From Apiotrichum sp. Y4204 (taxonomy: Eukaryota; Basidiomycota; Tremellomycetes; Trichosporonales; Trichosporonaceae), in assembly GCA_025531455.1 (NCBI GenBank), contig JAMYHL010000041.1, forward strand, positions 310,001 through 374,000: DNA of 64,000 bases. Direction: 5' to 3'. A program made the position numbers and the translations under genes. Below, one piece after another: positions 1 through 64,000 of this stretch. Every line of letters starts with the position of its first letter. The first letter of the stretch is position 1. The notes beneath the pieces were generated by a model. That model was given only the letters and a program-made list of their open reading frames with translations. It searched no databases and was not told the origin of the DNA.

Positions 1-330
1 CGTCCTTCGGAACGGGCTCCCGCTACTCGTTCTATGTCATGCAGATTCTCTTTGCCGTTTCAAGAGTTCCAACGCTTTGTGCAACAGCTCGCTGCTCGCC
101 GCTTGGACGTTTGGGGAATATCTCGAGTGGACCACCTCCACCAGCTGCCTGCATCCCCCAGGACATATACACAACGGTGGGATATCCCTCCACTCTCCGT
201 CAATTGACGGGAGTATATTTTTGCCACCCAAAATGTTTAAACCCAGATCCATGGATTTCTCGGCCGCTCAGTCGATCAACATCATCGTGCCTCCACATCT
301 CCCAAACAACCACCAGCACCACAACCCAGC
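1..330. other. Upstream region of FYV7-like gene
   Basis: This stretch holds no open frame that resembles a known protein. It ends directly at the start codon of the FYV7-like gene and most likely contains its promoter and 5' leader. The last 60 bases are CA-rich (runs of acc/cac). No TATA box or other named motif could be assigned with confidence. The upstream neighbour lies outside the window. Confidence 0.4.
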
Positions 331-1225
331 ATGCCGCGCGTAACGAAACGCCAGAAGGAGGCGGGGCACCCCAAGGCGAAGAAGGCAGCAAGCGGCGGCG
401 GTGGTGGCGGCAGCAGCGGCGGAGGGAAGCCCGGGTTCCGCAAACCTGCCGCTGGAGGGAAACCGGGAGGCAAGCCCCGCAGCGGGTTCAAGGTCGGGCC
501 TGCGCACGCGCCCAAGGACGCGTATCTTGGAAAGGGTGGGTACATGCTACGGTCAATTGCTGATAACAGCTCGCAAAATGAAGGCGGAGCTCATCCAGCG
601 CGCAAAGGTCAAGAAGGCGTACGCGAAGGTCCTGGCATCCGAGGGTATGAGCTCGGCGCGTCTCGGTCGGCAGCCGGAGCTAGCGATGGACAGCGACGAC
701 AGCGAAGATGAAGGGGACAGGCGGCGAGACCGCTCGCCGTCATCTTCTCCCCTGCCGGATGTTGATGGGCGTCGGGATCGCTCGCCGTCGTCTTCCCCAC
801 TCCCTGGCGATGACGACGACGACTCGGATGCGAGCGACGACGAGGGCGCGGCGTTCGCGGCGGCCATGCGGGCCGAGCTGCGCGGAGAGAAGGCTGAGGG
901 AAGCGCCAAGGCTCCGAAGGAGCGCTTTAGCGAGAAGAAGGCAGGGAAAGGCCGCGACTCGCGTCAAAAGGAACGTGAACTCGGCGACCGTCCCTTCCGC
1001 AAGGAGGGCAAGCCGGACCGCCGCAAGGGCGCCTTCAAGGAGAAGCCCCGACCCGCACCGCGTGCGCTCTCCCCCGAATCGACACCGGCGGCGAGCAGCA
1101 CGTCGATTCGTGCGATGAAGAAGGAGGCGTTCGGCAAGCATCACTTCTCGGGCGGCAAGCGTGGCCAGCCGAACATGAGCGCTAGGATGGATGTGCTCCT
1201 TGAGAAGATCCGCAGGAGCAAGTAA
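331..1225 (+). CDS. FYV7: rRNA-processing protein Fyv7-like
   Basis: Two exons (331-535 and 570-1225) give 286 residues. The 34-nt intron has donor GTGGGT and ends CTGATAACAG; removing it joins DAYLGK in phase to RKMKAELIQRAKVKKAYAKV. The lysine-rich helix spanning the junction and the closing GQPNMSARMDVLLEKI match the conserved ends of Fyv7, a small-subunit processome factor needed for 18S rRNA maturation in the nucleolus (family knowledge). The N-terminal 65 residues are Gly/Lys/Pro-rich. A central acidic Ser/Asp linker contains an imperfect direct duplication of RRDRSPSSSPLP followed by an Asp run (about 720-830), so the protein is longer than yeast Fyv7 (about 150 residues). The first in-frame ATG was taken as start. 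The identity rests on the two short conserved blocks; the linker is not diagnostic. Confidence 0.75.
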
Positions 1226-2195
1226 ATGTAGATGTACTTGTATTGAGACCAAGGTGTGGCGGACAAAGAGCTGCGACGGTTGTCAATGCCGACATCTCGG
1301 CCCACACTTACTCGCTGATCCGTCCTTAACACATCAGCTCGTCTGTCTTCGGAGACTATGTGTATGAGCTGATGGCACTGACCTGCTTCTAGACTTTTGA
1401 TCAAACTAAACAATGTTCCCCAAACGATGGTCCGAAGCGAGTCTGTTTTATGAGTGGGAGTTTCCTGATCATTTCGCAGCCTCTCCCTATTGCTGTCAGT
1501 GTCCGGTACTGCTGGTAGTATTACCCTGGGATAATCAGTTATGGCTTCGGAAACATTCCAGCGTTTCTTTTTGCGAGTGGACGCGCAGGTGATGCTTCTA
1601 ATGGCAGCCTCGCGGTATGGATATGAGGAAGGAGTGGCTAATGAATCTGACAGTTCCCTTCACGTTCTGGTGCCCCGTAACTGAGTAACAGGCAAAGCAA
1701 GAAGATACTCTCTGTCCTGCAAACTGTTTGCTTATGTCTCTCAGCTCATTCATTTGGGAAATACCCATGCACCTGCGTGGCTTTTACGGCTGTCAAACTT
1801 GTCCGACGTGGCAGGACCTGTCGAAGCTGGGCAGCTCTCAAACTTCTCTAACGTTTCTCCCTCACTCTCTCTGCGGCACAATGGAGAAACTACACGCCCT
1901 GGCTGCTAGCAGCTTACCTTTGACTACATCAGCCCTGCATAACGTCTAGGTCATCACCACGGCTCCTGCGATTTTTTGTGATTTATTGCGGTCATTTCTT
2001 TGGTTGCGAGCCTCACTTGTCATGTAGTTGATCCGAAATATATCCGATCCGCCCGGCATCAATTTATGTAAGCCAAATTCGATGGCTACCACCCAGGGCC
2101 CAGGAGACACACTCATCTGCCGGCACAGTCCGCCGCCATTGCAGCCACACGCCGCTGTGTCATCATCCTCGAGCTCCATCCTCGCTCTTCACATC
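1226..2195. other. Intergenic, no gene seen
   Basis: About 970 bases between two genes on the same strand. Only short frames without recognisable domains occur. It should contain the 3' end of the FYV7-like gene and the promoter of the fusion gene. An in-frame ATG at 2028 upstream of the fusion gene's chosen start could lengthen that protein N-terminally, but the extra residues are not conserved-looking. Confidence 0.4.
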
Positions 2196-5159
2196 ATGCC
2201 TATTGCGATACGAAGCATGTCCTCACGATTGCAAGACACTTCGGACATTGTGAGTACTATGCCGGGCCACACTAGCTGTTGACCTCGTTATCGCAAGCTA
2301 GTGCTCGTCGCCGAACGTCGATTCGCTTAACCTCCACTCCGCGTATGTAGCCCGCTGACCCCAGCTCGGCGAGTACATGCTCAAGGGCTGGACCCTCACC
2401 GACCTGCACTGCGATGGATGCCGCGCGACTCCACTGATGCGTGAACCCTCCGGCGCAGCTGCACGGGTGGGCCGCGCGCCGATTCAGTTTTGTGCCCTCT
2501 GCGACGGACGGCCAGAGGGCCGCATGCCCGCGCCTTCCTCGGCATCAACGTCGACGACTTCCCTGTACACGACACCTCCCCCGGAACCGGAGACTACCTC
2601 TGCCACCACAACTCCGCAGGCAGCCACCTCCACGCCTCGACCCACCGCTACAGCGCGCGGCGATCCCGACGCTGCGGCTGACGCGATCGGCGGCCTGCTT
2701 CTTCGCGGCTACTCGCTGCTTCAGGACACCTGTCCCGAGCCGACGTGCCGCGGCGTACCGCTCGTCGGGTATCCCCGCAAGAAGGATGGGTCGCGTGACA
2801 CACGGCGCGAGTGTGTGAGCTGTGGCCGGCGCTGGGTCGATGAGAAGGATCTCAAGAACACCGGAATGAAGATTCGGGAGGAAGCCGCGGCTGCCCCCCC
2901 TACTCCTGTTCCCTCGGCCTCGGCTTCCTTCACATCGGTTCCAGCTTCCGCCTCCCAGTCCACACCAAGCGGAGAAGAGCCCGAAAGCCCGCGCACCAAG
3001 GCCCGCAGAGAGCTGTATGCGTATGGCAACGAGATCAATGCCGAAATTGAGCGGAAGCGTGCGGCGACGGAGACCAAGGAGCCGGTGAAGGAGGAGCCTG
3101 TGAAGGACGAGGGGAAGGGCAAGGCCCTTGCTGATCAACCACGGGAAACATCTGCCGGCTATTCAGTGGCGGCTGCCGAGCCGTCAAGCTCGACTAAGCC
3201 AGAAGCGTCTCCAGCTTCCACAGTCCCTGCGACTCCCGCGATTGTAGACCGGAACCCATCTAGCCGCCCATCTCGTGCCGTTTTTGTTGCTGAAGAGCAT
3301 CGGCCCTCGACTCCCGATGGAAAGCTTCGTGTTGTCCTCATCTCGACTGGCTCTGTTGCGTCGGTCAAGATTCCAAACATCGTCTCTGCCCTTCGCGCAG
3401 ATGGCAATGTGGAGGTGCAAGTAGTCTCCACTGATGCGTCGCTGCACTTTTTCGACCGCGAGGCGATCGAAAACGAGTACCCTGGAGTCAATGTCTGGAC
3501 CGACCGCGACGAGTGGAGCGACTGGAAGAAGATCGGTGATCCAATCCTGCACATCGAGCTCCGTCGCTGGGCGGATCTGGTGGTCATCGCGCCCGTGTCG
3601 GCGGACATGTTGGCCAAGATTGCTGGCGGACTGTGCGATAACTTGCCGCTGTCGCTGCTCCGTGCACTCAGCTCCGACACTCCCGTCATTCTGTGCCCAG
3701 CCATGAACACGTTCATGTACAGCCACCCGCTCACAGCACGCCATCTCGCATTCGTTCGCCAGGTGCTCAAATACTACATCCTTGGGCCCCAGGGCGCCGG
3801 CAAACTGGCGTGCGGTGATGTTGGCGCGGGTAAGATGACCGAATGGACGGACATTGTTCAGGCCATTCTTGGATACGCCGCCGTTTTCCGCAACAGGCCG
3901 GACGGCGATGCTTCCATGCTCAGTGCGCTGCTCTCCGGTTCGGTTCCCAGCCTACCCAGTATGGACCAGGTGCAGGTCGACATCCCGCCGCTTCCGACTC
4001 CTTCCATCTCCTCAATTCCCACTCAGGTCGCGCCCCGTCAGGTGCCTACGATCAACATTCAGGCTCCCACAGAACGGGAGGTGATCTACGTTAAACACGC
4101 TCCTCAGCGTCGCAAGCCGCGTCCCACGTTCACCGGCGTTTTGGCAAGTATTCCAGGCGGCGTTCTGTCCGTCCTTCTCTTTCCCTTCCTCATTCTGTTG
4201 CACGTCCTGTTCACCATCTCATCGATTGTTCTCCGTGTCGCCCAGTCGCGGCCCGAGCCTCTCCCTATCATAGCAAAGCCTGCCCCCTCACACCTCGGCC
4301 TCATTCTTGTTCCTGGCAAGGGGCCGCGCAAGGTTGTTGCTGAGCGGTATATCGAAAGCGTGCGTCGCGCCGTCGTCTGGGCGGGCGAGTGGGGTGTGGA
4401 GACGATCAGCGTTTGGGACGGACATGGCCTTGGTGTCCAGTACCACGGCGCGGTGACATCAAGCCTTCTCGACCTTCCGCCGTCGCCACCTTCGTCGACA
4501 CCACCTTCCCCGCCGCTCTCCACCGCTGATGAGCCTGCGGATGACGACGAAAACGGAACCCTTGGTGATGAGACGATAACCAAATCCGTTTATGTCAACA
4601 CCCGTGAGTTGTCCAATGGAAGGTGCTCTAACTCTCAGCCTCCGGCTCTCGTCGCGTCGAGGTTCACTTCCTCGCTCCCTCGGCCTCTGATGCCCTTGCG
4701 CGTGTGACACAGCAGTATATCCGGGATGGCGTCGCGCCAGGCAGCATTAATGAGCGTGATCTCGGTGTTGCGGTGTTTGCTAGCATTGGAGTTCCCTCCG
4801 ACCCCGATCTCCTGATCATCCATCACCTCTCGCCTCCTGGTTTCTGGCGCGGTCTCCTCCCCCGTCCGGCTCCCGAGCTCTGGGGATACCCTGCCTGGGC
4901 GCTGCGCATCACAGAGATCTAGTGAGTCACGGCTGATCACCTAGACTCGGACAACCGCTAACCTAACAGCACGCATCCCCCTCCCCTTCCCTTTTACATC
5001 CCCTTCATCGGCCGCCTCTTGCACAACTCGCCACTTCCGATTCTGCGCAAGCTCGGCGCTTCGTTCCCGGACGAGATCGATGTCGGCGTTCTCGACACCG
5101 ACGCCTGGGACGGAGCGCAGGCTGCGTGGGAGAAGGTCGAACAGAGGCGTGGCAAGTAG
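2196..5159 (+). CDS. p27 zinc ribbon / PPC decarboxylase / NUS1 fusion
   Basis: Four exons (2196-2249, 2365-4603, 4639-4921, 4970-5159) encode 921 residues. Residues about 20-70 and 140-190 are two Cys-rich ribbons of the p27/SSSCA1 type (CDGC...CALC, then CPEPTC...CVSCGRRW). Residues about 337-523 are a flavoprotein of the phosphopantothenoylcysteine decarboxylase/Hal3 family: HIELRRWADL holds the catalytic His, PAMNTFM is the PxMNxxMW-type substrate clamp, and LACGDVGAGKM holds the catalytic Cys, so it should be active in CoA synthesis. After a Pro-rich linker come a hydrophobic segment (about 616-645) and a NUS1/NgBR-type cis-prenyltransferase subunit ending ALRITEIY...EQRRGK, which keeps the C-terminal RxG motif. 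All three lie in one frame of exon 2 with no stop or intron between them. The 35-nt intron after exon 2 and the 48-nt intron after exon 3 are phase-consistent. Start: ATG 2217 is an in-frame alternative. An internal NUS1-only transcript starting near ATG 3961 cannot be excluded. Confidence 0.85.
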
Positions 5160-5699
5160 AATTGTCACTTACCTCTGAGATTGGAGACGTAAAAGGAAAC
5201 CTGTTATCATCATCCCGCATCTGCATTCGTTTGGAGATTATCCGCGATTGGGCCGCACACCGGACGTGTGGGGCGAGATATCGCCAGGGACTGCTCGATG
5301 ACCGTTTGTGATTCGGTGTTCGGCGCGTTTCGACCCTGAGTGCAACCGAATAACAAGAGATAAAGTCGGCCAAACGGCATTGTGCGGAATGGTCAGAAGA
5401 ATCATATTACAGGTCTCTCCTTATGCATGACACCATTGCAGCGCTACGTGGCGTCCGCTCGGTCCGTCTATTGGTATAATGGTGCTATTGTGTCAGAGTC
5501 GTGTGTGGCCGCAGCGAGGCTCTAGGCTGCCTCGCGTGGCTGGGGGATGCACAGCGCACACTATCCGTGCTGTGTATCGTATATCACAACGGCCCATGGC
5601 CGCGTCTAAGTGTCACCATCCAAACTGTCGGTGGTGGGAATGGGTGTAGGGTAGAGTGGGGGGGAGCAGGGCTATCCTTGGAATCTCAGGTCAGGCGAG
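5160..5699. other. Convergent intergenic region
   Basis: The region separates the convergent 3' ends of the fusion gene and the GDT1-like gene. No open frame with recognisable content; 3' UTRs and terminators of both genes are expected here. A G-rich stretch (near 5660-5670) is the only compositional feature. Confidence 0.4.
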
Positions 5700-7253
5700 T
5701 TAGATCTCGATTGGAGGCTCTGATGCCGCATGATATGCCTCGACGGCGTACAAGCCCGCAAAGACGAGGAAAGCGGCCGCACCAAGGAAGGTGACTGTTG
5801 TTAGCACAAGACACGGGTCCTAGCACTCACTATGCCTGATGGACAGTTTTGTTGAGAGCCACCGTCCGCCCATGACGGCGAGTAGCGTGCAGAGACTGTG
5901 GCCGATGATAGTACCGAAAGCAATCACTGGCACGGACTGGGATTATGAGCTGACACATAATCAAACAACTCACATGTGCGCCAGCGAGAGCGATGGTGGC
6001 GATCTGGGACCGATCGCCCCATTCACCGAGGAAGGTGAGGGCGAATGCCTGTGCAAAGACGGGCGAGGTCATCATCTCAAGAAGGCTGCGTGATGACTCG
6101 CGGAGGTGGTCAGCAACGTCGGCGGCCTTATCGGTCCCTGCGTCGATAGCCCTCGAGATCGAGTTGCGTCGTCCGGTGCGTGGGGACGCTGAGCGGGCGC
6201 GCCGGGCAGCCCGGGATGCAGAGCGCGATCCGGATCGAGATGCGGAGGGTGACCGTCCAGAAAGCGCATTATCCAGAGGGCCACGCGACGGGCGTCCGTC
6301 CTCCAACACGCGCCCCTCCTCCAGAATCTCGAGCGGGACACCGCCGCGCTGGTTTGATGGGTCGTGCATCGAGTCGTCCTCTTCGAGCTCCTCCTCCACC
6401 TCGCGCATCTCATCCGCCATGTGCGATGGAGAAATACCTCGTGCCTCTTGTAGCATCTTGATGCCGAAGACGAGGAACAGCACTGCAGCGGCCCAAAGGG
6501 TGTATACCTGTCAGTGTTAGTGCACGTTCGTGGCACACGGGGGGAAGGGCATGTTGATACACGCGGTCGCCAAATTAAGAACGCGAATTGAACGCGATAG
6601 TGATGGATCGCGCGACCGGGCAATCGTGTGAGCAGCCAGTGGCTTGCCCGGGAGTTGTCATCCGGTGAAGATATGCGTGGTCGCGTCCGCAGGACTGATG
6701 TCCAGTATTGGGCTTTGACGAGGAACCATAGAGCCAGATCGCGGAAGGGCGATGTTCAGTGCACACACCTTTGGAATCAGGCCTAGAATGAATTTTCCCA
6801 GGAATGCGCTCAGCACGCTCATGATCACCAGCGACACGAATGCGCCCGCGAACACTGTGATGCGCGGGTGTCGTGTCGCCATGATGGCGGCGATGAGGAA
6901 GGTCTTATCACCTACGGTGTCAGCAACGCACACTATGCGCGGTTTTGCTATGCAGGTCACATGGCAGCATCTTGTGTGCATGATACATGAGACGCGTTGT
7001 AGTGTTGCTTGCAGCGACACGATGGTTTGGCAGTTTGTTGTGTGGACTGCCAGCTTTCTAGCCGGCGGCATTGGCTCCACGCGCTCTGCCAAAAACTCTG
7101 GGTTGGTTGCACTCACCAATCTCTGAGACGACAATCATGACAAGCGCGCTCATAAAGGCATCTGGGCGGTTAGCTGAGGTTCGCACAGGAACCCGAGCAC
7201 GCACGGAGGTTGCTCTCCTCCCCTGCCGCCGTTGCGGCCAGATCAGTGGCCAT
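5700..7253 (-). CDS. GDT1: GDT1/TMEM165 family cation transporter
   Basis: Six exons on the minus strand (7253-7205, 7161-7117, 6911-6769, 6507-5974, 5936-5831, 5794-5700) give 323 residues. The two signature ExGD[KR][TS] motifs are present: EIGDKT in the first hydrophobic repeat and EWGDRS in the second. This is the UPF0016 family of Golgi Ca2+/Mn2+ transporters in which each half contributes one motif to the cation path. The membrane repeats are separated by a long polar Glu/Ser/Arg-rich loop (about 130 residues, with EEELEEDD and a Ser-Arg run). The first 16 residues are encoded by a short exon and lack an obvious long signal peptide. Introns 2 and 3 are unusually long for this window (205 and 261 nt) while the others are 36-44 nt. 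The gene is divergent from the ArfGAP gene. Confidence 0.9.
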
Positions 7254-7920
7254 GATTTGTGTTGGAGGTTGAGGGAGGGGGTGAGTGCGAGAGATGTGGT
7301 GGTGGTGGTATGTGATTGTGGAGATGTGTGATGATGATGTGGAGTGTGGAATTATATTGGGACTTTGGGGCGAACACGCGACGAGCGGTGCCGCTGCGCC
7401 GCTGCGACTCCGCTAACAAGGCAGAGTTTTTTTTTTGGGCCGCAGTCCACCTCATCTCCTTCGATCAGATGCAACCCGATGACGGCGTTCGGTCCGATGC
7501 CCGCTCCCACAGCACCTCGGTCAACCATCTCCTCCATCTACACACATATCAGGTCGCTGTGATAACCTCTCACCACCGTATTGCAGTGGTACTGCAAACA
7601 GCATGTATAATGCACAGCTCCTAATTTACTGAATTGCCATCGATACAGCATGCAGGCTGCGGGTGATGATGCGACCTCTACACCGTCTCTGTGCGTTGTT
7701 CGGTCTGCGGTCCGTTTGGTGATCGAACGCCACGTGGTAACGTTGCACGGGACGGTCGCGCGGTCGACCACGCTGGCGAGCGAGGGGACGAGCCACATCG
7801 TCAGTCGTCCTAATCTCCCTCTGTGTGTTCATAATACTTTCCCTCCGTCTCGATTCCCCATCATCTTCTACAGACTACTGTTCTCCATCATCACCCTCAC
7901 GACCGCAACGACCACTGGCC
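7254..7920. other. Divergent promoter region GDT1 / ArfGAP
   Basis: The 667 bases lie between two divergently transcribed start codons and should hold both promoters. It contains a T-run (about 7427-7437) and a T/C-rich leader just upstream of the ArfGAP start. No gene was recognised; the small open frames here have no family resemblance. Confidence 0.45.
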
Positions 7921-9514
7921 ATGTCACGACAAGGTACGTGCTAAAATACACCATAGCAGGAGTGCAGGCAGCCCGAGAAGCGTCAACCTGCTCTCCTCTC
8001 CGATCTGTCGCGCTCATACCGCAGACAAGGCAACGACTGAGCGCAACGCGCGAATTCTCCGCGACCTGGTTAAGCAGAAGGATAACAAAGATTGCGCCGA
8101 CTGCCGCAAGAATGGTACGTTTCGGGAATGGTGCTCCTCAGCGACACCAGTAGTGAGGCTTTGTGCTTGAGCTGACACCTCAGACGCGCGTTGGGCCTCT
8201 TGGAACCTGTGAGCGCAGCTGTAGCGCAGAGCCCGGATGGCAAACTGTCATGACGGAGACTGCGCACACATTCCTCTTGCCGCTTAATCACTGACCCTCA
8301 GTGGCGTGTTTCTCTGCATTCGATGCTCTGGCATCCACCGCTCTATGGGAACCCACATCAGCAAAGGTATGTCAGAAGTTTGCTCGTAGGTCGCTGACAT
8401 TCTAGTAAAGAGCATCGATCTCGATATTTGGACGCCAGAGCAGATGGAGGTGAGTCGAGCCATTGCCGCTTTATCGTAGCTGTACTTACCCGCAGAACAT
8501 CCAGAAGTGGGGTAACCACCGCGCCAACCTCTACTGGGAGAAGCACCTTAAGAAGGGCCATATCCCGCCTGACCAGTGCGTTTACAGTCACTTAGCAGTG
8601 CGTGGACCATACTGACCAACAGCAAAATCGAGTCGTTTATCAGGTCAAAATATGAGTCTAAACGCTGGGCAATGGAGGGGCCGCCCCCTCGAGACCCGAG
8701 TGTTCTGGAGACGGGCGGCGCTGGTGCGACAAGCCTGTCTGTCGACGCTCCGCAGGCTGAACGTACTCCTACCGCAACTTCATCGCGCTCGCCACCCCCT
8801 CCTAGTGCTGGTGCACGCCCTCACCCTCTCCTGTCGCGCCAGGCGGGACGCCCGGTTGTATCGCCAGCACGCCCAGCTCCAGCTCCACCAGCCATCATCG
8901 ACCTCTTTGGTGATGACACCCCTGCCGCCGCTCCCACTTCCCCTCCCACCGCGTCTGCCAGGAGTCCACCGACGACGACGGCCGCCGCCCCGGCCCCAGC
9001 ACTCGCTTCTACCTCCCCTGCCCAGGCCCAGCCCCAGTCTAACATTTTCGACCTTGACTTCAAGGCCCCTTCGCAGCCAGCGAAGCAGCAGACGGCTAAG
9101 GCCGACATTATGTCCCTCTTCTCTCAGCAGTCGCAGCCTGCTGCACCTTCCGGTGGCTTCTTCGCCGCCACTGCTCCCGCTCCTGCTGCCAACCCTTACG
9201 CGTCGTGGGGTGGTGGCATCACGTCCACTGCCCAGCCGCAGACGAACACCGCGCCCCTTCCTGCTTCCTCCTGGGCTGGCTTCAACGACCAGGCTGCCTG
9301 GGGATCGAACAACCAGTCGGCCCAGTCAGCTCGGCCCGCGCAACAGCAGCAGCAGTCGTTCAACACCTGGGGCTCGCCGACGCAACAGGCGCAGAACAAC
9401 AACCTTTGGGGTGCGCCCGCGGCTGACCCTTGGGTGACCCCGGCACCTGCACCTGCTCAGCCCGCGCAGCAGAAGAAGCCCGACAACGACCCCTTTGCCA
9501 ACATATGGGGCTAG
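7921..9514 (+). CDS. ADP-ribosylation factor GTPase-activating protein (SMAP/Age2-like)
   Basis: Seven exons (7921-7933, 8025-8114, 8184-8208, 8302-8366, 8406-8449, 8496-8575, 8623-9514) give 402 residues; exons of only 13 and 25 nt are required to keep the domain intact. The N-terminal ArfGAP domain carries the zinc finger CADC-x16-CIRC and the arginine finger in GIHRSMGTH, followed by VKSIDLDIWTPEQM and WGNHRANLYWE, typical of this family. It would stimulate GTP hydrolysis on Arf in Golgi/endosomal coat traffic. The C-terminal 250 residues are Pro/Ala/Gln-rich, with IFDLDF and five Trp-Gly motifs (such as FNTWG, NNLWG, FANIWG at the very end), which resemble the W-based peptides used by coat-binding proteins; that binding role is inference. 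The domain arrangement fits the SMAP/Age2 class rather than Gcs1 or Glo3, but this was not tested by alignment. Confidence 0.92.
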
Positions 9515-10415
9515 AAACGATACAGTAGAGTGATGCGAGGACGGGGAAGTAGAGTCATGCCATGACTGAAGCGGGTGCTGCTCGTTCTGGTCTTGCCCCT
9601 CACAACCCAAGCCCCTGAGTATGTTTAGGCTTATATGCTAGTGTGTGTTTTCTCTCTTTTTTTCATGGTCCATGAAACATGATACATGATATATGATGTG
9701 CCCACGAAGTAGCCATAGCCATACATGCATACACATCAAACCATCGAGCCTCCGATTGTTACTCATCAATGGCCATAACCTGGGGGCGAGGTTCTGTGTT
9801 ACATAAATTCACGCCGACATCACGCGTTTGAGTGCTCTTCATCACGTGAGAAGATCCGGACCAAGGATGTCGGTATTCGGCGCGGGTCTCGGCTCGGCGC
9901 TGGGCGCGCTGGGGACTGCTGGCGCGCTCGCCCGCTGGCGAGAACGGCTCAACCAACACGCGACCACAGATACCCGAGAGGGGTGGAGAGAGGTGGAGAG
10001 AGGGGGAGCCCCTCCTTTTTTGGTAGGCACACAGGCTAGCTGCTCCGTGCTGGTGCGCGGACGTGCATTGCGGGATGCCGCGACTTTCCCCACCCCCACA
10101 CAACAGAGCAACAGAGCAAGCATACCCCAGTACCAACGTACTAGAGCATTAGAGCACTACCACTGCCCCCCAATATCCCACAGACAGGACCTCGATATCC
10201 TGGTTCGCGCAAAAGAAAGAGCAACGACAGGCGGCAACAGCCGAACGACTGTGACAACCCCGCCTCCTAGCCTTCGGCAACTCCCCAAGTTCGTGTCGCC
10301 TCACGTCTCACGTTCCACAGAGCACGGTCTCAACCAATTCATTACCTTTTTCTTTCTCCCTTTCTCTTATCTCTCGACTTTATCTCCTCCACTAGACTAG
10401 AAATCACCTAAAAGA
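9515..10415. other. Intergenic with pyrimidine-rich leader
   Basis: About 900 bases between two plus-strand genes. The final 70 bases before the acetoacetyl-CoA synthetase start are strongly pyrimidine-rich (blocks of cttt/ctcc from about 10346), as is common for basidiomycete promoters and 5' leaders. No gene seen in either strand. Confidence 0.45.
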
Positions 10416-12962
10416 ATGACCGCGCCCGCCGTCCTCGAAGTAGACCACGACCTCCTGTGGAAGCCTGCCCACCCCGAGCAGGCGCAATCGTCGCTCTTCC
10501 GCAAGCACATTGCCGACAAGTACGGCGTCAAGCTCGACACGTACGAGGACCTCCTCAAGTGGACGTTTGACAACACCGGGCCGTTCTGGAGTGAGGTGTG
10601 GGACTGGGAGAAGGTCGTCGGCGAGAAGGGAGATGGTCCGGTGAGTGCTTGTCCGTGGAACCCCTCCTACGGACTTTGCGTAGTGCAGCATGCAGCATGC
10701 CGAGGGTGCTCGAGCCCCAACAGTTTTGCACTCTGTTCAGTCTCTACAGGTACTAACCATGTCTCGCAGTATGTCGACGCGAAGGCCACTCCCCGTGACA
10801 ACCCGGCGTGGTTCCCCAATGCCAAGCTCAACTGGGCCGAGAACCAGCTCCGCAATGCGGCAACCCACCCCGACGACATTGCGATCATTGACACCACCGA
10901 GGGATGCCCCGGCTACGCGCCGGGTCCTCATCGTGTGACCCAGAAGGAGCTCTACGCATTGGTTGCCAAGGCACAGGAGGGCATGAAGCAGGCCGGTGTC
11001 AAGAAGGGTCACCGTGTTGCGTACTGGGGCGGAAACCGTCTGGTATGTTGGAACGCGTATCGGAGCGTTGGAAGCTGACAAGTGTCAGGAGTCGGTTGTT
11101 GTTCTTCTCGCGACCTCGTCGCTCGGCGCCATCTTCTCCTCTGCCGCATCGGACTTTGGTGTCGACGGCGTCATTGAGCGTCTTCAGCAGATTAAGCCTC
11201 ACATCCTCTTCGTCTCGAATGGCGTTGTGTGAGTTGCACGACAAGAACTGATCTGACCCGCAGCTACAACGGAAAGCCCCATGCCCTCCTTCCCCTTCTT
11301 CCCCGCTTGTTCACTTCCCTGACCCACCCTCCCAAAACCACCGTCCTTATCAGCCAACTTCCCGACGAGCTTGACCCCAAGTCGAACGTCGCGCAGTTCA
11401 TCGCGACCGAGCACCACGACGGCTGGTCCAAGCTGGTGTCTTGGAAGGACTTTACCAACAACGACGCCACGGAGGTCACGTACGAGCGCATCGGCTTCAA
11501 CGACCCCATTTGGATCCTCTTCTCTTCGGGCACGACTGGCAAGCCCAAGGCCATTGTCCACCGCCAGGGCGGCATGCTGCTCGACTCTTTGCGAGAGCAC
11601 CACATCCAGGGCGACATCACCCGCGGCGACATCTTCTTCTACTACACCACTCCGTGAGTCGCGACGAAGCAAACCTGTTCTAACTATCTAGTGGCTGGAT
11701 GATGTTCCAGTACCTCGTCTCGGGCCTCGCTACTGGAGCCACAATTGTTCTCTACGACGGCTCCCCGCTCAAGGACCCGGCCTCAATGTGGAACCTTGTC
11801 GACGACCTTGGCATCACCGCCTTTGGCACCAGTGCCAAGTACATCGAGATGGTCTCGGTGCGTGCAGCAACACTCCACCCGCTAACCAGAACAGAAGATC
11901 TACCCCGACGTCAGCAAAAAGCACAAGCTCACGACCCTCAAGCAAATCATGTCGACCGGATCGCCCCTTGCCCCTCACCTCTTTGACTTCGTATATGAGA
12001 ACATCAAGCAAGATGTCCTGCTTGGATCCGTCTCGGGTGGTACCGACATTTGCTCCGTCTTCGCGGGTCGCTGCACTTCTCTTCCGGTGTACCGCGGCGA
12101 GATTCAGGCGCGCATGCTCGGATTGTGAGCTGGTGAATTACGTCCCTAGCTGACTCCAGTGCCCTCGACTCGACTGCTACTTCCCCAGGAGAGACCGGCG
12201 AGCTCATGTGCCCGGTGGCCTTCCCTATCGAGCCTGTTGGCTTCTGGCCGCTCCCCAAGGAGACCCTTCCTGACGGCGACAACATCTCGGATGCTGATGT
12301 TGCCACTGCCAAGGCACGCTTCCTCGAGAGCTACTTCAAAGACCCGGAAGGCAACTGGTGTATGTATTGGACTCTACTTCTGAACCTCGCTGATTATAGA
12401 CCACGGTGACTTCATCAGCATTTCCCCGTCCCGTTCTGGTAACGGCGGTGGCTTCGTCATGCTCGGTCGTTCAGACGGTGTCCTCAACCCGGGAGGTATC
12501 CGTTTCGGCCCTACCGACATCTACTCGGTCCTGGAGAACCCGGCGTTCGCGCAGCGCGGAGTGGAGGAGACACTTGTGGTCGGCCTCCTCGTCGAGGGTG
12601 GTTCGGACGAGAAGGTCATTCTCTTCGTCAAGATGCGCGATGGCGTTGAGCTCGACGAGGAGGTCACCAAGCTGATCAAATCGTCGATCCGCTCTGCTCG
12701 CTCGGCACGCCACGTCCCGGCCCGTATCGTGTCCGTCAAGGACGTGCCCATGACATTAACGGGCAAGAAGATTGAGGGTGAGTGTAACCTACCGGCGCAG
12801 TGGACACAGCTGACAACAGTCCCCATTCGAAAGGTCATCAACGGTGCGCCCGTGTCGGCCATCAACCCGGCGACGCTGCGCAACCCGTCATGCTTGGAAG
12901 AGTATGTTTCCCACGGCGAGGAGCTCCGCAAGGCCGAGGGCGTGACTGCTATCGTCTTGTAG
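10416..12962 (+). CDS. Acetoacetyl-CoA synthetase
   Basis: Nine exons (10416-10640, 10770-11042, 11089-11228, 11264-11653, 11692-11857, 11895-12124, 12160-12359, 12400-12777, 12820-12962) give 714 residues. The N-terminus (LLWKP...WTFDNTGPFWSEVW) and NPAWFPNAKLNWAENQL are typical of the acetoacetate-CoA ligase branch of the ANL superfamily. The adenylation P-loop reads ILFSSGTTGKPKAIVH, the adenine-binding region GSVSGGTDICSVF, and the C-terminal catalytic lysine lies in TLTGKKIE. The enzyme activates acetoacetate with ATP and CoA in the cytosol, feeding sterol and fatty-acid synthesis or ketone-body use. Length is slightly above the animal enzyme (about 670). All introns are 35-129 nt and phase-consistent. 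A bacterial acquisition is not suggested, given the dense spliceosomal introns. Confidence 0.93.
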
Positions 12963-13104
12963 GAGTAGCTGTAGTGTGCGGGCACCGTAGCCTGCAGACT
13001 CTAATCTCGGGGATATACATAGTGACAATGTACAGAATACGGCAGGTGGGGTGAAGTGTGTGCAGTGCGATGGTAGATGATATCTGAGTTGATCTCGGGC
13101 ATGA

Positions 13105-14280
13105 TCACTGAGATGGTCCCAGCCCAACACCCTCCATACCAGGCCCTTTACTAGCCCACGCAACACAGTAATGGCTGAGAACAAGCCTGAGCTCCTCGAT
13201 CTCATCAAGAATTTCGAGCTTGGATATCCTTGCAAGCTCCTGGGGAGACACGACGCGCTCACGCACATCCCACAGTCCAATCGCGCCAGCGTGCTCAAAT
13301 GCGCCGTCGCCGAGAGCCGCGTCCGTGAACCGCTCAGCCTGCGCCTGCGGGGTAGCAAACACGGACCCCGGGATGGAGAGGCTGCGCGCCGCGAGGTTAC
13401 GCCTCATGACTGTGCCGAACGCGTCGCTTCCGTTAGCACTGAATATCCAGTGACTCATGACTCACTCAAGACCACACATCTCGTACAGCACTGCCGCGGC
13501 GCGCGCGAACCGCGCCCCAAACCAGCTGATCACGGCCTGGCTGGCGGAGAGCGGGAGGTAGCAGAACACGCATTCGGCGACGAGGAGCGTCGGCTTCCCG
13601 GTATCGAGGAGCGGTGCCAACTCGCGGTCGAGTGCCGAGACGTCGCGCAGGTCGAGCGGGAGCAGCGCATAATTATCAGACGTCATCGCCGCGCCACCGT
13701 GAGAGACCGTATACGGTTTCTCTCCGGACCCTCGCAGCGCCGAGCTCAGCTTCGGGCTGCGCGCGATGCGCTGCGCTTTGGCCGCCGTGAGCTGGGCAAA
13801 GTCGATTTCGACGTATTTCGCGATATTCGGCGGCTGCTCGCGGGCCTACCGTCAGCTTCTCAGCTCCATCTTGAACCTTGGAGTCTACTCACCATGAGCC
13901 GCCAGAACCGCGTGTCGCTACCAGCACCGAGGCTGACGATCTGCGCCCCCTCCCCCTCCCCCGCGCAAGCGAGGAAGGAGTCCACAACCGCGTCGAGCGC
14001 CGCGGTGCGGTGGTGCGTCCCCACGTTGATTAGCGGCGCCTTGCGCCCCGGTGCGGCGCCGAAACGTGCGCGGTGCACGAGGGAGGCGTAGGGATCAGAG
14101 AGATAGCCTAGGGCGACGGCCGAGCTGGTATTAGTCCTGTGCCAGGAGAGCCGATACCTACAGTCTTGAGGTGGCGGCGTCCTCGTCCGTCTGCCGGACC
14201 GCGTCGTCGGGGTGCGCTGCGGGAGCTCCGGACTGGGCGGGGCGGGCTGTGGTGGGTGCAGGGGCGGGCGGTGGCAGCAT
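13105..14280 (-). CDS. PPM1: Leucine carboxyl methyltransferase (PPM1/LCMT1)
   Basis: Four exons (14280-14162, 14124-13893, 13845-about 13478, 13438-13105) give 350 residues. It is the SAM-dependent enzyme that methylates the C-terminal leucine of PP2A catalytic subunits. Diagnostic blocks: VRQTDEDAATSRLSAVALGY near the N-terminus, the SAM motif IVSLGAGSDTRFWRL, KYVEIDF, and a late LLVAECVFCYL. The last intron is ambiguous: a strong donor GTGAGT at 13465 would leave an intron of only 27 nt, whereas donor GTGTGG at 13477 gives 39 nt and yields YEIANGSDAFG, which has the same spacing as the YEQVNMGDRFG block I recall for the family. I prefer the longer intron. The gene converges with the acetoacetyl-CoA synthetase gene 142 bases away. 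Confidence 0.88.
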
Positions 14281-14817
14281 GGTGGATAGGGAGAGGTTGA
14301 TTGTGGTAACGAGAAGCAAGTTCGCAGTGGCGGGAATGACGTTGTTGACTTCTCCAGCAGATCAGGCGATGGAGGATCAGTGGCGGATCGGTATGGCGCA
14401 AAGGGTGAGTAACCCCCCCAGGACTAATCCTGTGGCACCTGTGCCACTCTCCAGCTGCCCACAGCACTGTCGCGCTTCATCAACACCACTGTTCGCAATC
14501 AGATAGCGACTTATGGACAGCACATACTGCGAGTGATGCGATGGTACCAGTCCGATAGTTAGAGACCCCGCCCGGAAACTCTCTCGCATTTCGTCCAATC
14601 CCGTCGTCCGCGCCTGTGTTCCGGGACAAGGCTCACCACATTAACCATCTCGACGTTCGCAAAGCTCCGGGCTCTCCGATATCGATCTTTGGATCATACC
14701 CCGCCTTACACTCCGGGAATCGCGATATCCGTGCAAATGCCCGTGGCCCGTGGGGGGGCACGGAACCCTCCCTCCTGCCCCCCAACGAAAAAGGGGTCTC
14801 CGCTGATGCGGCTCTCG
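14281..14817. other. Promoter region of PPM1, then tRNA flank
   Basis: The segment upstream of the minus-strand methyltransferase holds no recognisable gene. Its right-hand part flanks the tRNA-Gly gene and contains that gene's T-run terminator. Confidence 0.4.
14788..14792 (-). terminator. RNA polymerase III terminator of tRNA-Gly
   Basis: A run of five T on the minus strand lies 25 bases past the tRNA discriminator base, the usual Pol III stop signal. Confidence 0.6.
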
Positions 14818-14900
14818 TACACTAACGGTGATTCGAACACCGGCCGCTTCTTGACGTTCCGAATGGAAGAGAAGCATCCTAACCACTAGACTATTAGTGT
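14818..14900 (-). tRNA. tRNA-Gly (anticodon UCC), 11-nt intron
   Basis: Read on the minus strand, the 7-bp acceptor ACACTAA/TTAGTGT, a D arm with GTCTAGTGGTTAGGA, the 5-bp anticodon stem CTTCT/AGAAG, a 4-base variable loop CGGC and the T arm CGGTG-TTCGAAT-CACCG fold as a complete cloverleaf. The anticodon loop is CTTCCA, then 11 extra bases (TTCGGAACGTC), then A. Removing these gives the loop CTTCCAA, the usual tRNA-Gly(UCC) loop, with the intron at the canonical position one base 3' of the anticodon. The mature length is 72. The first pair being A-T rather than G-C is unusual for a glycine tRNA. Confidence 0.85.
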
Positions 14901-15197
14901 CCGATGCAAGGTCAAAAGTTGGGGTCCTATGTGACGGGGAGTCGGAATGAGCGACGAGGACGCGTCCGACGATGGGTTATGCGGAAGATGGAAGTATCCA
15001 GAAGGGCGTTGCGAAGCTTCCCTGTGTTCAAAGACGCTTTTGAGTGTGTGGCAGTCATCATGAGGAAATGCATACACGACATGGGGTCATAACGTGCGAT
15101 ACAGAGAGGTTGGCTGTAATTAATTAAGATTCAGTGATGAACGATAGGAGGACAGTGAGGGGATTCAGATGGACAAGATGGACAAGAGAAAGCAAGT

Positions 15198-16692
15198 TTA
15201 AACTTCCTTGGCAGGCGTCGTAGCCCTGGAGGGATGGAGGGTAGCTGTCGAGCTGGACGGAAGGTTGTCGTCCTGGTCTATCGCGGTGTACGAGTAGAGC
15301 TCTCCGCGAATGGTCTTGTGGCCTGCGGGAGGCACAGGCGAGGGCGTGCGTGAGAGAGGGGCCGTTTCGGGGTCGTCGACGGTTGGCGGTGGGTGCTCCT
15401 TCAAGCTGCTCATCGCGACCCACGCTGCGGACGCGAGAATGACCACCATGCCGACAAATGAGAGGAACGACGGAATGGTGTGGAAGACGAGAAACTCGAG
15501 AATGACTGCAAAGAAGATCTGAGGTCAGTGAGTTTGAACGATCACTCGCGGCGCACCTGCAGATACATGGCAAGTCCGGCACGCCCGGCTTTCTCGCGCT
15601 GTAGGCCAAGCGTAAGGAGCGCCTGTGCGATAAAGCCGAAGACTCCAATCAATACGATGAGGGCGAAGCCGTACGAGTCCGTGGGCCATTGGAGGTTGGG
15701 CGTGAAGAGGATGGCGCTGAGGTCAGATCATGAGCTGAAGAAGGCAACGACACAACCAAGCTCACATCCCAGAGACAATTGTGCACGCCATTGAGAAGTA
15801 GCTGATCGAATGTAGGGCATTGGCGCGCTTGCCAATGTACCGGATGGACAGGTACGCGGACGCGGAGAAGAAGACACCGACGAGAGCCCATGACACACCC
15901 ATCATGCGGGCCGTGGTTTCGTCGTCTCTCTGATCGCCCGGGGGCGGGCGCACGCGCTGGTACGCTTCTGGCTCAATGGGGAGATGCGAGTGGCCCCAGC
16001 CGTGTCCGAAGAGGAATGGCGGACGGGAGATAAGGACAACACCGATCAGCGATGCCATTCCCGACAAGCCTTCTTTCATGCTGAAGTGCTCGTTCATGAT
16101 CAGGTAGGCCAACAGTGCAGTGACGCTTGGCGCAAGGAATCCGATGGTCACAGTATCGCTGACAGAAAGACCGCGGAGAGCCTGGCGTTGTCAGCAACAG
16201 AACGTGTCTCTTCACAATGTCGCCTCACCTGGTAAGCGCAGAGGAGTCCGGAGAATCCGCTAAATCCTCGCCAACAGAGCAATCTCCTCACGCCCGGAGG
16301 TCCCAGGAATGGGTTGGGATCACGCTGGATAAGAAGACTCGTCCACGTACATGCGCCCGTGATGCTCATGCGGACAAAAATGAGAGTCAGAGTGGACATG
16401 TTTGTTGCTGAGAGGTTAGTGCCCGTCTCTTATCGGATCTTCACCATGTGCGACGCTCACTTTCCATCAGGTACTTGACGCTGAGACTCATAGACGCAAA
16501 GAAGAATTGCGCGAAAACGACGAGCGCCAGACCCTGGTTGTTTTCATAGAGGGTGACCAATGTTGGGGGGAACAATTCCTTGAACCGGGAGGCGAACGTT
16601 GGCGACGCACTCGGACATGGTGTTGACGGTTGGGGTAGCGGCCGCGTCATGGCAGTTGGCGATCCCGAGGGTCGTCGTTGCAGTTGTGGCAT
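15198..16692 (-). CDS. EamA/DMT-superfamily membrane transporter
   Basis: Five exons (16692-16461, 16407-16229, 16181-15766, 15716-15557, 15518-15198) give 435 residues. The protein has about ten hydrophobic segments in two EamA-like halves: the first opens with NQGLALVVFAQFFFASMSLS, continues LTLIFVRMSITGACTW and SDTVTIGFLAPSVTALLAYL, and the second contains WALVGVFFSASAYLSIRYIG and GVFGFIAQALLTLGLQ. A polar loop of about 45 residues joins the halves, and the C-terminal 85 residues are a cytosolic Pro/Ser/Thr-rich tail ending TPAKEV. This resembles the SLC35G/YMR253C group of drug/metabolite transporters; the substrate cannot be told from sequence. Intron phases agree throughout. The first Met was chosen because it opens the frame; MTRPLPQ 14 residues later is an alternative. 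Confidence 0.85.
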
Positions 16693-16789
16693 CGAGAGTC
16701 GCGTGCAAGAGTGAAAAGTGGAGTCAAAGTCGTTTCTCCACCCGGTCGGGTTTTATTAGCGAGTCGGTATTCAAGATATTCAAGGTAGC

Positions 16790-17591
16790 CTAGTCGCGTG
16801 AGTCGCTGCGGCAGCAGCGGGCGGTTCTCGGGCTGTCGGCACAATTGCGTGTCGACAGATGTAATGTGCAGAGAGTAACACGATGACCGAGAAGGCGAGA
16901 GGCGAAGTGTCGAGTGCTTCGGTGTGCAGGAGAGAGAAACACTCACTACAAACCCGACTCTTCCCCAGAATTCCAGACGTTCGTTTTGGAGCAAAAGTGC
17001 CCGCTGACCCACAGTTTCTTGTGGTTACGGCAGAGCAAAACAGGTGACGCCACCACCCACCCGGATTTGACCGACTTGCCGATGTGCTGCCCGTCGGCCG
17101 ATGCCATGTGGGTGGGCGGTATGCACGCATGGCGTGCGATGCGCGAGGACGCAGGGAATTGGGCACCATACTGAATGCCGACCTCCTGTGTCGATCTGCA
17201 AAGAGGTTTGGGGGAAGTGGGGCAGAAGCGCGGCTGCGTCGTCCTTGCACAGCTTCGGTCTTCCTGGCAGACAATGCGTTTCAGAAGCACTTGTCGCTAT
17301 CTACAATTCTATCAGCGGGAGGCAATAGATCGACTATATCCAGGCTATCTGATAATCTATTCATCCTATGCCGTCCTACTCAAAACGGAAAGCGAGAAGC
17401 CCAAGTAGATCAAGTAGAGATCTTCTCACCTTCTGATTGCCGTAAAACATGCAAAAGTCGTGTCGATCTTGATGATTGTCATATTGATCCACGCCTAGAA
17501 TGATGGTCATAGTGATACTGCCCTGCTGATCCTCCTGTCGATCCGACGTTGCTGATGCCCCTTGCAGATCAAACGGCGATGGAATGTTCAT
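16790..17591 (-). CDS. Candidate uncharacterised spliced gene
   Basis: I do not recognise this protein. A reading with three exons (17591-17430, 17296-16947, 16832-16790) gives 184 residues with consistent phases, starting MNIPSPFDLQGASATSD and ending RTARCCRSDSRD. The middle exon is Cys-rich (about eight Cys) and includes QYGAQFPASSRIARHACI and KLWVSGHFCSKTNVW, with amino-acid composition more protein-like than most other frames nearby. Upstream on the same strand (from about 17740) lies MAAIRGNRLVVFICALVQ, which looks like a signal peptide, but its phase does not join cleanly to the next exon by any GT-AG pair I found. The alternative is that this 1.2 kb interval is only the shared promoter of its two divergent neighbours. 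Confidence 0.25.
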
Positions 17592-17923
17592 CTCCTCGCT
17601 CCAAACTGTTGCAATCCCGACAACCGCAGATGGTGAATCTGTAAGTTGTAAGAATCATGACTATGTTGCGACTGCACATGCATACCTGGACGAGAGCGCA
17701 GATGAAGACGACTAGTCGGTTGCCGCGTATTGCCGCCATGCCGCCAAACAGACAAGCCCTCCGTGTGCTTCGCGTGGCAGTCTAATCACGTGATCTGTGG
17801 AGGACATGAGATCCGATCATCCGGACGACGCTGCCCGGACAGATAACGCGTCGTTCGTTCACTTCCAATTATTCCCCCACTTTACATTTCTCACCGCGGC
17901 GAACACCACTTCGGACTGGGAAG

Positions 17924-20149
17924 ATGGAATCCGGTCCATCAGCAGCATACTACCGGCGGTTCGCGGACGTGGCATCTGGTCCGGTCCACGCGCCGTCGCC
18001 GCCAGCCTCGCCGCTTCTCACGGCGGCAACGGACCCGCAGGAGTTCATGGACGATCACGACGCGAACGCGCTGTATGCGATCCTGAATCTCGAGCGGAGC
18101 GCGTCCGAGCAGGATATCAAGGACCAGTACCGTGCCCTCGCGACAACGTACCATCCCGACAAGCAGGGGAGCGACGACGCGCGCCTCGCCGCTCACCAGC
18201 GCTTCACGGCCATCCAGCGCGCATACGACGTGCTCTCAGATCACACGCGGCGCGAAATCTACGACATGTACGGCGAGGAGGGGCTGCGGAGAAACTGGCA
18301 GCTGGGGCCGAAGGGGCTTAGCAAGGAGCAGTTGCGCGCACGACTGATGAAGGAGAACGTAGCCATGAAGAAGCTCGAGCTGGCGTCGCTCGTCGAGTCC
18401 AAGGTATGTTGGGAATGGTGCTGATTTTGAGATTGGATTCATCCAAGTTGGGTCGCAACCCGCGTGATGGAGAGGAGTTATCTGGCTGGCGTAATCAGCC
18501 AGGGTTGCCTTTGATGGCATCAACCCCCTTTCTCCGGCCGTAGACGCCATCGCATCAGCTCGCTAACATGACCAGGGCGAGATGTCGATCACACTGGACG
18601 CTCGTGCCGTGTTCGTTCCCCCTGAAAGATTCAAGAATCCCGAGGCCCTCTCGCACACCCCACTGGCACGCCTCTCGCGCGTACGCCCAGGGCAAGTGAT
18701 GCTCAAGCACAGTTATGAGACGCCGATCACCAAGGACACGCAGTTTATTATCGAGGGAACGATGGCGGCCAAGGGCGGAGCGGGAGGCGCCAACATCAGT
18801 GGTACTATCAAGCACCAGTTCTCTCCGAAATGCTGGGCTCAGGTGCGTAACCTGGAAAGTCGCGAGCTCACACTGTAGTACACACAAACGGCACTGTTCC
18901 CGTATATTGGCTCGGTGAAAGCCAGCTACGTCTTTGACCAGTACACGTGAGTGTACTCATTCTGGCTGCTGAATGCTGACTATGAGGTTTCTGAATGTCA
19001 ACGCCATCGTGCAGACCTTCGCTGCGCCGCCGCGAATGACATTCTCGCTCGGGCGGCGGTTGTACCAGGAGACAACCGGCTTTATCAGTATGTCTTCGCG
19101 TCAGACGAAGTCGCGCAGTGACTAACTTGTCCAGCATTCAAAACAGGCTTCTTCGCGCTTGGCCCATGGGGCAGCGGGATGCCGGAACAGATGCTCATGG
19201 CGGACCAGTCGGCGCTCTCGATCGGCGCCACCACAGCCCGGCCGAATGGCTCGGGATGGACGCTCGAGCTGCAGACGGGCGTGCTCGAGAATGCGATCAC
19301 CACAGATTGGAGCACAAGCGTGGCCGGTCTGCGGCTGAGCTTCGGCACGTCGGTCTTCTTCGGCGGCGCCAACCTCTTCGCATCGGCGAGGACGAGCATC
19401 ACGCAGTTCACACGCGCAGGCATGGAACTCTCAGTCAACCTCGGTGGTGCGGTAACGCTCAAGATGTTCATCAACCGCCTAGGCCAGCGCCTCACCCTCC
19501 CTATCATCCTCACGCACGACAACAACCCGTACGTCCTCCTCGCCACCGCCGTTCTTCCTGCTGCGGGTTACGCCGCCGCGTACCGGTACTGGATCCTGCC
19601 GCGGAAACACAAGCGGATCAACACCCGCATCCACGAGCTGCAGCGCGAGCACGCGGAATACTCGGCGCAGAAGCGTGCAGAGCAGCAGGATGCCCTCCTC
19701 TCCATGCAGCGTCCCGTGCAGGACCGCGTCGTCCTCGAGCGCCGGCGGAACGGTCTTATCATCCTCGACGCAAAGTACGGCCGCGCGGACGCGTTCACCC
19801 CCCGCGGCGTGCATGATGTTCTTGGCTGGGACGGTCTCCCCGCCGTTATTGACGTTACGGTCCCTCTTCAGATGCTCGTCCAGGACTCGCGGCTATATAT
19901 CCCCGCCGGAAGGGCAAAGCACGGCCTCAATGGCTTCTACGTGAGTAGCTGGGCATGCAAGGGTATCTCAGCTGATCCCCAGGACCCATGTATTGGTGAG
20001 AACAAGAAGATCCGTGTCCGCTACGAGTTCCGCGGCAAGGTGCACGAGGTCACCGTCGACGACGTCAGCAGCCTCCGTGCCCCTGTCAAGGGTGAGTTGG
20101 GTCAAGGTGTACTTTTCGCTAACCCGCAGCACACGCCCTTGACGAGTAA
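17924..20149 (+). CDS. DNAJC11-type mitochondrial J-domain protein
   Basis: Seven exons (17924-18403, 18576-18842, 18879-18946, 18987-19087, 19135-19940, 19983-20091, 20130-20149) give 616 residues. The J domain lies at about residues 45-112, with the HPD tripeptide in TYHPDKQG, and is followed by GLRRNWQLGPKG. The long middle and C-terminal part is the DUF3395/DNAJC11 region: beta-rich membrane-like repeats (such as GALGPWGSG-type and TAALSIG-type segments), the helix ending KHKRINTRIHELQREH, and the C-terminal signature IGENKKIRVRYEFRGKVHEV. Animal DNAJC11 binds the MICOS/SAM complexes at the mitochondrial outer membrane and shapes cristae; the same job is inferred here. The last coding exon is only 20 nt (HALDE plus stop). 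The first ATG shows no upstream in-frame alternative that looks coding. Confidence 0.9.
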
Positions 20150-20256
20150 TCATCTAGCACACCTCTCGAATAAAAGCATGCAGACTGCGATGCATAGAGG
20201 ACATCTAGCTACATCTATGTACAACATTGTCCCTGACTGCGGTAGCACATAACGCA

Positions 20257-23200
20257 CTACAATCCTGATAAAGCAGCCTGCTCATCCATGTGGTCAATCT
20301 TGTTGAGTGTGGCCTGGGCGTCGGCCAGAATGCGTAACAGGCGTGCGCTCTTTGCAGCCTTGGTAGCTGGTGGGGTTTGTGATTCGTCGAGGCCACGCTT
20401 GGTGCCTTTGAGGATAGGCGTCGACTTTGGTGTTGACTTTGGCGTGGACTCCGGTGAGAAAGGTAACAGTGTTGCCGCCGCGCTTGCTAGCTCGATCTCG
20501 CGCCCAGCACCCGCAATGCCCTGGGCGGCAGCTGATAGATCCGCCTCGATAGAGGACACAATCTTGTCAGCCAGTTCGGCAGACGCGTGAGCAGGGTGTG
20601 GTGGGACCATCCACTGATCGAGGCGAAGGCATTGCGGGACGAGACTGCCAAAGAAGTACGACCCAATTGCCTCGAGTGTGCGGAGTATCGAAATAGGGCG
20701 GCCGCTGGCGGCGCTCTGCCTCAGCGGCCCGAGTACCAGTGCCACATCAGAAACATGGGCAAGAGGCGGTTCGGAGAGGAAGGCGGCAATTTCCTCTGCG
20801 ACAGCTTTGGCATCGTCGCGGGATGATGATGGGATGACAAGACGGGGCAACGCTGGAGGATCGTAAGTTGATTGGTCGCTCACGGGGAGACCTTCAACAG
20901 CGATGTCAATGGCCGTCTCGAGACGGTACAGCGGTGTCAGGGCGTAGGTCATGATGTCGGCTGCCAATGCCGGCGAGTTTGGGAATTGGCGGTGTATCTG
21001 CTGGGCGAGATGCAGGAGATTAAGCCATCCTGGCTCAAGGCGAGCAACAACATCTTATGGTCAGCTACAAACGCACGGGCAACCTCACCTCTCATGTGCA
21101 GCGCCACTTGAACCATGCGGGGGTCAGAGGGCACAAGTTCGCGAATCGTGAACTCAAATCGCTCGTCAAGGTCGTCCGCGTCCTCAAGGCTCAGAACGGA
21201 CACCCGATCAAACTCGGCGAGATGGTCGGCAATACGCAGGCGTTCCACGAGATCGTCGAACGGCTCATCGATCCATGTGACAAGCAACAGGGCCGGACGA
21301 TACCTTGAGCCCTGCTGGAAACGCCCCGAGATCGCCTCGAGACGATCAGCTGCGTCCTCGGCATTCAAAGCGCTTTTCGATGAGTTAACGGTTTCCAGCG
21401 GAGTCTCAAATATGACGAGACCAGTATCAGCGGACCCTGGGATATCGCCATGCACGTCGTCCACATTGGAAGTGAAGGTAACATGTCGATGTCGAAGGCT
21501 GTCGCCCTCAGAGGGTAGGAATTTGTCGGCCAGCCACGCGCGCGCCTCGGCTCCCACACCGGATCCCGCGTGCTCAGCAGTGAGAATGACAGTATTCCAA
21601 AGAGGTTCAGGATCGTCCTCAGTTGGGCGGACAACTGCCGCGACATGAGTTGCCAAAGATCGAAGGAAGGATGAATTCTCCCATAGCTTCTCCTTGTTCT
21701 TCTCCGTCTCGTGAAGGCCCAGAATTAACTCGACCTCATCCACTGGATCCTGGCGAGCGGAAGTGGAAGGGGCCATCGAGGTTATGGAGGCAGTCGACAT
21801 AGTACCGTTGGGAGCCAACGGCGTAGAAGGCAGCTGCAATGGACGATCAAACGAGGCTACCGACCGTCCCAGGCCCATGTTTTTGAGACGCGCATAGTTC
21901 GCGTCACGCTCGCGTTGGCGCTCCGCACGGTACTCCACGTTTTTGGCGGTCCAGGATCGCCAGTGAAGAGCAATCGAACGCACAAGCTCCCGGATATGAC
22001 GCTCCTGGTCGTAGACTCTCCGGGTAATGGTCTCGACGTGCTCTGCAATAAGAGCGTTGACGATGACTTGAGCAAATCGTGCCAACTCTTCCCGTCGCCG
22101 CACTTTCGATTCCTCGTATTGCTGTGCGGACTCAAATTGCCTGACCATTTTCATGAAGTCTGGCTCAGCAGAGCGGACCATTGCGTCAACGACTTCAGCA
22201 ATAAGTCTGTCGCGAAGGCGCGAAGGAACTATGCGCATCAAGTCACGATCGACCTTCATCCGCGGAGGCTCAGGTGGCGGTAGTGGGCGAGGTGGTGAGA
22301 CCTCTTTCGGAGTAGGCGTTTTGCTGGGTGTAGGAGCGGGCAGGGAGAATGTGGATGGGGGTGGAGGTTGCACACTGGTTGTCCCAGCAGCGGTCGTTGA
22401 AAGACCGAAAAAGCTGGGCATGGTGGAGGGAGCGCCCTGTGGTGTGGTTGATTGAGGTTTCGACGGCCCAGCCTCAGGAGGAGTGTCGAAAAACGATTTC
22501 CGCTTCATCAGCGATTCCGTGGTTTGAGCTTCATTCTTCTTCGACGTGATAGAGGGGAAAAACGAGGGGGGAGGGCCCTTGGGTGTCGTTGAAGGCTCAG
22601 GCTCGGACTTCTTCGGAGTCGTAGCCTTCATGAGCTCGGGTCCTGGCGGCTCCAGTGTCACAGGAGGAGGAGCTAGGGTTGCAGCTGACTTGGCAGCAGG
22701 AGTGGAAGCTGTGCCAACACCAGTGAGTGCAGAACCAGAGCCGAGTCCTGAAGAGAACGCCGATGCGGAGGACTTGCTAGTGGGAGGCGCGAAAGCACTC
22801 GTGGTGGAGCTCATCGGACCGAACGCGCTTGCGGAACCTCCTGGGCCAAACGCGCTTCGCGAGGTGGCAGTTGGTCCGAATGCACTAGCGGAAGAGCTAG
22901 AGGGCCCGAACGCGCTCGTCCCAGCTGGCTTGAAAGCTCCTCCAGTGAACGAAGGAGGTACAGCGTTGCTGATTCCATTTGTCACAGGAGCCTGAGGCAC
23001 GGAAGCCACAATAGGTTGAGGAGGTTGGACAACGGCAGAAGGCTTCCAAACAGATGGCGTAACGGGGGCCGCCGCGCCTCTGCCGTCAAGGGCAACCCCA
23101 CTCTTCCCATTGACAATATCGGCGTACGGTATGTCAGCCCTCTTGTCCGTAATGAACTTCCAGCGACGCGTATAGGGCGCGTCCTTGTTATCGTTGTACG

Positions 23201-24583
23201 GCGCTGCGAGGTTGATGAAAGCACCGACGGGCCCGCTGGCATCACGGTAGACGTTGATTCCAAATCGTTCCACGACCGCCACAGACTCGTCGTCGGGATT
23301 CTTCGATACTGGAACGACATCGTCCCACGCTGGTCCTTCAGTCTCTTGCTCTTCAGCGCCGAGAATGCTGTCGAGTGTTGGAAGAAGCAGCATGCGCCGT
23401 TCAATAATTTCTCCTGCTTCGTTGTACCGGATCGGGTCCTGACGGAGTCGAGGGTATGTTCGAGTAAGCGCACGGATTGCGCTGCGCCTCATTTCTCGGA
23501 GGCGGATCTCAACGAGACACGAGAACAGGAAGGGCACATGGGGCTGCTTCAGAAGACGTGTGAAACGGTTGATCAAGTTAAGACCAAGTTCGGCGTTGAG
23601 CTTGGAGCCTTCCTTCTGCGAGTCAAAGTTACGCTGGGCAGCCTGCTTGAACTGCCACGCGAGTTGGACAAGGGGATGATCGAGGATCACGGCAGGGAGC
23701 TCCGAGATCGGGATCGATACCGACTTCGAGTTGAGATCAAAGATCAGCATGTATGCGCGAAACTCCGGCTCGTTGGGGCATGGCATGTCCAGTCCAGACT
23801 CCTCCCGCCGATCGTTGTAATGCTGCCGAAGGGATGTGAAAGCGCGACCCAGCTCGGCCGAGTCGATGTGCATGTCCGAGTTGGACCCCGTCTCTTCCTG
23901 GAGCTCGCGCAGACACAAGATATGCCAACGGGCAATGCGCTCAAAACAGGAGATAGCCTCCTCGTGTCCCCACGACGACTGAATAGCGAATTCCTTGCGA
24001 ATGGCACGCGTACGATCACGGATAAAACCTGCACTGTAGCCGAGGGCACGCCGAGCTGTCGGAGGCGGGGGATTGATAGCGTTGGGGTTGGGTGGTGGCT
24101 GCATGGGGAGAATCTGCGTGAAAAGGTAGTCGAGCGAGCGAACCAGTGCTTGTGGCGTGCGCAAGTCGTTGGGCAGGATAGCTGCGGCGCCGTGACCTGC
24201 ACCGGCATCGGAACGCGTGTACGCGGCAACAGCCTTTGTATAGTCCATACGCCTGTCGGGAGTGGCCTCAAACGGGTGGATCTCCTTGGTGTACTCTCGG
24301 AAGTGCGCCTCATACTCCGTGCACATGCCTTCGCATTCGCCGCGCAGGTCGATGGCAGAGTCGAGCTTGGTCTTGCCCGAGGTTATCAAGCCCTGCTTGA
24401 GATACGCATCGCGAGCCTTGCTACGCATCGCGTCAAGCTGGGAGGGTCAGTCACATATGTCAGAGACCCTCATCCCACCTCCTTGTATCGGTTGCCAGGG
24501 AGCACATTGTTGAAGCGCGCCGCACGCGCCTGGAGGCGCTGCTGCTTGCGCAGCTCGTCATCGCCGTCTGGATCTCCTGACAT
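20257..24583 (-). CDS. SAC3: SAC3/GANP family mRNA export scaffold
   Basis: Three exons (24583-24479, 24437-21089, 21029-20257) give 1408 residues. The N-terminal SAC3/GANP domain starts GECEGMCTEYEAHFREY and runs through DLRTPQALVRSLDYL, CFERIARWHILCLRELQE and PHVPFLFSCLVEIRLREMRR; this is the scaffold of the TREX-2 complex, which docks at nuclear pores and couples transcription to mRNA export. The middle holds a low-complexity stretch with five SAFGP/SAFAP repeats resembling FG-nucleoporin sequence, then a Pro/Ser region, a helical segment with LRDRLIAEVVDAMVRS that may be the Cdc31/Sus1-binding region, and a C-terminal domain (LILGLHETEKNKEKLW onward). The second intron (59 nt) joins HMRG to WLNLLHLAQQIHRQF. 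The family is usually 1000-2000 residues, so the length fits. The C-terminal assignment is less certain than the N-terminal domain. Confidence 0.9.
22780..22935 (-). repeat. SAFGP peptide-coding repeat in SAC3
   Basis: Five near-identical units encoding SAFGP or SAFAP are spaced by about 5-10 codons inside the SAC3 gene. They resemble phenylalanine-glycine repeats of nucleoporins and may help docking to pores; this is inference. Confidence 0.7.
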
Positions 24584-25081
24584 CCTGGCGGAATATGCCA
24601 CGCGCTCCTATCTGCAGCGTTCAGCAGACGTAGCGCGTGAAGACGGATGCGGGAGACACGCGACGGCGGGATGTATGGTTGATTGTCGAGTGGGTTCAAT
24701 CTCGAGAAGATGTCGATGTTTGATCTTTTGTCTTCTTGGGACGCCGCGCGAGAGTCGGTGGTTGACGGTGGTGCTGGGCAAGTGTGGTCATCTCGACCGG
24801 CCTCCACTTTACACCAGTCGCATCCAGTTACAACACCACGTGCTGATTATAAGTTCGGAGCTCCTTCTTATTACCAGTCTGGTCCCGCTAATATCTTTGT
24901 CATTAGGACGTCAACCAGCTCGAAATGACTCACGTGACTTTTTTAATCTCCGGCTGTTGGCAGAGTCGGCGTTCTCCATCTCGCGCTTTCCCCAACCACG
25001 ACGACTAACCCTTTCCATCGCTCAGCCGAACCTCTTGATCGCATTGCACTCTCTACACTTTTACTCGAGCATACCAACACC
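24584..25081. other. Divergent promoter SAC3 / MPP alpha
   Basis: The 498 bases between two divergent start codons should hold both promoters. No coding content recognised. Confidence 0.45.
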
Positions 25082-26822
25082 ATGCGTCTTCCCTTGTTGT
25101 CCACTTCGGGAGCACTGCTTCGCCGCCGTGCCCCGCGAGCTGCCACTCTCGCACTTTCTCGTCAGGCGTCGACTTCAACAGTGGTGGGTGATCCTTTCCG
25201 ACGCGACTGTCAGGGTTGGTCACCAGCAGTCGCCGCCGACCAAAACGTCCAACTCTTCTCCCGAAGCGCTCGTCTAACACAACAGAGCTCAGATGTTGAG
25301 TCGCGCGTCACCACCCTGCCGAACAAGGTGCGGGTCGCCACTGAGACACTACCCGGCCACTTCCACGCGCTTGGCGTCTACGTTGATGCGGGCAGTCGAT
25401 ACGAGAGCCCCCTCACGAGCGGCTGCTCCCATCTGCTTGACCGGTTGGCGTTCAAGGTGAGTAACTTCTGTGTGTTGCTATGGAATGATTATTGTAATTT
25501 TTCTGACAGTTTAGAGCACGGACAAGCACACAGACGAGGAGATGACGACTTTGATCGACCAGCTCGGCTCGCAGATTTCATGTTCGTCCTCGCGCGAGAC
25601 CATCATGTACCAGTCGACCGTGTTCCCCCAGTCCCTCGAGCTCGCCATGTCTCTCCTCTCTTCCACCATCAACCATCCATTGCTCACCCCCGATGAACTC
25701 GAGGCCCAGAAGGCGGCGGCTGCGTACGAGATCCGCGAGATCTGGGCGAAACCGGAACTCATCCTTCCCGAGATTCTGCACACTGTTGCCTTCAAGGACA
25801 ACACACTCGGCATGCCGCTTTTGTGCCCTGAGAGCCAACTGGACGTAATCAACGAGGATGTCATCCGCCGCTTCATGCGTGACTGGTACCGCCCCGAGCG
25901 TATTGTCGTGGCCGGCGTCGGAATGCCGCATGAGCAGCTTGTCGAGTTGACAGACAAGTTCTTCGGCTCTTCAGCTGCGTCACCTTCTCTTGACATCCCC
26001 GGCTCCTCCCTCCGGGGTTCTGCCGCACAGCCTGCGGGGGCAAAGGGCTTTGCCACTGTCTCCAACGCGCCTACGGACGTTTCTCCCGACTTTGCCTCTC
26101 TCGCCTCGGCACGCGCTCTGTACACCGGTGGCGAACAGTACATCCTCAAGCCCGACGAGGAGTTTGTTCATCTCTACGTCGGATTTGAGGGTCTCGGTGT
26201 TCACGACCCGGACATCTACGCTCTCGCGACGCTGCAGACTCTCCTTGGTGGTGGTGGCTCGTTCTCGGCCGGTGGACCTGGAAAGGGCATGTACACCCGG
26301 TTGTACACTAATGTGCTCAACCGCTACCACGCCGTCGACTACTGCGCTGGCTTCCACCACTGCTACGCTGACAGCGGCCTGTTCGGCATCGCGATGAGCG
26401 TATACCCCCAGTTTGCGGGCAGTGCGGCCAACGTCATTTCTCACCAGCTTGACACGCTCACGCGGCCGCAAAAGGGCGGCATCACGAACATTGAGCTCTC
26501 GCGCGCCAAGAACATGCTCAAGAGCCAGCTTGTCATGGCCCTCGAGTCGCGCCTGACTGCAGTGGAGGACCTGGGCCGCCAGACCCAGATCCACGGCAAG
26601 AAGGTGCCCGTCGAGGAGATGTGCGCCAAAATTGACGCGCTCACCATCGAGGACCTGCACCGCACGGCAACGCGTGTGCTGCGCCCGTCGTCGCGCACCA
26701 CGCCGCTCAACTACGGCCTCGGATCAGGCGAGCCCACAATCGTCGCGCAGGGCCAGGTCGAGGCGCTCGGCGACGTCCGCGGCACGCTCCGCGCTTGGGG
26801 TCTCGGCCGCCAGAACTTTTAA
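25082..26822 (+). CDS. MAS2: Mitochondrial processing peptidase alpha subunit
   Basis: Three exons (25082-25183, 25286-25456, 25515-26822) give 526 residues. An Arg/Ala/Leu-rich matrix-targeting presequence (RLPLLSTSGALLRRRAPRAA) precedes an M16-family fold. The alpha subunit is recognised by SHLLDRLAFKST, where the beta subunit would have the HxxEH zinc site, and by the Gly-rich substrate-binding loop TLLGGGGSFSAGGPGKGMYT. It pairs with MPP beta in the matrix to remove import presequences. Intron 1 has a good branch site (TCTAAC) and acceptor but is 102 nt, a multiple of three, and free of stops in frame, so retention would insert 34 residues near the presequence. The protein ends GLGRQNF. 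Confidence 0.94.
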
Positions 26823-27230
26823 TCCATCCCATCTACTGTAGTAGACTCGACGTAGATTTCTCATACCATCCAGCGTGGTAGTCCCAGCCGTCGCAATAAG
26901 GCGGCTGGCTACCCGTGTTGTACGCACTCGCACTATGCACTCTTCTACATCATGGCAACATACAAGCACTAGCGAAGTCACCATACGCTCAGAGCGCGGC
27001 ACGGAAAGGTATAGAACAAGGATGTGTGGACAGACATGCATTTTCAGAGTGGCGTCTGTGATCGGATCTGCACACAATCACACAAGCCACACATGCCTCT
27101 CACCGGAACTTACCATCCGTCCTGCGCGCCGCCTGCGCCCCGGTTTCCATCATCGAATCATTTCGTCATTTTCGGACTGTCCGACCATGCGCACACTTTC
27201 TCGGTTCGGCTCTCGGCGTACCACTCCTCC
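26823..27230. other. Intergenic, 3' flank of MPP alpha
   Basis: About 400 bases between the MPP alpha stop codon and the tRNA-Arg terminator. No gene seen. Confidence 0.4.
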
Positions 27231-27235
27231 AAAAA
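27231..27235 (-). terminator. RNA polymerase III terminator of tRNA-Arg
   Basis: Five T on the minus strand, 24 bases beyond the tRNA 3' end. Confidence 0.55.
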
Positions 27236-27259
27236 GCTCCAGCGCCGACGCTGAGCTGC

Positions 27260-27356
27260 AACCACGTAAGGGGATCGAACCCTTGATCTTGCCCTCCTTC
27301 GGACGTTGATGTCCAGTAAGTAGGAAAGGCACGCCGTACCACTTGGCCAACGCGGC
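27260..27356 (-). tRNA. tRNA-Arg (anticodon CCU), 25-nt intron
   Basis: On the minus strand the acceptor GCCGCGT pairs with ACGTGGT (two G-U pairs), the D arm is GCCAAGTGGTACGGC, the anticodon stem TGCCT pairs with GGGCA, the variable loop is AGATC and the T arm AAGGG-TTCGATC-CCCTT is perfect. The anticodon loop TTCCTA is followed by 25 extra bases and then A, giving mature loop TTCCTAA with anticodon CCU. The intron sits one base 3' of the anticodon, as expected. The intron can pair partly with itself (GGAC/GTCC). The isotype is inferred from the anticodon and the similarity of the D arm to yeast tRNA-Arg(CCU). Confidence 0.8.
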
Positions 27357-30300
27357 GATGCAGATCGGTTTCGGAGACGTCGGACGAATGAGGAAGACAG
27401 ACAAGCACGGGAAAGCCGCGGCGTTGCGGAGTGAAGGGCCGAGGCGGAGAGTCTGCCACCACTGTCAAGTGGGGCTGCGCCGAGAAATGATAGAGTCAAT
27501 AAAGTGAGAGATGAATAGCAATGCTAAGAAGGAGGATGGAGCAATGCTGAGATCTTGGAGAAGACGAATGATGGACAATGCCATGATCGCCATGACTCAA
27601 TGCGGCGGATCGCCAGATCGAGATTCATGCGCCGCCGCCCCATCACGCCTGTACGGCCTGTACGCCAGTGCCACACGGGGGCGCAGTCCACTCACCTCTG
27701 CTCAGCTGATTCTGAGCAACGCCCTCGACATTCGAGCTGATCGACACGAGGACCACGCCACAGGTGCCAAGTCCCGGTCGGAGAACTGAAGTAATGAAGC
27801 GTTGAAACAGGTTGGGCGTTGCGTCGCCTCGGAGGAGATCGTATCTCGACAACGAGAAGCGTTGGAACTCGTCATCACTTGTGCTCGCGCGACTTCTCTA
27901 GGGACTTGCATCTCTTGTGCACATGTCCACCGTTCCCTGCACGGAGCCCCGCTCACCCGTGTCCAAGTCATCTGGGAAGCTGGGAAGCTGCGCGGTTTGG
28001 AAGCCACACCGGATACCTTCGCCAGAAGCGCCATCCAGTCCGACACGGCCGACGACGTCCACTCCCTCCTCACTCCACAGCGACGTCCATGCGCCCCGCG
28101 CACCCCGGGACCCCGCGCCACGGCCTGTGCGTCGGCCGGTACGGCCGGCGTGGGTGCGAAGGTTTCCGCCACGTCTAGTAATACGGTCTGGAGTTATCGC
28201 GGGGTTGAGTGACTACCTCTCGCGCCACAATCGCATCGACGCCCAGAGTGATCACCACGACACAACCTGTGCCACCACAAATCTGCCAAAGTACCACCAT
28301 CCCACAACGCTGTGCGTCTGGTGCGCATGAAGTCACTCGGTACGCAATGCCTAGCATGTCCAGCCCAACCACGTTCACAATGACGCAGAACGTTCACTTC
28401 ATTCAGCTTCACTTCAAGCGAGCTAGCGAGATCGCCGAGGGCCGAGGGGCAAGGGGCGGCACACGAGACGGCAAAGGATCGTCATGACGTGTCCCTCGCG
28501 GAATGTTGGGAGCTTGTTGGTGCCCGTGGGCTTGGTTGGCCGCTCCGCCGCTGCCCGGCTGCAGTGTGGGGGTGTGGGCAAAAGACAAGTGTCAATTTGG
28601 TTTTCGACGCACGCTATCTGGTATTCTTCCGCCCACATCTGTTATCGCGCTAGTCGTGCCTCGGGTTCTGGTGGCAGATGATCGGCCAACTGGTCTTTTG
28701 TGTAGATCACCTGTCTTAGTTGCTCGAGGCGCAAACAACGTGCAACCAGCTAGCTCCTAGCCAAGCCCGCGCTGTCAGTGGGGTGTGAAGAGTTGCAGAC
28801 GGCGCTCAGACAAGCCCAGAGGCCCAGAATGCAGAATGCACATGGTATCACAGGGAAGACTTTGTCGTTGTAGGTGCTGTTGACTCGGGACCAAGCGAGC
28901 GCGACGCGGGGCTTGGTGAAAGCCGGCTTCTGAGTGACACTGCGGACCCAAGCGCCAGATACCGGGCCATTGTCACCATGCTCCCCACCTCCTTCACCAG
29001 GCCCCTCAACGCTGTCAAGATGTCGTCTTGAGAGCTTAGGAACGTGCTCTTCACAGCTTGACGCGACCCATTCCGACTGCCGAGCGCGGTTCCGTGAACA
29101 TGTTCACCTGACCAATGACTGCCGAACCGTTGTGGGCTCTCTTCTCATGATCTCACGCATGCATCTCGGTGCCCAAGGGCCATTGGCGTATGCCAAGAAC
29201 GACAACCGTGAGGTACACGACAAACTGTGAGGCCTGAGTGGTGTAGCTGAGCTAGTTGCCCGAGGCCTGGGACGCCATCGAATGTGTGGTTGCCCGATGC
29301 CATGCCAACTCGTGGAGAGCGTAGCTGCTAGTCGGAATGAAACACCCGTACGCCAGCGGGGCCCGACGGGGATGCCTGGGGAAGGTGGTGGATGCGGCAC
29401 CGGGGCAGAGGGATCGGAAGTCGACTATTAACGCCCAGCCCAGGGACAGCTCTCCTTTTTTGTGGGGAAACGTTATTTGGGTGATCCCACAGTGCCACAG
29501 TCCCTCCAGGCCTCCTGGCCTGCAGCCCAGGCCCACTACACCGAGTCCCCCCTTCCTCAAAGTGACCGACCCCGCGATCGGCCTTCAGGGTGGGTGGCCA
29601 CAGCGGGACAACACACTGTGCACTGCGCGGTGGAGTGCCGTCGGCTGACTGCGACAATGACATGGTTACTTTGCATCAGTAGTCGATCAGTGCCACAACA
29701 ACAGTCGTTTGCCGCTGTGCACCGCGCACACCCCGACAAATGCAATGTCATGAATAGAATGGAATGATGTAGAGGCGAGACGAGGGGGCTCGCTTCCGTC
29801 CTCGTTGAGGGGTTGTTGCTCGCAAGCTTTGAACGCGCCACAGCGCTTGCGTTTGCTCTGCGCAGAGTTGCGCACAAGGTGGTGCTTGCATTGCTCTGGA
29901 GCTCTGGAGCTCTTTGTCACACATGTAGCACGCTGCACATGCTGCACCTCGCGGCTAGCCATCATAAACCGCAACACCCATTCCATGGGCATGATCGCCT
30001 GCCATCACCATTGCCATAAAGCTATTTACTCCTCCCCGTCCGTCGTCTTGCCATTTCCCATCTGTGAATCTCTGCATTCCACACACCTCACCCACCACCA
30101 CGAAAAACCGCGCACAGCGTCGAGGCTTGCAACTCGCCACTGCCCCCCTGCGCCCCTGCCCACACAGCAAAAGTCACTGCCCGTCCACCGCACCACCACG
30201 CGCTTTGCGTGTCCCCTCCCCCCCCCCCCTTCCCCACCTTACCGTTGTAGTTATTGCTGTTGATCGACGACAAGTTTTCACCACCACCGCATCCGCCATC

Positions 30301-30483
30301 CTTCTTGATTCTTAATCAGCTGTCGGAACTCCTCGGCACTGTCAGCACAGACAACCCCCACTCTCGTCACAACCTGAACGCCTGCGACGGCCGTCATCGT
30401 CGTACAAAAACATCCAACCTGAACTCGTCGTGCACCCCAACTTAAGCACGACTTTCTTCCCTCTTCCCTTTCATTGCCTCATC
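27357..30483. other. 3.1 kb region without a recognised gene
   Basis: Both strands carry only short or low-complexity frames with no recognisable domain. The right-hand 400 bases are increasingly CA/CT-rich and contain a C-run (about 30220-30231), looking like the promoter and leader of the small gene that follows. No tRNA, repeat array or transposon signature was seen. A poorly conserved spliced gene or a noncoding RNA cannot be ruled out. Confidence 0.4.
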
Positions 30484-31047
30484 ATGCACCCGTCTCCCGC
30501 CCTCGTACCCCGCCTGTCGGCCCTCGTCCGTGCCAAGGTCAGGCCACCACCCGTTCGTCTCTCTATTGAGGTGAGTCACCAACAGAATACAAGTGTCGCG
30601 GACTGGAGACGGTGACTGTGGTGCAGACCATCGACTGCACCGACGTCGAAAGCAATTGAAGAGTCGCCGGGAGACATCATCCCAGTCGATTGTTTTGGCA
30701 CTACCGATGGCCATCAACGACGGTTGAGCCACTCTCTCCATGCACTGCCTCCACTCTCCCTGCCAACATTCTTCAAAGTCCGCGACTCTCCCCCCACATT
30801 CAATGACCGTAACTGACATCAGCACGCCGAGACTCATGCTCCCATGGCCGTCGTGCGCGATCGTACAGGTGCCGCCGCCACTGCCTACCCCCACCGTTCC
30901 ACCCACCCACACCCACTCAGCCCGCACACGCACGCCAACCACCCATTCCGCCAGCCCCGCAAGTACCTCTTCTTCACAACAGACCGCCGTACAGAGCCGC
31001 TGCCGGCGCCAATGATCAGCTGGAACGACCACCTGAGTATGGTCTAA
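30484..31047 (+). CDS. Small uncharacterised protein, possibly mitochondrial
   Basis: I do not recognise the family. Two exons (30484-30570 and 30823-31047) join in phase 0 across a 252-nt intron (donor GTGAGT, acceptor TAACTGACATCAG) to give 103 residues. The N-terminus (HPSPALVPRLSALVRAKVR) is Arg-rich with no acidic residue, like a mitochondrial presequence. The middle is His/Pro-rich and the C-terminus RKYLFFTTDRRTEPLPAP then ISWNDHLSMV looks like a constrained, folded motif rather than random translation. The preceding pyrimidine-rich leader fits a real promoter. No neighbour suggests a function. Only comparison with related yeasts or transcripts can tell whether it is real. Confidence 0.4.
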
Positions 31048-31595
31048 GCCAGGTCTCGCGACGGTGAGGAGCACAACCTGTTGAGCCACAACCAGGCGGA
31101 GCGCAAGCAAACAAGCGCACCACTCTGCTACACCCGTACACCCGCCACCATCAATTTTCCCCTGTCCGCTTTTCCGCGGCCCGCATCCCTCACTGTGGCT
31201 CCACTCATAATCATCCTGCACCGCATGCCGACAATACGGCGAGAAGAAAACCATATGGACACGAGAAGAAGAAGTCAAGCCCCAACCTGTTGTGAATACA
31301 TTTGAATCCTAGTCTTTTACCAGCGCGTATGATACCCGTTACTCTCCCGACGAGTAGCTGCACATCGTAGTTACACAATGATACATGTTGTGCTAATCAC
31401 GGCTTCTGCGACTACTGTACTCGTAATTGTGAACATCTGCCTACGCGTCTAATCGTCTCAAATTGTCTGCTGATCTTGTCGCCCGGTCCGTTTCTGGACG
31501 GCCGGGTGATGCCGCATAATGGGATGTGAAGCTCCCGGTGGCATCTGGTGCCTGTTGGATGCTGTCGGAGTGTGAAGTGTGGCAACAATAGACGC
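31048..31595. other. Convergent intergenic region
   Basis: The 548 bases lie between the ends of the small plus-strand gene and the NC2 alpha gene. Both 3' UTRs are expected; nothing else was seen. Confidence 0.4.
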
Positions 31596-32361
31596 CTAGT
31601 AGTCGTCGTAGTTGTCGTCCTCATAGTCGTCAAACATGCCCTTGCCGTCCTCGCCGCTGCCCTGGCCCGCTGAGTCACGCTTCCACGTGCCGATCGCTGG
31701 CAGCGATCCCGGCGGTGGCACAACCTCCTTCTTGGCCTCCTCGATCTTTGCAGCCGCACCGCGGCGACGGGGCGTCGGCGCGCTGCCATCTGCGGTGCTC
31801 GCCTTGCGGCGCGACGCTGCCGGCTTCTCCTGCGGGTCGGGGATGCCCTCGACCATCTCGCGAAGGAAGTCGAACTGGTCAGACTTGTCGATCATCGCCT
31901 TCCTGTTATTGTCAGCTCCGAAAGGATCACATGGCTGTTCGCCGCCTGGCAGGACAATGCGACTTACAGGTGATACGGGACCATCTTGCGCGAGCCGCGC
32001 TCCCGCGTCTCCTTTGCGGTCTCATCTATCAAGAGCTGGAGGAAGCACTCGAGCGACTTGGCTGTAGTGCGTCAGTTACCGTAGGTATGATGCCCAGCTG
32101 GTGCGCCCGCATGTACGCGCCATCCACGCACAGATCATAACTGGCGTCGCAGACGCGAGCTTTCCGACCTCCTCGTCCATCTGCATAATCTTCTTTATCC
32201 TCGCCTGCGGTGTCAGTCGCTGTCTTCTCGGGGGGCCGGGGTACGCACGACGGGGAACTGAGTGTCAGCAGAGAACAGAGGGAAGGCAACGGTGTGCGGT
32301 GACCGCGCAGATTGCTACTCACCCGCGACGTCTTGGAGCGCTTGGTGAGTTTGGGCGGCAT
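31596..32361 (-). CDS. BUR6: NC2 alpha (DRAP1/Bur6), with a 9-nt microexon
   Basis: Five exons (32361-32323, 32257-32249, 32204-32132, 32061-31968, 31902-31596) give 173 residues. The histone fold reads FPVARIKKIMQMDEEVGK, then MISKSLECFLQLLIDETA, then KMVPYHLKAMIDKSDQFDFL, which is the conserved core of the alpha subunit of Negative Cofactor 2. With NC2 beta (Dr1) it binds TBP on DNA and represses or redistributes Pol II initiation. The conserved Phe-Pro before ARIKK is supplied by a 9-nt exon encoding only FPV, flanked by a CTCAG acceptor and a GTGCGT donor; without it the first exon would run directly into ARIKK. The C-terminus is a basic linker (SRRKAST, TPRRRGAAAK) and an acidic Asp/Tyr tail (FDDYEDDNYDDY). 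Confidence 0.92.
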
Positions 32362-33083
32362 GGTGCTGTGCGACTATGCGAGGGTGCTGTTGAGAGAGTC
32401 GTGATGGACAAGGTTTGTTGGGCTGGCGGAACAATGGATGGGGTTGTGTGACGCTCCTCTCTGCCACCGATAATATATGGAATTTGTGGCCCAGTGCCGG
32501 TCAGTGGTCGCATTGTCTGAGCTGTGTGTGTGCCAAAAGTGAACGGTGGTGGAAACGGGGTAAGAGTCACGTGTTGAAGTTCTAATGGAGAGTTAATGCA
32601 GGTATAAATACTGAGATTAATGTTACAGGGTCATTAGGAATGATTAGGAAACCAGCGACATTCTAAAGCGCCCGCGTGCATCGCGCATGGTCATTTTAGC
32701 GCCCTGTAGTTTTGCCGAATCTGGCAGTACTTTGGCGTGGGAACCATGTAGATCTGTCTGCCAATTCTTTTAGTCCCGCTTATATTGTATGAGCAAGCCC
32801 TGTGCGCGATCTAGACGATCTAGACGGGCGGAGCTCCGGTGGAGGGGCGCACGCGTGGACGCGCTCAGTCGCGCTGCGCGGTGAAAATGCAAGGCAATCG
32901 TGCCATGAATTTCAGGGATACCAAAATCCACGCCCAGCCCAGCCAGCGCAGCGAGACACACTGGTTGCTGATAGCGACAGAGGCCTCTTTTTATTGATCT
33001 GAACCTTTGTCCGAACATTGTCCAGATAACAATCTCATTGTCTCCTCTTCTCTCTCCCAAACCACTCTATCCATCTGTTCACA
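32362..33083. other. Divergent promoter NC2 alpha / farnesyl diphosphate synthase
   Basis: The 722 bases between divergent start codons contain AT-rich patches (for example 32590-32660) that contrast with the GC-rich coding flanks. No gene was recognised. Confidence 0.45.
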
Positions 33084-34419
33084 ATGTCCGACAAGGCTGC
33101 CAGGCGCGCGCGTTTCGAGGGCGTCTTCGACACCATCGCCGAGGAGCTCCTCGCTTACCTCAAGGGTGAGGGTATGCCCCAGGAGGCTATCGAGTGGTAC
33201 AAGAAGGTGTGTGAAGGAGAACAGCGCATGGGCGATGTGCAGCATTGGGAACGATTGACAAGCTGCTCTGGTGAGAGATCGACTAAGACTTTTGATCTCA
33301 CATCGCTCACTTTTGCTCATCTCTCCTCACATCGAGCCACATCGCTGACATTAGAACCTCTACCACAACGTCCCCGGCGGCAAGCTCAACCGCGGCCTCT
33401 CGGTCGTTGACACTCTTGAGATCCTCAAGGGCTCGGACCTCACCGATGATGAGTACTTCCACGCCGCCCTCCTCGGCTGGTGCATTGAGCTTGTGAGTGG
33501 GACGATCTGAGTGCTCGGCAGGCACTCCTGGAGTGACACCATGATAGCCTGATCATCGTACGAAGTGTCGGCCCGTACTGACATCGTAGCTCCAGGGCTT
33601 CTTCCTCGTCTCGGATGACCTCATGGACGGCTCCATTACGCGCCGTGGCCAGCCGTGCTGGTACCGCCAGCCCGGTGTCAAGTACATTGCCATCAACGAC
33701 TCGTTCATGCTCGAGGCGGCCATCTACTACCTCCTCAAGAAGCACTTCCGCCAGCAGCCGTACTATGTTGACCTTCTTGAGCTCTTCCTTGAGGTGAGAT
33801 GATCCAGAGGATACATCTCTAACAACAGACCACCTTCCAGACCGAGCTCGGCCAGCTGATCGACTTGATTACCGCGCCCGAGGACCAGGTTGACCTCTCC
33901 AAGTTCTCGCTGGAGAAGCACCACCTTATTGTCGTGTACAAGACTGCATTCTACTCGTTCTACCTCCCCGTTGCGCTCGCCATGCGCGTTCACGGCATCA
34001 AGGACGAGGCAGCGTACAAGGCCGCCCTCGACATTCTCATCCCCATGGGCGAGTACTTCCAGGTCCAGGACGACTACCTTGACGCGTACGCTCCCCCCGA
34101 GGTCCTCGGCAAGATTGGCACCGACATTCTTGACAACAAGTGCTCGTGGAACGTCAACATTGCGCTCAAGCACGCTACTCCCGAGCAGCGTGCGATCCTC
34201 GACAACAACTACGGCAAGAAGGACGCCGAGGCCGAGGCCCGCGTCAAGGAGCTCTACTCGCAGGACCCGATCAACATCCCCCAGCGCTTCGAGAAGTACG
34301 AGGCCGAGAGCCACGCCATGCTCACTGGCCTTATCAGCAAGATTGACGAGAAGGCGACCGGCCTCAAGCAGGAGGTCTTCACCTCGTTCCTCAACAAGGT
34401 CTACAAGCGCCAGAAGTAA
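33084..34419 (+). CDS. ERG20: Farnesyl diphosphate synthase
   Basis: Four exons (33084-33206, 33355-33492, 33590-33793, 33829-34419) give 351 residues, the normal length. The first Asp-rich motif is DDLMD (residues about 96-100), preceded by GFFLVS with the paired Phe that set farnesyl chain length, and followed by RRGQPCWY. The second Asp-rich motif is DDYLD (about 237-241) within [25 protein letters not shown] is the IPP-binding block. The enzyme condenses IPP with DMAPP and geranyl diphosphate in the cytosol, supplying sterols, dolichol, ubiquinone and prenyl groups. The C-terminus KVYKRQK matches the usual basic tail. The third intron is 35 nt. Confidence 0.96.
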
Positions 34420-35148
34420 ACCTAGACAAAATTATATTCTCCACAACGGGACCTCGGGGTGGCATTAATCTTGGAATCTCATGTGGAACCGTAGATGGGC
34501 ATGCAGCAGACATAGACTTACGGAGAGGGAGCTGAAATAGGGAGTGCAGATGAGGAGGAGTGGCTGCTCATGCTGAAGTGGTTCTCAACGTCCATTGTTC
34601 GCTTACAAGGCAGAGACACTATTGTCTCCTCACACAGTGTGTGCAAACCCGACATTGTTAGTTGCTGTGTGACGGGTGTGGCGGCTGACAGAGGCGTTCA
34701 ACTAACATATCTCAAACCACAACGTCTCTACCCAAGCTCATCCGCAAAATATCTAGTTAACCCATGATTTCGTGAGACCTGATAGACGAGCCATATCCTC
34801 TTCTGTCTTGTAGAAGAATGGGGCAGAAAAAAAAGGCGATAGAAAATAAGAGAATAACACAAAGAAATGATCTCAAAGTTGCACTCCTTGTCCGTTCTGG
34901 CCGGCTGTTTGGCCATCGATTCTTCCTTACGAAACGACTTCAGCATCCGAGGTTCCGCCGGCGTGTTGTTGTTTTCCTGTCTGGAGCGGTGAGGACTGTA
35001 TCTGATATTGTCTGGTTATTGATGCCCTTCTTTTGGTTCTTCACCATCAACTTTGGTCAAACAGATTCCAGAGTAGCTAAAAGATATATTCACAGGATCA
35101 CAGATCCTGCCCTCAGAAGAAGCAAACGACAGACATCTACTCTATTAT
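34420..35148. other. Convergent intergenic region
   Basis: Region between the ends of the synthase and acyltransferase genes. It is AT-richer than average around 34800-34880. No gene recognised. Confidence 0.4.
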
Positions 35149-36434
35149 CTACTGAAACCTCCGGAACTCCACATCCTCATCCACTACCTCCCACACGGGC
35201 TCCGCAAGCGTAAAATTGACATCCAGCCCGCCTTCAGGAGAGGAAAAACACACACGTGCCGCATGTCGGCCGGGGTGACGTTGCGGTGCATCTCGTGAAT
35301 CGCCGCCGCGACGCCCGGTAGCGGGCCGAGGAGGACGTCGTGCGGTATATCTGCCGTGGGGCTGTATATCGCATTTGGGAAGTATCGTTCCGGGAGGGCG
35401 AGGCGCGAGGCGTCGCGCACGTTGATCGAGCTGAGGATCTCGCGGTGCAGTGCCTCTTGTCCCTCAGACGGCGGGATGCCCTCGCGTTCCAGCACACCGA
35501 GGCGTGCGAGATAGACGCGCTGCACAAGATGGGCGACGAGCGCCTCGTGCGTCGACACCCACCCCTCACCTGTCGCCGCTTTTTTGAGTGCCGCCAGCTC
35601 CGCAGGCGAGAAGATGAGCACGCGGCCGAGGACGGGCGGCGCACCAGAGGGAAAGATCGAGTCCCACGCCGCAGAGCCGGTCTCGTGCTCGGCTCCATTC
35701 GAGTCCTGGAGAAAGACGCTCTCAGGCTGGTGCGCGACTGCGGCCGCTGCAGACTCCTGTGAGATGGGTTCGGCGAGGAAAGACCGGATATGCGGCTTTG
35801 GGAGCTGCGGAAGCGTCCCATTGCGCACGGAGGCGTAGATACTCGACAGATCACGGACAAGCTGGAAGAACCCGCCGGCATCGCATGCCAGGTGGTGCAC
35901 GGTGATTCCGAGGGCGACGCCGCCGCATGCGAAGCGCGTGTGCTGCACTGTAAAGATCGGGCTGGCGAACACGCCCTCGAGGGTGGGGTCGAAGGGCGCG
36001 AGCAGGTCGTTTCCGTTATGCGGGAGGTTTGGCAACATTATCCGCCCCCGGGGGTCGAGCGCCGCGATATCGGCTAGACGCGTTGTCGACCCCGCGGAGA
36101 GGAGGAGCGCGCCGGCCCCAATCTTTACAATCTCGGGAAAGCGGGCGGGCTTGTCGTAGTCGATGTACAGCCGGCCGGTGAGTTGCGGGTAGAGGTTCAG
36201 GAGGAGCTCCAGGGATTGCTGCAGGTGTTCAACCGGGATAAACTCGTCGGACGGGAGATGTGCGGGCTTGGGATACACGAAGATCACCGGGATGGGGCAG
36301 AAGGGCAGCACGCCGTTGTCCAGAGGGCCGAGCTGGAACTCCCCGAGGCCAGCTGCTGCGGCTGGATCCGCGCATTGCAGAGTATGTTCTGCGAGCACCG
36401 TAACGGAGGATGGAATATCGTCTTCCGATGCCAT
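35149..36434 (-). pseudogene. BAHD-type acyltransferase lacking its DFGWG segment
   Basis: A single open frame from ATG 36434 to a stop at 35184 encodes 416 residues of the HCT/BAHD transferase family: N-terminal LLLNLYPQLTGRLYIDYD, the catalytic HHxxxD as VHHLACDAGGF (His about 180-181), and SSINVRDASRLALPERYFPN. These enzymes move acyl groups from acyl-CoA to alcohols or amines. The structural DFGWG motif that should follow about 60-80 residues before the end is missing. The frame instead runs into an unrelated-looking tail, while a different frame immediately after (to a stop at 35149) encodes GLDVNFTLAEPVWEVVDEDV and EFRRFQ, which looks like the true family C-terminus. Only a 20-nt 'intron' would join them. 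I infer an internal deletion with frameshift, so the gene is called as a probable pseudogene; a shortened active enzyme or an assembly error remain possible. Confidence 0.6.
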
Positions 36435-36719
36435 CAGTGCGTTGTTGAGGGCGGTGAGTGGGGAGTGAGGATGGAACTACTTCTACTCCACCTCCTGTTT
36501 TTATACACCAGGGACGTCACGTCATATCAGTCGGCATCTTGCAGTTCGGATCCGAACTGCGGCAACTCAGCCGGGCCATATCGACTCCTTATCAGAAGCT
36601 CTCTCGGTTCCGTTCGGCCGCCGGGTCGCGCGGAGCTTGATGTACAAAGGTGATGCATACAAAATACTATGGCTATGGAGATGAAGGGATGCAGGATATA
36701 ATCATGCGGACAAATGGGT

Positions 36720-38708
36720 TTAACAGATAGGCGGGGGTGGGGAGAAGCGCGCGCGCGCGACGTGCGTCGGCGAGACAACAATCTCCACGTACGGATCGCC
36801 ATGCGTGCGCGAGTGCGCGACAAGAGATTCGAAGGTACTGCGGCTGAACTCTTCCGAGGTGGGGAACGGCGGTGCACGACACTCGGCCCATTCGCTGCGG
36901 CTTCCTGGAAGATCCGGGAGGTCGATGTATGGATTGGGTGAAGTTGAAGGGGATGGGGATGGGGAGGGCGATGAGCGTGAGCGCTTCGTTGGCGTTTTCT
37001 TGGCCGCCCCCTTCGCACGGGGACGCGGCGGGGTGGGGCGCGGGGTGAGTGGGAGCGATGGTGGGCGCTTTTTCTTGATCGGGGTCGCGTCGGCGTCGGA
37101 ATCTGTGGCCGGGGCAGTTTTCCGCACCCGGGGCTTCTTCGTCGGCGTGGCATCTGTGTCCGACTGGGTAGGGGCCTTGCGTGCCCGGGGTTTCTTCGAC
37201 GGCGAGGTATCTGCATCCGACTGAGTAGGCGCTTTTCGTACGCGGGGCTTCTTCGTCGGAGTGGTATCTGCGTCCGACTGGGAAGGTGCTTTGGGTGCGC
37301 GTGGCTTCTTCTTCACTGGCATGCTGGCTGGTGTAGGCGGCATGTCATCCGCGGCCTTCTTCTTCGGCGTAGTCTTAGTCATTTCCACCGGTGGCGCGAA
37401 AGTCGGGTCGGCCACGAGAGAGGCAAACTGCTGGACATCGCCCTGCACCCACGCATCGAACACGCCGTCCCATTCTCCAGGCTTGGCCGGCGGCTCAGCA
37501 TTGAGCAGTACCGTGCGCACCGGCGGCGCTTTCCCATCGCGGACGGAAGACGGTGGACGTGCGGAAAGCGCCTTGCCCATCTCCTTGACCATGCGCTTGA
37601 CGCCGGGAATGGCAAGGGAAGTGCCAGCGACGATCAGCATATCCAACCGCCCTTCTCGCTCTCCACGACGGCCGGTGCCTTTTAGATCGCGCTCCACGAC
37701 GGAGCCGATGAGCTCGCCTTCGGGATGTTCCTCGCCGTAGAGGACGACACTTGCGCGTAGGCTTCCAACGCGACGTTGCCGCTCAGAGAGTGCAGAACGC
37801 AATGACGAAGTCAAGTCGCACCCAGGACAAGAAATCGGAGCTGGCGGCAAGGGAAGGTAATCCGACAGAGAGGCTTTGGTGGAACACAGGGAGCAGTGCA
37901 TGTCCCGAAGCAGTCCGTGAAGGGGGATACACCGTGGTGCGGGTTCGTGTTCTGTAGGGGGCGCCCCCTCGCCTGGTGCGCAGCAGCCCGATTCAGAAGG
38001 CGTATTGGCTACACTCTCCGATGCGCTGGCGGTGGCGCTCACAGCAGCACTAACACTTGCAGAGGTGTCGTCTGCTGCACGCTCCTTGCCTCTCCGCGCT
38101 CGCTTGCGCTGCGGAGGAACACCGGTGCGCAAACCCGCCCGTTCCTCGAGACCGTCAATGTTTTGGGTATAGCATCGCAGCAACCGGCCGTCCGCGTCGA
38201 TAGATGCAAGCAGCTGATGGAATTGTGTGGGCTGCGCCGAGAACGTGCGCTCACACAGATCTGTGAGCAGGGCATGATGATCTGGGAGTAGGGCAGCCGA
38301 CTAGTGGAGTGAGCAGCAATCCAACACAGACACACAGCACCACTCACACTCAGGCTCTTGACGTGGAAGAGATCCTTCACAGCATGTCCTTTTGCACCAG
38401 TGAACAATCCACGGGCTGAGCGGAAGTCGGGGATCGCAGCTGCGGTTGAGACACCGGCGCCTGGTTGTCAATATTCAATTGCATCAAAGGAACCACTTGG
38501 GGCGGACAGAGCCGCACCTCGAATGAATAATATGAGCGTACTCACCACATACAACGACGATCCGGCGGGCCCCACGGACCCTGCGCACGACATCGGCGAG
38601 GGTGGGAAGCTCGTCGCCATCCTCACTTTGCTTGGCCGGCGTCGCAAACGAGCGCCCAGACATCCCTGTTTCCGGCTTGTCCGGGTCGAGTCGAAGCAGG
38701 ACCGTCAT
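36720..38708 (-). CDS. Hst3/Hst4-like NAD-dependent histone deacetylase
   Basis: Three exons (38708-38546, 38460-38348, 38300-36720) give 618 residues. Sirtuin motifs in order: GAGVSTAAAIPDFRS (NAD site, joined across an intron inside the first Gly codon), RCYTQNIDGLEERAGL, catalytic His in IPLHGLLRD, zinc Cys pairs CSLC and CPGC, and AGTSLAIPGVKRMVKEM. The N-terminal order and the large insert between TQNIDGLE and the catalytic His fit the Hst3/Hst4 group, which removes acetyl from H3 Lys56. The insert is about 65 residues, basic then Ser/Ala-rich. The C-terminal third is a Lys/Pro/Ser/Thr-rich tail with a tandem 20-residue repeat. A nuclear location is likely from the basic clusters (KKPRVRK, KRARRGK). 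Confidence 0.9.
37072..37314 (-). repeat. Four tandem units coding about 20 residues each in the sirtuin tail
   Basis: Four successive units of about 60 bases encode variants of KKPRARKAPTQSDADTTPT. Each begins with a basic KKPR(A/V)RK patch and ends with an acidic Ser/Asp/Thr stretch. The last unit is slightly longer and more diverged, which suggests stepwise duplication. Confidence 0.8.
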
Positions 38709-41211
38709 CTAGCGAGTGGGACTGCTGATACGGTGGTGACGGGGATAGATAGAGCTGGGGTGGATGGGAACGGGACAAGAGGGGTAGAGGACGATGAATC
38801 CACCACCCCTATACGTTGATGCGAGGACTACTGAGGGCCGCGGACAAGTGCAGATGGCGGAAGTGGGCCGCGGGGCATTTGCAAGAGGGGATATCCGATG
38901 GTTGCTACGCGAAGCAAGGCGAAGGGGTATGAAGGAGAAAGCAGGTGTGGTGGAGAGGGGGGATGAAGGAAAGAGCGATGTGGAGACTGCGGCGGTGGAT
39001 GGGTGGTGTGTAGGAGCAGTATTGTGTTCGCTGGGCAGTGGGTGCTCTTGGCTGGTGGTGGTCGTGGCGACGGTGGCCAAGGTTTGTGGGTGGGGAGGCC
39101 GGAGGCGGGGGATGTGGGTTGACAGAGTGCATCGGACTGAAACGATCTCTTGCTGCTGGCCTTTTGCATAGCGGAATCTCGCACCTCACGCGGGGTAGTG
39201 AAGCTGACAGCGTGTGCACTCCAACTAGTGCCGTATGAGTGTGCGCGCTTGTTGCTGCTGTGCACACACTCTAGTACTCTAGACAGAATTACAATAACAG
39301 TCGCAGCTCGAGGCTCGCCACTGGTGGGACTGCACCATAGTGCATCATTTGAGATTGCTGGAACAGAAGAGATAGTGGCAGGAGGATTGTGCACGGGGGG
39401 ACATGACTCGGAGAGGGTACAACGTGAGATGGCTGGTCAATTCCACTTGCGGACCCTATACACACAGGAGAGCCTAGGAGGGATAGGAGGGCGCGAGGGT
39501 CGAAGGCCGGAGGGCGGACCTGCAGTCTCGCGTCTCGGAGTTCGGTGCTGGAACGCCACTCTCGGCCCACCTGTGCGCCGATCTACACGCCGCAACGGGG
39601 GGAACGAGTCTGAACCAAAAGGGAGCGATTACTTGACACACTCCAGAGGGCGCAAAAAGGGGTAGTAGGATCGTAGTAGTAGGATCGTAGGATCTGCATC
39701 GATCTGCGCTTAAATTGTAATACCTATGGTAACGCTTGGGGTACGTAATGTGTCTACTCGACGACGGAGGTCCTGGGGGGGTTATTTATACCAGGGCGCA
39801 TGGCGATCGTGTGGCGATCAATGCCCAGTTACGCGCTAATTACGTCACCACCTAATGTGTCTCAAGTTTTGTCTCCGTTGGGATACCAGAGCCCGATCGT
39901 AATAATTTTTGGCCTTGGCCTCAGCAGCCTGACTCTGTGTACGTGATTGCCCAGTCTGGTGCTCGTTCGCACCCGTTGTGCGCAAAGTGTCGGTAGCTCA
40001 CTTTTCTATATGGAGGAAGCAGGTCTGTTCGAACTGTACGGTAGGTATGCGCTTGGATCCGTGCCGAACGGCGGTGATTCAGAGGGAATTCTGTACGTAG
40101 GCATGCGGAGTCCCAAGGGCACTGTCCCACTTGTCCCACCACTCGCTGCACGCTCCTTATCCTTTCCTATATGAGATGCCAAGCGTCATAGCCAATCCGC
40201 TGCGCGCTGCGCTGCCAGGTACGGAACGGTCAGTGCATCACACATCGCAAGTCCGTGTGCATCGGGGATGATGCACATTGAACGCTCTGCGATGATCAAC
40301 CTTGATCAAACGAGCGAGTCAGCTGGCAGACAAGTCACCGATGTGCGATCTGGTGCAGTGGTGGGTTCTGCGGCATCTGTGATTCGTTTCAAGTCGTTCA
40401 TCGTCGTTTATTGCTCCGCTGGGACTCATCTTCTCGATCCCTCGCCACTCTGTTCCGCATGGACTCTCCGGCAAGTTCCAGTGGCCGGGTCCAGATCGAT
40501 GCACCTGCAAAAAATTAGTGCCACATTTGTTGACCTGAACACGACTGCGCTACCCATGCTACCCCATACTGTGCGTAACGGTGTGTGTGCATGTGTGCGT
40601 CAGACTAATTCATCAAGTGGAGGTTTGGTGGCTGTGGCGCATCAGAGCAGAGGGCGAGAACTCACGGGCGGGACCAAAATTTTCAATCGATTTTTTTGAG
40701 AAAATGGTACTCACCTCCCAGAACCTGGCTCGACCAGCGAACGGCGCGCGTCCCCCGGTCTGGTCGCTGCCGCCCCGCGCCGTCCCGGAGGTCGCGCTCT
40801 CGACTTTTCTGTAGTAGATAATTCTTGTTTCTCTTCTTCTCTCTTCTTCTCCTCCTCTCTCCTCCTCTCTTTTTCAATGCAACCCCGCTGCTGCTGCTGC
40901 TCCTCCCGTGCTCATCACACGAGCGGAACAAGGCCTCCCAACCTCATCTCCAAAAGGTGCTCACCATCCCTCGCTGCTAACCATCCCCGTGTTCTCATCG
41001 TAGACATCCCCCCCGACGTTCAGCAACAGGGACGCGCCATCCACCCCCCATACCCCTCTCATTCTTTTCTTCCCCGCCATTGTACTAGCTAGATCTCATC
41101 TTGCTTGACTGTGGCTTCCTCCCTCCCCTTTCTTGATTCCCCTCCTTGTGTTCTTCCCCTCTTTAAATTTGAACACCACCCATCTTGTCACTCCGGAGTC
41201 GGTCGTCCACA
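38709..41211. other. 2.5 kb divergent intergenic region with CT-rich leader
   Basis: Lies between the sirtuin and CPSase/ATCase start codons. A short direct repeat of gtagtaggatc occurs near 39664-39692. AT-rich patches lie at 39710-39730 and 39780-39910. From about 40829 to 40870 the plus strand is almost pure pyrimidine (repeated ctcttctt/ctcctctc), and T/C-rich sequence continues to the next start codon, suggesting a long 5' leader for the downstream gene. No gene recognised. Confidence 0.5.
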
Positions 41212-44200
41212 ATGGTCACTCCTTCTCTTGACGAGGCCATGCCGCCCACCATGCCGCCCCTGACTTCCCCGGTTAAGGGTACTGCTGGCACCAGCGTCAC
41301 CCCTCCCTCCGCAACCCCACTCCCTGCTGGATCGCTTTACCCGCCTGCCTCGGGCCGCGGCATCGACTTTATGGCTGGCGAGACAGAGTGGAAGGACTCG
41401 ATGGGCCAGGCCGACATGGTCCTCGAGCTTGCCGACGGACTTGCCCTCTCGGGTCACTTGTTTGGCGCTGACCGCTCCATTTCGGGCGAGTGTGTCTTCC
41501 AGACTGGTGAGTGGCTGTTGTAGCTATCAGAAATGTTCGCCGAGCTTATTCCCTAGGTATGGTTGGCTACCCCGAGTCCATGACCGACCCCTCGTACCAG
41601 GACCAGATCCTCGTGCTTACCTACCCTCTTGTCGGCAACTACGGTGTTCCGGAGCGCCCCACCGAGGAGGCTGCTACCGCGACAGACGCTGATGGTGTCA
41701 CTGCGCTCCTCAACTCGATCCCCCTCGAGTACGAGTCGAGCAAGATCCACATCGCTGCCCTGGTTGTTGCCAACTACCACCCTTCGTTCTCGCACCACCT
41801 TGCCACCTCGAGCCTCGGCCAGTGGCTCAAGGAGCAGAACATTCCCGCCATCTGGGGTGTCGACACCCGTATGCTCACCAAGCGCCTCCGTGAGGGTGGA
41901 TCTACCCTTGCCCGCGTCCTCACTCGCAAGCCCGACGTCAAGACCGTCCTTAGCGCGCCCGACGCCTGGCACCAGCAGTTCGAGTCGGTTCCGTTCGCCG
42001 ACCCCAACGCAACCAACCTTGTCGCCAAGGTCTCGATCAAGAAGCCGGTCGTGTACACCGCTCTCGCGGGCTCCAAGATTCAGGTGAACCCCCGGACGGG
42101 CAAGCCCCTTCGTATCATTGCCGTCGATGTCGGTATCAAGTGGAACCAGATCCGTTGCTTCCGCAAGCGCGGTGTCGAGGTCAAGGTCGTCCCCTGGGAC
42201 TACGACTTCAACAAGGATGCCGGCTCGTACGACGGTCTCTTCATCTCGAACGGCCCCGGTGACCCCTCCATGGCCACTGCCACCATTGACAACCTCAAGG
42301 TTGCTCTTGCCGAGTCCAAGGTTCCCATCTTTGGTATCTGTCTCGGCCACCAGCTTATCGCTCGTGCCTCTGGCGCCCAGACCCGCAAGATGAAGTACGG
42401 TAACCGTGGAATGAACATTCCCTGCACGGCCTCTACCTCTGGCCGCTGCTACATCACCTCGCAGAACCACGGTTACGAGGTCGACGTTACAACGCTCCAG
42501 CCCGGCTGGGAGCCTCTCTTCACCAACGCCAACGACAACTCGAACGAGGGTATCTGGATGGGCAGGAACGGCAAGCCCTTCTTCTCGGTCCAGTTCCACC
42601 CCGAGTCTGCTCCTGGTCCTCGCGACACCGAGTTCCTCTTCGACGTCTTCATTGACTCGATCATCGCTACCGCCCGTGAGGGCCGCCTCATCTCCGTCGA
42701 CATTCCCGGGGGCGAGCTCAAGGAGCACCGCGAGCGCCTCCCCCGTGTTAACGTCAAGAAGGTCCTCGTCCTCGGCTCCGGTGGTCTTTCCATCGGTCAG
42801 GCCGGTGAGTTCGACTACTCGGGTTCGCAGGCCATCAAGGCTCTCAAGGAGGAAGGCATCTACACCATCCTTGTCAACCCCAACATTGCCACCATCCAGA
42901 CCTCGCAGGGTCTCGCCGACAAGGTCTACTTCCTTCCCGTCACCCCGGAGTTTGTCACCAAGATCATCAAGCACGAGAAGCCCGACGGCATCTACTGCAC
43001 CTTTGGTGGTCAGACTGCTCTCAACGTCGGTATCAAGCTCAAGGATGACTTTGAGAAGCTCGGCGTTAAGGTGCTCGGTACCCCCATCGACACCATTATC
43101 ACCACCGAGGACCGTGACCTCTTCGCCAAGGCCATGGAGGAGATCGGCGAGAAGTGCGCCGACTCGGACTCGGCCAACAACCTCGAGGAGGCCATTACTG
43201 CCGCCAACCGCATCGGTTACCCCCTTATCGTTCGTGCTGCTTATGCCCTCGGTGGTCTCGGATCGGGTTTCGCCACCAACCAGGACGAGCTCGTCGAGCT
43301 TTGCAACAAGGCGTTTGCCACGTCGCCCCAGGTCCTTGTCGAGAAGTCGATGAAGGGCTGGAAGGAGGTCGAGTATGAGGTTGTCCGTGACTGCATGGAC
43401 AACTGCATTACCGTCTGTAACATGGAGGTGAGTCACAGAACCTATTTTCCCCACTGACAGTAGAACTTTGACCCTCTTGGTATCCACACCGGTGACTCGA
43501 TTGTCGTCGCGCCCTCGCAGACTCTCTCGGACGCCGACTACAACATGCTGCGTACCACTGCCGTCAACGTCATCCGTCACCTCGGTGTCGTCGGCGAGTG
43601 CAACATTCAGTACGCGCTGAACCCGTACTCTAAGGAGTACTGCATCATCGAAGTCAACGCTCGTCTCTCGCGTTCGTCGGCGCTTGCCTCCAAGGCCACT
43701 GGCTACCCCTTGGCCTTCATTGCCGCCAAGCTCGGTCTCAACATTCCCCTCAACGAGATCCGCAACTCGGTTACCAAGCAGACGACTGCCTGCTTCGAGC
43801 CCTCGCTCGACTACTGCGTCGTTAAGATCCCCCGCTGGGACCTCAAGAAGTTCACTCGTGTCTCCACTCAGCTCTCGTCTTCGATGAAGTCGGTTGGTGA
43901 GGTTATGGCTATTGGCCGTACCTTCGAAGAGACCATCCAGAAGGCTATCCGCTGCATCGACGACAGCTTCCCCGGCTTTGGCGAGAACCTCACCATCGAC
44001 GACATCGACACCGAGATCGCCAACCCCACCGACAAGCGTGTCTTTGCTATCGCCACTGCCCTCAAGCGTGGCTACTCTGTTGAGAAGATCAACAAGATGT
44101 CGTCCATCGACCCCTGGTTCCTCCGCCGCCTCGAGCGCCTTTCGAAGACTGAGGACGTCATGACCAAGTACTCGGCCACCACTATCCCCGTTGAGCTCCT

Positions 44201-47200
44201 CCGTAACGCCAAGCAGCTTGGTTTCTCGGACCGTCAGATCGCCAACGCGGTCAACTCCACCGAGCTTGCCATCCGCCAACTTCGTATTGAGGCTGGCATC
44301 ACGCCGTTCGTCAAGCAGATTGACACTGTCGCTGCTGAGTTCCCCGCTTTCACCAACTACCTCTACACCACTTACAACGCCTCGGGCCACGATGTCGACT
44401 TCAAGGACAACGGTGTTATGGTCCTCGGTTCCGGTGTGTACCGTATCGGATCGTCCGTCGAGTTCGACTGGTGTGCCGTTCGCGCCATCCGCACTATCCG
44501 TGAGAACGGTATGAAGACTGTCATGATCAACTACAACCCGGAAACTGTCTCTACCGACTACGACGAGGCGGACAAGCTCTACTTCGAGAACATCTCGATG
44601 GAGACTGTCATGGACATCTACGACATCGAGCGCTCCTCGGGTCTCGTCCTGGCCATGGGTGGTCAGACCCCCAACAACATTGCGCTTGCGCTTCACCGTC
44701 AGAACGTCAAGATCTACGGTACCTCGCCGGAGATGATCGACACTGCTGAGAACCGCTACAAGTTCTCTCGTATGCTCGACAAGATTGGCGTCGACCAGCC
44801 CCTCTGGAGGGAGCTTACCTCGTTTGAGGAAGCCAAGTCGTTCTGTGACAAGGTCAGCTACCCCGTGCTCGTCCGTCCCTCGTACGTCCTTTCGGGCGCC
44901 GCCATGAACGTGGTCTTCTCCGAGGACGATCTCCAGGCCTACCTTGGCCAGGCTGCCGAGGTCTCCCGCGACCACCCCGTCGTCATCTCCAAGTACATCG
45001 AGGAGGCCAAGGAGATTGAGATGGACGCCGTCGCCCGTGACGGCAAGATGGTCATGCACTACATCTCGGAGCACGTCGAGAACGCCGGCGTCCACTCGGG
45101 TGACGCCACCCTTGTCCTTCCCCCTCAGGACCTCGACCCTGAGACCATCCGCAAGATCGAGGTTGCTACCCAGAAGATTGGTGCCGCCCTGAACGTCACC
45201 GGTCCTTACAACATCCAGTTCATCGCCAAGAACAACGAGATCAAGGTCATCGAGTGCAACCTCCGTGCCGCTCGTTCGTTCCCCTTTGTTTCCAAGGTCA
45301 CTGGCATTGACGCTATCGAGCTGGCCACCAAGGTCATGCTCGGTCTCCCCGTCACCCCCTACCCCGAGGTTCACATGCCCCCCAACTACGTTGGTGTCAA
45401 GGTTCCCCAGTTCTCCTTCTCGCGTCTCTCGGGTGCCGACCCCATTCTTGGTGTCGAGATGGCGTCGACTGGTGAGGTTGCCTGCTTCGGCAAGGACCGC
45501 TACGAGGCCTACCTCAAGGCCCTCATCTCGACTGGTATCCGCCCTCCTAAGAAGAACGTCCTCTTCTCGATTGGTTCGTTCAAGGAGAAGCTCGAGATGC
45601 TGCCTTCGGTCCACAAGCTCCACCGTATGGGCTACAACCTCTTTGCCACCGCTGGTACCGCCGACTTCATCCAGGAGCACGGCATTCCGGTCAAGTACCT
45701 TGAGACCCTTGGCGACGAAAACGACCCTCAGAAGGCCGAGTACTCGCTTGAGCAGCACCTTGGAAACAACCTCATTGACCTTTACATCAACCTTCCCTCG
45801 AAGAACCGTTACCGCCGTCCTGCGTCGTACGTTTCGAAGGGCTACAAGTCGCGTCGTATGGCCGTCGACTTCGCTGTCCCGCTTATCACCAACGTCAAGT
45901 GCGCCAAGCTCTTCATTGAGGCTATCATCCGCAAGCCCACTCTTGACATTTCATCGGTTGACTACAAGACCTCGCACCAGACCTTCGCCTTCCCTGGTCT
46001 CGTTTCGGTCCAGGCCTTCGTTCCCGGTGCTGCCGAGCCGAACTCGGAGGACTTTGGTCTTGCTACCCAGGCCGCCATCCGCGGTGGCTTCACCGTCATT
46101 CAGATGGTGCCGCAGGGCATTGCCTCGGCCGTCGAGGACGAGATCTCGCTGCAGCGCGCTCAGCAGAACGCTTCTGGTGCTGCCCACTGCGACTACGTCT
46201 TCTCCGTTGCCGCCACCTCAGACAACGCCTCGCGTCTCCCCGATGCCATTGCCGCCGGTGCCAAGGCCCTTTTCATCCCCTTCAACAACTTCTTCGGCAC
46301 CGGCAACAAGGTCGCCTCGGTCGCCCAGCACTTCGCTGCCTGGCCCCAGGACAAGCCTATTGTCACCGACGCCCGTGCCACTGACCTCGCGTCGATCCTC
46401 CTCCTCGCCAGCCTCAACAACCGAAGCATCCACATTGCTTCGGTCTCGACCCGCGACGACATTACGCTGATCTCGCTTGCCAAGGAGAAGGGTCTTCAGG
46501 TCACTTGCGACGTTTCGGTCTACGCCCTGTTCTACTCGCAGGCTGACTACCCCGAGGCCGCCAAGATCCTCCCCTCTGTTGAGGACCAGCAGGCCCTTTG
46601 GGAAAACCTTGCTACCATTGACGTCTTCTCGGTTGGTGTTCTCCCGTACGAGCTCGGCCAGGCGCTCGGCAAGAAGGTCTCGGCTCGCAGCGGTGTGGAG
46701 GAGTCGCTTCCCCTTCTTCTCAACGCTGTTGCCGAGGGCCGTCTCTCGCTCGACGACATTTCCAAGCGTCTCAGCGAAAACCCCCGCGCCATCTTTGACA
46801 TCCCCGAGCAGCCCAAGACCTACGTTGAGGTTGAGGTCAACCGCTCGTCTGTGTTTGGCCTCGACAGCGACGACTGGTCGCCCCTTGCGGACAAGAACGT
46901 TCTTGGTGCCGTTCACCGTGTTGTCATCAACAACCACTCGGTCGTTCTTGACGGCACTGCCTTCTCGATGCCCCTTGGCCGCGATGTGTCGCTTTCCACC
47001 CCGCGCGGTGTTGCCACGGGCCGTGGCTCGTTCTCGGGCCCTCGCGCGGCTCGCCCCAGCATTTCGCTCATGTCGCCGGTGGCCCCTCCGGCCGCTGGTC
47101 TTGGTCTCCTCGGCCCCCAGTCCGCTGCGCCTCAGCCGATGGCACTCGCCGCCGAGCCGATCCCTTCGACCCAGGTTTCGCCTGTCCCCACCTTCTCGTC

Positions 47201-48137
47201 GCTCCAGTCTCTTCACGCCTTCTCGCGCCGTCACATCCTCTCGGTCAAGCAGTTCTCGCGTGACGACCTGCACGCCCTCTTCAACCTTGCGTCGGAGATG
47301 CGCACCCAGGTCGAGCGCAAGGGCTCTGTCGACACCCTTCGTGGCCGCGTGCTCTGCACCCTCTTCTACGAGCCCTCTACCCGCACCTCGACATCGTTCG
47401 AGGCTGCCATGAAGCGCTGTGGTGGTGAGGTTGTCCAGATTGCTGCCGACCGGTCGTCTGTCCAGAAGGGCGAGTCGCTCGCGGACACGATCCGCACTGT
47501 CGGCTGCTACGCCGATGCTGTTGTCCTCCGCCACCCCGCTGTCGGCTCGTCCAAGGAGGCTGCCAAGAGCTCCGTCGTCCCGATTATCAACGCTGGTGAC
47601 GGTATCGGCGAGCACCCCACTCAGTCGCTTCTTGACGTCTTCTGTATCCGTGAGGAGCTTGGTTCCGTCAACGGCATCACCATCACGCTTGTTGGTGACC
47701 TTAAGAACGGCCGCACCGTACACTCGCTCGTCAAGCTGCTCTCGCTTTACGACGTTACCCTCAACTTCGTCTCGCCGCCCTCGCTTGCGATGCCCGAAGA
47801 GGTCAAGCAGGAGGCGACCCGCGCCAACGTCCGCTGGCACGAGTACCACAACCTTGACCAGGCTATTCCTCACTCTGACGTTCTCTACGTCACGCGCATC
47901 CAGAAGGAGCGCTTCGACTCGCAGACCGAGTACGAGTCCGTAAAGGACATGTTCATTATCAACAATGACGTCCTCCGCAAGGCCAAGGAGAGCCTCATCG
48001 TCATGCACCCTCTCCCTCGTGTCAACGAGATTGACCCCGAGGTCGACTTTGACCTCCGCCGCGCAGCCTACTTCCGCCAGATGCGCTACGGTCTCTTCAT
48101 CCGCATGGCCCTGCTCTCGCTCGTCCTTGGCGCATAG
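41212..48137 (+). CDS. URA2: Carbamoyl-phosphate synthetase / aspartate transcarbamylase (URA2 type)
   Basis: Three exons (41212-41506, 41557-43427, 43464-48137) give 2279 residues. Domain order: N-terminal CPSase small-subunit domain with [20 protein letters not shown]; glutaminase with catalytic Cys in [13 protein letters not shown] and VQFHPES; two synthetase halves ([20 protein letters not shown] and [19 protein letters not shown]); an allosteric MGS-like region ([18 protein letters not shown]); a dihydroorotase-like linker; and C-terminal ATCase with carbamoyl-phosphate motif [19 protein letters not shown] and [14 protein letters not shown]. It catalyses the first two steps of pyrimidine synthesis in the cytosol. 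The dihydroorotase-like part has lost the HxH metal site (VQAFVPGA where active enzymes have a DxHxH-type sequence), as in fungal Ura2. A second intron of 36 nt joins CNMEN to FDPLG. A very strong C-ending codon bias suggests high expression. Confidence 0.97.
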
Positions 48138-48549
48138 ACTTTGTAACATCTTGTCAACCCTTAACTCTCTTACCCTCACATAGCCACATACCTCTCCTTC
48201 TACCCAAAAATCTGGGCATAGACCGGGACGTTTGTCATTAGTCACGAATGCATTGAATAGGATCCGATGGAGTGTAGCAAGGGGGAGGAGAGACAGGGTC
48301 TTCAGGCTTGTAGAAACATTTTGCCTCGGCCTTTGATCCTTCATAGCTTAAGAAAGCTCGAATGGCATGAGACCCTCGTGCATGGCACGTGGGTAGTTTT
48401 GCCGGGGTCCCCGCTGTGTCGCATACGCGTCACCACAGCGTCTTCTGCGCTTCAGCACGAGTTGACGAGTCTTTGTCACAGGGGTTGCGCGTCTTTGTTG
48501 TTGTTTCCTGCTCATCACTGCAATACTGCAAGCACTACCCGCACACGCT
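48138..48549. other. Intergenic, URA2 to UBX gene
   Basis: The 412 bases between two plus-strand genes hold the URA2 3' UTR and the UBX gene promoter. No further gene seen. Confidence 0.4.
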
Positions 48550-49668
48550 ATGGCCACCCCTTCGCCCGAGCAGGTTCCGCAAGCGGCATCCCCAGCTCCA
48601 GCACCGACGCCGCCACAAGCACTTTCGCCGGGGAGCGTGCAGGTCTTCCAGCCCGGCTCTGGTTCCGCCTCGCCACCAGCCGCGGCCGAGCCCCCAGAGC
48701 TCCCCGACTCATTTTTCGAGCACAGCGTCTCAGACGTGCAGGCGCACCATGCCAGCGTACTTGCGCGCTCGCGCGGGCTGAACGACGCGCCCCTCCTCAC
48801 CGCCAAGCACCGTGACGCGGCGGCGGCGGAGCGCGAGAAGAAAAAGGCGGACAAGTGGCCGACGGTGAGTGACGGACCGGGTGGGACGCGGGAAGGTTTG
48901 AAGAAGGAAAGCCGCTCAGCTGGAATGTGGTCACAGTCGTGGTCGGAGACAACGACTCATGCGCATTGACCACCACATCGTAGCGCTGTCGGTGACGAAA
49001 CTGACGACAGACCACCATTCGCGTAAAGTTTTCCGACGGGACCCAGATCCAGCGCGTCTTTCCCTCGACAACGCCGTGGGTTTATTGTATGCCACCCAGA
49101 ACCCTCTATTAACATTCAGGATTCAGCCAATTTATGCCTTTGTGCGCGAGTCGCTCGACCCGAGTGCGCGCGACAAGGTGTTCACGCTGTACCAGCCGCC
49201 GCGCACCGAGTTTCCGGAACACCCGAAGCCTGTCCCTGCGGGGAAGCCGCACCCGAACCCGGCGATGAAGGGGCGCGTGATCGCGCCGGCGGGGTACACT
49301 GCGCGCGGGGGAGTCGCGGCGGGCATGCAGGGCGGGACAGGCGGCAAAGAGACACTGTCACAGCTCGGGCTCGTGCCGCAGAGCGTGCTGCTTATCAAGT
49401 GGGAAGATGCGGCGCTGAACGGTACGTCTTAGCTAAAACGATGCTCTAAGCTAATGCCAGCGTCTGGAACTCTTGCCCCGCTGACCGCCGAGTTGCGTGC
49501 GCAGGCGGCGCCGCTTCCTGCCGCTGCCGCGAAGGAGCCTGCACTGGAGGGCCCTGCGAAGAAGCTTACCGGTGCTGTGGGCGACGTCAAGATGCCAAAG
49601 TAGGTTATGGTGCGTCTTTGTGGCTAACCCGCAGGTGGCTCCAGAAGGGTCTCATGAAGAAGAAGTGA
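48550..49668 (+). CDS. UBX-domain protein (Ubx4/ASPSCR1-like)
   Basis: Five exons (48550-48864, 49011-49075, 49120-49421, 49461-49599, 49635-49668) give 284 residues. A Pro/Ala-rich start leads to LPDSFFEHSVSDVQAHHASV, a charged helix (AKHRDAAAAEREKKKADKWP) and a UBX domain beginning TTIRVKFSDGTQIQRVFP and including YAFVRESLD and FTLYQPPRTEF; UBX domains bind the Cdc48/p97 ATPase. The end PKWLQKGLMKKK resembles the short basic C-terminus of Ubx4/TUG proteins, so a role as a Cdc48 adaptor in ER-linked degradation or membrane traffic is inferred. An N-terminal ubiquitin-like domain as in full TUG proteins is not seen. The last exon is only 34 nt. The assignment to Ubx4 rather than another UBX protein is moderate. 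Confidence 0.8.
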
Positions 49669-50088
49669 TAGACAGTCCTGTATGTACATTGGTATCATGT
49701 GATGTTACGCGAGGCGACGCGGATTTCAGAGACCTCAATGGCTGTTTGGAATGAGGGCGGGTGATCGAGAAGACAAGCCAAAGCTGAGGCGTGACTGATC
49801 ATCGGACACGAGGACGGAGGGATCGTAGACTGGAGGCTTTTCTCGTCTCCTTCGACTTGACCTCGCACATTAATCCGACACCGAGCTCGCAGCATCCGCA
49901 CTAGCCTAGGGCACGGCGTGAGGCGAGTGACTGGACTACACTCAGCGTGTGCGATCACCGTAGGCCAGCAGGCCAGCCGGGGCGCGCCTCACCATCATCA
50001 GTCAGAGCCACAAGCTACACTGGCCTCCCATCAGACAGACAAGCTACAGTGTATCATAATTCTCGTTCTTTTCATCACCACCACCTTC
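49669..50088. other. Intergenic
   Basis: About 420 bases between two plus-strand genes. No gene or RNA recognised. Confidence 0.4.
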
Positions 50089-50729
50089 ATGGACGACTGC
50101 GAAGGCTGCGTCGCCGAGGTCAGCGCGGCCGCCGCGCGCGCGGCGAGGAGCACAGGGCGGGCGACGAAGGAGCCGAAGTACTGCCACCTCTGTAAGTCCT
50201 CTTGCTGTCATGCCCGCTGACACCAGGTCTCGAGGCAATCTGGCGCGGGCAGCCACTGCCCAACACGAACAGGGCGCCCAAGCCGTACCGCCGCCCTCCG
50301 ACTTCGTACCGTTCACATGGCCCCTCCCCCTTGTCGAGCGTCACCGACGCCAACACCAACGGCACCATTGGCGGTACCAAGAAGCGCTCGCCCCGGAAGC
50401 GTCGGGATACCCTCCCCTCCAAACCGAGTGTCCTCCCGCCAAAGCCGAGCAGTCTTCCGCCCAGCAGCAGTCTCCCCGGCCGTCCACCGCCGCCGCTCAC
50501 GGCGCCCAACAACATCCCCATCCCGGTCAGGCGCCAGCGCAATAGCCTCCCTCCCAGCTTGGCAGACTTTCCCGACCTCGCGACCACCAACCCAGTCGCC
50601 GCGTCGCTGCTTGCGCGCCTCGGCCCCGTCCCGGTCCCCGAGCGCGGCGAGCGCAGCGAGCGTAGACGCAGTCCCAAACGCGACGCCGGAGTCGGACCCG
50701 CCCGCCCGCCAAAGCGAAACTGGCGCTAG
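50089..50729 (+). CDS. Uncharacterised CxxC / Pro-Arg-rich protein
   Basis: I do not recognise this family. Two exons (50089-50191 and 50227-50729) split by a 35-nt intron give 201 residues. The intron interrupts a Cys codon and its removal creates the second of two CxxC pairs: CEGC near residue 4 and CHLC near residue 33, which together could hold one zinc ion. The remaining 165 residues are Pro/Arg/Ser-rich and probably disordered (KKRSPRKRRDTLPSKPS, RRRSPKRDAGVG), with one more hydrophobic segment, SLADFPDLATTNPVAASLLA. The basic tail could suit a nucleic-acid-binding or nuclear protein, but that is speculation. It converges with the UreF gene 121 bases downstream. Confidence 0.6.
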
Positions 50730-50850
50730 GGATTAGAATGATTCCACCAGAGATACGATAGCATTGATTAGTGCGTGTAATGAGATCCAAGAGTCCATGT
50801 CCATTCTCGGCGATCTATGCCTGGAGATACATTAGAGTACATGCCCAACC

Positions 50851-51886
50851 CTACGAATTGAAGATACGCGAATGCTGCATGTCATGTCGTGCCGCAAGGA
50901 TTTCGCCGAGGGGCCAAGTCGTTGCTGGCCCGCGCTCCGCCTCGTCCGCCCACGCCCAGTCGTCTGTCGACGTTGAAGAGCTGTCTTCTGCTTGATCCCC
51001 GCTCACTTCAGCACCTGTCCCGCTATCCCGAGCGGCATCCGGACATTCCCTAGAGCGCGCAAGCACCGCCGCCAGCTCGCTGCGTACGGGATACGATAAA
51101 AGCTGGGTCGACACGTACGGCCCGATGATATTCAGGCGGACCGCGGCCGAGAGCGTGCTCCGCGCGTGCGTGAAGAGATAGAGATGTCGAGCAGTTTCTA
51201 ACACATCAGCTACCCTCATCAACTTCCCACATCTTCCACTCACGCAGATCCAGCCCCACAGCAGCGGTAACGATCCCAAAGCACACCGCTAAATGACCCG
51301 GCGCGCCGAGCCGGATCGCACGCCGATACGCTGCAACGACCCCTTCGCCTGTCGAATCCAGCCCCGGCACCGGGTCAAACCCCACCGGTGGACCCAGCCC
51401 GCGCGCGTAGAGCGTAAGCACCGCGATTCCCTGTGCGCGGCTCGCGCGCCTCGCGACATGCGAAAGCAGTGTACTCTCATGTGCGTCGTCCAGCGCCTGC
51501 AGTTCCGCCACGGCACGCTTGATATCCCCATCGCTCCGCGCACGCTGCACGACACCCCACGCGTCGACGAGGTACGCGCCCGTGCTGGCCTCAAAGTTGT
51601 CGAGCTCGGCCGAGGTAAAGTGCATGACGGCCGGGCCGACGCGGGACGGGCCGAGGGGCGCCGCCGAGACCGGGCGCGGGCGGTGTGACGACGAGGTCGC
51701 GGGTGCATGGAGGTGCTTTACCAGCTCGTCCATGCGCGGCGTCTCGACCGCATCCGCATACGGATCCTTCTTCTGTGCCCGCAAAAAGCCGTGCTTCGCG
51801 TATGACTCGAGGCCGCCGGACGCGACAAAGCCGCCCGTCGGGAGGTTGCTGTCCAGGAGCACGTAGAGCGCGTGCGTGGGGTCCAT
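50851..51886 (-). CDS. Urease accessory protein UreF
   Basis: Two exons (51886-51244 and 51197-50851) give 329 residues. Conserved UreF blocks: LLDSNLPTGGFVASGGLESY at the N-terminus, VDAWGVVQRARSDGD, RASRAQGIAVLTLYARG, HLAVCFGIVTAAVGLDLQ, AAVRLNIIGPYVSTQLL and the C-terminal WPLGEILAARHDMQHSRIFNS region. UreF forms a complex with UreD and UreG that delivers nickel to apo-urease. The 46-nt intron joins GLDLQ to TARHLYL, giving the expected Gln. A Ser/Arg/Pro insert near residue 65-80 and a Ser/Asp-rich insert before the last block lengthen it relative to bacterial UreF (about 225). It shows that the organism has the urease maturation pathway; urease itself is not in the window. Confidence 0.94.
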
Positions 51887-52775
51887 CCTGTGGTCAGAAG
51901 TCCAGACATACCGGTAAACTTACTTTCCTCACGAGCGGCAGTGTGCTTTTCCCACTACTGTGTAGTCTTAAACCGTTGTGTAATGAGCGATGGTGGAATA
52001 GGGACTCCACAAGACAATGTCGTGGGCGGACGGTTCTATAGTTAGCTCACTGTCCGTCCCCAGTCTGTCCGTTCTGGGCACCAATCGTGGCTGCGCGGCT
52101 TATCGGGCGACACGGCAATCACGTGATGCATGTGGAGTCCCAGGAACGCTGTCTCAGGATAGCTAGACATGGCAAATGACATCACTGTTGAACTCCGCGC
52201 CTTTTTTTTTTTTTTTTCTTCTCCTGCATTTCTCCCTCAACCGTTCCGATCGGATCCCGGGGTCTGCTCACCACGCGTTACCGCCAGCCATCTCGTTGTG
52301 AGGTCCTTGTCCACTTCAACTCTGCACCTCGTTTAATCTTAGTTTCACCACACTTGGCACATCCCTGGCGGGATCTCGCCAGATCGCACCAAGTTCATGC
52401 TTTATGGATACCAGCCTGACAGCCATCTCCGCGTGATCATTCCACAGTGTGACTGAATGCATACAGGCTCCAGGCCACGGTATGGCCACTGTGAAAAAAG
52501 CTATGAAAAACACCAAATACAAAGATCGTTTCGTGCGTGTGATTGAATAGTCCATGAGGGTTGGGGCGAAGAGGGGTGGGATGGGGGTCGAGGAGTTGGA
52601 TGATGTTGGGATCCACACAGAAGGTGCCAATCGGCGCCAGTGTGTATTAAAAAGTTGATTGCGTGGTATCACAGATGATGTATTGTCCATGTATCGTATG
52701 AGGGGAATCGTGTTTGTATGTATGCTAATGAGTTGTTGGTCGGGAGGCGAAATAGACAGGATAAGTTGGAATCGG
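51887..52775. other. Intergenic with a 16-T run
   Basis: About 890 bases upstream of the UreF gene. A run of 16 T at 52202-52217 is followed by pyrimidine-rich sequence. The right part is the 3' flank of the next minus-strand gene. No gene recognised. Confidence 0.45.
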
Positions 52776-55124
52776 CTAGCTCACAGGACGCTCGCGACGG
52801 CGGCTGGGGAGCATACCAGGTGCGGGGATCTGCTGCGGGGCTGGGCGGTACATTTGAGGCATCACCGGCACGCCCTGCGCGAACTGGGGGTTGTAGCCCA
52901 TCATGGGGTTCATGGCGACAGGGGCGTACATCATGGGCTGACACATCATCGGATGGTTGTAGACCGGCACTGGTGGGACAGCGGGAACCCCGGGGATACC
53001 GTATACTCCCATGCCCGAGCCCATGCCCATGCCCATGACGCTCGTGCGATGCTGAGCAGCAGACATTGGGTCGTACTGTGACACGACCCTGCGGCGGTCC
53101 TGCTGCGGTCCAGATCGTGGAGACGCAGGGAGCGAGCTCGGCGGCCGCTGTTGCTTTGTCGACTTGACAGACTTGGCCAGGCTCATGGTCGAGGAACGGT
53201 GCTGTAACCTGCGTGCCTGCGTCGCCTGTGACTCGAGAGCTGGCGTTGATTGCATCGCTTGCTTGGAGAGAAGCATCATGCTGTTGCGGTTGTTCGATTC
53301 GGCTCTGCGCTCGCATTCACCAGTGTTGAACTCGGCGCGACGCTCACGTGCGCGGCTCAGTATCTCCATGGCGGCCACAGGGTCCACAAGGCGGGACTCG
53401 CGTCCACCACGAGCCTTGTTGTTGCGAGCGGAAAGGGTCGCCGGGCGTAGAGGCTTCGTGTTCTCCTCTTTGTCCGTCACCGGTTCGTCCTCATCCGTGC
53501 TGTCGTCCCAGGTGGCAGGCTTGGGGCGAGCAGTACGGGACGACGTGGCCGGAGGCGTAGCAGGCCTCTCGCTCTCCTTTGGCTGGAAGAGAGTTTGGCG
53601 TCGGGACTCGAGAAGACGCGAAGCACGTTTGTCCGTGGGCGGTGAAGCGTAGCGAGGGGGTGGCGGAAGGGAACCCGTGGAGGCAACACGAGGCTTCGGA
53701 GAAGCACACCACGCAGGGGGCGATTCCTCTGTCCGGGCAACAGCTGTAATGTAGTCGGAGAATTCCAAGTCGTAGATGGCAAAGCCGCTGCGCGCCATGC
53801 TAACGTGTGTGCAAACGTCGCCAGGGTAGTAGGCCACCATACGTTCCTCAAACGGTGGGCGGTCGATGAAGTCACGCACGCCACGGGGACGAGGAATGTT
53901 GCTTTGGCGTTGGGACTGGCGAGGGCGGAGTGGGGTTGCTCCATACGGCCGGTCACCCTTGTCGATTTTGGTGATGATGCCACGCACAGCCAATGCGAGG
54001 CGTAAGCCTCCACCCTGCGTGGGGGCAAGATCACTGCCAGTACGCTGCACGACGTTGACAGACATGGGGTAAACACGCTTAGAGGCCGGGATCGAATAGG
54101 CAACCTCGTCGGGAAGGTTGACATGCTGCCGGGTGAGGATGAGAGCGAGAGGATGCGGGGATGGCATGCGAAGAGCAGCAAGTTTGCTGATCGACATGCG
54201 GCGCAGCTGAGCGGCGGTCCGAGCGGCGTCAGTGTCTGCAACCCTAGAATGGATCGGGGAATCAAGAGCCTCAGTCGCGGGGTCCAGCTCGCCAGTGCCG
54301 GGCGATTCGAGCAGCTCGGGTTTGATACCCAGCAGTGAGCGCCGGTTGTTAATCCAGTCACGCCAACCCGGCTTCTTCCCAGAGTCGTCAAGGGCGGCGG
54401 CGATGATCGCGGGTGACACATCGGTTGGCAAGGTGGCGTTGTCCGCTGGCGTCTCAATTCCCTCCCATGATCCATCCGATGAGGAGGAGACAGAGGAAAG
54501 GGCGCTGCAGACGGAATCTGTACGGCAATCGGATAGACGCGACGACCTTGACTTCTCTGTCCCATCCGGATGCGAAGTGTGGGTGGACGACGTCTTACGC
54601 CCCATCAGGGTCCGCAACCGCGACGCCGAAGTGAGTGATTTCCTCGATTGGGCGGCGTCACCGGAGGGGTCGACCACGTCGGTTGTCTCCTCGTCGACGG
54701 GAGAGTCCACTGCCTCATCCTTTGGCTCGACGAACTTGTCCGACTTCCCACCAGTCTCGGCACTAACAGGAGGTTGAGAGGCGAGTGGCGACCGACGACG
54801 GAGGTTGCTCAAACGGCGGGATTCTTGTGGTTCAGTTGCCAACGGTTGAGGTGAAGGGGTCTGAGGCATGTCATCAAGATGGAGCTGTTCTGTTGGCATG
54901 ACGGCGGGGTTCATGTACTGCCACACATCGTCAAAAGGCGCCAGCAGAAAGGCATCGAGGCCGAAAGGGTCTCGGGAGGCCGAGCTTTTGTTGAAGACCG
55001 GATACGGCGAATATGTGTCGAGAACGGTCTTGGGATTGTAGTGCGATGTAACGACAAGCGAGCCCGGTCGGGGTAGCTTGCCCCCTCCCAAAACGGGAGG
55101 GACGCGGAGGTTGTCGTTGCTCAT
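52776..55124 (-). CDS. Uncharacterised 782-residue protein
   Basis: I do not recognise this protein. One intronless frame of 782 residues opens SNDNLRVPPVLGGGKLP and includes an N-terminal segment with FGLDAFLLAPFDDVWQYM, then a long Ser/Thr/Pro/Arg-rich part with many potential phosphorylation sites (RRLSNLRRRS, SRKSLTSASRL), a block with better conserved-looking composition (WRDWINNRRSLLGIKPELL; LALILTRQHVNLPDEVAYSI; VAYYPGDVCTHVSMARSGFA), and a C-terminal Met/Pro/Gly/Tyr-rich tail with MGMGMGSGMG and PVMPQMYRPAP. The frame is too long to be chance and codon use matches neighbours. A cytoskeletal, septin-associated or RNA-binding scaffold would fit the composition, but nothing establishes it. 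Absence of introns is unusual in this window. Confidence 0.75.
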   Translation of the reverse strand: MSNDNLRVPPVLGGGKLPRPGSLVVTSHYNPKTVLDTYSPYPVFNKSSASRDPFGLDAFLLAPFDDVWQYMNPAVMPTEQLHLDDMPQTPSPQPLATEPQESRRLSNLRRRSPLASQPPVSAETGGKSDKFVEPKDEAVDSPVDEETTDVVDPSGDAAQSRKSLTSASRLRTLMGRKTSSTHTSHPDGTEKSRSSRLSDCRTDSVCSALSSVSSSSDGSWEGIETPADNATLPTDVSPAIIAAALDDSGKKPGWRDWINNRRSLLGIKPELLESPGTGELDPATEALDSPIHSRVADTDAARTAAQLRRMSISKLAALRMPSPHPLALILTRQHVNLPDEVAYSIPASKRVYPMSVNVVQRTGSDLAPTQGGGLRLALAVRGIITKIDKGDRPYGATPLRPRQSQRQSNIPRPRGVRDFIDRPPFEERMVAYYPGDVCTHVSMARSGFAIYDLEFSDYITAVARTEESPPAWCASPKPRVASTGSLPPPPRYASPPTDKRASRLLESRRQTLFQPKESERPATPPATSSRTARPKPATWDDSTDEDEPVTDKEENTKPLRPATLSARNNKARGGRESRLVDPVAAMEILSRARERRAEFNTGECERRAESNNRNSMMLLSKQAMQSTPALESQATQARRLQHRSSTMSLAKSVKSTKQQRPPSSLPASPRSGPQQDRRRVVSQYDPMSAAQHRTSVMGMGMGSGMGVYGIPGVPAVPPVPVYNHPMMCQPMMYAPVAMNPMMGYNPQFAQGVPVMPQMYRPAPQQIPAPGMLPSRRRERPVS

Positions 55125-58100
55125 CGTGTTGATGATAAGAGCAGCAGGCGGGATGGGGAGGGGTCGATTGGGGTGGTGAAGGAAGGGCTACGGTCTGCGG
55201 CGCAACAAAGCCGCAACCGACAACAACGAATAACGTGCGGCTTGATGGGTAGTTTTTGTGATAGAATCGCAAGGAGTACGAGGACTAGACGGGGAACTAA
55301 ACGAGTGACAGCTGTATGCGTGAGTAAAAGTGTGAAGCGGAGAGAATATAGTACAAAATGATCATGCAGGTGAAGAGGGTAGAGCGTTGACGAAGCCGAG
55401 CTTGGCAAGCCCAAAACACAGCGAGCGCCCCAGGAGCTGAGCACAGGGGCGAGCAAGGGGCGTTATTTGCCTGCTTCATTGGCCTGCGGCATGAAAGGTA
55501 TTGGGCAACCAACAGCACTCCTTCGCCAATGCCGGGTGCACGGTCCTCGACTGCGTGTCTTGGATAGTGCGGTCTGTCTCCGTTGTGCTCGCTTGCTCTC
55601 CTCCATTTTTCTTTGAAGCAAATGTTGCTCCGTGGCGTGAAGTCGTGGCTGCAAGCCTCGAAGATAGACAGGGTCAATGCCCAACCAATAATGGCCCACG
55701 CCGACGACGCCGGAGTATAGAGAGGATAATTGGAAGGAGTCGGAGGCCGATGCTCACCTGTTTAATGCAGTCCCGGCGGGCACTCTGTGGAATGGAGACT
55801 AGCGGGAATCGTTGTTGCTGTTTTCCTGCGATGTCTGAGGTGTGTGATAATCATGCGTAAGTCGTGCAGTTGGCCGGGAGCACTGTGCAATCTGTAATGT
55901 CAGCAATTGAGCATATGGTGGCAAGAGGCAAAGTTGGATTGCAATGCGGCACGACGAACGCCGGGGAATGCAAAGGAGGTTACTCGCGAACGTGCCAGCC
56001 AGTTGCTCGGACCGGTAGCATGAGAACGGCAAAGGGATGCCGGTACAATCTGCGGTGGCGAATACTTCACAACAGATTATCACGAGCCCTCAACTATGCA
56101 CCAAGCACCTTAAGCACCACAGTGCGCAGCAGCGCGACAAAGGAGGCAGCTCTTCTCGATTCCGCAATGCGGTCCGAGAGTAAGGGCCACAGCGGCTCGA
56201 GCTTTGAGGCGCCGGCCACACTTGACGCCATTGCTCGGAGGGTCATTCGCAACTGGGCACTCACCACTTGACAAGTATGTTGCCTTTTCAAACTCTGCTA
56301 TCGTCCCGATGCTGGCGATTAACAGTTGCAGTCGATGCTGGTGTACGAGTTGCCGTAGAAAGCAAAGCAGAGAGAGGATACAGCCAGTGGGAACAACAAT
56401 GATGTGAGAGAATGTGAACAAGCTGACTGTTACGGAGAACGAGTGGCCAGTTGTCGTCTATGGGGCGCAAATGACTGAAGCTCTGATGAGGACACCTGGA
56501 GGACGATCCTAGGGGCGCTGTCGAACGTCAAGCTGTTGCGTTGCTGGTTTTGGTTCGGTTATGGGGAAGAAAACGTCACAGGATGAGACTGCCTGTAGCG
56601 ACGTTGTGAAGATATGTCGATCACAGACTTTGACGCCAGAGTTGCGATTCCGCGCCAGGGAGCGAGCGTCGGCTACTGTAGAAGGGGAAGCAGGAGCTGT
56701 CTGGGGGCGGGAATCAGCCACCAGTAGCGAAGGATCGAAGAGGGAGTGACGGTGAAAAATATCGAGCAAAGGATGTGGATGAAGAGTAACGTCGAAATAA
56801 TGGCCAGGGGAACAGAGAGGAGAAACGGTTGCGGGGGAGAGAGAAAGGCTCAGCGGTCCCGCGGGAGACAGCAAGGGGAGGGGTGTGGGTATGGGCGAAG
56901 TGAACGATGACGGGGGGTCGGAGGGAGACAACGAGGGGGGGAAATGGCGCAGATGAAACGCGGAGACGGTCAGAGTAGTACTCGTCAATGACCGGTTTTC
57001 GGACTGGTTGCTATGCAGAGTTGAGCACAGTACGATCTGGTTCCCGACAAGCAATGTAAGGTAGGTGTGTGTCGATGCGATGCGGCAGTGTGGTGTGCGA
57101 TGCCAGAGTGTGGTATGAGCGAGATGCGAGACACAAGACTGTCTGTCCGTTGGGCACACAACGAATCTACCGATGATGATGGCGGTGATGACAATGGGTA
57201 GTTCGGCAGCCTTGAGGTGATCTGCAGATCGTAGCGCTACAGACTTCGCATCCCACGCTCTACCACTACACCACAGATAGCTGTGACTGATCTCCGGTCC
57301 TTGTCCTCGCATCCCATAGATACAGGTGTGCTGCGGTCCAAAGGGCCGGGCGGCCAGACCGCGCGACAGGAACCCAGGGCAGCACCAGGGCTACAGTGCT
57401 GCGGTTGTAGTTGGTGGCGCAGACAGGACTCTGGGCGTGCGGGATCGTCCTCCGCGGCTGCTATGCGCCATGGCTCTGTCCTGCCTGCTGCCAGCTGCCT
57501 GCGCGCCTGCAAGTCTCTGCCAGGTACCTGTGCATTTGCGTCGCTGCTGCCACTCTGGCTAATGGCTATGGTTCTGTTGATCGGCTGCCCTTTTCGTGAG
57601 ACATTCTACATTCTACATTCTGCGAGACCTGGATTTGTGGTACGATGGTGTCCTGATGTGTATGTGGTGGCGACAAATTGATCTGGCTGACGTCGTCGCT
57701 ATGCACCCAGGAAGAGAGCGTTCAGTGAGGGCGAGAGGGGTCGAGGGTCCAGGGACTCAAGGCCTGAATGGAGGGGGAAAGCGGGTTGCGGCGGCTGAAA
57801 GAGGTGCGACATGGGACGCTGTGCAGGCGATGCGCGCTTTTGCCTAGCGTGGAAACTGATCCAGGCATTCTCTGATCGCGTAGCGCTGATCGTGCCTGTT
57901 TGACCTCGTCCCTGCCTCTGCCCTGCCCCTCTGCCCTTCCCGCCTCGGTTGCCTCCTTTTAAACCAGTAGTGGACGAGTGGACCTCTATACCGCTGTCCT
58001 CTGTCTCCAGCCTCTGGGCCTTCGTGCCGTTGTACATATTTTTTGATTTATATTTTTCGTTCACTCTGGGTAGCTGGGTCACTCTGGAAAGCATGGAATG

Positions 58101-61100
58101 TGTATGAGGGGTGGTAGGTAGGTAGTGCTCAGCCTCAATTGCCGAACAGAAACAGAACAAAGCCACATTCGCTGTCCCAACCACTGCTGAACTACTGTGC
58201 TACTGTGCACTGTGTCCTCCCTGCCCTGCCCTGCCCCGCTCCCATGGCCTTACCTGTCTCGGGATCTCAGTCGTCGTGCTACGGTGCTGTAAAGTGTTCT
58301 TGCTCCCCTTTTGGTTGCCTGCGAGCCAGCAGCCAATACGGCCAGCCAGTGTAGCCAACCCTGCTTTCGATGCGATCGTTCTTCCCGACGTTCCCACAGC
58401 CCTGGCAGGAGCTGGCGGCCTGCACAGTTAGTTAATGCTCCCTCTTGCACACTTGGCAACCTTGACCTGGTGCCGGCCACGCCGGGCCGCGCGTTTGACC
58501 ACCGAGAGGGGAGCCTTTGTGACACCTAAAGCTATTGCATGCTTGCATGTACAGTATTGGGCACTTCCACAGAACCGGAGGCATGAAGCCCCGACGAGAA
58601 TCGTTGGACAGGAAACGGACGATCGGAGAGGGAGTGCAGGCGCTGTGCCGTGGTGTATCCGGTGCTGGGGTGTGTACCTGGTGCTAGTATTGTGCCGTGG
58701 TGTGTGCCGAGGGTGATAAATTCTCCTTTTAGGCAACGGTACAGCTCCTGAATTGCTTGGACGCGTCGTCGCTATTGTGGGTGGGAGTGGTTGAAATAGA
58801 CGCAGCTCTTCGAGCTAATAGGTACCCACGAAACCCACACGCCCGACGGCCCACCGAATGCAATAGGCCAATCGGTCTAACCCTGCACAAGGGCAACGAA
58901 AGTACAAGGTGCGAGTCTGGGACAATGGGGTATGCAAAGCTCAAGTGACCGTTCGTCAAGTCACCGGCCTCGCAAGATGGCGCTCACATGAGACACGTTG
59001 CATCCGAGGCGGCGCCGAGGCTCCGCTCTTTCCGAGACCGCCTGCAGGGAAGATTGCGTCTCGCGGTCTCGACCTTGCTGCGTACAGCACGGAAACCCGA
59101 TTCCATCTCCCTCCCACATGCTTCCAGCCTTTGTGCTTGTTGGAGGATTGGAGCGTTGCGAACCCTCTCCGCAGCAAACTGTATAGAAATGGCGGGACGG
59201 TGACGCTGCGGGACATCGTGGTTCGGGCAATTGGCAGCGTAGTCTGGGAGGGGCTTTTTTTTCTGGGTCGGTCATGAGCTTAATGACTAGCCCAGTAGAA
59301 TCGTTGCTCAAGCGCACACTGAAACCCTTAGAACGAGGCTGTGCACAGCTGCACGACGGCGCTGGTATGGGTCACAGCAGGTGCGCAAGGCGTCATTCAC
59401 TTCGCCACCATGCCTCGCGATGAGGCACATGAACAGGCACCAATCCTCTTCACCCTGACCACCAAGGGAACCCTTGGATTCATGTGTCAGCCAGAATGCG
59501 CGCCTGCCGGGCGCCGGCCGTGCATTGGAAAGGGTTTCCAGCGGTTTTCATTGCTCGCAACTGTCTGTTGGAATAGCAACTGCAAATGCTGGGTACGCTT
59601 GAGCTGCCAAAGAGTATGACTGCAATCTCCAACAATGATGTATCTCTTGTGGTGGAACGGCAAAAGATGAGAATGGAGTGCGTGGCGCCCCGGTAATATC
59701 TCCGGTGATCTCAGTCTCCGACGGAAAAAATCTCCTAACTAAAGTGCGGGGCAGATTCGCGATCGCACAGTGACAACAACGTGCGCGGCCGAGGTAAACG
59801 AAAACGCGTAGGAAGCAAAGTGTGCTTACGCAGACCAATCGAGCCAACCAAGCGAGCTACTGAGCTCTATACAGCTAGCGAGCTCGCGAACTGGCGAACT
59901 CACCGAGAGGACGACTTGAGCCTAGCGTGTCGCGCGCATCGGGAGATCAGCGTTTTCGCGCGTTTCGTGGTCTATTTGTGCTCACACGTGTAAAGTCCCT
60001 GCGACCGAGCGCCCCAAGATCCAAACGATCAGATCGGCGATCGCGACTGTGCGCCGACCGATCACCGCCACCACAGCTTCTCAGCTTCTCAGTCCGCGGC
60101 GATGTGGAATGCAGTGTGGAGGAGCACCGCGGCACTGCAGCTCCAAGTACAGAACCCGCCCCGCGCCAAGGCCGATGCGCGGATCTGCACCATATTCCTG
60201 GGCCGCGGCGGGTTCCACTCCGATTCACTCGGTGCCGCACATGCACACACAAGTACAGGATCACAGGAATGAGGTCAGCGGCGCGTCCTTCGGTGATCAG
60301 GTCGGTGTAGGCATTTGTTGGGATATCCGGGCTCCCACCATTCCATTGCAGAAGGGCAGTTTCACGCTGCACAATATCAGGCGCGTATGCTACACCTTTT
60401 CGCGTTCACTTGCATTGCATGCATTGCCAGCATGCCAGCAGATACGGATCGCAGCAGATGTTGAGATTCAGCTTCCGAAAGTCCCCGATGCACAGAGACC
60501 GTGTATCTACGCAAAGTGATCGCTGCATCGCTAACGAAAAGACAGGCAACATGAGATAAGGCACTGGGGGTGCCTGTGTGCCTGTAATTTGGTGAGAAGC
60601 GCAGCGGTCATGAGCGGCGAACGGACGCTGTCAGCGGTGCAAATTTCGGGCCATCTCACAGCTCCCGTCAAGTAGTGAGAAGGATGGCAGTCTCGTAAGA
60701 ATCGATGCCACTCGGTTGCGGAGATTTCTCAGCTTCTCAGGCTTTCACCGGTTTGAATCTTCCCGAAACCGAAAACATCACCAATGGCATGTGCAGCTGA
60801 TCCATCCACTGCTTCAGATTGCTCAAAGAAGCAACGCGCTTTCGAGTATGAGTATGTGTCGCTGTCCCCTGGTGGCCCGATGGCCTTGTACTCATGTACT
60901 TCGCAACCGCACTTAGGACCTCTGCCCTGTCAGACATTAGTTTGCTGACACGGTCGTGAGGTCGCAGAGTATTCCCGGTGTCCCGCCAACGTCTCGGGTT
61001 AGATGCTGTGCACCATCTCCAAAGCCCCTCTACCGGTCCGGTGCCGGGTACCGATCTCATCAGTTGTCCGTGTGAATCACAGTCTACGGTCTAGGAAGAA

Positions 61101-63512
61101 TGGGGATCTCGGTGTGGCACTCATGTGTCCCCACTTGCTACTTTTAGATAGGCGGCGGTGCGGCATGCGCGGCCTGCGGTATGCCAGCATGCTCGCTCGG
61201 CAGCGCGGCAGCGTGTTGGCTGCACGTGTTGCGGAGGTTCTTGTGATCTTGTGGTTGGATCTTGTATTCAGTCATCTCGGTGTCTGGGCTAGCGCGGTGG
61301 GAGTCACTCTATGGATCTATTGAATGTATCCATCCACATGGTGGACGGAGCCCTGCACCAGTAGTGCCACCTTAATGCGATATATACCATCTGGCCATCT
61401 GCGCATCTGCGATGCTGAAGATGGTGATTGATCCTGTCCAGCAGAAGAGTGACCCTTCAGGATCACGATCGACGCCGGAATGCTTGCTCAGTAGCGTCAC
61501 TCGAGAGTCTGCGCTGGTGCACTGGTAAACGGCTGCTGCGTCCGTGGCGGGCGCCACCTGAATTCGACTACTGCCGCACACCGGCACCCGCGCGACGTAA
61601 TTCGAATTTTGTTGTTCGGTTCCGTCACGTAATGAGCGGGCTGTCCACTGCGGACGGACACCGACTGGGGCACGATCGGGGAGCCACGTCTGGAAAGAAG
61701 TTAGCCGCGATCACGCGGGAGTCCGATCCGTCGCACTGTGGTTTTCATCGCGCGTCGGGATGATGCAAGCGCCCGATTCAAGCATGTGCAAGGTCGGCGA
61801 ATGCACGTAATGTCCAAAGCTTCACTGCCGGGGGGCAGTTGTACCGGCTGTTGTGCCGTGGCGCCGTGGATGCCGTCGATACAGAGTGCTGCGCCGAGCG
61901 CACAGGAAGTTCAAAGTGCAAGGAATCACCCTTCATCGGCCTGGATATCTGCGCAGCAAGTACAGTCTACTGTACTACTTACTGTACGTGCTCGTCACGC
62001 CAGACTGCCCTCTCGCTTCTAAACCTTCTCGTACTCTGTCACGTTCCCCTCGGACCCCTTGTGTCCCTCCCCATCCTTCCCCTAGGGCTTCGGGACGACG
62101 TCACTGGGCCCAATCCGGGTGCAGCGTGACTTTCCGCCAGTGGAGCGCCCAGAAATGGTATGAAGGCCGGTCCGGGAGCAATCGAGAGGAAGATGAAAAG
62201 CAGGCGCGTCCTGGAATTGCAATGTCCTATGAGCTCATTGCGTGGGGTAGCCCGTTTGATACCACTTATGAGTCTGACACGATCTGACAGGTGCAGACAT
62301 GCACGGACGACCCATTGAATTGTTTCTGTGGTAAGATAACAAGCCGTCCAGTGCTAGCCCAAATTTATAAGACGCAAAGCCCCATTGCCTTTGCGTCGTG
62401 GGTTGGAGGATAGCCCACAGCATGCGATTCCATCGGATTGAGAGTCTCCTAACCCCAGGAAATGTCGTACATACTGGCATGACCTCGCTCTTTTGACCCG
62501 ATTGCGTTGTAGCCGCCGTCGTTGTATTCAGTTTTAGGGGAGCACGCTGACACGCGATGAAACTCCTCGGTTTGTTCACTTCACGATTGGCCCTTTATCG
62601 CAGCCAGGATGGCGTTCCGTAGTGGTACAGGAAGCTGGACCTTGAAAAACCGAGGTGTAAGTCGATAAGAGGTTGAGAAACAGATGTCACCTGCTAGCTG
62701 TCCGCGCGTGGTTATACCGCACTCTGATGTACCGAGCTCGGCAGCAGTTAAAATCACGCTCCCACGCTCCACCGGTTACACTCCGCAGCAGCCATAGGCA
62801 GGCTGCTGCTGCGATACATCGATACAGTACACCTAAATGTACCCATCCCCTACGAAACGCTTTGATACTGTTTCGGGGCACTGACAGGAACACGAAGTAT
62901 GGCAATGTGGTGCCACGCTTTACTGCTACCCCGCTGCGCATGACGCCTGCGATTCACACTCGGTCTGAGCTTCGGGCCGCGAAGCCTTCTCCAGTATCTT
63001 CAATCCGCAGTTGCGCAGATGATTAGGGGGTTACCTACAGTACATACCTAAAGTGTGGAATGCGGGGCGGTTGGCGTTTCGATAGCGACAACGAGATCAC
63101 GCATTATCCACGGAGGTCGTGTTGACAAAGCCCAGCACAGGCGATCGCAGTCACTGCGACTACCGACAGTGGCATGGCACCATCGCAGTCTCACGGTATC
63201 CCTCGCAGGCAGAGATTGTCGCACCTTGGCCGAACGCGTGCTTCTTCTGGGGCCGGTGTGGTCCCCGTAAAAGGTTGGATATCGGCTCTTTACCGTGTCG
63301 TTAACCAGGAGAACCGACTCAAGAGGAAAAGAGAGGACTACTGTAGAAAGTACTGCGCCACACAGTCAGTATTGTAGGCAGTTTCCGTCAGGCAAGTCCG
63401 CCAAATTGGGTCGTTTCACCTCATCTGTCCCCTCAGCCCGGCGCCCGGCTGGCGCCGGCCACTTCGGTCTCTCCCTCTTCGTCCTGCACACCTTCTGGCG
63501 TCCCCGAATGGC
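55125..63512. other. 8.4 kb region without a convincing gene
   Basis: Open frames are short or low-complexity on both strands and none resembles a known protein. Between about 56640 and 56970 the minus strand is pyrimidine-rich, encoding a Ser/Pro/Leu-rich low-complexity frame of a type seen in 5' leaders. Short sequence features include a CCCTG microsatellite (58221-58238), a loose GTGCCGTGGTGT repeat (58640-58705), and two abutting palindromes beside a tRNA-like A box near 57219-57273. No rRNA, transposase, reverse transcriptase, long terminal repeat or satellite array was seen. It may hold noncoding RNAs, decayed elements or centromere-like sequence; nothing in the sequence decides. Confidence 0.4.
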
Positions 63513-63517
63513 AAAAA
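63513..63517 (-). terminator. RNA polymerase III terminator of tRNA-Asn
   Basis: Five T on the minus strand immediately follow the discriminator base of the tRNA. Confidence 0.7.
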
Positions 63518-63595
63518 CGACCTCGGAGAGGTTTGAACTCTCGATCTCCCGATTGCGTAACAGTCGGACGCCTTAACCAGCTTGGCCACGAAGTC
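63518..63595 (-). tRNA. tRNA-Asn (anticodon GUU) with an apparent 4-nt intron
   Basis: On the minus strand the gene closely follows yeast tRNA-Asn: acceptor GACTTCG/CGAGGTC, D arm GCCAAGCTGGTTAAGGC, anticodon stem TCCGA/TCGGG, variable loop AGATC, T arm GAGAG-TTCAAAC-CTCTC and discriminator G. The anticodon loop is CTGTTA-CGCA-A, that is 11 bases instead of 7; deleting CGCA restores the standard CTGTTAA loop with anticodon GUU. The insertion is exactly where tRNA introns sit, one base 3' of the anticodon. Total length is 78 against 74 for a mature tRNA-Asn. All other arms are intact, so I regard it as functional rather than a pseudogene. Confidence 0.85.
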
Positions 63596-64000
63596 GGCCA
63601 TGGCGGCGTTGCCGAGCCGCGGTCGTGTTCGGCGAACGTGATTGGCCCGCGGCGCCGTGAGGACGTCCGTGGCGTCGATGAGGACCGAGTTCCCGTCCCT
63701 GATAGGCGATGTCTTCATGATGGGGGGGGTGTCGATCTCTCACTGACAAGATAATACAACGAAGACGAGTGACGACGGGTACGTTTGCCAAGCTCCACGG
63801 TCCCGAGTCGCCAGTGTCACCCCAGTGTGCAATTGCCGAGATATCAGCTGGCAGTTCTGAGACTTCCGCTTAGAAAGTGACGTCAGTAATGTGAAGAGTG
63901 GTGTTCAGCGAGTGGCTCTGTGATTGAGAGATATCCAATTGATGGAGAGTAGAGTGGCTAAGACGAGAAATGTTGGTGTATTCTTTGTTCGTCCGGTTTG
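63596..64000. other. Right-hand end of window, no gene seen
   Basis: Flank upstream of the tRNA-Asn gene. A minus-strand frame starting MKTSPIRDGNSVLIDATDVL runs from 63718 into and through the tRNA, so it is not accepted as a gene. A G-run occurs at 63722-63729. Confidence 0.35.

Follow-up and report, generated by a model that had tools for sequence, protein, structure and literature searches.

A predicted gene fusion of p27 zinc ribbons, a PPC decarboxylase and a NUS1 cis-prenyltransferase subunit in Apiotrichum

In Schizosaccharomyces pombe, SpHal3 carries a PPC decarboxylase (PPCDC) core followed by an unrelated second enzyme in one chain, and its PPCDC part is reported to be functional (PMC6695811). 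Ustilago maydis has a single PPCDC, the 1430-aa UmHal3, a long basidiomycete protein with another domain in front of the decarboxylase; PPCDC is essential in that species (PMC6695811). Within a 64,000-nucleotide stretch of the Apiotrichum sp. Y4204 genome (the window), we examined a gene that resembles both, with p27/ZNRD2 zinc ribbons before a PPCDC and a NUS1 domain after it. PPCDC belongs to coenzyme A synthesis, and NUS1 is the membrane subunit of dehydrodolichyl diphosphate synthase, with which protein glycosylation begins. The likeness has limits. The partner in SpHal3 is thymidylate synthase, not NUS1, and neither a p27 part nor a membrane segment is described in the passages of PMC6695811 that treat it. 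UmHal3 has a VPS9-like region in front and its PPCDC in the last 240 residues, and no NUS1 is described there in the same passages. The literature searched yielded no description of a p27-PPCDC-NUS1 fusion. As judged from sequence, the gene quite probably encodes p27/ZNRD2 ribbons, an active PPCDC and NUS1 as one polypeptide.

Gene structure, zinc ribbons and decarboxylase domain

The gene lies on the forward strand of the window, as do all features given below, and its four exons, separated by GT-AG introns, encode 921 aa. Translation starts at the ATG at 2196 and ends with the stop at 5159, a span identical to the gene limits of the original prediction. Exon 1 (2196..2249, residues 1-18) holds a second in-frame ATG at 2217 and is followed by intron 1 (2250..2364, GTGAGT...CCCCAG). 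All units had been predicted to share a single 2.2-kb exon. This holds for the zinc ribbons, PPCDC, linker, hydrophobic segment and first 123 of the 280 NUS1 residues, which exon 2 (2365..4603) encodes, but the rest of NUS1, including its terminal RRG, falls in exons 3 (4639..4921) and 4 (4970..5159, stop included). Intron 2 occupies 4604..4638, and the gene models of eight relatives diverge directly after the residue where it falls; intron 3 occupies 4922..4969. The open frame from 2359 to 4707 runs for 782 codons; 500 first-order random sequences matched in composition gave longest stop-free runs that averaged 215 and reached at most 479. A stop codon within the joined frame was sought as a refutation of the fusion, and there is none.

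The second subgenome copy (C161) has the same first exon and the same join (92.4% identity over 6.9 kb). Its four exon lengths are identical, and its introns start with GTGAGT and end with AG at the same places. A mis-assembly or missed stop joining two adjacent genes is an extremely improbable explanation for the frame, given that the join recurs both in this copy and in the assemblies of other species; we found no point that favors it.

Pfam Auto_anti-p27 (PF06677) matches the N-terminal region twice (63.4 bits, cut-off 24.1). The first ribbon (2365..2508, residues 19-66) contains Cys34, Cys37, Cys61 and Cys64, and the second (2656..2868, residues 116-186) contains Cys141, Cys146, Cys168 and Cys171. 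These paired cysteines occur in 11 of 14 sequences, the three misses being models that lack that end, and p27 matches in the genome are confined to the fused genes. The spacer that follows (2869..3279, residues 187-323) is poorly conserved in the alignment, has the highest omega in the gene (0.25) and is probably disordered.

The PPCDC (Hal3/PPCDC flavoprotein) domain occupies 3280..3891 (residues 324-527). It matches Pfam Flavoprotein (PF02441) with 105.2 bits against a cut-off of 22.7, and its closest solved counterpart is the Cryptococcus neoformans PPCDC (6eoa, E=2.9e-80). We take 6eoa to be C. neoformans Hal3b; its PDB row reads phosphopantothenoylcysteine decarboxylase. By alignment, the domain keeps the entire catalytic set that had been predicted: His414 in DPILHIEL (3550..3552), the PAMN clamp with Asn466 (3697..3708) and Cys501 in LACGD (3811..3813). 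The catalytic role of the histidine is described in PMC9604783. All three motifs are present in 14 of 14 sequences examined, and the GSVA motif (G347, S348, V349, A350) is invariant across 11 aligned rows. BBxxxV[TS]F, the Ppz1-inhibitor motif of the Hal3 N-terminal extension (PMC9604783), has no match in the 921 aa, nor did we find the acidic C-terminal tail of Hal3-type Ppz1 inhibitors: the region after the domain (residues 528-609) contains 8 Lys/Arg against 6 Asp/Glu. Separately, a tblastn search of plasmids with the PPCDC domain returned 70 records, all below 60% identity; those listed were bacterial, some annotated coaBC, and they gave no useful lead.

The PPCDC-NUS1 junction and the NUS1 domain

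Between the two enzymes lies a proline-rich linker (3892..4137, residues 528-609, 14 of 82 residues Pro) that is poorly conserved among the aligned relatives. It leads into a hydrophobic segment of 32 residues (4138..4233, residues 610-641), whose flanks of 40 residues on each side hold 7 Lys/Arg against 2 Asp/Glu. The same hydrophobic motif starts the free-standing NUS1 proteins of Tremellales. All 18 fused and all 19 free-standing proteins that we examined have the segment, a count that leaves out the free-standing P0027 and P0043, whose models begin inside or past it.

The NUS1 pseudo cis-prenyltransferase domain (4234..5159, exons 2, 3 and 4) was recognized by profile search and by Foldseek, the fold being taken from the relative P0019. 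A profile built from the fused proteins alone reached NUS1 chains only at E values of 0.12-0.39; once Tremellales proteins were included, it found yeast Nus1 at 1.3e-8. Foldseek of the P0019 model matched 6jcn (4.6e-5). Pfam Prenyltransf (PF01255) did not match the NUS1 part in any of six sequences, and a further set of 14, which included 10 free-standing Tremellales NUS1 proteins, gave one unrelated match (E=0.68). Because the free-standing proteins fail likewise, PF01255 seems blind to this group. NCBIfam matched only the PPCDC domain of the fusions P0001 and P0004 and nothing in the free-standing NUS1 P0035. By-eye alignment indicates that the region of the catalytic MDGN Asp is absent, the NUS1 part reading HLGLILVPGKGPRKVV where the catalytic subunit reads HVGFVMDGNRRYAR.

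As predicted, the NUS1 part retains both its membrane segment and a terminal R-x-G, the RRG of QRRGK-stop (5145..5153). QRRGK ends 10 of 14 sequences, the remaining four being models that stop short of the last exon; a C-terminal fragment, P0020, ends QRKGA. A separate catalytic cis-prenyltransferase gene is present at C36/C105, and its last matched exon has an open frame ending in GWQQKAWLKAWK, without RxG. In the AlphaFold model of P0019, a single unbroken helix of 54 residues, with no hairpin, runs through the hydrophobic region, and the last 85 residues, RxG included, are of low confidence. The model of P0010, built from 8 sequences, was too poor for use (pLDDT 49).

The two subgenome copies allowed us to ask how the junction evolves. 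Overall omega between them is 0.07, with no gap codon in 921. The linker, counted here as residues 528-612, has four synonymous and no nonsynonymous changes and no gap, and the hydrophobic segment with the N-terminal part of NUS1 (residues 613-729) has ten synonymous and no nonsynonymous changes. At the level of substitution counts, purifying selection is shown to run through the PPCDC-NUS1 junction. Synonymous sites are weakly depleted nearby, not significantly so: the minimum over 85-codon windows is in the one beginning at codon 521 (p=0.094, 2000 redistributions). The dip could hint at a regulatory element.

That dip would also suit a gene with several products, in which NUS1 is freed from PPCDC by an internal start, by an alternative transcript or by proteolytic cleavage of the linker. 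The linker, being proline-rich and poorly conserved, resembles many cut sites, and two annotated models, C. oleaginosum P0010 and V. humicola P0029, begin downstream of p27, which may reflect model errors or a real second start. Candidate internal starts are the Met of GKMTEW (residue 509), Met536 and Met551; the first is invariant in 11 aligned rows, presumably owing to a role in PPCDC, and might be used as a start. However, no linker Met occupies one conserved place among the 14 sequences, and four of them (P0005, P0006, P0008, P0009) have no further Met after that of GKMTEW until at least halfway through the hydrophobic segment; there, translation begun within the linker could not yield NUS1 with its whole anchor. 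The linker also evolves like coding sequence, and none of the 14 sequences contains an NPGP (2A-like) motif. Moreover, annotation guided by RNA-seq hints kept one model in two species; strains HIS019 and HIS016, the source of the C. cavernicola and C. spelunceum models, were annotated in this way (PMC10568926). Processing into two products is thus disfavored, and we regard it as unlikely.

Conservation of the join and degraded Hal3-like paralogues

The original prediction called for a search of related genomes, and the same join is indeed present in other species. PPCDC is joined to NUS1 in 10 of the 18 proteins found, and in seven of them all three parts run end to end. The joined form occurs in Vanrija, in Cutaneotrichosporon, including the oleaginous laboratory yeast C. 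oleaginosum, and in the assemblies of further relatives, while in Cryptococcus and Kwoniella NUS1 and PPCDC are each free-standing. Exon-wise searches of the genome found no other NUS1, p27 or complete PPCDC, in agreement with the expectation that separate copies would be absent; the genome may be incomplete, which bears on this absence. NUS1 is essential in yeast. With no separate complete copy of either PPCDC or NUS1 found there, two basic pathways seem to rely on a single polypeptide. Together, these observations support a genuine PPCDC-NUS1 gene, conserved in Trichosporonaceae, that, as far as the assembly shows, has no separate complete PPCDC or NUS1 beside it.

Additional Flavoprotein matches were considered as ordinary complete PPCDC genes and rejected on account of lost catalytic residues in two paralogues. 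The first (para1; C128, C81) retains His and Asn, but Leu occupies the Cys position and GGEW replaces GSVA. In the second (para2; C145, C126), Tyr replaces His, Asp replaces Asn and DGLV stands in place of GSVA; its Cys aligns with the catalytic one, but within PECDRE rather than LACGDV. Their exons were picked by hand. Neither paralogue featured in the original prediction. Both remain under purifying selection, and each has five introns, with none in the fused PPCDC part; that the latter arose as a retrocopy is only a guess. The C. neoformans PPCDC query gave two weak further matches, at C150 (E=0.059) and C42 (E=0.081).

We built a tree of 47 chosen rows, omitting P0011 as well as many closely related rows from Tremellales and Agaricomycetes (of 120 listed among 968). 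The paralogues fall with 17 free-standing PPCDCs from Tremellales and Cryptotrichosporon (98/98), and the 13 fused rows stand apart (96/80). Placing the fused rows and paralogues together was mildly rejected (p=0.037). Joining Cryptotrichosporon argae P0051 to either the fused rows (p=0.215) or the paralogues (p=0.338) was not rejected.

Possible function and comparison with known systems

In the simplest functional reading, a CoA enzyme that is usually soluble would be tethered by the fusion to the surface of the ER, at a fixed stoichiometry. The PPCDC domain would form its trimer, perhaps partnered by the two degraded Hal3-like proteins, and make 4'-phosphopantetheine. The NUS1 end would pair with a Rer2-type subunit, its RxG tail entering that subunit's active site, and the hydrophobic segment would anchor the whole protein at the ER face. 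As the enzymes on either side are both expected to act in the cytosol, this segment is expected to form a hairpin or re-entrant helix rather than a single crossing.

A regulatory link between CoA and dolichol synthesis is possible. One version is that the fusion acts as a working scaffold, tying CoA synthesis to the mevalonate-dolichol branch at the ER through clusters of trimeric PPCDC and dimer-of-heterodimer cis-prenyltransferase, with p27 perhaps policing unassembled subunits; this would extend the fusion reading, not exclude it. That the join has been conserved in two genera and in further relatives is consistent with such a scaffold, as are reports that yeast Cab3 scaffolds a CoA-synthesizing complex (PMC7865483), that human cis-prenyltransferase is a heterotetramer (PMC7573591) and that human ZNRD2 is an adaptor passing orphan CCT subunits to HERC2 (PMC10501995). 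However, such quality-control pathways are described as mostly missing in yeast (PMC10501995), and a fusion can persist without coupling. We consider the scaffold quite doubtful. The broader proposal, that CoA synthesis in Trichosporonaceae takes place at the ER surface because the sole complete PPCDC and sole NUS1 are permanently joined, with trimer/dimer clusters co-dosing CoA and dolichol, the degraded Hal3-like proteins as regulatory subunits and p27 as an assembly check, is tentative and rather improbable. In that case the join itself would also demonstrate that both ends of the NUS1 membrane segment stay cytosolic.

Whatever its function, the fusion seems to place two housekeeping steps of different pathways on one polypeptide in a yeast family. 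It enables a direct test of membrane-organized CoA synthesis and offers a naturally occurring probe of NUS1 topology. The fusion may also explain the Hal3 extensions, 9 to 480 residues long, noted by a review in a few Trichosporonaceae (PMC9604783), in a legend silent on which end carries them.

Each part of the protein has a free-standing counterpart. Cryptococcus and Kwoniella NUS1 proteins (mostly 334-375 aa) share the hydrophobic segment and domain of the fused NUS1, and the ends of 10 aligned free-standing proteins (QRLGK, QRLGR or QRQGR) are similar to the fused QRRGK. Unlike the fusion, they have no part upstream: the protein starts at the hydrophobic segment or close to it. The Pfam Auto_anti-p27 module, present twice in the fused protein, is that of human ZNRD2 (SSSCA1, p27). 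Human ZNRD2 is a free-standing protein. Human NgBR/NUS1 and yeast Nus1 are likewise unfused, unlike the protein described here, and yeast Nus1 is reported to lack the canonical RxG (PMC7573591).

The C. neoformans PPCDC is free-standing, 325 aa long, and carries an extra insertion (PMC6695811). This insertion is missing from the fused domain, whereas the degraded paralogues have a comparable one. Many free-standing Tremellales PPCDCs have a C-terminal tail ending in WW, and para2 ends in the same way. As in the yeast Cab3/Hal3/Vhs3 heterotrimer (PMC6695811), complete or partial and degraded Hal3-type proteins occur in one genome, which makes this a second case, outside Saccharomycotina, of the two kinds side by side. 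Unlike the yeast system, however, one gene here has all the catalytic residues and is fused to NUS1.

Gene model and coding continuity of the junction

The fused gene comprises four exons on the plus strand (2196-2249, 2365-4603, 4639-4921 and 4970-5159), which run from the ATG at 2196 to a TAG and encode 921 residues; the limits in the original prediction, 2196..5159, are its exact ATG-to-stop bounds. The open frame around exon 2 spans 782 codons, well above the longest frames in 500 random sequences of equal first-order make-up (mean 215, maximum 479). That all three units share one exon does not hold for NUS1: exons 3 and 4 supply 157 of its 280 residues, the terminal RxG among them. Neighbouring open frames match rRNA_processing upstream (PF08524; 344-1225, plus strand, 43.5 bits) and GDT1 (PF01169; 5830-6510, minus strand, 34.8 bits). 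GDT1 proteins are cation/proton antiporters linked to Golgi glycosylation; that such a frame sits beside NUS1 could be a coincidence.

Pfam finds Auto_anti-p27 twice and Flavoprotein once in the protein. The p27 part has two zinc ribbons with four cysteines apiece. Residues 324-527 form the PPC decarboxylase (PPCDC) domain, matching C. neoformans PPCDC (6eoa, E=2.9e-80) and Arabidopsis Hal3 (1e20, E=3.7e-47). As predicted, its catalytic set is kept: the His of DPILHIEL, the Asn of PAMN (the PxMN clamp) and the Cys of LACGD occur in all 14 sequences checked.

The window covers positions 310001-374000 of contig C119; contig C161 carries a second copy of the gene, with 92.4% identity along 6.9 kb, the one stretch compared. 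Each gene family studied has two copies, and the 48.9 Mb genome resembles that of an old hybrid made up of two subgenomes, larger than the known hybrids of the order (40.3 to 42.35 Mb; PMC8550739). The two fused genes align without a gap across 921 codons, with 105 synonymous and 23 nonsynonymous changes (dN/dS = 0.07). Synonymous and nonsynonymous changes number 20 and 2 in PPCDC, 4 and 0 in the linker (528-612), 10 and 0 in the hydrophobic segment plus first NUS1 part, 23 and 4 in the late NUS1 part, and 16 and 12 in the disordered spacer. The absence of gaps and the few nonsynonymous changes, none of them in the linker, show that the junction evolves as coding sequence. Synonymous depletion at the junction was not significant (lowest rate in the 85 codons from 521, p=0.094).

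Could the gene still yield two products? Across 14 sequences no linker Met holds a conserved position, and four of them lack any linker Met ahead of the midpoint of the hydrophobic segment. Within PPCDC, all 11 aligned rows share the Met of GKMTEW, a possible internal start.

The join in relatives and the search for separate copies

A full-length protein search, which scored just the 7985 candidates with the most words in common, returned 18 proteins, and PPCDC is joined to NUS1 in ten (P0001-P0010). Seven of these have the three parts through the final RRGK (P0001, P0003-P0006, P0008 and P0009), P0002 and P0007 have p27 and models that end at intron 2, and P0010 has the join without p27. P0011 is a p27-PPCDC fragment; P0012-P0018 have PPCDC without NUS1. 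A NUS1 search gave 29 proteins: seven joined fragments (P0019, P0029, P0038, P0039, P0041, P0045 and P0046), 21 free-standing proteins, and P0020, a C-terminal fragment counted as neither. The named proteins nearest to the fused protein come from Trichosporonaceae, and every named species with the join belongs to this family: Vanrija albida, V. humicola, Cutaneotrichosporon spelunceum, C. cavernicola and C. oleaginosum.

Eight models (P0002, P0007, P0029, P0038, P0039, P0041, P0045 and P0046) diverge directly past the intron 2 residue, as if each met an intron at the position of intron 2 here. Annotation of strains HIS019 and HIS016 used RNA-seq hints (PMC10568926), and the strain names suggest that the deposited models come from this annotation. 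Counting against such support for the join, in C. oleaginosum and V. humicola the models start downstream of the p27 part.

The absence of complete separate copies, on which the original prediction depended, is borne out by an exon-by-exon search of the 48.9 Mb genome, an assembly that may be incomplete, with the best candidates alone scored. Beyond the two fused genes, no NUS1 fell below E=0.1 with either the window's NUS1 (next match 0.33) or that of C. neoformans (0.23) as query. No separate p27 was found, all four matching stretches lying inside the fused genes. Flavoprotein matches occur at six places, namely the fused genes and two copies each of two Hal3-like genes; with C. neoformans PPCDC as query, two weak matches (E=0.059 and 0.081) are the sole additions.

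The first paralogue (378 aa with our choice of exons) lies on C128 at about 256.0-257.4 kb and in the first 0.95 kb of C81, where the contig end cuts it. It keeps LHQEL and PAMN and has lost the Cys and GSVA. The second (368 aa; C145, about 79.1-80.4 kb; C126, about 204.5-205.8 kb) has LYREL and PAMD, lacks GSVA, and aligns a Cys to the catalytic Cys in an altered motif. Comparison of the subgenomes shows purifying selection on both (omega 0.04 across 249 codons and 0.11 across 368), so each probably still works as a protein with an incomplete catalytic set. These candidate pseudo-enzymes might serve the fused PPCDC as partner subunits, or might regulate phosphatases. In the tree they group with free-standing PPCDCs of Tremellales and Cryptotrichosporon (98/98), with the fused domains apart (96/80); tests of alternative groupings were weak to moderate. 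The second paralogue also shares a C-terminal WW motif with many proteins of Tremellales. Thus, the catalytic role seems to have passed to the fused gene while the older gene decayed. Separately, two PPCDC genes of Cryptococcus sp. DSM 104549 (P0052 and P0066; IAT38_002836 and IAT38_002835) have adjoining locus numbers and look like a tandem pair.

Putative membrane segment, RxG tail and known systems

The NUS1 part keeps the predicted hydrophobic segment, 32 residues long and putatively in the membrane. Such a stretch occurs in 18/18 fused proteins (19 to 61 residues) and 19/19 free-standing ones, excluding P0027 and P0043, whose models begin inside or past it. Proteins of the Cutaneotrichosporon type (P0003, P0004, P0010 and P0019) have 48 to 61 residues here, compared to 32 in the window protein; this length is enough for two crossings. 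In free-standing NUS1 the stretch starts inside the first 20 residues. Basic residues (Lys/Arg) exceed acidic ones (Asp/Glu) within the 40 residues on its upstream side in 18 of 18 fused rows, and within the 40 on its downstream side in 12 of 18. A single crossing with cytosolic NUS1 would place PPCDC in the ER lumen, off its pathway, which leads us to propose that the segment is a hairpin or re-entrant. The continuous 54-residue helix predicted for P0019 speaks against a hairpin.

Two genes carry PF01255 matches, one on C36 and one on C105; we read them as one catalytic-subunit gene per subgenome. Both contain MDGN. Read as far as the last matched exon, the open frame ends GWQQKAWLKAWK, without RxG. 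In the human enzyme, the RxG of NgBR contributes to the DHDDS active site (PMC7573591), so the fused protein is the only visible source of the RxG tail. If this tail must stay free, a partner can join only N-terminal to NUS1, and the observed architecture fits.

Human ZNRD2, the reference member of the p27 family, is reported to act as an adaptor delivering orphan CCT subunits to HERC2, a ligase (PMC10501995); this role belongs to the human protein, and we do not carry it over to the p27 part here. We found no description of a PPCDC fused to NUS1 or another cis-prenyltransferase in the literature searched, most subscription papers and the bioRxiv preprints being outside its reach. For a few Trichosporonaceae, a Hal3 review records values from 9 to 480 residues, with the end unstated in its accessible text (PMC9604783). 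Its counts omit proteins with other identified domains, and that text does not name NUS1 (PMC9604783). As a type, PPCDC fusions are already known from fission yeast and Ustilago.
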